Source: a virus
DNA: 35,828 nt
Virus record (IMG/VR): IMGVR_UViG_3300045996_000342
Coordinates: 1 to 35,828 of that record
Strand: one strand, 5' to 3'
The position numbers and the translations under genes were made by a program. Of this stretch, positions 1 to 35,828 are shown in pieces. Numbering within the stretch: the first letter of the stretch is position 1; each line of letters begins with the position of its first letter. The notes beneath the pieces were generated by a model. The model was not told the DNA's origin. It did no database searches and saw only the letters and a list, made by a program, of their open reading frames with translations.

Positions 1-312
1 GGAAGAAGCATCACCTCGATTGACGGGGTGCCGGAGTCGCTGCTTGCCGACTGGATGGTTGTCCGCAAGACGAAGCTGACTCAAACCGCCCTTGATGGCT
101 TGGTGCGTGAAGCGGAGAAGGCGGGGCTCTCCCTGTCCGACGCAATCACGTTCTGCTGCGAGGCCAATTGGGTCGGATTCAACGCCGGTTGGTATCAGAA
201 GCGCATGGGCGTAGCGCCCGTCGCTGGCAAGACCGGCACCTCCAGCAAACACGCCGGGTTCTCCGGCAAGAACTACCGTGAAGGAGTCTCCGACGATGGA
301 TCATTCAACTGA
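1..312 (+). CDS. Phage replication protein, C-terminal part (5' end outside window)
   Basis: The frame is open from base 1, so the gene begins before the window; an internal ATG or GTG near base 28 is unlikely to be the true start. The visible ~103 residues contain a helical stretch (about residues 20-65) with the pattern W-x3-RK-x-K-LT...A...EAEKAG and GW/GF near the end. This resembles the C-terminal domain of phage O-like or DnaT-like replication organisers. The tail is Gly/Ser/Lys-rich. Its last 17 bases overlap the helicase-loader gene, as in lambda O/P-type pairs. The family call rests on pattern and neighbour, not on a complete protein. Confidence 0.6.
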   Translation, partial: GRSITSIDGVPESLLADWMVVRKTKLTQTALDGLVREAEKAGLSLSDAITFCCEANWVGFNAGWYQKRMGVAPVAGKTGTSSKHAGFSGKNYREGVSDDGSFN

Positions 313-1105
313 CACCGCCCAGTCGATTGCGGACCTAATCCGCCCCATCGGCCCGGCAGAACAAAACTGCGAGCAGCACGGCCCCTACATGGCGTCCGGC
401 CATCGCTTGCCGCGAGGCCGCGAAGTGTGGGCGCGTTGTCCGGAGTGCTCCGCAATCGACGCCGAAAAGGACCGGCAAGCCCGGGAGCAGCGAGCCGCCG
501 ACCAAGCCCGCGCCGACCTGGAGGCGAAGCTAGAGCAGATCGCCATTCCGGCTCGATTCAGCGGGAAGACGCTAGGCAATTTCCATGCCGTCACGGAGCA
601 GCAGAAGTACGCACTGACGATTGCTCGGGACTACCTGGATAACTTCGCTCAGTACGCAAAGCGCGGGGAAGGGCTGATCTTTTCCGGGATGCCGGGGACG
701 GGCAAGAGCCACATCGCCGGAGCCATCCTGCAAGGTCTGCTGCCCCAGCGCGTTGGCCTGTACACGACCTGCATGAACATCATCCGGGCGGTTCGCGGCA
801 CATGGCGCAAGGACTCGGAGAACAGCGAATCGGACGTTCTGCACACCTTCAACAACGTCCCGCTGCTGGTGGTGGACGAAATCGGCGTGCAGTACGGCAC
901 GGACGGCGAGCAAACGATTCTGTTTGACGTTCTGGACGGTCGCTACCGCAACATGCGCCCGACCATCCTCCTGACCAACCAGGACAAGGCCGGGCTCAAG
1001 ACGTTCATCGGTGAACGCGCCTTCGACCGGCTGACGGAAACCTCCCGCTGGATTCCCTTCGATTGGGCCAGCTACCGCCTGCAAGCGCGGAAGGAGGCGG
1101 CATGA
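296..1105 (+). CDS. DnaC-like replicative helicase loader (AAA+ ATPase)
   Basis: This 269-residue protein should load the replicative helicase onto the phage origin. A Cys/His cluster (C25, H28, C48, C51) looks like an N-terminal zinc-binding segment. It is followed by a charged coiled stretch (about 55-82) and the AAA+ core. Walker A is GMPGTGKS at 131-138 and Walker B is LLVVDE at 190-195, with a sensor-1-like LLTNQ further on. The ATG at 296 is preferred over the GTG at 278 because GAAGGAG lies nine bases upstream. It overlaps the preceding replication gene by 17 bases and the next small gene by ATGA. DnaC/IstB-family membership is strong; loader activity is inferred from that. Confidence 0.9.
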   Translation: MDHSTDTAQSIADLIRPIGPAEQNCEQHGPYMASGHRLPRGREVWARCPECSAIDAEKDRQAREQRAADQARADLEAKLEQIAIPARFSGKTLGNFHAVTEQQKYALTIARDYLDNFAQYAKRGEGLIFSGMPGTGKSHIAGAILQGLLPQRVGLYTTCMNIIRAVRGTWRKDSENSESDVLHTFNNVPLLVVDEIGVQYGTDGEQTILFDVLDGRYRNMRPTILLTNQDKAGLKTFIGERAFDRLTETSRWIPFDWASYRLQARKEAA

Positions 1106-1230
1106 CCTACATGACCCGCGTTCGCGCCAACGAGATCCTTTTCCTGTGGAAGCTCGGCGCAGAGCACTTCCCGGAAAGCGTCATCAGCATGGCCCTGTAC
1201 GTCACGGGCGACCTGGAGCAGCCGCTGTGA
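1102..1230 (+). CDS. Small hypothetical protein, 42 aa
   Basis: The gene starts on an ATG overlapping the helicase-loader stop (ATGA), with a GGAAGGAGGC ribosome-binding site. It encodes a 42-residue protein, beginning MTYMTRVRANEI, that is mostly one amphipathic segment. Its stop overlaps a GTG start in turn (GTGA). The unbroken chain of translational overlaps is the main argument that it is a real gene. I do not recognise the family. No membrane segment or cysteine pair is evident. Confidence 0.6.
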   Translation: MTYMTRVRANEILFLWKLGAEHFPESVISMALYVTGDLEQPL

Positions 1231-1376
1231 CCCCCATCAACCAGCAGATCGAGACGATGCGGGCGCTTGCCCTGCGTCACTACCCCGAAGACGAAGCAGC
1301 CCGCAATGCGTGGCTCGTTAGCAAGCTGGAGGAGCGTCTGCGCGAGTTTGCAGCAATGCGCGAGGAGCGGCGATGA
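1227..1376 (+). CDS. Small hypothetical protein, 49 aa
   Basis: The proposed GTG start sits inside the previous stop (GTGA). The 49-residue product is highly charged and helical, with acidic and basic residues alternating through EEAARN-like and EERLREF segments. The next gene begins at the base after its stop codon. An ATG at 1257 in the same frame is an alternative start, but it would break the coupling seen for every neighbour. Function is unknown. Confidence 0.55.
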   Translation: MTPINQQIETMRALALRHYPEDEAARNAWLVSKLEERLREFAAMREERR

Positions 1377-1568
1377 ATGGACCCCGAGCAGCACTTACGC
1401 GAGGTGGCCGCATGGCTGGTGCAGCTAGCGGACAACCCTCTGACCAACGGGAAGAACGGGTATGCAGCGCACCGGCTGAAGGAGTTGATGCGGGATTCGC
1501 TCTATGCGGAGTTGCCCAAGTACATCGCAGAGGTGAGGCGTGAAGCCGCACATCCGGTTCAAGGGTGA
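1377..1568 (+). CDS. Hypothetical protein, 63 aa
   Basis: A 63-residue protein begins with MDPEQHLREVAAWL directly after the previous stop. It is helical and contains NPLTNGKNGYAAHRLKELM, a pattern seen in small phage early proteins of unknown role. The upstream CGAGGAGCGG could serve as ribosome-binding site. Its 3' end overlaps the start of the next small gene by 29 bases. I do not assign a function. Confidence 0.6.
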   Translation: MDPEQHLREVAAWLVQLADNPLTNGKNGYAAHRLKELMRDSLYAELPKYIAEVRREAAHPVQG

Positions 1569-1677
1569 TGTCTGGAGCTGCGTGTCTGTGATCTCTAGCG
1601 AGTCCGGCATGTTGCGCCTGCGGGCAGGGTATGGCTACACGCCTAGCGCCGCTTACCGGGATTGGGAGAAGCAATGA
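1540..1677 (+). CDS. Small phage protein, 45 aa (MKPxIxFK type)
   Basis: A GTG start, preceded by GAGGTGAGG, opens a 45-residue protein. Its N-terminus (V/M-KPHIRFKGDVWSC) matches a recurrent pattern of small phage proteins that start MKPxIxFKxGxWxC. It reads in a different frame from the 63-residue protein it overlaps, and its stop overlaps the next ATG (ATGA). The function of this type is not known to me. The recurring N-terminal pattern and the coupling to both neighbours support it despite its size. Confidence 0.55.
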   Translation: MKPHIRFKGDVWSCVSVISSESGMLRLRAGYGYTPSAAYRDWEKQ

Positions 1678-1874
1678 CCTGGATTGACTTCGGCGCAATC
1701 GTCCTTGGCCTGACGTACTTTGTCTTTTCCCTGTGGTTCGTGGTGCAAGTAGCGAACATCACCCTTGGCTCGCGGGTCATGGTGGACGAAGACGTTTACG
1801 GCTGGCGGATGACGGGGCTCCTGGGCAAGGATGGTGCGTGGTTCGTCGGGTACTCACGGAGGCCGGAGCAATGA
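1674..1874 (+). CDS. Small membrane protein, 66 aa
   Basis: The ATG at 1674 overlaps the previous TGA and follows GGGAGAAG, which favours it over an in-frame TTG at 1662. Residues 5-29 are strongly hydrophobic (FGAIVLGLTYFVFSLWFVVQV) and form one membrane segment. They are followed by a polar tail ending GYSRRPEQ. The protein probably sits in the inner membrane with its tail on one side. It is unrelated in position to the lysis cassette, so a holin role is not suggested. Its stop overlaps the ninB start (ATGA). Confidence 0.65.
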   Translation: MTWIDFGAIVLGLTYFVFSLWFVVQVANITLGSRVMVDEDVYGWRMTGLLGKDGAWFVGYSRRPEQ

Positions 1875-2272
1875 GCGACAGCCTGACCATCGAACTGCAC
1901 TCCCGGCAACAAGCCTGGGCCGCCATCAAGGCGCAGCTATTCCCCTTCCTGGCAACCGTGCTGCAAGGGGGAGGGCGGTGGGTTCTCCTGCTCAAGCCGC
2001 AGACGCGCAACCTGCCGCAGAACGCGCTCCTACATGCTCGCCTGACCGAGATTGCCCACAAGCACGAATGGGCGGGGCGCAAGTGGGAAGTAGAGGTGTG
2101 GAAGCGGCTGCTAGTGGCTGCGTGGCTCCGTGCTCGCGGTGATGCCGTGATCGTCCTCCCGGCGCTGGATGGCTACGGGGTGGATGTGGTGTTCCGCCGC
2201 ACCTCGGATCTGACCAAGGCTGAATGCGCGGAACTCATCACCTTTATCGACGCTTGGGAGGCGAACCTGTGA
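1871..2272 (+). CDS. ninB: NinB-like recombination protein
   Basis: The protein is 133 residues, close to lambda NinB (Orf), which binds single-stranded DNA and promotes RecF-type recombination in place of RecFOR. Typical features are the N-terminal basic and hydrophobic segment, KPQTRNLPQNALLHARLTEIA at about 36-56, EWAGRKWEVEVWKRLL, and the acidic C-terminal ELITFIDAW helix. The ATG overlaps the preceding stop (ATGA). Its position two genes before ninG repeats the lambdoid nin-region order. Identity is well supported; activity in this phage is inferred. Confidence 0.88.
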   Translation: MSDSLTIELHSRQQAWAAIKAQLFPFLATVLQGGGRWVLLLKPQTRNLPQNALLHARLTEIAHKHEWAGRKWEVEVWKRLLVAAWLRARGDAVIVLPALDGYGVDVVFRRTSDLTKAECAELITFIDAWEANL

Positions 2273-2466
2273 GCAAGAACTACCACTTTTGCGCGATGAC
2301 GAATGACGGCGCTTCGGTCATCCATGCGGATGGAGTGTGGACTGTCGAGGGAACCCTTGACATCTTTGCTATCCGCCAAAGTGTTGCAGACCAGTTGGCA
2401 GAGAAGCATGGTCGCACGATTGCGCCAGAAAAAATAACCATCCTGTCGCTCACGCGGGTTGACTGA
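2269..2466 (+). CDS. Hypothetical protein, 65 aa
   Basis: The GTG start overlaps the ninB stop (GTGA) and the stop overlaps the ninG start (TGATG). The 65 residues include VIHADGVWTVEGTLDI and a helical QSVADQLAEKHGR segment, then a beta-like ILSL end. I do not recognise the family. It is trapped between ninB and ninG with no spacing, so it should be co-translated with them and may act in recombination, though nothing in its sequence shows that. Confidence 0.65.
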   Translation: MSKNYHFCAMTNDGASVIHADGVWTVEGTLDIFAIRQSVADQLAEKHGRTIAPEKITILSLTRVD

Positions 2467-3041
2467 TGAAGCCCTTTCAGCCCAAGCCCAAAGCCTGCGC
2501 CCACTGCGGCAACAGCTTCCTCCCCCTGCGTGCCATGCAACAGGTCTGCGGACCTCTCTGCGCTGCCCGCAAGGTGAAGCAGGACCGGGCTGCGGCAAAG
2601 GTTGCGCTCAAGGCTCGCAAGGCAGCGCTCAAACGCACCAGCGACTACAAGGCGGAAGCGCAGAAGTCCTTTAACGACTTCATCCGGGCGCGAGACGCGC
2701 ACCTTCCCTGTGTGAGTTGCGGAGTGATTGACCCACCAATGAAGCCGGGAGGGCAGTGGGACGCAGGCCATTTCCTAGGCCGTGGCGCTTACCCGGAACT
2801 GGCGTTCAACGAGGACAACTGCTGGCGGCAATGCAAGTCCTGCAACGCGGGAAGCGGCAAGTTCTCGCACAAAGCGCGGACGGTCGCTGAGAAGTACGAG
2901 GCAGAACTGCTGAACAGGATCGGCCCTGAACGGCTGGCTGCGCTCAAGGGACCGCACCCGCCGAACCAATACCGCAAGGCCGATTACGAGGCCATCCGCG
3001 AAACCTACCGACTCAAACGCAAGGAACTGGAGAGCAAATGA
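2466..3041 (+). CDS. ninG: NinG-like (Rap) Holliday-junction nuclease
   Basis: At 191 residues this matches the NinG/Rap family, a structure-specific endonuclease acting on branched recombination intermediates in lambda. The N-terminus carries a zinc-type cluster (C11, C14, C28, C32), followed by a long basic helix (about 36-75). The C-terminal half holds HNH-like motifs: PCVSCG, WDAGHFLGRG, and NCWRQCKSCN with further cysteines. Its place beside ninB fits. Start at 2466 is set by the TGATG overlap. The last bases overlap the next gene (ATGA). Confidence 0.9.
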   Translation: MKPFQPKPKACAHCGNSFLPLRAMQQVCGPLCAARKVKQDRAAAKVALKARKAALKRTSDYKAEAQKSFNDFIRARDAHLPCVSCGVIDPPMKPGGQWDAGHFLGRGAYPELAFNEDNCWRQCKSCNAGSGKFSHKARTVAEKYEAELLNRIGPERLAALKGPHPPNQYRKADYEAIRETYRLKRKELESK

Positions 3042-3406
3042 ACATCTCAGTTGAAGTCGCAAAAGTGGTGTGGGCCAAAGGCAAGGCCACGATGGACGAA
3101 GTTCACGAAGTCATGGGCGATCAGCTCACCCGACAGCAGGTTCTCAAGGGGCTGGCGAATGCCAAGGCTCGCGGGCTTCTGGAAGTCGTCGGAACCATGC
3201 CTCCCCTTGCCCGGGGCGGCACGCGGGTTATCTACGCCCGTCCGGTCTACGGCGCGGAGAAGGCTGCACCGAAGGCCGCACGGAAGATCCCCGTTAAGCG
3301 CCCGGTGACGAGCGTTTGGGAGTGTGCCGCTGTGGAGACGGTCGCAGAGTGGCCGCTGCCATTCGACGGTGGCCGCGTGGTCAACGTGCTGGGGTCGTGG
3401 GCATGA
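3038..3406 (+). CDS. Putative winged-helix DNA-binding protein, 122 aa
   Basis: The first ~65 residues read as a winged-helix fold: VAKVVWAKGKATMDEVHEVMG, then QVLKGLANAKARGLLEVVG and a beta wing ending TRVIYARP. A basic linker (AAPKAARKIPVKRP) leads to a short acidic and hydrophobic tail. It may bind DNA as an early regulator, or it may be a structural adaptor of the neighbouring nucleases. The ATG overlaps the ninG stop and its own stop overlaps the HNH gene (ATGA). Fold call moderate, function unknown. Confidence 0.7.
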   Translation: MNISVEVAKVVWAKGKATMDEVHEVMGDQLTRQQVLKGLANAKARGLLEVVGTMPPLARGGTRVIYARPVYGAEKAAPKAARKIPVKRPVTSVWECAAVETVAEWPLPFDGGRVVNVLGSWA

Positions 3407-4089
3407 GGGGGCGCCCTTGGTCTCCGCTGGAGCTTGAGCTTTTGCGCGAGCTTTACCCCGACCTGCCAACCGCCGATGTTGCGGCGCTGCTGGATCGGTG
3501 CCCCGGCTCCGTCTACCAGGCGGCGAACCTGCGAGGCATCGCGAAGTCTGCGCAGTTTCTCGCCTCAGTGGCATCCGGGCGCATTCAGCTTGGCAAGCTG
3601 CATCCCAAGATGATCGCCAGCCGGTTCCAGAAGGGCCTGACGCCGTGGAACAAGGGCAAGGCATACAACGCCGGAGGCAAGAGCGTCAATACGCAGTTCA
3701 AGACCGGCACCCGGGCAGGAGCTGCGCTGCGCAACTTCGTGCCCATCGGCACCTACCGCGTGAACGGTGACGGAATCCTGCAGCAGAAGGTGACAGCTAC
3801 CGGGTACGCGCCGAAGGATTGGAAAAGCGTTTCCTCCCTAGTGTGGGCGAAGGAGCACGGTCCGGTTCCGGCTGGCTCCATCGTTGTCTTCAAGCCCGGT
3901 CAGCGCACTACCAATCCTGCGGAACTGACCGTTGACCGCCTGGAGTGCATCACCCGGGCAGAGAACGCCAAACGCAATCACCCCGCCAACCGTGACCCTG
4001 AACTGGCAAAGCTAATCCAGCTCAAGGGCGCGATTACCCGTCAACTCAACCGCATCGAAAGAGAACATGAGCACGCCGCACATCAATGA
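3403..4089 (+). CDS. HNH endonuclease-like protein with N-terminal HTH
   Basis: This 228-residue protein has an N-terminal homeodomain-like helix-turn-helix (WSPLELELLRELYPDLPTADVAALL), a basic middle with PWNKGK, and a C-terminal segment with LVWAKEHGPVPAGSIVVFK and a VDRLECITRAENAKRN ending. The arrangement is common in phage HNH proteins of this type. In the pattern I remember, a histidine stands four residues before the LVW tryptophan, in W-x3-H-x2-LW. Here that place is a serine (S144), so catalysis may be lost. The ATG at 3403 overlaps the previous TGA; longer in-frame starts lie inside the neighbour. Confidence 0.8.
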   Translation: MRGRPWSPLELELLRELYPDLPTADVAALLDRCPGSVYQAANLRGIAKSAQFLASVASGRIQLGKLHPKMIASRFQKGLTPWNKGKAYNAGGKSVNTQFKTGTRAGAALRNFVPIGTYRVNGDGILQQKVTATGYAPKDWKSVSSLVWAKEHGPVPAGSIVVFKPGQRTTNPAELTVDRLECITRAENAKRNHPANRDPELAKLIQLKGAITRQLNRIEREHEHAAHQ

Positions 4090-4351
4090 ACTTCGCAAGC
4101 ACCTGCTGGACACGCTGGCCGACCTGCGTAACCGCGAAACCCCGATGGAACCTGACCGCGCCAGAGCAGTCGCCCAAGTGGCAACCGTGCTGGTGGACTC
4201 GGCAAAGGTGGAAGTCGAGTTCCTGAAAGCCACCGGGCAGGAGCGGGCTGGCTTCTTTGAGGTGCAAGGGGAGGGAGCCTTGCGCATCGAGCAGACGACG
4301 ACCGGCACCGTGGAGGAGTTTCCCGGAGTGCGCCGTCACAAGCTGCGTTGA
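4067..4351 (+). CDS. Hypothetical phage protein, 94 aa
   Basis: The protein is 94 residues with a long helical first half (INELRKHLLDTLADLRNRETPMEPDRARAVAQVATVLVDSAKVEVEFLK) and an acidic linker, ending in basic RRHKLR. Similar proteins with an NELRxHL...MDxxRAxA pattern are frequent near late regulators and terminases in phages of proteobacteria. No function is established that I can name. It overlaps the HNH gene end by 23 bases, and a 7-bp inverted repeat follows its stop. Confidence 0.7.
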   Translation: MSTPHINELRKHLLDTLADLRNRETPMEPDRARAVAQVATVLVDSAKVEVEFLKATGQERAGFFEVQGEGALRIEQTTTGTVEEFPGVRRHKLR

Positions 4352-4365
4352 GTTGAACGGAGATC

Positions 4366-4390
4366 GCCAGGCGCTCCCTTCCTGCCTGGC
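4366..4390 (+). other. Inverted repeat / hairpin after 94-aa gene
   Basis: GCCAGGC at 4366-4372 and its exact complement GCCTGGC at 4384-4390 are separated by 11 bases, between two plus-strand genes. No T-run follows, so it is not a classic intrinsic terminator. It may act as an mRNA-stability hairpin or weak attenuator. Confidence 0.45.
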
Positions 4391-4404
4391 ACTTAGGAGA
4401 GAAC

Positions 4405-4551
4405 ATGATCGGTGACGCAATCGCACAGGCAATCATCGCAACCATCGTTGCAGCCGTTGTCATCACAGCGACCGTTACGGCGGGGCTGATCTTCGGCTTG
4501 CCGGTGTTGTGGGCATGGCTGAAGCCGTGGATTCACGCCTTGACTAGCTAA
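4405..4551 (+). CDS. Small membrane protein, 48 aa
   Basis: An ATG preceded by TTAGGAGAG opens a 48-residue protein that is nearly all hydrophobic: an Ala/Ile/Val-rich segment at about residues 7-33 and a Trp-containing end (VLWAWLKPWIHAL). It should be a single- or hairpin-spanning inner-membrane peptide. It lies among early/middle genes, not with the lysis genes. It could be a holin-like or superinfection-exclusion peptide, but neither is shown by sequence. Confidence 0.6.
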   Translation: MIGDAIAQAIIATIVAAVVITATVTAGLIFGLPVLWAWLKPWIHALTS

Positions 4552-4591
4552 CCGGCTCCACTCCAACAAATAAACAGAGGAAGGGCGACAC

Positions 4592-5002
4592 ATGAAGCGG
4601 GACGAGACATGGCAAGTACCGGATGCCGTCCATGAGGAGCTGGTGAACTGGAGCCGCTGGTGCTGGTCGGGAGAGTGGCCGCACCCTCTGCCCGCTACTC
4701 AGTGCGGAAGCCTGGAAAGCCAGTACCGCGCCCCTCCTGACTGGAACCCGGACGACATGCCGGAAGCCCCGCACATCCGCCCGAACGACCGCCACGCCCG
4801 AAAGGTGCAGGTGGTCTATGACGACCTAGCCGGGCCGGAGCGAGCCGTCCTCAAGGCGGAATACCCGGGGAGGCACACATCGGGACGGAACCACGGCAAG
4901 CACGTAGCAGCCCGCCGCATGGGGCTGACCGTGGACAGTTACGACCTGCTTTTGCAATCTGCGGTGCGCCGCGTGGAGGGGGCTTTCGATGAAATTCGCT
5001 AA
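4592..5002 (+). CDS. Candidate late-gene transcription regulator (sigma-region-4-like)
   Basis: The 136-residue product has a Trp-rich N-terminal half (NWSRWCWSGEWPHP). From about residue 69 it has a helical C-terminal domain: VVYDDLAGPERAVLKAEYPG, then AARRMGLTVDSYDLLLQSAVRRVEGAF. The latter pattern (LxxxYP...AAxxLGxsxxxYxxxLxxAxxxV) is shared by RinA/ArpU/Q-like phage late regulators. Its place at the end of the early operon, ahead of a terminator-bearing leader and the late genes, is where lambda Q sits. It has a strong AGAGGAAGGG ribosome-binding site. The regulator call is inference from fold pattern and position. Confidence 0.55.
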   Translation: MKRDETWQVPDAVHEELVNWSRWCWSGEWPHPLPATQCGSLESQYRAPPDWNPDDMPEAPHIRPNDRHARKVQVVYDDLAGPERAVLKAEYPGRHTSGRNHGKHVAARRMGLTVDSYDLLLQSAVRRVEGAFDEIR

Positions 5003-5222
5003 GGACGTTATGGATCTGATGGGCGCGTTTCCCGGGCGGGAGTTCCGCATGGTGCAGATCGTCCGCTACGCCACTCAGGGACGCACACTGAACCTCAAGG
5101 AGCGCCGCGCAGCTCGCAAGGCCATTCAGCGCGTGCTGCATGAACTGGTGCAATCTGGGTCCGTTGTACCGAAGCCGCCAGCAGCTACTAGAGGCGCGCC
5201 GGTGCTCTATGCGTGGAAGTGA
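4989..5222 (+). CDS. Small winged-helix-like protein, 77 aa
   Basis: This 77-residue basic protein starts 14 bases inside the previous gene, with GGAGGGGG upstream. Residues 1-75 read as a winged helix: helix MDLMGAFPGREFRMVQIVRYA, recognition-type helix RRAARKAIQRVLHELVQSGSV, then a short beta wing ending in LYAWK. It may assist the preceding candidate late regulator or control the palindromic operator that begins right after its stop. No direct evidence for the target exists. Confidence 0.65.
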   Translation: MKFAKDVMDLMGAFPGREFRMVQIVRYATQGRTLNLKERRAARKAIQRVLHELVQSGSVVPKPPAATRGAPVLYAWK

Positions 5223-5273
5223 GTTACGCATAACCGTTCGTCGGACGGTGCTTGTAGGTTACGCGTAACCTAC
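5223..5273 (+). promoter_or_regulatory. Operator-like palindromes upstream of 5315
   Basis: GTAGGTTACGCGTAACCTAC at 5254-5273 is a perfect 20-bp palindrome. A second, slightly degenerate copy of its core (GTTACGCATAAC) lies at 5223-5234. Between them ACCGT and ACGGT (5234-5238 and 5245-5249) form a further hairpin. Two related dyads about 33 bp apart, centre to centre, in a non-coding gap of 92 bases are typical of a dimeric repressor or activator binding region. Confidence 0.6.
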
Positions 5274-5280
5274 CTACATT
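5253..5280 (+). promoter_or_regulatory. Possible promoter overlapping the palindrome
   Basis: TTGTAG (5253-5258) and TACATT (5275-5280) are separated by 16 bases and each match the sigma-70 consensus partly. The 20-bp palindrome fills the spacer, so a protein bound there would block polymerase. The -10 match is only four of six, so this is tentative. Confidence 0.3.
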
Positions 5281-5314
5281 AACTACATCGACAACCCGAA
5301 CCGGAGACGCCAAA

Positions 5315-5569
5315 ATGACCAAGCAGACGACCCCCACCGCAGCCGGACTGAAGCTGCTGAACGCTGTGGTTGATAACGGCGGGTTTAAGCGGCACCTCAG
5401 CCGGCTGGCCGGGACGAGCATTGCATCGCAGTGGTCGCTGATTCGGGATGGCTACTTGGTCGAAGTTGACGACGCTGAGTGGGTTGATTCATACGGCAAC
5501 AACGGACTGGCAATCTCCGACAAAGGTCTTGACGCCGTGTTTGGAAGCGTCGCAGTGGAGGTGGCCTGA
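5315..5569 (+). CDS. Hypothetical protein, 84 aa
   Basis: This is the first gene after the palindromic region, with CCGGAGACG as ribosome-binding site. Its 84 residues contain KLLNAVVDNGGFKRHLSRLAG, SQWSLIRDGYLVEVDDAEW and GLAISDKGLDAV. The last part is a helix-strand pattern reminiscent of a winged-helix C-terminal half. The protein is acidic overall. The stop overlaps the next start (TGATG). No family name is assigned. Confidence 0.65.
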   Translation: MTKQTTPTAAGLKLLNAVVDNGGFKRHLSRLAGTSIASQWSLIRDGYLVEVDDAEWVDSYGNNGLAISDKGLDAVFGSVAVEVA

Positions 5570-5880
5570 TGGCCTGCGGTTTCCCCTACTGCGGCGGCGT
5601 CGACTGCGCTGATTGCCACAAGCAACCAAGCGCCTCTGACGCCGATCTCGACTACCCGCAGGGACCGCGCCCAAAGATCTCGCCAGCCGGGGAGGCCCAC
5701 TTAATGAAATACGCTCTCGGCCGGAACCTCACAGACGCCGAGTGCTGGTCGCTCGGACTCCCTGACTCAGACGACCGGGCGCGGCTCCCGGGAGCGCCGG
5801 CGTGCAAGTGTGGCGGATGGAGTCCGCAGGAGATTGGAGTCGGCATTTGCCAGCAGTGCGGACGAAGGATCACGCGATGA
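5569..5880 (+). CDS. Cysteine-rich zinc-ribbon-like protein, 103 aa
   Basis: Two cysteine clusters are visible: an N-terminal C-x4-C-x4-C-x2-C series within MACGFPYCGGVDCADCH, and a C-terminal KCGGWSP...GICQQCGRR zinc-ribbon-like pair. The middle carries a helical GEAHLMKYALGRNLTDAECWSLGLP segment. Start is set by the TGATG overlap with the previous stop. It probably binds zinc and perhaps nucleic acid or protein; function unknown. The stop overlaps the following gene (ATGA). Confidence 0.65.
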   Translation: MACGFPYCGGVDCADCHKQPSASDADLDYPQGPRPKISPAGEAHLMKYALGRNLTDAECWSLGLPDSDDRARLPGAPACKCGGWSPQEIGVGICQQCGRRITR

Positions 5881-6128
5881 CCATGTTCGCTTTTCGGAAG
5901 GACTTTTGGCCGCCTGTGGAAAATGGGCGCATGGCCCTATCCAGCAAAGAGAAACAGGAAGCCTTCCGCCAGCGCCGCGCCGAGCAGGGATTGCAGGAGG
6001 TGCGCGGCATCTTCCTGCCGCCCGAACTGCACGCCGAGCTGAAGGCGCACGCGGCGAAGCTGCTAAAGAAGGATGAAAAAGTGCGACACAAGGTTGAGCT
6101 AGGAAGCCGCAAAAGACTAGACAAGTAG
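5877..6128 (+). CDS. Small ribbon-helix-helix-like protein, 83 aa
   Basis: The ATG at 5877 overlaps the previous TGA. From about residue 20 the protein reads MALSSKEKQEAFRQRRAEQG, then EVRGIFLPPELHAELKAHAAKLL, a strand-helix pattern like the CopG/ribbon-helix-helix family, and ends in a basic tail (SRKRLDK). An internal ATG at 5931 would give just this domain and is a plausible alternative start. It closes the small cluster; GTAGG/CCTAC (6125-6140) straddles its stop and a terminator follows. DNA binding is inferred. Confidence 0.65.
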   Translation: MTMFAFRKDFWPPVENGRMALSSKEKQEAFRQRRAEQGLQEVRGIFLPPELHAELKAHAAKLLKKDEKVRHKVELGSRKRLDK

Positions 6129-6181
6129 GACAAAACCTACGACATTAGGGCTTGCGGAGCTGTCTCTGCAATATTCATCAA

Positions 6182-6205
6182 GGGCTCGCTTCGGCGGGCT
6201 CTTTT
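6182..6205 (+). terminator. Intrinsic terminator ending the 5315-6128 cluster
   Basis: GGGCTCGC and GCGGGCTC pair (with two wobbles) around a TTCG tetraloop and are followed by TTTTGCTTT. It lies 54 bases after the stop of the preceding gene. Confidence 0.8.
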
Positions 6206-6211
6206 GCTTTC

Positions 6212-6287
6212 GGGGACGCTCTCCAGTCACCTTTACGGGGTCACAGCTCGCGAAGCGCCGACCGCCACCTAGACAACGAGCGTCCCC
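6212..6287 (+). other. Long-range 10-bp stem in the late leader
   Basis: GGGGACGCTC (6212-6221) and GAGCGTCCCC (6278-6287) are perfect complements enclosing 56 bases, immediately after the first terminator. The enclosed segment has its own small dyads. It may be the closing stem of a structured RNA or a protein-binding site; I cannot tell which. Confidence 0.5.
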
Positions 6288-6463
6288 ACCCCTTTTCAGT
6301 GAATGCGCAGGCTGATGCGCAGCAGGGCGAGTAGACGCGGGGACATGCCAGTGAGCCCCACGGACGGAAGCCTCCAATCGCTCACGCCCTGGCAGGTGGC
6401 GAGCAAGCCGGAGATCAGCACCGGCCACTGAAACACACGCAGTTGCCATCCTGGCAAACCTTC

Positions 6464-6495
6464 AGCCGCCCCTAACCCGGGCGGCTTTTCTATTT
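6464..6495 (+). terminator. Intrinsic terminator directly before the late operon
   Basis: AGCCGCCC (6464-6471) pairs perfectly with GGGCGGCT (6479-6486) across a 7-base loop and is followed by TTTTCTATTT. The late-gene GTG start is only ten bases further and its ribosome-binding site (GGAG, 6496-6499) touches the T-tract. Read-through would therefore be needed for late expression from upstream promoters. Confidence 0.8.
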
Positions 6496-6504
6496 GGAGC
6501 ATCC

Positions 6505-7875
6505 GTGGCGCTTCGTGCGATTGGCAGACTAAGGGCGGGGGGCGGATCAGCAGCCACGCCCACGCCTGCCTCCCTGTTCACGGGCAGTCGTCAGGGGATG
6601 TGGCTTGACCCGTCCGACATGACCACGCTCTACCAGGACCGGGCGGGCACGACTCTTGTTACTGCCGTGGGTCAGAACGTCGGCAAGATGCTGGACAAGT
6701 CCGGCAACGGCTGGCACCGGGTAGCCGCCACAGACGGACAGCGCGGCATCCTGCGCCAGGACGGCAACGGGAAGTACTACATCGAGCACACGGTAGCGGC
6801 GAACACTGCCCTTGCCGGTGCAATCTCCGGGTGGGGTGCGAGCATGGCCTTCGGGGCTGTGTTTCAGTCCGCATCCGCTGCGAACAACCACGTTCTCTGG
6901 ACAAAGACACCTTCCTCCGATTTCATTGGTGCTCGCCAATCTGGCAACACCTCTGCCCCGGATTCGATTGCGAGCGATGTTGCAACGATGCTGAACGGCG
7001 TGAAGCTGTCGCCAAACACCCGCGCTCAACTGTTCACGGACACCGGCACGAACTTGCTGCTGGAAGAAGATCTGCTGTGCGATGTGTCGGGATGGGCGGA
7101 CATCTCGATTGGCGGCTACGGCAGTGGGTTTGCCTTTGGCGGCAGCTTCTACGGTGCTCTGGTCTACCAGCCAGCCACTCCCGCAGAGGTTGCTCTCGCG
7201 CGGACGTACCTTGCCGGGCTCGCAGGGCTGACCGTGCCCACGTACACCGGGGCGATCGGCTACGCGATTGGTGACAGCACGATTGCCAGCTACTTGGGGC
7301 AGAACTCGGTCACTTCGTACATGACCTCGGCGACGAGCCCGATTGTCAATCTCGCTGTGCCGAACGAGAACATCGTTCAACAGCAGACGGTCTGGAACGC
7401 CACGACGAGCAATCACGCCTATGCCAAGTGGGTGATTATCGAAGTCGGCCTGAACGACCTGGACATTACCGACGCGGCGACCCCGGCGCTGTCAACGGCA
7501 GCAGCCATCGCCCGCCTGCAAGCATTGGTGGATGACGTTCGCTCGGACGTATCCGCAGGAACGAAGGTGCTCATCTCCAAGATGACGCCCTGCCGCCAGC
7601 GCCTGATCGACATCTACGGAGCGACCAACGGCCCGCTGTCCTATCAGAAGTGGCTGGACATCAACACGGCCATTGCTGGCGGTGGATCTACCCCGATCAC
7701 GAACGTGGATGGCCGGATCACGGCACATGAACCGCTCCTGAATGACGGCAGCGGGAACCTGGCCGCCGCTTACGAAGTGGTCGGCTTTGAAGACGGAATC
7801 CATGAGAACAACGCAGGACGCCAGATCATCGCGGATGCCTGGGAAGACGCCCTGACCGCTCTTGGAATCCTGTAG
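6505..7875 (+). CDS. LamG-like/SGNH-hydrolase fusion, putative receptor-modifying esterase
   Basis: The 456-residue protein has two parts. Residues ~30-240 form a beta-rich LamG/concanavalin-like domain (MWLDPSDMTTLYQD...DKSGNG opening). Residues ~250-456 form an SGNH esterase: GDS with S258, a GLND block with N317, and a DGIH block giving D430 and H433. Such domains remove acetyl groups from surface polysaccharide in several tailspikes. GTG at 6505 follows GGAG by five bases. It opens the late operon just upstream of terS, which is unusual for a host-recognition gene. An intracellular esterase role is possible, but the LamG half argues for a virion protein. Confidence 0.8.
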   Translation: MALRAIGRLRAGGGSAATPTPASLFTGSRQGMWLDPSDMTTLYQDRAGTTLVTAVGQNVGKMLDKSGNGWHRVAATDGQRGILRQDGNGKYYIEHTVAANTALAGAISGWGASMAFGAVFQSASAANNHVLWTKTPSSDFIGARQSGNTSAPDSIASDVATMLNGVKLSPNTRAQLFTDTGTNLLLEEDLLCDVSGWADISIGGYGSGFAFGGSFYGALVYQPATPAEVALARTYLAGLAGLTVPTYTGAIGYAIGDSTIASYLGQNSVTSYMTSATSPIVNLAVPNENIVQQQTVWNATTSNHAYAKWVIIEVGLNDLDITDAATPALSTAAAIARLQALVDDVRSDVSAGTKVLISKMTPCRQRLIDIYGATNGPLSYQKWLDINTAIAGGGSTPITNVDGRITAHEPLLNDGSGNLAAAYEVVGFEDGIHENNAGRQIIADAWEDALTALGIL

Positions 7876-7935
7876 CAAACCAATCACTAAGCGAGGCGAG
7901 AGCAGCGCTCATTTCAGTTACAGATAGGAAAACAA

Positions 7936-8238
7936 ATGCCGCGCCCTAAGGGATTGCCCAAGACAGGCGGGCGTCAACCTGGCAGCGCGAACAAGGTGAC
8001 TCGCGAGTTCCGGGAGACAGTCCGCAAGCTGCTGGAGGACAACAGCGACAACGTTTCTCGTTGGTTGACTCTCGTTGCGGAAGGCGATGGGACGGACAGC
8101 GGCAAGCCCGACCCTGCCAAGGCGCTAGACCTGATGGCGAAGCTGGCCGAGTACGCCGCGCCCAAGCTCAACCGGACGGAGCACGTTGGTGACGGCGGCG
8201 GGCCGGTCAAACAGGATGTGAGGCTGATCTTTGATTGA
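7936..8238 (+). CDS. terS: Terminase small subunit-like protein
   Basis: This 100-residue basic protein begins MPRPKGLPKTGGRQPGS, typical of DUF5681-like or small-terminase N-termini. It continues with an HTH-like VTREFRETVRKLLEDN...W segment and an oligomerisation-type helix (AKALDLMAKLAEYAAPKL). It precedes and overlaps the large subunit by eight bases (TTGATTGA), so it should provide DNA recognition for packaging. TAGGAAAAC before the ATG is a moderate ribosome-binding site. The family identity rests on pattern and position. Confidence 0.75.
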   Translation: MPRPKGLPKTGGRQPGSANKVTREFRETVRKLLEDNSDNVSRWLTLVAEGDGTDSGKPDPAKALDLMAKLAEYAAPKLNRTEHVGDGGGPVKQDVRLIFD

Positions 8239-9493
8239 GGCGCGGTTTCCCAAGAAGCTGCGCTTTCTGTTCCAGCCGTGCCGCTACAAGGTGGCGCGAG
8301 GTGGACGGGGGTCGGGTAAGAGCTGGGGCTTTGCTCGGGCGCTCATCCTGCTGGGGGCGAACAGGACGACGCGGGTTCTGTGTACGCGAGAGGTGCAGAA
8401 GTCGATTCAGCAGTCGGTGCATCAGCTCCTGCGGGACCAGATCGAGGCTTTGGGGTTGAGTGGGTTCTACGAGGTTCTAGCTACCGAGATCCGGGGCAAG
8501 AACGGCACGCAGTTCTTCTTCTCCGGCTTGAGCGACCAAACGGCGGAAAGCCTGAAGTCGTTTGAGGGGGTCGATGTCTGTTGGGTGGAGGAGGCGCAAG
8601 CCGTTTCCAAGAACAGTTGGAACATCCTGATTCCGACCATCCGCAAGGACGGGTCCGAGATCTGGATCACGTACAACCCGCAGTTGGAGAGCGACGAGAC
8701 GCACCAGCGGTTCACGATGAAGCCGCCGCCCGATTGCGTGAACGTCGAGCTGAACTACTCGGACAACCCGTACTTTCCGACCGTGCTGGAGGCTGAGCGC
8801 AAGCAGGCCAAAGCGACGATGAAGCCGGAGGACTACGCGCACATTTGGGAAGGGCGGTGCAAGCCAGCGGTTGAGGGTGCCATCTACTTCGATCAGATGG
8901 CGCAGGCAAAGATTGCCGAGGTGCCGCACGATGCCTTGCTCAAGACGCATTGCATCTGGGATCTCGGGTTTAACGACTCGATGTCCATCATCCTGGCGCA
9001 GCGGGTTGCCTCGGAGATCCGGATCATCAGCTACATCGAGGGGACGCAACGAACCCTTGCGGACTACTCGGACGAACTGCGAGCCTTGAAGCTGGACGGC
9101 CAGCCGATCAATTGGGGCTCGGCGTGGCTACCGCATGACGGGTTCGCCACCAGGCATCAGAGCGGCAAGAGCGATGCTGCGGTGATGGGCGCTCTGAAGT
9201 GGGACGTTCGCAAGGTGCCGCAGACGGACGTAGAGGCGGGCATCAAGCGGGCCCGGGAAATGTTCCCCCGGGTGTACTTCAGCAAGACGCGAGCGGAGCG
9301 GCTGATTGAGTGCCTGAAGCGCTATCGGCGCCACGTAAGCATGGCGACGGGCGAGCCGGGGAAGCCGGTACACGACGAATTCAGCCACGGAGCGGACGCA
9401 TTCCGCTACCTGGCGATGTGCGCGGACGACCTGACCAACGACAGCAAAGAGTGGGAAGCGCCGCTCAAACTGAATACCAAGTACATCGTATGA
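8231..9493 (+). CDS. terL: Terminase large subunit (packaging ATPase/nuclease)
   Basis: This 420-residue protein is of the PBSX/phage-terminase type. The ATPase has Walker A GGRGSGKS at 24-31 and a Walker B-like VDVCWVEEA at 114-122, followed by TYNP. The C-terminal RNase H-like nuclease shows acidic positions in WDLGFNDS, in PHDGFATRH and in DEFSHGADAFRY. It pumps DNA into the prohead through the portal and cuts it. The TTG at 8231 is the only start giving the N-terminal strand before Walker A, and it overlaps the terS stop. Confidence 0.95.
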   Translation: MIEARFPKKLRFLFQPCRYKVARGGRGSGKSWGFARALILLGANRTTRVLCTREVQKSIQQSVHQLLRDQIEALGLSGFYEVLATEIRGKNGTQFFFSGLSDQTAESLKSFEGVDVCWVEEAQAVSKNSWNILIPTIRKDGSEIWITYNPQLESDETHQRFTMKPPPDCVNVELNYSDNPYFPTVLEAERKQAKATMKPEDYAHIWEGRCKPAVEGAIYFDQMAQAKIAEVPHDALLKTHCIWDLGFNDSMSIILAQRVASEIRIISYIEGTQRTLADYSDELRALKLDGQPINWGSAWLPHDGFATRHQSGKSDAAVMGALKWDVRKVPQTDVEAGIKRAREMFPRVYFSKTRAERLIECLKRYRRHVSMATGEPGKPVHDEFSHGADAFRYLAMCADDLTNDSKEWEAPLKLNTKYIV

Positions 9494-9813
9494 ACGAACC
9501 CAAGAAACGCGGACGACCGGCCAAGGCGAAGGTGCTAGAGGCATCTCCGCAAGAGCAAGCAGCGGACAACAAGGCCACTGTGAAGCTGACCGTTGCCAGC
9601 CTTCCCGGCTGTGAGGTGGCGTCTGCAAAGTACGCCGTTCGTGTGTGGAACGGGCAGAGCGACAGTATTCCTGTCCGCGAGCGTATCAAGCGCGTCATCA
9701 ACGCCCTGCGCGGTCAGGAACTGATCCCGGCTGAGACAGAGCCCGACCAACGAACCGCCGTGCTTGCCATGCTGGCCGCACAGGGCATCCGCGTTAAGAG
9801 CCTAGAACTGTGA
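9490..9813 (+). CDS. Hypothetical protein between terL and portal, 107 aa
   Basis: The ATG overlaps the terL stop (ATGA) and its stop overlaps the portal GTG (GTGA). The N-terminus is a basic AT-hook-like tail (KKRGRPAKAK). Residues 38-107 include VKLTVASLPGCEVASAKYAVRVWNG and a helical VRERIKRVINALRGQEL part. The tight coupling suggests a head-assembly or packaging accessory. I do not recognise the family. Confidence 0.7.
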   Translation: MNEPKKRGRPAKAKVLEASPQEQAADNKATVKLTVASLPGCEVASAKYAVRVWNGQSDSIPVRERIKRVINALRGQELIPAETEPDQRTAVLAMLAAQGIRVKSLEL

Positions 9814-11981
9814 AGCTCACCGACAACGATCTGCTCGGCATCATCCGGGCGCACCGTGACGATTCGCTAGGAGCCGAGGACGGCGACCTGTCGAACCAGC
9901 GTGCAGCCGCGATGGATCACTACCACGGACGCCCCTATGGCAATGAGGTAGACGGCAGGTCGCAGGTCGTCTCACGTGACCTGCAAGAGGCTGTGGATTG
10001 GGCGCTGCCGTCCATCGTCCGCGCTTTCGTGCAGTCGGGCAACCTCGGTGAGTTCACCCCTGTCGGCCCGGAAGATGAGCAGCTTGCCAAGCAGGAGAGC
10101 GATTACGTCAACCAAGTCCTGATGAAGGACAACCCCGGTTTCGTCGGCCTGCACGATGTCATCAAGGACACGCTGCTCCTGAAGAACGGCTATGCGAAGC
10201 ATTGGTGGGACGAGAAGGACAAGATCGAGGACGTTGAATACACCGGCCTGACGCTGGACGCCCTGACCAAGATGATTCAAGACCTGGAGGGCAAGGGTGC
10301 CACGGTCGAGATCAAGGGGCAGGAAAGCCGCATCGTCCAGCTTGAGCAGCACGCCGAGCAGGGCGGCATGTCGCAGCCGCTGGAGGTGTTTGACGTAAAG
10401 CTCCAGATCAAGCGCAAGGTGGGCAAACTCGTCTGGATGGCGGTCCCCACTGAGGAAGTGCGCGTGTCCAAGAAGTGTCGTGGCACGTTGCAAGACTCGC
10501 CGTTCACCGAGCACGTTACCAAAAAGACCCGCTCCGAGCTTATTGAGATGGGCATGCCGCGTTCGTTCGTGGATGAACTGCCTGCCTACAACGAGCGCGA
10601 TCACGACTCGCAGGAGTACGCCCGTGACTCTGTGGATGACGAGTCCGACAGTGACGGAGCGACCTCGGGTGATCGCTCGATGGATGAAATCGAGTTCTGC
10701 GAAGCGTACATCCGCGTTGACTACGACGACGATGGCATTGCCGAACTGCGCAAGATCGTCACGGTAGCCAACAAGCTGCCGCCTGGCGAGCAGTGGAACG
10801 AGCCGATTCCCGCTGTCCCGATGACGGGTTTTGTCTGCAAGCGTGTGCCCCATCGGCATGTGGGCGAGTCGCTGGACGATGAGCTGGCCGACTTGCAGGA
10901 GATCAAGACCACGCTCACCCGTCAGTTGATGGACAACGTCTACCTGACGAACAACAGTGAGAAGGTCGTCAACGAGCGCGTGAACCTGCGCGACATCATG
11001 ACCACCACGCCGGGCGGTGTGAAGCGCGTCCGAGGTGAAGGGCCGGTGGGCGATAGCGTCATGCCGCTGATCACGCCGAGCATCATCGACAAGATCATGC
11101 CGGTGATCGACTACTGGGACAAAACCAAGGAGATCCGCACGGGTGTGCGTCCCGGCTCCGACATGGACCCGGATGTCCTGAAAGAGACGACCAAGGGTGC
11201 GTTCCTGGAGCACCTGAACCGGGCATCTCAGAAGATCGAGATGATTACCCGCCTGATCGCTGAAATCGGGGTCAAGGAGCTTGTTCTACAGGCCCACGGC
11301 ATCCTGAATCGCCATCAGGACCAGCCGCGCATGGTGCAGCTTCGCGGCAAGTGGGTGCAGGTGAATCCGCGTGAGTGGCAGGAACGCACCGACCTGACCG
11401 TGCGTGTTGGTCTTGGTACGGGCAACGAGGAGGAAAAGCGGCAGAAGCTGCTGATGCTGTCTCAGTTGCAGGGAGCTTTGCTGCAAGCGGCGACCACGGC
11501 ACCTCCGCAGGTGTACGCCAAGATGTACTCCCTGTTTGAGGATGTGGCAAACGCCATGAGCTTTGAACTGGCCGAGAAGTACGCCCTGGCCCCGAACGGC
11601 GAGGAGTACCAGGCGCTCAAGCAGCAGACGGCGAATCAGCCCAATCCTGAGGTGATGATCGAGCAGGCCAAGCTCCAGAGCACGCAGCAGCTAGAGCAGA
11701 TGCGGATGCAGATGCAGCAGCAGACCGATGCGAACCGTCAGGAGATGGAGGCGCAGCAGCAGCAGGCCAAGCTGTCCATGCAGATGGAGCTTGAGCAGGT
11801 CAAAGCGCAGATGACGATGCAGCTTGAGCGTGAGCGTGCAGCCTTGAAGGCGCAGGTTGACACGCTGATTGCCCGGATGAACAACGAGGCCAAGATTGAC
11901 GTTGCCCAGCTCAGTGCGCAGACCACGCTCAGCGCGGCGCAGGAAGGGGCTTCTGATGCGGCTGTGGAGGGTGGCGAATGA
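9810..11981 (+). CDS. Portal protein
   Basis: The 723-residue protein is the size expected for podovirus portals that extend into a barrel. The core carries typical portal pieces: LQEAVDWALPSIVRAF, KDTLLLKNGYAKHWWDE, EEVRVSKKCRG, CEAYIRVDYDDDGIAELRKI, DELADLQEIKTTLTRQLMDNVYLTNN and TGVRPGSDMDPD. Residues ~610-700 are a Gln/Met-rich coiled coil. Twelve copies would form the head vertex channel that docks terminase and then the tail adaptor. GTG at 9810 overlaps the previous stop. Identification by pattern and by position after terL is firm. Confidence 0.92.
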   Translation: MKLTDNDLLGIIRAHRDDSLGAEDGDLSNQRAAAMDHYHGRPYGNEVDGRSQVVSRDLQEAVDWALPSIVRAFVQSGNLGEFTPVGPEDEQLAKQESDYVNQVLMKDNPGFVGLHDVIKDTLLLKNGYAKHWWDEKDKIEDVEYTGLTLDALTKMIQDLEGKGATVEIKGQESRIVQLEQHAEQGGMSQPLEVFDVKLQIKRKVGKLVWMAVPTEEVRVSKKCRGTLQDSPFTEHVTKKTRSELIEMGMPRSFVDELPAYNERDHDSQEYARDSVDDESDSDGATSGDRSMDEIEFCEAYIRVDYDDDGIAELRKIVTVANKLPPGEQWNEPIPAVPMTGFVCKRVPHRHVGESLDDELADLQEIKTTLTRQLMDNVYLTNNSEKVVNERVNLRDIMTTTPGGVKRVRGEGPVGDSVMPLITPSIIDKIMPVIDYWDKTKEIRTGVRPGSDMDPDVLKETTKGAFLEHLNRASQKIEMITRLIAEIGVKELVLQAHGILNRHQDQPRMVQLRGKWVQVNPREWQERTDLTVRVGLGTGNEEEKRQKLLMLSQLQGALLQAATTAPPQVYAKMYSLFEDVANAMSFELAEKYALAPNGEEYQALKQQTANQPNPEVMIEQAKLQSTQQLEQMRMQMQQQTDANRQEMEAQQQQAKLSMQMELEQVKAQMTMQLERERAALKAQVDTLIARMNNEAKIDVAQLSAQTTLSAAQEGASDAAVEGGE

Positions 11982-12283
11982 TTAGCCGACTGCGTGAGAT
12001 GTTCTCGCCCCAAGAACGCCGGGTTGTGGGCGAGGAGGCCAAGCAGCTTCTGCGCAACCCGCACTTTGTTGAGGCGTGGGACGCTGTGGCGGGCTACCTT
12101 GACCAGGTAGCGCTGTCCTGCGACCCCGACAACAAGGACAAGGCGCAGCGCATCGTCATCTCCCGGCAGCTCTTGCAGGCTGTCAGGCAAGAGTTCATCC
12201 GCAAGGTCGAAGACGGCGAGATGGCCGAGATCGAGATTGCCGAACTGGAGCGCAAGCGTAGGCCGCTGCGGTTCGAGCGATAG
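11978..12283 (+). CDS. Hypothetical protein after portal, 101 aa
   Basis: The ATG overlaps the portal stop. The protein is almost entirely helical and charged (FSPQERRVVGEEAKQLLRNPHFVEAWDAV...DKDKAQRIVISRQLLQAVRQEF...RKVEDGEMAEIEIAELERKRRPLR). The EAKQLLxNPxFxxAxD pattern recurs in small proteins next to portals of similar phages. Role unknown; a head-assembly helper is possible. Confidence 0.75.
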   Translation: MISRLREMFSPQERRVVGEEAKQLLRNPHFVEAWDAVAGYLDQVALSCDPDNKDKAQRIVISRQLLQAVRQEFIRKVEDGEMAEIEIAELERKRRPLRFER

Positions 12284-12287
12284 GTTT

Positions 12288-12360
12288 TGGCGGAGGCGCA
12301 TGGCGCTTGACGGGATCAGTGGGGAGGGCGGCCCGAATCGGTTAAACCCCACCTCCGCCA
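12288..12360 (+). other. Nested inverted repeats upstream of scaffold gene
   Basis: TGGCGGAG (12288-12295) pairs with CTCCGCCA (12353-12360). Inside, GTGGGG pairs with CCCCAC directly against the outer stem, and GCGC-ATG-GCGC forms a small arm. The folded element is ~73 bases and lies in the 5' leader of the scaffold gene. It has no T-run, so it is not a terminator. A regulatory or processing structure is likely. Confidence 0.45.
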
Positions 12361-12409
12361 GATTGGTTAGCAGGCTGACAGCACCCAGCCACTAAGCCGG
12401 AAGGCTAGA

Positions 12410-13480
12410 TTGGTGCAGCCCAGCGCAGTGATGCGTCGGCATGGAGAGTTAGTGGAAGACGAACTGGAACCGCAGAACCCTACCCCCGGAAACGAGGGCG
12501 CAAGTACGCTGGACCCCCTGGACCGTATCGAGCGCATGCTCGCTGCACAGGACGATCCAGGCAAACCCAAGCAGGATGACCCTGCTGACGGTGCAGCAAC
12601 CGAAGACGTTAAGCCTGAAGGCGATGGACAGCAGTCCGACGAGCCGCAGCTAACAACCTCCGACCTCGCCAAGTACCTCGGTATTGACGAAGCCGCGCTA
12701 GACCTCGATGAGGACGGCACGGTCAAGCTCAAGACCAAGGTCGATGGGGTTGAAGGTGCTGCCAAGCTCCAAGACTTGCTCAAGTCCTACCAATTGCAGG
12801 AGCACGTAGACAAGAAGTCGCGGGAAGCATCGGAGCGTGAGAAGGCTCTGAACGCCCGCATGCAAGAGGCAGAGCAGCAGTTTTCGCAGCGTCTGCAATA
12901 CGCGGAGAACCTAGCCAACGTCGCGGCGAACCAGCTACTTCAGGAGTTCCAGTCCATCAACTGGCCCGCTCTGGAGCAGCAGGACGCAGGGCAGGCGGCG
13001 CTTCTGCGTCAGAAGTTCCAGGAAAAGCAAGCCCAATTGCGCGGGGTGTTCCACAACATCCAGCAAGAGAAGGCGCAAAGCGAGCACAAGACGAATGCGG
13101 CAACGCAGGAGTCCTTGCAGCGCGAGGCGGCACGTCTGCCCGAGCTGATCCCGGAATGGAAGGACGCAACGGTCGCACAAAAAGAGCGTTCGGAGATTCG
13201 TGATTGGGCCATCAAGGCCGGTTACGAGCCCTCGGAAGTGGACAGCATCAGCAAAGCCCACCACGTAGCAGTGCTGCGCAAGGCAATGCTCGCTGACAAG
13301 CTCCAGCAGTCGCGCCCGGAAGTGGAGAACCGCGTTCGCACGGCACCGAAGCTGGTTAAACCCGGCCAAGCGCAGCAGAACACGCAGGAACAGAGCCTGC
13401 GAAACCTCAAGCAATCCGTCCAGAAGTCCGGTGGCAAGAAGGGCATTGAAGCCTATCTGCTGGCTACCGGGCGTGCTTAA
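12410..13480 (+). CDS. Putative scaffolding protein
   Basis: This ~356-residue protein is very acidic and disordered for the first ~90 residues. It becomes a long coiled coil (about 120-230, EREKALNARMQEAEQQFSQRLQ and QEKQAQLRG), with a conserved-looking PELIPEWKDATVAQKERSEIRDWAIKAGY segment and a Lys/Ser-rich C-terminus. It lies immediately before the capsid gene, and composition plus position fit a scaffold. The start is uncertain: TTG 12410 or GTG 12413 behind GGAAGG, or GTG 12455 behind GGAGAG. Confidence 0.8.
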   Translation: MVQPSAVMRRHGELVEDELEPQNPTPGNEGASTLDPLDRIERMLAAQDDPGKPKQDDPADGAATEDVKPEGDGQQSDEPQLTTSDLAKYLGIDEAALDLDEDGTVKLKTKVDGVEGAAKLQDLLKSYQLQEHVDKKSREASEREKALNARMQEAEQQFSQRLQYAENLANVAANQLLQEFQSINWPALEQQDAGQAALLRQKFQEKQAQLRGVFHNIQQEKAQSEHKTNAATQESLQREAARLPELIPEWKDATVAQKERSEIRDWAIKAGYEPSEVDSISKAHHVAVLRKAMLADKLQQSRPEVENRVRTAPKLVKPGQAQQNTQEQSLRNLKQSVQKSGGKKGIEAYLLATGRA

Positions 13481-13511
13481 CCCTTAACGCCGAGAGGCGC
13501 TGGAGTTCATC

Positions 13512-14459
13512 ATGGCTCAACCGAGCAACACCCATTCCACGTATGACCACGTGGGCCGTCGCGAAGACCTTTCCGACATCATCTACGACGTTACCCCCAC
13601 GGAAACGCCGTTCCTGTCTGCCATCCCGAAGGGGAAGGCGACCAGCACCAAGCATGAGTGGCTGACGCGCGCTCTTGCTGCCGCGTCCGGCTCCAATGCC
13701 GTGATCGAAGGTGACGACGCCACCACGGACGCTGCGAACACCAACGTTCGCCTGTTCAACTACACCCAAATCTCGGACAAGGTTGCTCGCGTGACCGGCA
13801 CCCAAGAGGCGGTGAACAACGCTGGCATGCGCTCCACGATGGCGCGTGAGATGTCCGACAAGATGAAGGAACTCAAGCGCGACGTGGAAACCACGCTGCT
13901 GCAAGACGTTGCCTACGTCGCGGGCAACGACACGCTCGCTCGCAAGATGGCTGGCCTGTCCTGCTACGTGAAGACCAACATCTCCAAGGCGTCGGATGGC
14001 ACCGCCGCTACGGGTGATGGTTCGGATGCGTACACCGAAGGCACCGCCCGCGTGCTGGACGAGTCGCTGGTGGAGGCTGCGCTGGCTACCGGCTGGAGCA
14101 ACGGTGCGAATCCCTCGCTGGGCATCTGCAACGCCTTCCAGAAGCGCAAGTTCGCCGCGTTCTCTGGCTCGTCTACCAAGATGAGCGACGGTGACAAGCG
14201 CAAGGTGACGAACAACGTCGAGGTGTACGTTGACCCGCTGGGCACGGAGATCCGCCTGGTGCCGTGCCGTCAGGCCCCGACCAACACCGTGTTCTTCGTG
14301 GACCCGGAGATGGTCGAGTTCTCGACGCTGCGCGACTTCCAGACCAAGGAACTGGCGAAGACCGGCGACTCCGAGCGCAAGCAGATCCTCGTGGAATACA
14401 CGATGGAAGTGCGCAACGAGAAGGGCCATTGCGCCGTGTACGACCTGACCACCAGCTGA
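13512..14459 (+). CDS. Major capsid protein (SU10-like / DUF5309 type)
   Basis: At 315 residues with an early HxTYDHVGRREDLSDIIYDVTPTETPFLSAI opening, this matches the HK97-fold coat proteins annotated as SU10-like. Other typical elements are HEWLTRAL near residue 45, NYTQISDKVARVTGTQEAV, a long spine helix (MREMSDKMKELKRDVETTLLQ), and VYVDPLGTEIRLVPCRQ near the C-terminus. It assembles the icosahedral shell around the preceding scaffold product. CTGGAG is the ribosome-binding site. A strong TTCG hairpin follows its stop. Confidence 0.92.
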   Translation: MAQPSNTHSTYDHVGRREDLSDIIYDVTPTETPFLSAIPKGKATSTKHEWLTRALAAASGSNAVIEGDDATTDAANTNVRLFNYTQISDKVARVTGTQEAVNNAGMRSTMAREMSDKMKELKRDVETTLLQDVAYVAGNDTLARKMAGLSCYVKTNISKASDGTAATGDGSDAYTEGTARVLDESLVEAALATGWSNGANPSLGICNAFQKRKFAAFSGSSTKMSDGDKRKVTNNVEVYVDPLGTEIRLVPCRQAPTNTVFFVDPEMVEFSTLRDFQTKELAKTGDSERKQILVEYTMEVRNEKGHCAVYDLTTS

Positions 14460-14466
14460 TGAAGGG

Positions 14467-14484
14467 AGGCCCCTTCGGGGGCTT
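14467..14484 (+). other. TTCG hairpin after the capsid gene
   Basis: AGGCCCC-TTCG-GGGGCTT forms a 7-bp stem (one wobble) but is followed by CTCTCCC rather than T residues. It probably protects the abundant capsid mRNA 3' end or partly attenuates downstream transcription. Confidence 0.55.
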
Positions 14485-14504
14485 CTCTCCCTACAGGAGA
14501 AACC

Positions 14505-14975
14505 ATGATTCAGACCAAACCGGCCACCGATGGCTCCACCAAGCGGGTGGATGTCGTCTCGGGGGTGGGCGTCGAGAACTTCCCGCCCGAGGTGGTGACG
14601 GCTACGAACGTCATCACTGCGGACGAGTCAGGCAAGACGTTCTTCCTCAATTCCGCTACCGAGTTCGTGTCCACGCTGCCCGCTCCCAAGATCGGCATGC
14701 GCTTCACGTTCATCGTCAAGGCCGCGCCTGCGGGTGCGAGCTACACCATCGTGACGAACGCCTCGGCGAACGTCATCAAGGGTGCAGTGTTCTCGTCGGA
14801 CCTCAACGCTGCCAGCGATGGCGACTTGGAAACCACGGGCGGCGACACGATCACGCTGGTTGACGCCAAGGCAGTTGCAGGCGACCGCGTTGAACTGTTC
14901 TGCGATGGGACGTTCTGGTACGCCCATGCGTTTGTGTCGGCGTTCGACGCCTGCACGATCACGACGGCGAGCTAA
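14505..14975 (+). CDS. Putative virion surface or decoration protein, 156 aa
   Basis: A 156-residue Thr/Ala/Val-rich, beta-predicted protein is encoded between capsid and head-completion genes behind an AGGAGAAA site. It contains VITADESGKTFFLNSATEFVSTLPAP, a GMRFTFIVKAAPAG strand pair and VELFCDGTFWYAHAFVS at the end. This resembles small beta-rich head-fibre or tail-associated domains. The location right after the coat gene and before a terminator suggests high expression, as for decoration proteins. The role is inferred. Confidence 0.65.
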   Translation: MIQTKPATDGSTKRVDVVSGVGVENFPPEVVTATNVITADESGKTFFLNSATEFVSTLPAPKIGMRFTFIVKAAPAGASYTIVTNASANVIKGAVFSSDLNAASDGDLETTGGDTITLVDAKAVAGDRVELFCDGTFWYAHAFVSAFDACTITTAS

Positions 14976-14994
14976 TCAGGCAGCAACTAGAGGG

Positions 14995-15016
14995 ACGGGG
15001 CTTCGGCCCCGTTTTT
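14995..15016 (+). terminator. Intrinsic terminator after 156-aa virion gene
   Basis: ACGGGGC and GCCCCGT pair perfectly around TTCG, followed by TTTTT. It sits between two late genes, so it should cut down transcription beyond the capsid segment unless antiterminated. Confidence 0.85.
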
Positions 15017-15029
15017 CATTGGAGAAAGC

Positions 15030-15332
15030 ATGGGAAACAAAACCTTCCTGCCGACTGGCGTCACGCAGAACGAAGCAGTCACGACCAGCGCGGAGACCAT
15101 CAGCCTGTCGGCCAAGCTCAATGACATCGACGGCTCGGTGCGCCTGCTGGTGATCGGCACGCAGACTGTGTTTGTCCGTCTGGACGGCACGGCTCCGACC
15201 ACTGCCAACGGCATTCCGCTACGCCCTGACCAGCCGGAGACGTTTGCCATGCCCACGGGCGGTCTGGACATCAAGCACATCGCTGGTGCTGCGGGCTCGA
15301 CCCTGTACGTCACGCCGGGACGCTGGGCCTGA
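15030..15332 (+). CDS. Putative small virion protein, 100 aa
   Basis: The 100-residue beta-rich protein has a Thr/Ser-rich N-terminus, LLVIGTQTVFVRLDGTAPTTANGIPLRPDQPETF in the middle, and GAAGSTLYVTPGRWA at the end. The pattern (VRLDGT...A...GxxLxP...) is common in small phage beta-sandwich virion proteins. GGAGAAAGC precedes the ATG. The stop overlaps the next ATG (TGATG). A decoration or head-stabilising role is likely but unproven. Confidence 0.65.
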   Translation: MGNKTFLPTGVTQNEAVTTSAETISLSAKLNDIDGSVRLLVIGTQTVFVRLDGTAPTTANGIPLRPDQPETFAMPTGGLDIKHIAGAAGSTLYVTPGRWA

Positions 15333-15649
15333 TGGAGAAGACGACCTACATCGAGTCCGAGGATCGGCTGGTCGTTGAAACCATCTACGACCCGACCGCG
15401 ACCATCGAGGCGAACAAGGAAGCGCGGGCACTCGCTCCGAAGCACCACATCAGCAATGGAAAGCTGCTGACCAAGGTGATGGAGATCGAGGGGGATCACA
15501 TCATCGCGCTGAAGAACCTTGGCTACAACCTGCTGTCCCCGGACCCGCAGGAGTGGCGTAGGGCGCTGCTGTACATCCAGCAGAACGAGCCTGTGTGGCT
15601 GACGGTCAACGGCAAGCCCATTGCCTCCTTCAAGCAGCGGTGGGTATGA
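15332..15649 (+). CDS. Hypothetical protein, 105 aa
   Basis: Start is fixed by the TGATG overlap. The protein begins with a beta hairpin-like EKTTYIESEDRLVVETIYDPT, continues with a helix (IEANKEARALAPK), and ends with QEWRRALLYIQQNEPVWLTVNGKPIASFKQRWV. Its stop overlaps the next ATG. I do not recognise it. Its position among head-completion genes suggests a connector-region or assembly protein. Confidence 0.65.
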   Translation: MEKTTYIESEDRLVVETIYDPTATIEANKEARALAPKHHISNGKLLTKVMEIEGDHIIALKNLGYNLLSPDPQEWRRALLYIQQNEPVWLTVNGKPIASFKQRWV

Positions 15650-16188
15650 AGGTTGCGATTGTCGGTCTGTCGGACACCTGGCGTCAGGCTCCGTGGGAAG
15701 AAGCCGATTGGCAGCTTTGGGGCTTGCCCTGGCATGAGGGGCAGTGGCGCTACATGGATCGGCTCTTTGAGATGCACGACCTGCGCCTGCTCACCTCGGA
15801 GCATTCCAAGCGGCCTGCGGGCTACATGGAGCGCCTGAAAGAGTGTCAGCCGTACATGCAGATCGACAGCGAGTACGGCAAGCGCTACCCCTTTGAGGAA
15901 GTGGCGCAGACGACCGGCTACTACTGGAACAGCTCCATTGCCTACGCCCTGGCTCTTGCGATCCATGAGGGCGCAGAGGAGATCGGCCTGTGGGGCGTGG
16001 ACATGAAGGGTGATGACGAGTACGGCTACCAAAAGCCGAACGTCGAGTACCTGATTGGGCTGGCGAAGGGGAAGGGGATCAAGGTCCACATCCCTGCGGA
16101 AAGCCCCCTCCTGAAATTCACTGCTGCGGGGCCGAAGTTCTTTGACCACGTGCCGCAGTACTCCGACCGTTACGGGTGGCTGGGATGA
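15646..16188 (+). CDS. Rossmann-like hypothetical protein, 180 aa
   Basis: The ATG at 15646 (ATGA overlap) gives a 180-residue protein opening with a beta-alpha unit (MKVAIVGLSDTWRQAPWEEADWQLWGLPW). Later come LALAIHEGAEEIGLWGVDMKGDDEYGYQKPNVEYLIGLAKGKGIKVHIP, which reads as a Rossmann-like sugar-nucleotide or MptE-like fold with an acidic GVDM motif. Homologous proteins are often found in podovirus head-tail modules without a known job. It may be enzymatic (glycosyl or phosphate chemistry) rather than structural. Confidence 0.7.
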   Translation: MKVAIVGLSDTWRQAPWEEADWQLWGLPWHEGQWRYMDRLFEMHDLRLLTSEHSKRPAGYMERLKECQPYMQIDSEYGKRYPFEEVAQTTGYYWNSSIAYALALAIHEGAEEIGLWGVDMKGDDEYGYQKPNVEYLIGLAKGKGIKVHIPAESPLLKFTAAGPKFFDHVPQYSDRYGWLG

Positions 16189-16781
16189 CTGTCTCGACTT
16201 ACGCTGAATTGCAGACGGCAGTCGCCAATTGGGCGCACCGCGACGATTCGGCCTTCACTGACCGCGTGCCAGGGTTCATCCGCTTTGCCGAGGCTCGGTT
16301 TAACCGCTCGCTGCGCACCACCGATATGGAGGAAACGCTTGCCTCCACGGCGCTGACCAACGGCTCCGCGTCCCTGCCTACCGGCTTCCTTGCGTTCAAG
16401 GAGCTTCGGTATGACGGCGACGATGACTACACGCTGCAACCCAAGCCTATCGAGTGGATCAGGGCCAAGGAAATCAGCACCAGCTCACCGACCGGCTTTG
16501 CGGTGACGAAAAGCACCGTGGAGTGTGATGGTGTCGGGAGCATCAAGGGCACCTACTACAAGGAAATCCCTGCCCTGGCCGACAACAGCACCAACTGGCT
16601 GCTGACCAGCCACCCGGACCTGTACCTGTTCGCCACGCTCGTTGAGTCGGTCCTGTTTACGCAAGACGACTCCCGAGTGCAACTGTGGGGCGAGAAGGCT
16701 GCGGCCCTGCTCGATGCCGTCCAACGCTCGGACGACCGTAACCAATTCGATGGCGGGATTCTGACCATTCGTGCGAGGTAA
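16185..16781 (+). CDS. Head-tail adaptor protein (podovirus gp7-like)
   Basis: This 198-residue protein starts at the ATG overlapping the previous stop. It shows the typical adaptor opening VSTYAELQTAVANWAHRDD, followed by VPGFIRFAEARFNRSLRT, LPTGFLAFKELRY, and a C-terminal helical HPDLYLFATLVESVLFTQDDSRVQLWGEKAAALLDAV. This pattern is that of podovirus adaptors that form a twelve-fold ring below the portal. Confidence comes from these motifs and the place between coat and tail genes. Confidence 0.82.
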   Translation: MTVSTYAELQTAVANWAHRDDSAFTDRVPGFIRFAEARFNRSLRTTDMEETLASTALTNGSASLPTGFLAFKELRYDGDDDYTLQPKPIEWIRAKEISTSSPTGFAVTKSTVECDGVGSIKGTYYKEIPALADNSTNWLLTSHPDLYLFATLVESVLFTQDDSRVQLWGEKAAALLDAVQRSDDRNQFDGGILTIRAR

Positions 16782-16783
16782 TC

Positions 16784-17191
16784 ATGGCTCTTGAGACTGC
16801 AACCACCATTGACGAACTCGTTACGAGCAACCCGGCCAGCGGAGATGCCGTGTCGCAAGGTGACGAACACCTGCGCCTGATCAAGTCCGTTCTCCAGGGC
16901 GATTTCATGCCCTACACGCACGCGGCATCGGGCTCGATTGCGCTGCCGGACGGTCTGCGGGTGAAGTGGGGTCCGACGACCAATTCAGCCTCCGGCGCGG
17001 CTGTGACGACCAACTTTAGCTCCGCATTCGCCAGCACCTGCTATGTGGTTCTGCTCACGCCTGGCGCTAACGCTGCTGTCCACGGCACGGTGGAGAGCAC
17101 CAGCGCTTCAGGCTTCACCTCGTCCCTGTGGGGCGATACCGGAGCCCGCGTGGCTGGCTACTCGGCCTTCTACATCGCCATCGGGAAGTAA
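16784..17191 (+). CDS. Short tail-fibre/appendage protein, 135 aa
   Basis: Residues 8-40 (TIDELVTSNPASGDAVSQGDEHLRLIKSVLQGDF) match the common N-terminal module of phage tail-fibre proteins. The C-terminal ~70 residues (TNFSSAFASTCYVVLLTP...GARVAGYSAFYIAIGK) resemble the gp53-like fibre-tip beta domain. At 135 residues it contains attachment module and tip with almost no shaft, so it may be a stub appendage or an adaptor for another fibre. It starts three bases after the adaptor stop. Confidence 0.72.
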   Translation: MALETATTIDELVTSNPASGDAVSQGDEHLRLIKSVLQGDFMPYTHAASGSIALPDGLRVKWGPTTNSASGAAVTTNFSSAFASTCYVVLLTPGANAAVHGTVESTSASGFTSSLWGDTGARVAGYSAFYIAIGK

Positions 17192-17192
17192 C

Positions 17193-18734
17193 GTGCTCCT
17201 TCCGATTCAGGAATGCGGCAAGGGCGTCAATCTCGACCTCTTGCCGAGCGAGCTTGCGCCTGGCGTTTGGTCGGATGCGTCCAACGTGCGGTTTCGCAAT
17301 GGCTTTGCCGAGAAGCGCAAGGGCATTTCTGCGGCCTACACGACGCCTACGGCAACCCCGTATTGGATCGGCACGTACAGCACGGCAACTGCACGTTTTC
17401 TCGTCCAGGCGGGCACTGCAACGGTGTTTGTGGACGATGGCTCGACCCGTACTGACATCACCGGCACGCCTCCTTCTGGCGCGAGGGATGACCGCTGGAC
17501 CGGAGGCGACTTCAACGGCGTCCTTGTGATGAACAACGGCACCGACGATCCCTCCTATTGGAACGGAAACCCTGCAACCAACCTCGCGACCATTGGCGGA
17601 TGGACGGCAGGCACCAAGGCAGACAGCCTGCGGGCGTTCAAGAACTACCTCGTTGCGCTGGCTGTCACCAAGTCAGGCACGAAGTATCCCTATCGCGTGA
17701 TGTGGAGCAACGCAGCCGAGCCGGGCTCTTTGCCGACCGCCTGGACCGCTGCTGCGACCAACGACGCAGGCGAGCAGGATCTTGTCGGCATCGGACACCT
17801 GGTAGACGCGCTCCCGTTCGGTGATGTCCTGATCCTCTACGGTCAAGAGGGTCGGGTGGCGATGCGCTACATCGGCGGCAATGACGTTTTCAGCTTCCAG
17901 CAGCTTCCGGGTAAGGATGGTTTGCTCAATCGGGGTTGTGTCGTGCAGACCCCGAAAGGCCATGTCTTCCTGACCAACGGCGATGTGCGCCTGCACTCTG
18001 GCGGCGAGTCCATTTCCATTGCGGAGGGTGTCGTCAGGAAGTGGCTGGCCGCGACGATGGACAGCGCCAACGCGCAACGGTCCTTTGTCTGCCTGAACCC
18101 GCAAGAAACTGAGGTGTGGGTTGTCTTTCCGTCTACCGGGCAGGACGACTGCGACACCGTAGCCGCGTGGAACTGGCAGGACAACACCTGGGGAGTTTTC
18201 ACCGTCTCCGGCCTGACCTATGGCACTTCGGGGCTTGTCTCCTCCGGCCTTGCTGCAATGACCTGGGCCGCTCAACCCGCAACGGTGACTTGGGACACGG
18301 TGACGAGCGTTTGGAGCCAGAACGAAGCCAGTTCCAACGAAGCTCGATTGATCGTGGCGACCTCCTCTCCTCGGATTGGCCTGGCAAACACAGGTTCGCT
18401 TGACTTTGGTGAAAGCATTGATTGGCACCTGGAGAAGACCGGCATTCCCTTGAGCGAATCGGGAGACGCCATCCGCAGCATTAGCCGGATGCGCCCGCGT
18501 GTCGATGCTGTGTCTGGCGTGCAAGTGGCGGTGAAGCTGTCAACCACGATGAACCCAGACGACGCGCCGACCTATTCCGCCTCGTCCTCGTACACGCAGG
18601 GAACGTCGAACTACGTCAATCAGTTCACCAAGGGCGGCAGGTTCGCTGCGGTGCGGTTGGAAGGTGTGGGCGATCAGCCGATTGCCCTGCGGACGTATCA
18701 GCTTGAAGTGCCTGACGCAGGGGGCCGGTTTTGA
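17193..18734 (+). CDS. Tail nozzle-like / virion stabilisation protein
   Basis: The GTG at 17193, two bases after the previous stop, gives a 513-residue protein with the characteristic start LLPIQECGKGVNLDLLPSE, then GVWSDASNVRFRNGFAEKRKG. It continues with repeated Trp/Gly strand motifs typical of a beta-propeller-like platform (DRWTGGDFNGVLVMNNG, VGIGHLVDALPFGDVLILYG, VWVVFPSTGQ). Proteins of this kind form the distal tail tube of podoviruses. Longer in-frame starts lie inside the upstream gene. The nozzle role is inferred from pattern and order. Confidence 0.75.
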   Translation: MLLPIQECGKGVNLDLLPSELAPGVWSDASNVRFRNGFAEKRKGISAAYTTPTATPYWIGTYSTATARFLVQAGTATVFVDDGSTRTDITGTPPSGARDDRWTGGDFNGVLVMNNGTDDPSYWNGNPATNLATIGGWTAGTKADSLRAFKNYLVALAVTKSGTKYPYRVMWSNAAEPGSLPTAWTAAATNDAGEQDLVGIGHLVDALPFGDVLILYGQEGRVAMRYIGGNDVFSFQQLPGKDGLLNRGCVVQTPKGHVFLTNGDVRLHSGGESISIAEGVVRKWLAATMDSANAQRSFVCLNPQETEVWVVFPSTGQDDCDTVAAWNWQDNTWGVFTVSGLTYGTSGLVSSGLAAMTWAAQPATVTWDTVTSVWSQNEASSNEARLIVATSSPRIGLANTGSLDFGESIDWHLEKTGIPLSESGDAIRSISRMRPRVDAVSGVQVAVKLSTTMNPDDAPTYSASSSYTQGTSNYVNQFTKGGRFAAVRLEGVGDQPIALRTYQLEVPDAGGRF

Positions 18735-18979
18735 GCTACAGCCCGAACTACCTGCCTGAAGAACCGCAGGCGCTGGTCAAGGCATTGCGCGAGGAATTGG
18801 CGCAGATCGCCCAAGCCCTCAACGCTGCCCGTCCGTACATCGAATTCCAGGTTTTGCACGCCGAACCGAAGAAGGTCCGCGAGGGAATGGAAGTCGAGGC
18901 GGATGGGACGGACTGGAACCCCGGTAGCGGGGCGGGCAAATACATCTACCGCTCCGGCGCGTGGACCTTCATTGGATAA
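18731..18979 (+). CDS. Small virion-associated protein, 82 aa
   Basis: The TTG start overlaps the previous stop (TTGA). The product has a helical N-terminal half (ALVKALREELAQIAQALNAARPYIEF) and a C-terminal beta motif (EADGTDWNPGSGAGKYIYRSGAWTFIG) that recurs in small tail proteins. It is coupled to the nozzle-like gene and followed eleven bases later by the first ejection-type gene. It probably belongs to the tail, but no function is established. Confidence 0.65.
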   Translation: MSYSPNYLPEEPQALVKALREELAQIAQALNAARPYIEFQVLHAEPKKVREGMEVEADGTDWNPGSGAGKYIYRSGAWTFIG

Positions 18980-18990
18980 AGGGGGACGAG

Positions 18991-20478
18991 ATGGGCGGCA
19001 ATTCTTGGGACGACATCATGGCGCAATTCGCCGCCATGCAGCCTAGCGCCTCCGGCTGGGACGGCGGACAAACGGTGACGATGAACGGACAGGACTACGT
19101 TCGCGCCTACAACACGCAAACCGGCTCCGATGGTTCCATTGCATCGCTTCCTGGCGCGGAGTATGTCTCTGCCGGAACGGGTGATTGGTACAAGGGCAAG
19201 ACAGGCACGGTGTACGACGCGCAGGGCAATGCAACCTCGCAGTTCGAGGTGGAGGACCCGAACGCGCAAGACCCGATGGAGCTGCTGATTCTCGCGGCCC
19301 TCGCAGCCGGTGGTGGCGCCACGATGCTGGGCCTTGGTGGCGGCGGGTTGGGGTTGGGTAACTCCGCGCTTGGCTCGCTCGGCGGGCTCGGCGGTGTGGC
19401 GGAAGCTGGGACCGCTGCCGGGATGATTGGTGGCTCGGGTGCTGCGACGGCGGCGGGCGGGCTGAGCGGGCTGACTAGCACGATGGGCGGCTCTCAAGGG
19501 CTCAGCGGCTTGAGCGCGGTAGACCTGACCGCTACGGGCCTGCCGCTCGATGCTGCTGGCAGCGTAGTCGGCGCTCAAGCTGGCGGAGGCGTGATGTCGA
19601 ATGCTGCTATCAACTCCATGATCAGCGGCGCAGGATTGGGCACCGCTGGTGCTGGCGGAATCGGCTCTACGCTGACTAGCCTGTTGGGCAGCCCCAAGAC
19701 CCTCGCAGGGCTTGCCACAACCGCACTAGGCGCTGCCTCGGGTGCGGGCGGTGGCGGTGGTGCAGGCGGCTCCGGTGGCGGCTCTGGCTTCGCGCAGATG
19801 GACCCCCGGCTCGACCCGTATGTGTTCGGCTCGCTCCTGCCCAACGCAAACGCAACGATGCAGTCAGCCATCCCGCAGGCGCAGCAGCAGGCCGGGCAGA
19901 TGGCGACCACTGGCGGCGGGTTGCTCTCGCAGCCGATGGCGGGCAATGGTTACGGGCAGGTCAAGCTCAACGCGCCGACCACGGCTACCAACCCCTACAT
20001 CTCAGGGGTGCTGGACGACCTCCAACGCCGCTCCAACGACATGATCGGCAAGAACCTGCAAGGCATCCGGGGTAACTCGGTGGGCGTGGGCGGTCTTGGC
20101 GGCTCGCGTCAGGGCGTGGCCGAGGCTCAGGCCATCTCGCAAGGAACGGACAACTTCACCGGCCAAGCGGCGAATTTCATGGGCGGGCTTTACAACCAGG
20201 ATCAGAACCGGGCGCTGCAACAGTACGGCCAAGACCAGCAGTTCTACGGCCAGCAGCGCGGGCAAGACTACTTGGGCGCAAACCTCGGCATGAACATGCT
20301 GAATCAGAGCCAAAACCAGCTCTGGCAACCGATGCAGGCCGCGAGCGACATCTATCGGCCCTATACGGCGCTGCCGTCTGCTAGCGGTGGCAGCGACAGC
20401 AGCAGCAAGTGGCAAGGCATCGCGGGCGGGCTGCTTAGCGGCGCTTCTCTGGCCGGAAAAATGGGACTGTGGGGGTAA
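18991..20478 (+). CDS. Putative internal virion / DNA-ejection protein 1
   Basis: ATG 18991 is chosen because AAAGGGGGACG lies just upstream; an in-frame ATG at 18961 lies in the previous gene. The 495 residues are extremely Gly/Ala/Ser-rich. A hydrophobic glycine-zipper-like region (about 95-270: LAAGGGATMLGLGGGGLGLG and repeats) may insert in membranes. It then becomes Gln/Asn-rich (QQQAGQMATTGG, NRALQQYGQDQQFYGQQRGQ). Composition and order match podovirus ejection proteins that leave the head with DNA and bridge the envelope. Confidence 0.72.
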   Translation: MGGNSWDDIMAQFAAMQPSASGWDGGQTVTMNGQDYVRAYNTQTGSDGSIASLPGAEYVSAGTGDWYKGKTGTVYDAQGNATSQFEVEDPNAQDPMELLILAALAAGGGATMLGLGGGGLGLGNSALGSLGGLGGVAEAGTAAGMIGGSGAATAAGGLSGLTSTMGGSQGLSGLSAVDLTATGLPLDAAGSVVGAQAGGGVMSNAAINSMISGAGLGTAGAGGIGSTLTSLLGSPKTLAGLATTALGAASGAGGGGGAGGSGGGSGFAQMDPRLDPYVFGSLLPNANATMQSAIPQAQQQAGQMATTGGGLLSQPMAGNGYGQVKLNAPTTATNPYISGVLDDLQRRSNDMIGKNLQGIRGNSVGVGGLGGSRQGVAEAQAISQGTDNFTGQAANFMGGLYNQDQNRALQQYGQDQQFYGQQRGQDYLGANLGMNMLNQSQNQLWQPMQAASDIYRPYTALPSASGGSDSSSKWQGIAGGLLSGASLAGKMGLWG

Positions 20479-20480
20479 GC

Positions 20481-21983
20481 ATGGGTCTGCTCAATCAAGA
20501 TCAATGGTCCGCTCTCGGCCTCGTCGGGCAAGGGCTCTTGTCGCGTAACCCTGCGGCGGGCTTCGGCGCTGCCATGCAACACCTCGACGGCGCGAAAAGC
20601 CGCGAGATGGAGCAGCAGTACATGCAGGCCAAGCTCGGTCTGCTAGGTGCGCAGGTTGACGAGACGAAGGCGCAGGCACTGGAGCGCCAGCAGAAGATGG
20701 AGCTTGCCCGCAAGGCGCAAGAGCAGCAAAACCAGCTTTTGTACGGTAACGGCCCCGCGTCTGCTGGTGCGTTCACGCCCGGTCCGGGCGGCATGGGTCC
20801 GGTCGCACCTCAAGGCGAGGGCGGCGGGCTGGTGAGCTACGCCCGGCAGCTTGGCATCCCTGAGCAAGCGATCCAAGCGGATGTGATGTTCAACGGCGGC
20901 AAGAAGATTTCCGAACTGCTGGCCGAGCGGGCAAAGCCGAACTGGCAGAACATCAACGGCAACCTCGTCAACACGAACGCGCAAGGCTTCAAGGGCGGAT
21001 TCCAGCCGGGCATGTCGGTTTCCAGCGATGGCAAGGCCGTTGCGTGGCAACCGGACGAGCAGGGCGGGCTGACCTTCGGCGCTCCTCGCGGTGCTCTGGA
21101 GACTTACGGCGCGTATCAGAACGCCGGAGAGCGGTCCAAGGCCGACTATGATCCGGTGCAAGTGACCGCGCCGGATGGCTCAAACCGCTACGTCCCGCGC
21201 TCGCAGGTTGTCGCCCCGCCGCGTCCGCAAGGTGCCGCGCCGCGTCCGATGCCTGGTGCAAGTTCGCCCGCTGACGGCGACCGCTTCGCCATCCTCTCGC
21301 AAGAGCGTGCGCGAGCCATCGCGGCGGGCAATACAGCCGATGTGGCGGCGCTAGACCGTGAGATTGCCCGGCTTCCGGCTGGTTCGCAACAGCAGCAGGG
21401 ACCGGCTGGACTGGCCGTGGCTGGCGGCTTCCAGGCTACGCCGACGACTGCGCAGGTTGCGGAGGCGGCAGGAGCCAAGGCAAAGGCGGAAGCTGACGCC
21501 CGTGCGGCATCCGACCGTCAGGCCGGCAAGACTAAGAAGTCTGACGCATCGAGTGAGATGTTGACGCAGATTCAGCGCGCCCGGACTCTGCTCGGCTACG
21601 GCCCGACTGAGAGCAAGGTTGGGTCGATGATCGACAGCACGCTTGGTGCGGTAGGGGTGAGCACGCAGGGCAATGATTACGCCACCGCCCTTGAATCACT
21701 CTCTGGCTGGCTGACGATGAACACGCCTCGGATGGAAGGCCCGCAGTCGAACATCGACCAAGACCTCTACAAGACGATGGCAGGTAAGGTGGGCGACCGG
21801 ACTGTGCCGGTCAGCGCTCGCCTGAAAGCTCTTGACGAAGTGGAGCGCATTCAGCGTAAGTACGCAGGCGTCCCCGAGCAGCCGAAAGCTACACCTCCTG
21901 TCCCGATGAAGGGCATGGTTCGCAATGGCTACAAGTTCAAAGGCGGCGATCCCGCGAACCCCTCTAGCTGGGAGAAGATCTGA
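20481..21983 (+). CDS. Putative internal virion / DNA-ejection protein 2
   Basis: ATG 20481 follows GGGGGTAAGC; a GTG twelve bases upstream is less likely. The 500-residue product has an N-terminal helical, Gln-rich coiled coil (KSREMEQQYMQAKLGLLGAQVDETKAQALERQQKMELARKAQEQQ) and a disordered Pro/Gly middle. A C-terminal helical domain includes AGAKAKAEADARAASDR and MLTQIQRARTLLGYGPTESKVGS, and the end reads NGYKFKGGDPANPSSWEKI. It is the second of three adjacent large Ala/Gln proteins. The ejection role is inferred from composition and gene order. Confidence 0.7.
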   Translation: MGLLNQDQWSALGLVGQGLLSRNPAAGFGAAMQHLDGAKSREMEQQYMQAKLGLLGAQVDETKAQALERQQKMELARKAQEQQNQLLYGNGPASAGAFTPGPGGMGPVAPQGEGGGLVSYARQLGIPEQAIQADVMFNGGKKISELLAERAKPNWQNINGNLVNTNAQGFKGGFQPGMSVSSDGKAVAWQPDEQGGLTFGAPRGALETYGAYQNAGERSKADYDPVQVTAPDGSNRYVPRSQVVAPPRPQGAAPRPMPGASSPADGDRFAILSQERARAIAAGNTADVAALDREIARLPAGSQQQQGPAGLAVAGGFQATPTTAQVAEAAGAKAKAEADARAASDRQAGKTKKSDASSEMLTQIQRARTLLGYGPTESKVGSMIDSTLGAVGVSTQGNDYATALESLSGWLTMNTPRMEGPQSNIDQDLYKTMAGKVGDRTVPVSARLKALDEVERIQRKYAGVPEQPKATPPVPMKGMVRNGYKFKGGDPANPSSWEKI

Positions 21984-23680
21984 TGGCCGGTCCTTGGGAG
22001 GAATACGCATCCACCGGCCCCGCTGCGGCCGCTCCGTGGGAAGAGTATGCGGGTGGCGGCAGCGTTCGCCAGCAGATCGATAACGACGCAATCAGCAAAG
22101 GCGCGCGGTCATTCGCTGCGGACGGCTGGGGCGGTAAGTACCTTACTGCACTCGGTGGCGCTGTGCGCGGCGCGGGCAGCATCGGGGCTACCTTGCTGCG
22201 TCCCTTTGAGGGCAAGCAGGCTAATGAGCAACGTCGCGCCGACATGGATGCGACCAACCGTTCGTTCGGTGCGGACACGGACTCGCTGCTGTACAAGGTG
22301 CCGAAGATCGCCACTGAAGTGGCCGGGACGATGGGTGTTGGCGGTGTCCTTGGGCGAGGCGTACAGGCGTTAGGGAGCACGCGGTTCGCAACCGGCCTGG
22401 AGCCGATTGTGGAGGGGGTGACTCGAGGCCTTCAAACCGGAGGCTTCCGGGTGGGTGAATTGGCCGGGACTGGCCTTGGTACTGCCGCACGGGCTGCAAC
22501 TGGCGCAGCAGTCGGCGGTGCTGGTGCAGCGATGGTTGATCCCTCTACTGCGGCCTCCGGTGCCATCATCGGCGGCGCACTGCCTGGCGCCGTGCAGGTT
22601 GCGGGCGCGGCTGGGCGGGCATTGCGAGGAACCCCGGGGAACATCAACCCCACGCGCCTCGCTACGGCTGAACGCGCAATGGACGCTGGCTACGTGATTC
22701 CGCCCTCGCAGGTGAATCCGTCCTATGCAAATCGGTTTCTGGAGTCGCAATCCGGAAAGTTCGAGACGGCACAGCTCGCCTCAACGGGCAACCAAGAAGT
22801 TAGCGAGCGGCTTGTTCGTCAGTCGCTCGGGATGACTCCTGATGCGCCGCTGTCCCTAGAGGCGATGCGCCACTACCGGGCCGCGCAGCACGCGACGGGG
22901 TACAACCCGATCCGACAACTTGGCCCGATTCCTGCTGGGCAGGACTTCGACCAAGCGCTGAACACGGTCGTTCGACAGTACACCGGCCACGGGACGATCC
23001 CGGCCATTCAACGCGACGACATCCTAGACCTTGTTCAGGCGCATCGTTCCCAAGGCTTCCACGCCTCGGATGCTGTGGACGCCGTGCGCGTGCTACGTGA
23101 GAACGCCAGCGATGCCTTTGCCGCAGGCAATGGGGCGCTTGGACGGGCGAACCGGGCTATCGCTGATGCCTACGAGAACGCGATTGACGGCGCTCTGCAA
23201 CGGACTGGACAGCGCGACTTGCTCCAGAACTACCGGGCAGCTCGCCGCAATATCGCGATGAGCGGGACGGTTGAAAAAGCCATTCGGGAAGGCTCCGGAA
23301 CGATTGACGCACGCATCATTGGCCGCGAGCTACAGAAGGGCAAGCCTCTAACTGGCGAACTGCGGACGGTGGGTGAGTTTGGCAACGTATTCGACAAGGC
23401 GGCGCAGCCTCCGCACCTGCTCGGCAGTCCTGCGGTCAATGCGCTCAAGCCTGCGAATGCAGCCCTTCAGGCTGGCTTGGGTGCTTTTCTTGGTGGACCG
23501 ATGGGGGCGGCAATTGGTGCGGCGCTCCCGTATGCCGTGCCGCCCGCTGCTCGCTCAATCATGTTCTCGCCACGCTTCCAGCGCGGACTGCTCAACGTAG
23601 GGAACGCGGCGGTAGACGAGCCCTTGGGGCTACTCACTCAGGGGGCTTATCGCGCCGCTCCCCTTCTGCCGGCCCAATGA
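21983..23680 (+). CDS. Putative internal virion / DNA-ejection protein 3
   Basis: The start overlaps the previous stop (TGATG). The 565-residue protein begins with a duplicated PWEEYA motif (GPWEEYASTG...APWEEYAGG) seen at the N-termini of phage internal proteins. An Ala/Gly-rich hydrophobic stretch (about 110-215) follows, then a helical domain (ALNTVVRQYTGHGTIPAIQRDDILDLVQAHRSQG, NRAIADAYENAIDGAL). A final Gly/Ala hydrophobic segment (AALQAGLGAFLGGPMGAAIGAALPYAVP) could span a membrane. It fits a pore-forming ejection protein. Confidence 0.72.
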   Translation: MAGPWEEYASTGPAAAAPWEEYAGGGSVRQQIDNDAISKGARSFAADGWGGKYLTALGGAVRGAGSIGATLLRPFEGKQANEQRRADMDATNRSFGADTDSLLYKVPKIATEVAGTMGVGGVLGRGVQALGSTRFATGLEPIVEGVTRGLQTGGFRVGELAGTGLGTAARAATGAAVGGAGAAMVDPSTAASGAIIGGALPGAVQVAGAAGRALRGTPGNINPTRLATAERAMDAGYVIPPSQVNPSYANRFLESQSGKFETAQLASTGNQEVSERLVRQSLGMTPDAPLSLEAMRHYRAAQHATGYNPIRQLGPIPAGQDFDQALNTVVRQYTGHGTIPAIQRDDILDLVQAHRSQGFHASDAVDAVRVLRENASDAFAAGNGALGRANRAIADAYENAIDGALQRTGQRDLLQNYRAARRNIAMSGTVEKAIREGSGTIDARIIGRELQKGKPLTGELRTVGEFGNVFDKAAQPPHLLGSPAVNALKPANAALQAGLGAFLGGPMGAAIGAALPYAVPPAARSIMFSPRFQRGLLNVGNAAVDEPLGLLTQGAYRAAPLLPAQ

Positions 23681-23756
23681 AGCCAAACAGGCCGGCAAGG
23701 AAGGCCAGTGCAACGATTGCCAGTGCCTTCCACAGCTTGAACTCGATGTAGTCCAT
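23634..23756 (-). CDS. Small membrane protein on opposite strand, 40 aa
   Basis: Read on the minus strand this open frame encodes MDYIEFKLWK, a strongly hydrophobic segment (ALAIVALAFLAGLFGFIGP, residues 11-29) and a charged tail (EGERRDKPPE). A charged-hydrophobic-charged pattern is hard to get by chance from the opposite frame. It overlaps the 3' end of the ejection-protein gene by 47 bases. The ribosome-binding site is weak, and the start is just beyond the late terminator. It may be a superinfection-type or lysis-modulating membrane peptide; the call is tentative. Confidence 0.45.
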   Translation of the reverse strand: MDYIEFKLWKALAIVALAFLAGLFGFIGPAEGERRDKPPE

Positions 23757-23773
23757 CCCGCCATCTTAGCCCG

Positions 23774-23796
23774 AACCCGCCGCCGTGCGGGTTTTT
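23774..23796 (+). terminator. Intrinsic terminator at the end of the structural operon
   Basis: AACCCGC pairs with GCGGGTT around a 6-base loop and is followed by TTTTGCTTT. It separates the structural genes from the lysis cassette. Confidence 0.85.
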
Positions 23797-23857
23797 GCTT
23801 TCGTAGTCCGCAAACGCGGCTTTTCATCCCTTGTCGCGACTGAGAGGACCGCGCCCC

Positions 23858-24214
23858 ATGACCACATCAGACGAAGCCGCAGCAGCTCTAAGAGCAAGCA
23901 AGGCGATCAACCAGCATCAGCAGCACCTGACCGAGGAATCGCGGGTGTTGCTCGCTGCGATCTTGAGGACAGAGATGCGGGACGCGGTGTCCAAGGGCAT
24001 CGAGAACGTGATGACGGACGAGCGGTTTTGGGAGCGGGTCTTTGCCGTGCTCCAGAAGCAGGCGACCGAGCGGACGGGGCGCTTTGTGTGGGCTGGCGTC
24101 ACGCTGGTTTTCAAGAAGGCAATGCTGATTGGCCTGTTCGCCTTGATGGCGTACTCCATCGGCGGGTGGACGTTGCTCAAAGCTATTTGGGCGGGAATGA
24201 CGAAAGGACCGTAA
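23858..24214 (+). CDS. Membrane protein of the lysis cassette (holin-associated), 118 aa
   Basis: The ATG follows GAGAGGACC, which is better than an in-frame TTG at 23831. The soluble N-terminal part is helical (LTEESRVLLAAILRTEMRDAVSKGIENVMTDERFWERVF). One hydrophobic segment at about 88-107 (AMLIGLFALMAYSIGGWTLL) follows, with a short basic end. Such helix-plus-one-TM proteins are often the first gene of lysis cassettes. It could be a holin, antiholin or chaperone-like partner of the next gene. Position supports a lysis role. Confidence 0.65.
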   Translation: MTTSDEAAAALRASKAINQHQQHLTEESRVLLAAILRTEMRDAVSKGIENVMTDERFWERVFAVLQKQATERTGRFVWAGVTLVFKKAMLIGLFALMAYSIGGWTLLKAIWAGMTKGP

Positions 24215-24215
24215 C

Positions 24216-24422
24216 GTGAGACTCGTTGACGACGCAAAGCGTGCCTGGCGCTGGTTCAGCGTGCAGGCGATGGCATGGGCTGTCGCCATTCAAGGCGCAT
24301 GGGAATTCGCCCCTGCGGACCTGAAAGCGGGTATGCCGCCCAAGCTAGTTACGGTGGTGACGGTGACGCTGCTTGTGCTGGGGATTGCGGGAAGGCTGGT
24401 CAAGCAGGAGCCGAAACAATGA
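24216..24422 (+). CDS. Putative holin, 68 aa
   Basis: A GTG one base after the previous stop opens a 68-residue protein with two hydrophobic segments: about 15-31 (FSVQAMAWAVAIQGAWEF) and 43-60 (KLVTVVTVTLLVLGIAGRL). A short turn joins them and the tail is basic (KQEPKQ). This is the shape of small phage holins annotated from proteobacterial phages (DUF7940-like). It would form the lesion that lets the endolysin reach the cell wall. The stop overlaps the next start. Confidence 0.75.
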   Translation: MRLVDDAKRAWRWFSVQAMAWAVAIQGAWEFAPADLKAGMPPKLVTVVTVTLLVLGIAGRLVKQEPKQ

Positions 24423-24820
24423 AAGCGAAGCCAGTCCGCATTGTGCAGGGCATGGGTTACGTGCAGTGCGCGGTGGAAGAAGCAACGCACGTTGAGTTGA
24501 GCGTGCCCGGCCCAACCGGCAGGCTGTGGCTTCCGGTGATCATGCGGGGCACCCGTGAGGGCACCGGCTGCTGGACATGGAACGGCAGCACCGACGCGCC
24601 GACACTGCGTCCGAGCGTGCTAACCAATGGCACGTACCGGATGACAGATGAGGAATATCAAGCCATCCGTTCCGGCGTAAAGATTCAGCCGCGTCCTTTC
24701 CGCTGTCACTCATGGATCAATGAGGGCGCAGCGCAGTTTCTAGGCGACTGCTCGCACGAAATGGCGAATCAGACGGTGCCTCTCCTTGATGTGCCTGCCG
24801 ACCCGGAGTCTGCGGAATGA
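24419..24820 (+). CDS. DUF6527-like protein
   Basis: The ATG at 24419 overlaps the holin stop (ATGA). The 133 residues contain a central CWTWNGSTDAPTLRPSVLT segment and the motifs CHSWI (96-100) and FLGDCSHEMANQTVPL (108-122), which I recognise as the DUF6527 pattern. Paired Cys/His residues (C96, H97, C111, H113) suggest metal binding. The gene often travels with phage lysis genes, but the function is unknown. Its stop overlaps the endolysin start. Confidence 0.78.
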   Translation: MKAKPVRIVQGMGYVQCAVEEATHVELSVPGPTGRLWLPVIMRGTREGTGCWTWNGSTDAPTLRPSVLTNGTYRMTDEEYQAIRSGVKIQPRPFRCHSWINEGAAQFLGDCSHEMANQTVPLLDVPADPESAE

Positions 24821-25320
24821 TCCTCCTTGACTCCATCATTCACACGGCCATCAATCCGGCCTTCAAGCTGCTCCCGGCGAAGATGGACAGCGATGCAGCC
24901 CGGGTGATGATGCTCGCCATTGGCCTACAGGAAAGCCGCTTCCAGTACCGATTCCAGAAGGTGAACGGCAACCCCTACGCCAAGGGTCCGGCTCGCGGCT
25001 TCTGGCAGTTTGAGCGCGGGGGTGGGGTTGTCGGCGTCTGCTCGCACCGTCACACGCGAGATCTGGCCGAGGCGGTCTGCAAGACCCAAGGCGTGCCGTT
25101 CGATAGCTCGATGATCCATGCCCGGCTGGAGTTTGATGATGTGCTGGCGGCTGCGTTTGCCCGGCTGCTGCTGTGGGCCGACTCCAAGCCTCTGCCGGGT
25201 GTGGACGCTAGCCATGATGAGGCTTGGGACTGCTACGTGCGCTCATGGAGACCGGGACGCCCCCACCGCTCTACGTGGAACGAGTTTCATAGCGCCGCTA
25301 GGTCGCAGGTAATCTCTTGA
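24817..25320 (+). CDS. Endolysin (lysozyme-like) with replaced C-terminus
   Basis: The 167-residue protein has a lysozyme-superfamily core: the catalytic-type glutamate E39 in GLQESRF, then ARGFWQFE and the helical DVLAAAFARLLLWADS part. No signal peptide is evident, so it needs the holin. The last ~20 residues (PHRSTWNEFHSAARSQVIS) have a diverged second copy ~650 bases downstream, beyond an opposite-strand HNH gene. This suggests its 3' end was exchanged when that gene arrived. The ATG overlaps the DUF6527 stop. The muralytic family is clear, the exact bond cleaved is not. Confidence 0.85.
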   Translation: MILLDSIIHTAINPAFKLLPAKMDSDAARVMMLAIGLQESRFQYRFQKVNGNPYAKGPARGFWQFERGGGVVGVCSHRHTRDLAEAVCKTQGVPFDSSMIHARLEFDDVLAAAFARLLLWADSKPLPGVDASHDEAWDCYVRSWRPGRPHRSTWNEFHSAARSQVIS

Positions 25321-25970
25321 ACTCTGCACCACTTCTTCTGATTCTCCAGCGCCCACAACGGCTGAAGGTTGGAGTAATGGCAAGCGGTGCGAGCCTGAGC
25401 TTCGTCGGTGAGGTCGAAAGCTGCCAACGGCTTCACATGGTCAAGATGCCAAGCGCCGTAGTTGTCCCAACTCATGCCAGGCCCGAAGCGAGCCGCGATG
25501 TAGACGCGGAATTCAGCGATGCTCATGCCGAGATCGCGAACAGCCGACACGCCGCGCGTCTTACCCATCATGGCCTTGCCCAATCGGTGGCGCAAATTCT
25601 TCGCAATGCGACGTTGCAGGTTCTCCGCGAGCTGCTTTGCGTCATAGGCACGCGCCACGGCCAAGTGGCGCTCTCGGTTCTCGGCGCGCCATTTGTGTTT
25701 CCGCTCAATCTGAGCCGCGTTGTATTCGGCGCTCTCGCGACGCCGCTTGCTGCGTTCCCGATTACGGTCTTTGATGCGTTGCGCGGCCTCTTCCGGCGAG
25801 TACAAGATGCGGCGGGCCTTGCCGCTGGCGGCACGCCTCGCCTCACTGGCAGCAAGCGACTTTTCTCTATCGCACCCGACGCAGACGTAGTTCGTGCGTT
25901 GCAGTCCCGCCAGATCTGGGTGCTGCTCGCAAACTTTCCCGATACGAGTTTTCGTGAGAGGTAATCCCAT
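25287..25970 (-). CDS. HNH homing-type endonuclease inserted in the lysis cassette
   Basis: This 227-residue protein starts MGLPLTKTRIGK on the minus strand. It has a Cys pair in YVCVGCDREK, a long highly basic middle (about 45-125, Arg/Lys-rich), and a C-terminal HNH domain: GAWHLDHVKPLAAFDLTD, then ACHYSNLQPLWALENQKK. That is the common free-standing phage homing type. Its last ~11 codons run into the endolysin 3' end, so the genes overlap tail to tail by 34 bases. It is the only minus-strand gene inside the lysis cassette, which supports recent mobility. Confidence 0.88.
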   Translation of the reverse strand: MGLPLTKTRIGKVCEQHPDLAGLQRTNYVCVGCDREKSLAASEARRAASGKARRILYSPEEAAQRIKDRNRERSKRRRESAEYNAAQIERKHKWRAENRERHLAVARAYDAKQLAENLQRRIAKNLRHRLGKAMMGKTRGVSAVRDLGMSIAEFRVYIAARFGPGMSWDNYGAWHLDHVKPLAAFDLTDEAQARTACHYSNLQPLWALENQKKWCRVQEITCDLAAL

Positions 25971-26049
25971 GCACACATTTTACGGCAAGCCGCATCGTGG
26001 AACGTGGGACGCATTTCATGAGCAGGCACGGGCGCAGGTGTTCGCCTGA
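25969..26049 (+). pseudogene. Stranded 3' remnant of the original endolysin gene (26 codons)
   Basis: This frame reads FYGKPHRGTWDAFHEQARAQVFA and stop. It matches the endolysin C-terminus at P-H-R-x-T-W-x2-F-H-x2-A-R-x-Q-V, with many silent codon differences between the copies. The stop overlaps the Rz start (TGATG), the coupling expected between endolysin and spanin. I read it as the ancestral end of the endolysin, cut off by the HNH gene. It carries an ATG, so a 26-residue peptide could still be made and would keep Rz translation coupled. Confidence 0.65.
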
Positions 26050-26492
26050 TGTTCGCTCTGCTCAACCCCCGCTTTCTGATCGGCCTAGTCCTCGTTGCCG
26101 CTCTCGCGTTCTCGCACTTCACCGCCTACAGAAAGGGCAAGCATGTCGTCCTTACCGAATGGCAACTATCTGTTGCCGCCGCGAATGAGGAGAGCCGTCG
26201 CCTTGAGAGGGCGCGTCAGAGCAAGGCTGATGAAGCTGGCCGAGCTGCCGCAAGTCGTGAAGCTGGCATCCGTGCTGACGCTGATCGTGCTCGCAGCTCT
26301 GTTGGCGGGTTGCGCGACGCCATCGAGTCCGCCCAGCGAAGGGGCGCGGAATCCCTTGCCGCCGCCAACAACGCTGCCCGCGTCCTCGGAGACGTTCTCC
26401 AGTCGTGCAGCGCGGAATATCAGCGAGTGGCAGAAGAAGCTGACCGAGCTACTTCCGAAGTGAAGACGCTCAGGGACGCTTGGCCCCAATAA
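26049..26492 (+). CDS. Rz: Rz-like inner-membrane spanin (i-spanin)
   Basis: The 147-residue protein has one N-terminal membrane anchor (about residues 8-24, RFLIGLVLVAALAFSHF). A long periplasmic coiled coil follows (EESRRLERARQSKADEAGRAAASREAGIRADADRARSSVGGLRDAIESAQRR), as in DUF2514-type i-spanins. It pairs with the embedded Rz1 lipoprotein to fuse inner and outer membrane at the last lysis step. The start overlaps the endolysin remnant stop. The presence of a nested Rz1 makes the call secure. Confidence 0.88.
   Translation: MFALLNPRFLIGLVLVAALAFSHFTAYRKGKHVVLTEWQLSVAAANEESRRLERARQSKADEAGRAAASREAGIRADADRARSSVGGLRDAIESAQRRGAESLAAANNAARVLGDVLQSCSAEYQRVAEEADRATSEVKTLRDAWPQ
26230..26463 (+). 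CDS. Rz1: Rz1-like outer-membrane spanin lipoprotein, nested in Rz
   Basis: In a different frame, wholly within Rz, an ATG at 26230 gives a 77-residue protein. Its signal segment (KLASVLTLIVLAALLAGC) ends in a lipobox with C28 as the lipidated residue. The mature part is Pro/Ser-rich (PSSPPSEGARNPLPPPTTLP), as typical of Rz1, and ends in a helical tail (ISEWQKKLTELLPK). It should be anchored in the outer membrane and bind Rz. Nested coding of this kind is classical for lambda-like phages. Confidence 0.88.
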   Translation: MKLAELPQVVKLASVLTLIVLAALLAGCATPSSPPSEGARNPLPPPTTLPASSETFSSRAARNISEWQKKLTELLPK

Positions 26493-26530
26493 GGGTACGT
26501 CCGTACCCGTTCTAGGTTTCTTCCCAAACC
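26493..26530 (+). other. Tandem hairpins after the spanin genes
   Basis: GGGTAC-gtcc-GTACCC at 26493-26508 lies two bases after the Rz stop. It is followed by GGTTT-cttccc-AAACC at 26515-26530, which abuts the GAGGAGGGG ribosome-binding site of the next gene. T-richness after the first stem is weak (TTCTAGGTTTC), so this is an attenuator-type element rather than a clear terminator. Confidence 0.5.
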
Positions 26531-26545
26531 CCGAGGAGGGGAATC

Positions 26546-26839
26546 ATGCGCGTCCCGTTCATCGCCGCCCTGGTCGCGGCTAGCTTCGCTGCGTCTGCTC
26601 AAGTCGCTGTCTACCAGGACTCCAACGTGCAGGTACGGCTAGAGCCTGACTTCTGCCGGGTGGCGTCCCTTGCCCTCGCCCTAAAGCCGCATGACAGCCA
26701 TCAAGCAACGGTCATGTTCGCTGGCCGGGAGATTCCCGCCTGCTACGCGGTGGTCGGAGATAACGTGGTGGTGATGGACGCAGAAGGGGATTCCGGCTTC
26801 ATCCCTGCGGCTGCGTTCAAGGTTGTCCCGAGCATTTGA
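26546..26839 (+). CDS. Exported hypothetical protein, 97 aa
   Basis: A very strong GAGGAGGGG site precedes the ATG. Residues 1-18 form a signal peptide (MRVPFIAALVAASFAASA) with a likely cut after ASA. The mature part has two cysteines (FCRVAS and IPACYAV) that could form a disulfide, and ends in a hydrophobic FIPAAAFKVV. It is therefore probably periplasmic. It follows the spanins but is unlike a lysis protein; it may alter the envelope of the lysogen or infected cell. The stop overlaps the next start (TGATG). Confidence 0.7.
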   Translation: MRVPFIAALVAASFAASAQVAVYQDSNVQVRLEPDFCRVASLALALKPHDSHQATVMFAGREIPACYAVVGDNVVVMDAEGDSGFIPAAAFKVVPSI

Positions 26840-27258
26840 TGACGACGATCTTCGCTGACGCCAAGAAGGGCGTGATGGTCACGGACTCCAAGACCACCCT
26901 TGGGTCTACGTGGTTCTCCTCCACCAAAGTTCATCGCATCGGGGATGACCTGGTGGGCTTTGCTGGCTATCGGGCCGAGTCGCTGAAGTGGCTGGATTGG
27001 TACAGCAACGGCAAGCGTGGCCCGCAGCCAAAGATCAGCAACAGCGAAGCACTCATCCTCAACGCTGATGGCCTTGTCTACGTGGACGGGACGGGCGAGA
27101 GCAACCCGATTGAGCGCGGCTACTTCGGCGTCGGGTCGGGTGGACCTATCGCGGTTGGCGCGTACATGGCGGGCGCTGATGCAAGGAAGGCTGTCGAGAT
27201 CGCCTGCCAGGTGGACGCCAACTCAGGCGGGCAGATCCACATTCACAAGCTGAAATGA
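26839..27258 (+). CDS. HslV/proteasome-like Ntn hydrolase
   Basis: ATG 26839 is set by the TGATG overlap, so removal of Met exposes TTIFAD, an N-terminal threonine nucleophile as in HslV (TTIVAV). Further matches to HslV are an aspartate in VMVTDSKTT, a lysine in TKVHRI (both at catalytic spacing, about 15 and 29 after Thr1), and GFAGYRAESL, which corresponds to GFAGGTADAF. At 139 residues it is shorter than HslV. It should be a threonine protease or amidase. No partner ATPase is encoded in the window. The fold is well supported, the substrate unknown. Confidence 0.82.
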   Translation: MTTIFADAKKGVMVTDSKTTLGSTWFSSTKVHRIGDDLVGFAGYRAESLKWLDWYSNGKRGPQPKISNSEALILNADGLVYVDGTGESNPIERGYFGVGSGGPIAVGAYMAGADARKAVEIACQVDANSGGQIHIHKLK

Positions 27259-28412
27259 TGGACGCCCAACTAGTCAGCTTCGCCACCGTCCGCGAACTGG
27301 AGTACATCGAGGGCATCGAGAAGCACGGCACCATCCGCAAGGCTGCAAAGGCGCTCGGCGTCAATCACAGCGTCTTGGGTCGTGCGATGCAGGCGCTCAA
27401 GAAGCGGGCTGCACTCAAGGGATGGAGTCCTGAGCACGACATGACCCGCACCGTCCCGGACGGGTTCAAGGTCAAGGGCGTCAGTTCGCTCTATGTGGAC
27501 GGCAAGCTCTCTAGCCAATGGGTGAAGTCCTCCGCTGACGAGGAACGGCGGGCGCAGCTCATTCGGGAAGCCTTTGACGCGATGGCACAGGATCTGCCGC
27601 GCATCAAGCCGACCGCCGCCCCGAAGGTGTCCACCGATCAACTGGCTACTCTCTACACTCTCACGGATAGTCACGTAGGGATGCTAGCGTGGGCCAAGGA
27701 GGGCGGCGCAGATTGGGATTTGAGCATCGCTGAGGCTACGCTTGTCGGCTGCTTCGCTCAGATGGTCAACGCCTCTCCCGCCTCCCGCGTTGGCTTTGTG
27801 AATCAGCTCGGGGACTTCCTGCACTACGACTCCGCTGTAGCTCCAGTAACGCCCCAGCACGGGCACATCCTTGATTCGGATGGCCGGTTCTCCAAGATGG
27901 TCACTACGGCGGTTCGCATCCTTCGCCGGGTGATAGACCTAGCGCTTGCCAAGCATGAAAAGGTCGTCGTCCTGATGGCCGAGGGCAATCACGATATGGC
28001 GTCTTCCGTGTGGCTGCGGGTGATGTTCCGCGCCCTGTACGAGAACGAGCCTCGCGTCCATGTGATCGACTCCGAGTTGCCGTACTACGTCCACCAGCAC
28101 GGCAAGACCATGCTCGCCTTCCACCACGGACACCTGAAGAAGAACGATCAGCTTCCGATCCTGTTTGCCTCGCAGTTCCCCAAGGTGTGGGGCGAGACGA
28201 CCAAGCGCTACGCCCACTGCGGACACCGCCACCACGTAGAGGAAAAAGAGCACTCGGGGATTACGGTCATCCAGCACGCCACCTTGGCGGCCCGGGATGC
28301 CTACGCTGCGCGGGGAGGGTGGATTGCCGAGCGCCAGGTGTCGGCCATCACATACCACTCTGAGTATGGGCAGGTTGGCCGGGTGACAGTCTCGCCGGAG
28401 ATGCTGTCGTGA
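27255..28412 (+). CDS. HTH-metallophosphoesterase fusion
   Basis: The 385-residue protein has an N-terminal LysR-like helix-turn-helix (YIEGIEKHGTIRKAAKALGVNHSVLGRAMQALKKR, about 17-51) and a calcineurin-like phosphoesterase domain. Metal ligands are D138 and H140 (LTDSHVG), D187 (QLGDF), the GNHD block at 244-247, and HHGH and GHRHH near 290-327. Similar proteins are frequent in proteobacterial phages. The nuclease or phosphatase substrate is not known; an HTH would target it to DNA. The start overlaps the Ntn hydrolase end; ATG 27255 and 27258 are equally possible. Confidence 0.85.
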   Translation: MMDAQLVSFATVRELEYIEGIEKHGTIRKAAKALGVNHSVLGRAMQALKKRAALKGWSPEHDMTRTVPDGFKVKGVSSLYVDGKLSSQWVKSSADEERRAQLIREAFDAMAQDLPRIKPTAAPKVSTDQLATLYTLTDSHVGMLAWAKEGGADWDLSIAEATLVGCFAQMVNASPASRVGFVNQLGDFLHYDSAVAPVTPQHGHILDSDGRFSKMVTTAVRILRRVIDLALAKHEKVVVLMAEGNHDMASSVWLRVMFRALYENEPRVHVIDSELPYYVHQHGKTMLAFHHGHLKKNDQLPILFASQFPKVWGETTKRYAHCGHRHHVEEKEHSGITVIQHATLAARDAYAARGGWIAERQVSAITYHSEYGQVGRVTVSPEMLS

Positions 28413-28567
28413 ACCAATCCCTATTCTGGCTCGGCGTACCAATGGTGATGTACGCGCTACAGGGCTACTTGGTCTATTGGGAGGCAGGGCGCTACGGGAT
28501 GGCGCTGACCATGCTCTCCTACGCGGTTGCGAACATCGGCTTAACGCTAGATGCCTACGGGTACTAG
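28409..28567 (+). CDS. Small membrane protein, 52 aa
   Basis: A GTG overlapping the previous stop (GTGA) opens 52 residues with two hydrophobic segments: about 4-24 (LFWLGVPMVMYALQGYLVYW) and 31-48 (MALTMLSYAVANIGLTL). They are joined by a short polar turn (EAGRYG). It is a likely hairpin inner-membrane protein, translationally coupled to the phosphoesterase. Function is unknown; topology resembles small holins or exclusion proteins. Confidence 0.6.
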   Translation: MNQSLFWLGVPMVMYALQGYLVYWEAGRYGMALTMLSYAVANIGLTLDAYGY

Positions 28568-28569
28568 CT

Positions 28570-28646
28570 GTTAAAATCAAGGCGGCACAGGCGGTGCGCT
28601 AACACCGTTGACCGTGCCTAACCACACTCGTTGAAAGGCAACGAAC
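28570..28646 (+). ncRNA. Structured leader upstream of HNH gene
   Basis: The outer stem GGCAC/GTGCC (28584-28588, 28614-28618) encloses CGGTG-cgctaa-CACCG (28592-28607). A second hairpin CGTTG-aaagg-CAACG (28629-28643) holds the Shine-Dalgarno-like AAAGG in its loop, three bases before the ATG. It reads as a folded 5' leader that could control translation of the endonuclease. No known RNA family is assigned. Confidence 0.45.
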
Positions 28647-29279
28647 ATGGCTGACGCCGATTCTAAAGCGTGTCGCATTTGCGGGCTCAATCTCCCGTTA
28701 GACAGTTTCCACCTCAACGCTCAGAACAAGAGCGGACGCAGCAACCATTGCAGGGGGTGCCACGCGAAAGCGTGCAAAGAGCGATACGAGCGCACGAAGA
28801 CCTTGCTTGGCGGAACGCAGGCATGTTCACACTGCGGCGCGACCTTTGAACGGGCGCGTTCGGACGCGAATCGGCAGATTTACTGCTCTATTGCTTGTCG
28901 CTTGTGGTCGAAGGTGGACAAGTCGGGCGGCCCGGATGCCTGCTGGCCGTGGACTGCCGCCAGATCTCAAAGTGGGCGTGGGTATGGGATGTTTGTGCTG
29001 GCGACAGGCAAGTACGCACCAGCGCATCGCCTCGCGTGGGAGCTGACCAACGGCCCGATTCCTGGCGGCCTGCACGGTTGCCACAAGTGCGACAACCCGG
29101 TGTGCTGCAACCCCTCACACCTTTTCCTTGGCACTCCCAAGGACAACGCTGACGACAAGGTGCGGAAGGGCCGCCAGCGGACGGTGGTCACTGAGCAATC
29201 ACGGCAGCGTCAAAGAGAGGCATGGGTTCGCCGGAAAGCGCGTGCTGCCGGCTTGACCCTAGACGCTAACGGCTTCTAG
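28647..29279 (+). CDS. HNH endonuclease with zinc clusters
   Basis: The 210-residue protein begins with a zinc-ribbon-like part (CRICGLNLPLDSF...HCRGCHAKACKERY), then a second cluster (CSHCGATF...YCSIAC). It ends with an HNH_3-type domain: HRLAWELTNGPIPGG, then HGCHKCDNPVCCNPSHLFLGTPKDNADDK. All expected His/Asn/Cys positions are present. It is free-standing at the right end of the plus-strand genes, so it is probably a mobile homing endonuclease. The last codons form part of an inverted repeat shared with the convergent gene. Confidence 0.88.
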   Translation: MADADSKACRICGLNLPLDSFHLNAQNKSGRSNHCRGCHAKACKERYERTKTLLGGTQACSHCGATFERARSDANRQIYCSIACRLWSKVDKSGGPDACWPWTAARSQSGRGYGMFVLATGKYAPAHRLAWELTNGPIPGGLHGCHKCDNPVCCNPSHLFLGTPKDNADDKVRKGRQRTVVTEQSRQRQREAWVRRKARAAGLTLDANGF

Positions 29280-29300
29280 CCTTCACCACAAGCCGTGAAG
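29269..29300. terminator. Possible bidirectional hairpin between convergent genes
   Basis: Two interleaved inverted repeats cover the four-base junction of convergent genes: ACGGCTT/AAGCCGT (29269-29275, 29290-29296) and CTTCAC/GTGAAG (29281-29286, 29295-29300). No long T-run is seen on either strand. Confidence 0.4.
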
Positions 29301-29615
29301 ACCCAGCGCCGCACCAAGACCGCCTGTGTACGGATTGGCGTTGTTGCTCGCTAGGGCGTTCCCCTGAATCGGCCAAGAGACGCCGCCCATCATGTTTTGA
29401 TAGAGAGGCAGTTGCTGCGGCATCAGGTCCGCCTGCAAGCCTCTCCACTGGGCCGCATCCGTTACCCCGAGCAGGCCGCGCAAGGCGGCGGCGTAAAAGT
29501 CAGGCTTGGGCTCCGGCAGCAGTTCCGCCCGTAACTTGGCAAACCCTTCCGACACCTCGCGCTTGTGAGCGGCTGCGGACAGGTCAATCTCCATCGTCAG
29601 GGTAAACGGGAGCAT
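29283..29615 (-). CDS. Hypothetical protein, 110 aa
   Basis: AGGAGATGCG precedes the ATG on the minus strand. The first ~70 residues are helical (SAAAHKREVSEGFAKLRAELLPEPKPDFYAAALRGLLGV). The rest is polar and Gly/Asn-rich (LPLYQNMMGGVSWPIQGNALASNNANPYTGGLGAALGLHGLW), a composition like the ends of the internal virion proteins of this phage. It is convergent with the HNH gene and directly follows a minus-strand terminator, so expression may be separate. Function unknown. Confidence 0.65.
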   Translation of the reverse strand: MLPFTLTMEIDLSAAAHKREVSEGFAKLRAELLPEPKPDFYAAALRGLLGVTDAAQWRGLQADLMPQQLPLYQNMMGGVSWPIQGNALASNNANPYTGGLGAALGLHGLW

Positions 29616-29625
29616 CGCATCTCCT

Positions 29626-29653
29626 AAAGAAAAGGGCTCACTTGCGCGAGCCC
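29626..29653 (-). terminator. Minus-strand intrinsic terminator
   Basis: On the minus strand GGGCTC-(8 nt)-GAGCCC is followed by TTTTCTTT, then at once by the AGGAG of the 110-residue gene. It ends the 29696-31280 transcript or attenuates the last gene. Confidence 0.7.
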
Positions 29654-29695
29654 CAAATCAGCCCTTGGGAGGATAGGGCCGGGGGTATTGTGACA

Positions 29696-29869
29696 TCAGA
29701 CGCGGGCAGCGTCCCACGCCTTGCGCAGTTCAGAGGCAAGCCAGCGCTTGACCTTTCTGGCGCTCATCCTGCGGACCCGCTTTGGGAGGCGCTTCCTCTC
29801 GGTTATCAGGCGCTCACCGAAGTCTGACGGGTAGATCAGGATCGGCTTGGACAGGTCCAGTTCGCTCAT
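29696..29869 (-). CDS. Small basic protein, 57 aa
   Basis: A CAGGAGGGG site precedes the minus-strand ATG, which overlaps the upstream gene stop (ATGA). The 57 residues are very basic (ERKRLPKRVRRMSARKVKRWLASELRKAW), suggesting nucleic-acid binding or a helical basic peptide. It lies downstream of int with two other small genes. It might assist integration or excision, but nothing specific is seen. Confidence 0.6.
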   Translation of the reverse strand: MSELDLSKPILIYPSDFGERLITERKRLPKRVRRMSARKVKRWLASELRKAWDAARV

Positions 29870-30102
29870 TTCCCCTCCTGTTGGTTGCCTTTGCGGATGG
29901 CGGCGGCAATGTCACTCATCGCGCAAACGTAGGCCACCATGCCTTGTGGAGAAAGGATGCCGTCCGGGCGCGGCATATCGTCCGCAATCTGCGCCGCTCG
30001 CTCCCTTTCTGCTGCTGCCACTCTCTCCCCCCAATCAATCCAAAGAATCCTCTCCTCGGGGGTGAGGGGGAGGACGGGGAAGGGGGGGAGGTTACCGTTC
30101 AA
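29866..30102 (-). CDS. Hypothetical protein, 78 aa
   Basis: A TTG at 30102 follows AAAGGAG at good spacing and overlaps the upstream gene by eleven bases; an ATG at 30138 in the same frame has no ribosome-binding site. The protein has a Pro-rich start and a helical body (TPEERILWIDWGERVAAAERERAAQIADDM...VAYVCAMSDIAAAIRKG). Family unknown. It belongs to the int-proximal minus-strand operon. Confidence 0.6.
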   Translation of the reverse strand: MNGNLPPFPVLPLTPEERILWIDWGERVAAAERERAAQIADDMPRPDGILSPQGMVAYVCAMSDIAAAIRKGNQQEGK

Positions 30103-30283
30103 TCTGTTCTCCTTTGATGGCGGCGGCAGGACTGACATACGCCCAATACTCTTTCCAGAAGATCCGCGACCAAGTCCGGTGGGCTTCCGGCGTGTTGCGC
30201 TGATTGGGGTACATCAACTGCACCTCACGGTCAGCTGTTTTCCTGGCCGCGTCAGTCGCGAGTTCTGCGTCAACGGTGCTCAT
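30092..30283 (-). CDS. Hypothetical protein, 63 aa
   Basis: GGGGGATGG precedes the ATG, 19 bases after the int stop. It is a 63-residue, mostly helical protein (AELATDAARKTADREVQLMYPNQRNTPEAHRTWSRIFWKEYWAYVS) with a basic and aromatic middle. No family recognised. It is coupled by overlap to the next gene, so it is likely expressed with int. Confidence 0.6.
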   Translation of the reverse strand: MSTVDAELATDAARKTADREVQLMYPNQRNTPEAHRTWSRIFWKEYWAYVSPAAAIKGEQIER

Positions 30284-30302
30284 TCCATCCCCCTAAGTGG
30301 TT

Positions 30303-31280
30303 TCAAAGGCGAGCTGCGATTTGCTCGGCTGTCTCGCGGTAATAGACGAGAACCAGCATGTCCAGCTTGCGGTGGCGGCTGATTCGCTGCAACTCCTGGA
30401 CCGGCATCTTTCGCGCCATCAGGGTTAGCGCAGTCCCTCGGGCATCGTGGAATGTCGGCCCGTCCTCATGCTTGACACGCACTCCGCAGTGAATGGCCGC
30501 TTTGTGGAACAGGACGGACAGCTCGTTGGACTCGACTTGCCACGGGACAACCCCGTACCGATCCATCACGCGCCTAGCCTGGTAGGTCAGGGGGATCTCG
30601 ATTTCCTTGCCGACGCTGCCCCGTTTGGTCGTCTTGCTGTCAGTGATGGTGACGATGTTTCCCCGCCGCTTGGCTATCAGCACTTCCTTGGCCCGCATAG
30701 CGGTTCGTAGCGCGATGTGGAAGGCGATGCCGCATTGCTGCGTCTTCACGCCCTGCGAGCCTTGGCAGTACCGCAGAACGCGGCGAATCTGCCTCCAGTT
30801 CCAAACGACCGTCCGGGGCTCTTCCTCGTCGGGCCAGTCGATACCCTCCAGCGGGTTCGCCTGCATGTACTCCCAATCGAGCCGCGCTTTGCGGAACAGG
30901 TTGGACAGCAGGTTGGCCTCCCGGTTGACCGTGGACCCTGAAACGGTCGTCAGCCGGTGGTCCCGCCACTTGGCTACCGTCTTGCGGGTGATGTTCAGGA
31001 CGGGGGTGGACTCGCCAAAGTAGGCCACGAAGTAGCCCATGCGGCGGGTTTCCCAATCGGTTGCGGACTTCTTCTTGGGGGTGACTTCCCGCAAGTACCG
31101 TCCCGCAACCTGGCCGAAGGTGACGCCTCGCCCGGTCTTTTCCGCCTCAATCTCAGCTTCCCGCTGGATGCCCCAGCGCTGGGCGTCCCCCTTGCGGTCG
31201 AAGATTTGGGAGTCTCGGACCCCTAGTTTCTCCACCTCGCAGCGGAACTGTCCCTTGCCGTAGCTACGCACATACGCCAT
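30303..31280 (-). CDS. int: Tyrosine integrase
   Basis: The ATG at 31280 follows GGGAGGATG; longer in-frame starts have no support. The 325-residue protein has an N-terminal arm-binding-like part (MAYVRSYGKGQFRCEVEKLG), a core-binding SAM-like domain (about 53-140), and the catalytic domain. That domain has R196 (TAMRAKE), K219 (TTKRG), H278 and R281 (FHDARG), H303 (SRHRK) and Y313 or Y314 as nucleophile. The full catalytic set suggests an active recombinase for lysogeny. Repeats upstream (31289-31447) are candidate binding sites. Confidence 0.92.
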   Translation of the reverse strand: MAYVRSYGKGQFRCEVEKLGVRDSQIFDRKGDAQRWGIQREAEIEAEKTGRGVTFGQVAGRYLREVTPKKKSATDWETRRMGYFVAYFGESTPVLNITRKTVAKWRDHRLTTVSGSTVNREANLLSNLFRKARLDWEYMQANPLEGIDWPDEEEPRTVVWNWRQIRRVLRYCQGSQGVKTQQCGIAFHIALRTAMRAKEVLIAKRRGNIVTITDSKTTKRGSVGKEIEIPLTYQARRVMDRYGVVPWQVESNELSVLFHKAAIHCGVRVKHEDGPTFHDARGTALTLMARKMPVQELQRISRHRKLDMLVLVYYRETAEQIAARL

Positions 31281-31288
31281 CCCATCCT

Positions 31289-31326
31289 CCCGCATGATTG
31301 CGGGCATTTTGCGGGAAGTGTGCGGG
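31289..31326. repeat. TGCGGG array, left cluster (11-bp phased)
   Basis: TGCGGG occurs at 31299, 31310 and 31321, each exactly 11 bp apart, with an inverted CCCGCA at 31289. The sites share one helix face just upstream of the integrase start, as expected for cooperative protein binding. Confidence 0.75.
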
Positions 31327-31417
31327 CTTGCTGAGCTTTTGTGCCGGTGATCCCTAGGGAAAAGCAGGGATGGACAACAAAAGCGCACTAACGTGGTGCC
31401 GGAGAGAGGACCCATAC

Positions 31418-32683
31418 TTACCCCGCAACATCCCCGCAATCTGCGGGATTTTTGCGTGATTCCCCCTCGGGATGGAAGATGCCCCACGCAGCGCGGCGTC
31501 GCTTCATCAGTTCTTCATACCGGGCATAGGCGCTAGTTTTCGTCGGGCTGAAGTCCAGGTACTTGCACCAGTAGTCGTTCTTGAGAAGCGTCTTACACAC
31601 GCGCCGCCAGCTCGGAACCTTGCGGGCGTTTTCCAGCTTGATTGGAACCTCCTCCCCGTCAGGGATGCCATCGGGGTAGCCGCGCACCTTGTACCACTGG
31701 ATGTAATAGGCGATTTTGTTCTTGTAGTGCTCGCGGGTTTTCGGCGGCGTGCTGTCCAGAATTGACAGGGCAAAGGACTTCCACGTATGCCCCTCTGGCA
31801 GCTTGATCGTGTGATTACCCATCATCGAGCCGCGCACGTTGGCATAGAGCTTTCCGGTGTTCGCTCCGTTGGCTCGCAGGACCAGTTTTGCCCACACGGC
31901 GGGCTCGATCACTTGATACAGCCACATGCCCTTGCGCGACTCTTCCCCGAACGGCTCGCATATCCGCATTTGATGCAGCGTCATGCCTGCCTGGTGCATC
32001 CGGTCATACAGCTTGTTGTACGACTTGCCGGTTTTGCCGTGGTACGTCCAAATGTCCTCAGTGACCCAATCGTAGATCGGGTAGACGTTCCACACCTCGT
32101 CAACCACGTTGGTGGTGTACATCCGGCCTTCATAGGTCGGCTTGTCACGGGCGAGCGTACGAAAGCGGTTAAGACTTTCCTGGGCACGGATGCCGACAAA
32201 ACAGGCTGTCCGTTCGCCTTGCGCGTACCACTTACCAAACGCGGGGACGAACTCCTCAAACATGATCCCGTCATACCAAAACGGCAGCTTTGCCGGGTCA
32301 GTGATGCTGATTGGCTCAGGCTCGCGCACCCATAGATTGCGCTTGCTCTCGTCCCATGCCTGCCACTCCGGCTCATGGGCGGAACAAGCGTTCCATGTCT
32401 TGATCGGTACGGCGCACCAATAGGGCTCTACGCAGTCGGCGTACTCCTCGTACATCGCCCGTGCGAAGTCAATCGTGTGCGTAAACTGCGCTTCCCAATC
32501 GAGAAAGAACAGGCCAACCTTCCGCCCGCGCTTCCGAGCCTCGGTCAAGACTAGATGCGCCATCACCCCGGAGTCCTTTCCCGCGCTGAAGCTGCAATAG
32601 ATGCGCGGGAAATTGTCGAACGTCCACTCGATCCTCTCTTGAGCGGCGGTCAGAACATCAATGCCGAGCGAATACTTAGGCAT
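31418..32683 (-). CDS. IbrA-like PAPS-reductase family protein (DUF3440)
   Basis: The ATG at 32683, after GGGAAAAGG, gives 421 residues. The PP-loop SAGKDS (33-38, in CSFSAGKDSGVMAHLV) marks the adenylate-binding PAPS-reductase/ATP-PPase fold. Further family motifs are FLDWEAQFTHTIDF, CVEPYWCAVP and FVGIRAQESLNRFR. It resembles E. coli IbrA, which acts with IbrB in regulating eib genes; its chemistry is unknown. A ParB-like IbrB homolog lies one gene upstream. The C-terminal ~20 residues are encoded within the TGCGGG repeat cluster. Confidence 0.85.
   Translation of the reverse strand: MPKYSLGIDVLTAAQERIEWTFDNFPRIYCSFSAGKDSGVMAHLVLTEARKRGRKVGLFFLDWEAQFTHTIDFARAMYEEYADCVEPYWCAVPIKTWNACSAHEPEWQAWDESKRNLWVREPEPISITDPAKLPFWYDGIMFEEFVPAFGKWYAQGERTACFVGIRAQESLNRFRTLARDKPTYEGRMYTTNVVDEVWNVYPIYDWVTEDIWTYHGKTGKSYNKLYDRMHQAGMTLHQMRICEPFGEESRKGMWLYQVIEPAVWAKLVLRANGANTGKLYANVRGSMMGNHTIKLPEGHTWKSFALSILDSTPPKTREHYKNKIAYYIQWYKVRGYPDGIPDGEEVPIKLENARKVPSWRRVCKTLLKNDYWCKYLDFSPTKTSAYARYEELMKRRRAAWGIFHPEGESRKNPADCGDVAG
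31422..31447. repeat. TGCGGG array, right cluster (mirror of left)
   Basis: CCCGCA at 31422 and 31433 (11 bp apart), followed by TGCGGG at 31442, is the same layout as the left cluster read on the other strand. It lies within the last codons of the DUF3440 gene. Confidence 0.7.
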
Positions 32684-33056
32684 TTGCCTTTTCCCATTCG
32701 GCAATCACTTGGTCGGCAATGGCGTTTGCGCTAGCTTGCGCTTCTGGCGTCATGTAGAAATTCCAGGCGATGCGCGTTTCTTCTTCGGTCGCGCTCAGCG
32801 CGTAGCAGCATGCCGCTTGACCCATCCACGGGCGGCGTCCGTAAGGCTTGCTCAAATGCTGTTCGGCGCTGATCGGGTAAGCCTCCACTGCTTCCTCCAT
32901 TGCCGTCCGGCAACGGCCCGGATTGCTAAGCACCTTCGCGCATTCTTGGACCCTCAGCATATCGTTCCTTTGTTGATTCCACATACCATCGTTGACGCAC
33001 TCCCAAAGCCAGAAGGGATGCCAACGCTCGAATAGGTCATTCGTCCTCGCTAGCAT
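32676..33056 (-). CDS. Hypothetical protein between IbrB- and IbrA-like genes, 126 aa
   Basis: ATG 33056 or 33074 is possible; both overlap the IbrB-like stop. The ~126 residues are Trp-rich and helical: RTNDLFERWHPFWLWECVNDGMW, VQECAKVLSN, ACCYALSATEEETRIAWNFYMTPEAQASANAIADQVIAEWEKA. I do not recognise it. It overlaps the IbrA-like gene by eight bases, so the three should be translated together and may form a complex. Confidence 0.68.
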   Translation of the reverse strand: MLARTNDLFERWHPFWLWECVNDGMWNQQRNDMLRVQECAKVLSNPGRCRTAMEEAVEAYPISAEQHLSKPYGRRPWMGQAACCYALSATEEETRIAWNFYMTPEAQASANAIADQVIAEWEKANA

Positions 33057-33741
33057 CGGTTCCGCCCACTTCATCAAACGATGTCGCTTGCCACGCCTCA
33101 GAGAACGAACGGTCAGCGAACAACCCGGCCAGCCCCGTAACTTGCGTGAGGCGCAGCACCTCGTCCGGCTCCATGCCAAGCTCCGTTGCGATCTTTTCGT
33201 CGGACCAAAACCGGCGCTTGAGTTCGACAACGATGTCAGCCATCGACTCCACGCGATGCTCACCACGCGCCCGGTTGTGCCGGATGGTCGCGGCCATGCG
33301 GTCGCCCTTGTCTTGGCGCTCTCCGTTGATCGTGACGACAGGCAAATATCCATGTACCCGCTCGCGCACCTCGGGGACTTCCTTGCCTACCCGGTGCCGG
33401 TGGAAGCCGTCGACCACTTCCCGCACGTTATCCGTCCGCAACCAGGAAACAATGGGCTGGGTGTAGCCGTCCTCAGTGATTGAGTGGGCCAGCAGCTTCA
33501 TTTCAGGCGGCGCTACGCTGTTCGGGTTGTAGTCGTTTGCGGTTACAAGTTCCGCCTTTACCCAGCGCACACAGTCAACCGGCTCAGCCTTGAAAGGCGA
33601 GTGTTCGCGCAGGGCATCACGCAGCCGGTTGAGCGTCTCCACGCGGGTTTGTAGGTCCAAGTCCTCCAGGCGGGAGAACAGGGCGGCAGCGTCGGCAACG
33701 AGTTGATCGGCAATGGGCATACTCAGCATTTCAATTTGCAT
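33037..33741 (-). CDS. IbrB-like ParB/Srx-domain protein
   Basis: ATG 33741 behind GTGGGAGA gives 234 residues. The first ~50 are helical. A ParB-like nuclease/sulfiredoxin domain follows, with LLAHSITEDGYTQPIVSW, box VVDGFHRHRVG (109-119) and RHNRARGEH (154-162). A C-terminal HTH reads ADIVVELKRRFWSDEKIATELGMEPDEVLRL. IbrB partners IbrA in E. coli and prophages. It may use nucleotide or phosphoryl chemistry rather than partition. No parS site is evident. Its coupling to the DUF3440 gene supports the assignment. Confidence 0.83.
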   Translation of the reverse strand: MQIEMLSMPIADQLVADAAALFSRLEDLDLQTRVETLNRLRDALREHSPFKAEPVDCVRWVKAELVTANDYNPNSVAPPEMKLLAHSITEDGYTQPIVSWLRTDNVREVVDGFHRHRVGKEVPEVRERVHGYLPVVTINGERQDKGDRMAATIRHNRARGEHRVESMADIVVELKRRFWSDEKIATELGMEPDEVLRLTQVTGLAGLFADRSFSEAWQATSFDEVGGTDASEDE

Positions 33742-33940
33742 GAAATTCTCCCACGGCGAACGCCTCCACATCCCTACGCAGCCACCGCTGAAACTTACGG
33801 GTAGATCCAGGAGCAGGAGAGGGGAAGCCTTCCTGCTTGACAAGAACGTCTCTCGCGTAGTCGCGGGGTACTTTCCACAGAGCAGCGATGTCCTCGACAG
33901 ACATCATTTCTGCTCGCCAGATTTCGGATAGGTCACTCAC
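33731..33940 (-). CDS. Small helix-turn-helix protein (AlpA/excisionase-like), 69 aa
   Basis: GTG 33940 has AGGGG upstream; ATG 33907 or 33904 are alternatives. The core reads MSVEDIAALWKVPRDYARDVLVKQEGFPSP, then TRKFQRWLRRDVEAF, which is the MerR/AlpA-like HTH plus wing of phage excisionases and small regulators. It overlaps the IbrB-like start by eleven bases. It could be the excisionase for the integrase four genes away, or a regulator of the IbrAB-like cassette. Confidence 0.7.
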   Translation of the reverse strand: MSDLSEIWRAEMMSVEDIAALWKVPRDYARDVLVKQEGFPSPAPGSTRKFQRWLRRDVEAFAVGEFHAN

Positions 33941-33944
33941 TCCT

Positions 33945-34373
33945 CTACCCCTGAGAGTTAGGAACGGACAAGCCCACATGCCCGAAAGCCTGCTGTGCGT
34001 GCTCCGGCGTCATGGGTTGCGATGGGGAAGCGGCATCTACCATCGCCCGCCACATGGCGGCCAGTTCTTCCTCGGGTGCAGCACTGCGGTCGTGGCACGC
34101 CAGTCCAGCGTCAAGCATTGCGGTCGTCGGCTCGGGCGGGACCATCGCAAAACGTCTGTTGAGCTTGGCTAAGTTGTAGGCGGTGATGCGGTCGCGCACG
34201 GACTGATCCCACTCCGTCCAGATGCCGCGCAGCTTGAAGTCCTCACGGCAGCTATCGAGCAGTTGACAGATTTCCGGCAGCAGCGCGTCCAGCGGATGTG
34301 GGGGCACCGCCGGCACAACAGGCGGCGGCACCATTTCCGCCATAGGTACGTCGCGCATGTAGTGCTCGCTCAT
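33945..34373 (-). CDS. Hypothetical phage protein, 142 aa
   Basis: AAGGAGACGCC precedes the ATG. The protein has a Pro/Val-rich disordered start (VPPPVVPAVPPHPLD). A helical middle follows (LLPEICQLLDSCREDFKLRGIWTEWDQSVRDRITAYN), then FAMVPPEPTTAMLDAGL, and AAMWRAMVDAA near the end. The VPxEPTxAMLxAG...MWxAMxxA pattern is very common in small early phage proteins of proteobacteria, with no known function. The start overlaps the upstream stop (ATGA). Confidence 0.72.
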   Translation of the reverse strand: MSEHYMRDVPMAEMVPPPVVPAVPPHPLDALLPEICQLLDSCREDFKLRGIWTEWDQSVRDRITAYNLAKLNRRFAMVPPEPTTAMLDAGLACHDRSAAPEEELAAMWRAMVDAASPSQPMTPEHAQQAFGHVGLSVPNSQG

Positions 34374-34558
34374 GGCGTCTCCTTCTGTGCTTCATGGGTG
34401 ACTGGAGGCAGCAGCCGTGCGGATTGGTGGATCAGCGAAGCAAGCGCCGAGTCCCATGTGCCTAGCTCGCGGTGCGGGCTGTAGTTGCACGCTTCCTCGA
34501 TGTTGCGCAGCGCGTTCTCTGCGCGCCATAGCCGTTCGGCCAAGCTAGGTTCAGCCAC
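34370..34558 (-). CDS. Hypothetical protein, 62 aa
   Basis: GTG 34558 follows an excellent GGAGGTGA site located in the end of the preceding gene. The 62 residues are helical with an amphipathic core (SLAERLWRAENALRNIEEACNY, DSALASLIHQSARLL). Function unknown. It is coupled on both sides in the minus-strand early operon. Confidence 0.65.
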   Translation of the reverse strand: MAEPSLAERLWRAENALRNIEEACNYSPHRELGTWDSALASLIHQSARLLPPVTHEAQKETP

Positions 34559-34928
34559 GGCTCACCTCCATCACGCAGGCGGCGCGTTCGGGCGAATCGA
34601 GCGGCAGGTTCACGCCGTCCCGCAGGCCGCGTGCGTAGCCCGTCTCTTCCTCGCGGACAAGCTCAGTGGCGTGGCGCGACTGCATGCCCCACATGGCGCG
34701 GTGCAGTTCCGTGTCCTCTTGCCGGTAGGCGTCCAGCTCGCTCTCCAGCGCACGCAGGCGGCTCGCGTCGACGGTGCATGCCGGGTCGCTGTAGATGCGC
34801 GGGCCGAAGTGCTCGGCGGCTGCGTCGGCGGTGGTGAAAACCTCGTCGCAGTGAAAGCAGCGCCACGAAAGAGGCTCCGTCACGCGGGCGCAGTCCTTGC
34901 CCCCGCTCTCTGAGTTGGGAGAGGTCAC
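34551..34928 (-). CDS. Hypothetical protein with zinc-finger-like motif, 125 aa
   Basis: The GTG shares its first base with the last base of the Gp157-like stop codon and follows GGAGATTC. Near residue 23 a C2H2-like pattern occurs (WRCFHCDEVFTTADAAAEHFG), then ACTVDASRLRALESELDAYRQEDTELHRAMWGM, a helix. The DxACxxD...LR.LE..L pattern recurs in early phage proteins of this kind. It may bind zinc; function unknown. Confidence 0.68.
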   Translation of the reverse strand: MTSPNSESGGKDCARVTEPLSWRCFHCDEVFTTADAAAEHFGPRIYSDPACTVDASRLRALESELDAYRQEDTELHRAMWGMQSRHATELVREEETGYARGLRDGVNLPLDSPERAACVMEVSRG

Positions 34929-35428
34929 TATTGAATCTCCAGCCGTTGACCGCGAACGAGTCGCGCCCCTGGCACTTCATAGCCGTCCTTGAGCGCCTTG
35001 CTGATCAGCGTCTTGTCCGGCGTCGGAGGCGGCGGGGGCGGCTGCTTCATGTAGTCGGCAGGCACGCTCAGCGGCTCGTAAATCTCCACTGCCGGAGGAT
35101 TCGCCTTGATGGACAAGCAGAACTGCGGGCACTCGATCTTGCTGATCCCCGCCACTTGCATGCTCGTCATCAGGTAGCGCCGCAGACCCGCTGCGCGGTT
35201 CTCGATGGCCTTGCGCCGAGCTGCCATCTGCGCCTCGGCGTCCTTGATGCTACTGGCCGTGGCTTCCAGATCCCGGGCAAAGGCTGCGACATTGCGGGCC
35301 TTTGCTTCCAGTTCGCCAGGCAGCGATTCAAGCGTGTCCGCAATGGTCTGCTCGTCCAAGTCGAGGTCGGAGAGCTTGTCCACTGCTGCGCGGTACTCCG
35401 ACGCAATATCAAAAAGGCTGAGTTTCAC
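34928..35428 (-). CDS. Gp157-like early protein (Siphovirus Gp157 family)
   Basis: At 166 residues it has the family layout: LFDIASEYRAAVDKLSDLDLDEQTIADTLESL at the start, a long coiled coil (about 40-80), RAAGLRRYLMTSMQVAGISKIECPQFCLSIKANPPAVEI, and VPADYM...PDKTLISKALKDGYEVPGARL. Gp157 proteins are linked to phage resistance in Streptococcus thermophilus phages and lie near replication or ssDNA-binding genes, as here. The start overlaps the upstream stop (ATGA). Confidence 0.88.
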   Translation of the reverse strand: MKLSLFDIASEYRAAVDKLSDLDLDEQTIADTLESLPGELEAKARNVAAFARDLEATASSIKDAEAQMAARRKAIENRAAGLRRYLMTSMQVAGISKIECPQFCLSIKANPPAVEIYEPLSVPADYMKQPPPPPPTPDKTLISKALKDGYEVPGARLVRGQRLEIQ

Positions 35429-35625
35429 GATGCTTTCCTTTTGCTAAGACGCAGCGCCTCTACTCGCGGGCGCATGGAAACGCCCTGATAGCGCAACGAG
35501 TTGGTTACTGCCTTGGCGCTCACGCCGAAGTGCTGGGCGACTTGACGGCGGGACTTCCCCTCCTGGTACAGGCGAGCGGCTTCCCGCATCTGTGGCACCG
35601 TGAGGGCGAAATCACCGCAGGCCAT
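35425..35625 (-). CDS. Small helix-turn-helix protein, 66 aa
   Basis: ATG 35625, just after the ssb stop, is preferred to a TTG at 35655 inside ssb. The protein contains an HTH of the homeodomain or resolvase type (VPQMREAARLYQEGKSRRQVAQHFGVSAKAVTNSLRYQGV) and a basic C-terminus (RLSKRKAS). It probably binds DNA as an early regulator. Its stop overlaps the Gp157-like start. Confidence 0.7.
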   Translation of the reverse strand: MACGDFALTVPQMREAARLYQEGKSRRQVAQHFGVSAKAVTNSLRYQGVSMRPRVEALRLSKRKAS

Positions 35626-35626
35626 G

Positions 35627-35828
35627 TCAGAACGGCGGGTCTGAGAAGTCGTCAAACGACTTGCCGGGCTTGCCCGCTGCCGGGCGCGGGGCCGGAGCTG
35701 CGGCTTCCTTCTTGCCGCCCTGCAACGCTAGGTCGTTCACGCGGACATCCATGCTCTTGCGCTTCTGGCCGTCCTTGTCGGTCCACTCGCGCTCCGTCAC
35801 GCTGCCGCTGATGGTCACGGCCTGGCCC
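35627..35828 (-). CDS. ssb: Single-stranded DNA-binding protein, C-terminal part
   Basis: The frame is open to the window edge, so the N-terminal OB-fold lies mostly outside. Visible are the end of the OB-fold (VTISGSVTEREWTDKDGQKRKSMDVRVNDLALQG), a Pro/Ala/Lys linker, and the acidic tail DDFSDPPF. That tail corresponds to the protein-interaction tip (DDDIPF) of bacterial SSB. It belongs to the leftward early operon and should coat single-stranded DNA during phage replication and recombination. Confidence 0.85.
   Translation of the reverse strand, partial: GQAVTISGSVTEREWTDKDGQKRKSMDVRVNDLALQGGKKEAAAPAPRPAAGKPGKSFDDFSDPPF

Follow-up and report, generated by a model that had tools for sequence, protein, structure and literature searches.

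Endonuclease open reading frames that carry a foreign gene end are known from fungal mitochondria, where they have been described at atp6 of Allomyces macrogynus and at atp6, atp9, cox2 and nad3 of Glomus sp. (PMC3630166). The native ends at these sites are 91-98% identical to those of relatives while the inserted ends are 64-81% identical (about 91% and about 64%, respectively, for atp6), and the resulting hybrid genes are transcribed (PMC3630166). Phages have free-standing HNH homing endonucleases, such as the HNH genes of Skunavirus (PMC12724721) and HEGs of T4 and ICP1 (PMC10448857), which are tied to flank transfer. The excerpts of these accounts considered here describe intergenic or within-gene sites, marker exclusion and one gene divided into two functional parts, and within those excerpts substitute gene ends are not described (PMC12724721; PMC10448857; PMC2248197). 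An engineered system with a re-coded 3' end is HomeR, a home-and-rescue gene drive (PMC7968924). In the open-access literature we found no report of substitute gene ends in phages, and an earlier one elsewhere is possible.

The locus described here lies in a 35,828-nucleotide stretch of the IMG/VR virus record IMGVR_UViG_3300045996_000342, from an uncultivated phage, hereafter the window. An endolysin-family gene contains an insertion with a foreign substitute end and an HNH gene whose nuclease motif is intact, and the displaced native end keeps its overlap with the Rz-like gene (Table 1). Similar to the fungal mitochondrial elements, the endonuclease sits near the 3' end of a conserved gene, with a divergent in-frame substitute C-terminus before it and the native C-terminus left downstream (PMC3630166). 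However, the fungal elements encode LAGLIDADG or GIY-YIG endonucleases, with the inserted end, the ORF and the native end following the gene in that order (PMC3630166), whereas the phage enzyme is an endonuclease VII-like HNH protein encoded on the opposite strand, with the last 34 nt of its frame antisense to the substitute end. As in the excerpted accounts of the Skunavirus, T4 and ICP1 genes, it is associated with an essential phage gene which such elements adjoin or enter, its presence varies between relatives, and transfer of flanks is expected (PMC12724721; PMC10448857). The likeness to HomeR is that a homing nuclease cassette occupies the 3' part of an essential gene and a re-coded 3' end preserves function (PMC7968924), but HomeR is engineered, Cas9-based and used in flies (PMC7968924), while the phage element is natural and has the native end left beyond it. 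The first-pass annotation had called gene-end regeneration unusual for a homing endonuclease, which holds for phages but not for the fungal mitochondrial elements (PMC3630166). We interpret the inserted segment as probably a free-standing HNH homing-endonuclease element that, when it moves, takes along a recoded end of the endolysin gene it targets.

Table 1. Features of the endolysin-HNH-Rz locus, with coordinates in the window.
Feature	Coordinates	Strand	Evidence
Native body of the endolysin-family gene (phrog_3108), up to ...RSWRP	24817..25254	+	91% DNA identity to L002/L003; phrog_3108 E 8e-42
Resident endolysin end GRPHRSTWNEFHSAARSQVIS and stop, foreign and brought by the insert	25255..25320	+	61% DNA identity to L003; matches profile end
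Inserted segment, 729 bp	25255..25983		Both flanks aligned to natural empty sites L002/L003
HNH / endonuclease VII-like gene, 227 aa, ATG start	25287..25970	-	phrog_1035 E 1.7e-7
26-codon open frame with the native, stranded endolysin end	25969..26049 (native part 25984-26049)	+	L003 identity
Rz-like spanin gene	26049..26492	+	phrog_312 Rz-like spanin E 5.5e-16

The two endolysin ends around an opposite-strand HNH gene, and a 26-codon frame overlapping Rz as TGATG, had been pointed out in the first-pass annotation and are present in the sequence as described. The endolysin end that it quoted omitted the final IS, as the whole gene (24817-25320) terminates in PHRSTWNEFHSAARSQVIS followed by the stop codon. 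The frame of 26 codons reads MHTFYGKPHRGTWDAFHEQARAQVFA and stop (terminal part GKPHRGTWDAFHEQARAQVFA / PHRGTWDAFHEQARAQVFA and stop), with GAGAGG located 7 nt 5' of its ATG, and its TGA (26047-26049) overlaps the ATG of Rz (26049-26051). The endolysin gene keeps a full-length C-terminus, and the native end has moved beyond the HNH gene, where it still overlaps Rz. Since the endolysin frame is complete with its own stop before the rest of the insert, splicing is not required. The insertion point is the conserved motif WRPG/KPHxxTW (at the slash), directly before the predicted last helix of the endolysin, and GG is common to both insert junctions, i.e., there are 2 bp of junction homology and the position is ambiguous by 2 bp. 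The HNH gene has an alternative GTG start at 25976 on the minus strand. No promoter or terminator was detected in 25200-26200, including a promoter for the HNH gene.

Two close relatives, the IMG/VR contigs L002 and L003, lack the HNH gene but encode the same endolysin protein, at 93 and 92% identity, respectively. Both have a single endolysin end, GKPHR(S/G)TWDAFHEQARAQVFA and stop, and this stop codon shares a TGATG overlap with the gene that follows. They are the uninterrupted homologs which had been predicted from the sequence of the window, and all 21 residues of the remnant recur in L003. When compared with L003 DNA, the gene body is identical at 399/438 positions (91%) and the remnant at 59/65 (91%), whereas the resident end is identical at 40/66 (61%). 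Body and resident end differ significantly (Fisher p = 2.3e-9) while body and remnant do not, and the comparison against L002 gave the same picture. The protein comparison with L003 follows the same order, with 141/145 residues shared in the body, 21/21 in the remnant and 12/21 in the resident end. This pattern parallels that of fungal atp6. It indicates that the stranded copy is the native endolysin end and that the working copy is foreign, in agreement with the proposal that the element arrived with a foreign end and left the native one stranded. The likeness of the two ends is not by chance, as the remnant matches the endolysin profile with E = 2.3e-7 and the two flanks of the HNH gene have a protein similarity of 78, compared with a mean of 32 (sd 5.7) in 37 other HNH loci.

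Both ends could instead have been copied from the phage's own gene end at insertion and diverged later. The two copies are homologous and in register, and nearly identical copies are found at some other loci (L148, described below), as a local target duplication would produce. However, the working copy is here the divergent one, while the stranded copy is as similar to L003 as the gene body is, with synonymous changes only. This is the reverse of what local duplication predicts, and we regard it as very improbable; the earlier view that the locus is not a fresh target duplication is borne out. The silent differences between the two ends on which that view was based are likewise found, with 39/66 nucleotides in common and 7 of the 12 codons for shared residues differing. 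The remnant differs from L003 at six nucleotides, each of them in a synonymous codon, which suggests that the native end was displaced recently or that its frame is still under constraint.

The 26-codon frame might also be an independent small gene, e.g., a leader coupling translation to Rz, for which the likeness to the endolysin is incidental or secondary. Its ATG, the plausible GAGAGG, the Rz overlap and the full conservation of its residues with L003 would fit such a gene. However, the same codons form the endolysin end itself in L002 and L003, and among 236 endolysin loci no HNH-free phage has this frame apart from an intact endolysin gene. We therefore give this explanation almost no credence, although the remnant may have gained a role in Rz coupling after its displacement. 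The profile search of these 236 loci, some of which overlap between searches, gave one full endolysin each and no second end above noise; the tandem ends in HNH-free relatives which the first-pass annotation had named as contrary evidence are thus absent from these loci. No HNH gene of the window's family was found in these loci, and there was no second copy at the site; the HNH gene is missing from the otherwise homologous sites of L002, L003 and the 236 endolysin loci.

Among 151 distinct endolysin-family tails, the closest to the resident end shares only 14/21 residues, and the donor is therefore outside the data. A degenerate pattern for the substitute end had no match in IMG/VR, and the end had no significant match in named phages, so that neither search revealed a donor phage. 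GTDB genomes contained no relative of the HNH gene. No second copy of the HNH gene with the same substitute end was found in other phages.

The endolysin structure was modelled at a mean pLDDT of 86. In the model, residues 151-166 form a C-terminal helix that comes after the conserved WRPGxPH loop; the insertion falls within this loop, and the resident end covers the predicted last helix. Because this helix is downstream of the insertion point, a plain insertion would probably remove it, and the substitute end would put it back. The 12 structural matches listed were all lysozyme-superfamily or cell-wall-degrading enzymes with Z values of at most 8.0, and a lysozyme-superfamily-like fold is only suggested by these middling values. 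The gene sits before the Rz-like gene, and its relatives are annotated as lysozyme.

The window's HNH protein and all 18 aligned relatives (19/19) match phrog_1035, endonuclease VII. The window protein retains the invariant WDNYGxWHxDH, P, N, N and K residues, and its active-site motif is intact. It had no Pfam match. As regards the beta-beta-alpha metal fold, its structure model (pTM 0.39, with low confidence in the motif region) had no PDB match. Most HNH relatives stop at most about ten residues past the last conserved lysine, while the window protein continues for 14 residues, most of which are encoded antisense to the substitute end.

A homing event could account for the locus as follows. 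The HNH element would have inserted into the endolysin gene in its 3' part, within the conserved WRPG/KPH motif, with its gene-facing side carrying the endolysin end of another lineage in a different coding. During mixed infection, the nuclease may have cut the empty allele at or near this motif, and repair may have begun at the conserved WRPG codons, through homology to a donor copy. The donor's end and the HNH gene would then have been copied, and the recipient rejoined via the 2 bp homology. Recoding of the new end and splitting of the target would be expected to protect the occupied allele from the nuclease.

The main alternative to homing is that ordinary phage recombination in the WRPG motif brought in the foreign end together with the neighbouring HNH gene, without involvement of the nuclease, and that an illegitimate right junction left the native end in place. 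The region downstream is mosaic among relatives, the left junction falls in conserved codons and the right one has 2 bp homology, all of which passive recombination could produce, and both the nuclease activity of the HNH protein and its homing are predictions from sequence. However, the insert comprises scarcely more than the HNH gene and the substitute end, and duplicated gene ends are also found at five other members of its HNH family, which would be unexpected from a chance event. Passive recombination is thus unlikely, and homing remains our preferred explanation.

The five further genes were found when flanks were compared for 88 HNH genes of the window's family. They are same-strand HNH genes with duplicated target-gene ends in L109, L113, L139 and L148 (two). 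The L109 pair consists of a methyltransferase-like gene with the end KDYKQKKRW and an HNH gene after it with the end KDHKQKKRW, each followed by the stop. The pair in L139 is QFYATIDVYQSGDDPG and KFHTTLDPYQSEVDPG, both with the stop. L148 has two HNH genes which each end like the preceding gene; LEEYGDEI and stop is found in both members of the first pair, inside a 30-bp perfect repeat, while the other pair ends VILEMLGKS and TILEMLGKA, each with the stop. A portal-like gene and the HNH gene of L113 terminate in QPQGP tails that resemble each other. Only a single end is present in HNH-free relatives of the targets in L139 (L349, L350) and L148 (L338, L339, L344, L346). Among named phages, no clear HNH-free relatives were found for the targets of L109 and L156. 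An HNH-like gene also lies right after a homolog of the L148 target in L342 (3810-4664), with no detectable duplicated end, i.e., a different occupancy of the same neighbourhood.

In GC-rich loci, noise made a six-frame, unanchored comparison of flanks unsuitable for counting recurrences, and a stop-anchored test of end similarity (cut-off at least 30) was applied instead, on real gene pairs in which the HNH gene abuts a same-strand upstream gene. This cut-off was reached by 5/58 HNH pairs; the figure was 17/3290 for mismatched pairs (binomial 1.3e-5) and 0/149 for ordinary neighbouring pairs (Fisher 0.0015), a control set from which two L148 HNH pairs were left out; both p values are optimistic, since they were computed on the loci where the pattern was first noticed. 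None of 17 HNH loci of named phages reached a score of 30. With 5/58 pairs in the family and 0/17 in named phages, duplicated target-gene ends at HNH genes appear to be recurrent but not general. Matches in L095, L130, L136 and L139 (minus strand) were dropped as recurrences because they were due to neighbouring HNH genes. Scores of 28 for L154, and of 17 and 15 for the terminase/HNH pairs L332 and L334, were considered too weak. Close pairs of HNH genes of the window's family, or parts of them, occur in L095, L130, L136 and L139.

The window itself has a small gene and a following second HNH gene (HNH_3, of a different family) at 28409-28567 and 28647-29279, which end IGLTLDAYGY and AGLTLDANGF, respectively, before the stop. 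Judging by these tails, the phage may contain a further gene-end duplication. Two loci are candidates for the mirror case, in which the start of a divergent gene would be duplicated on both sides of the HNH gene. In L156, a gene start occurs on each side of the HNH gene, as MAGIVVNVKECEELAPGVL in the intact gene (2280-2939, minus strand) and as MGIEINVKEHKEIAPGVL in a fragment ending at the HNH stop (about 3523-3575, minus strand). The candidate copies in L131 are KIINTTIKKAYRHWKPCHAIRTYH and KIIQKTIRKAYQNWNSTRLIRVFY, from 2244-2714 (minus strand) and from the minus strand just past the HNH stop at 3435.

These loci lead us to a broader proposal, which we make tentatively and with slightly less than even confidence, that phages hold a class of HNH elements for which carrying a recoded end of the target gene is routine and which act as natural home-and-rescue drives. 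At same-strand sites, the displaced native end would become the C-terminus of the nuclease itself, as L109, L113, L139 and (twice) L148 may illustrate, and some elements might replace the gene start instead (candidates L156 and L131).

Neither an intron nor an intein would be needed for a selfish nuclease to occupy the conserved coding sequence of a lysis gene in this way while the gene is kept whole, a gene-preserving route of occupation which, within the open-access literature, has so far been documented for fungal mitochondria. As both empty and occupied alleles are known, target choice and self-immunity are directly testable. The finding also offers a mechanism for the exchange of gene ends between phages and for the variable C-terminal tails of HNH proteins.
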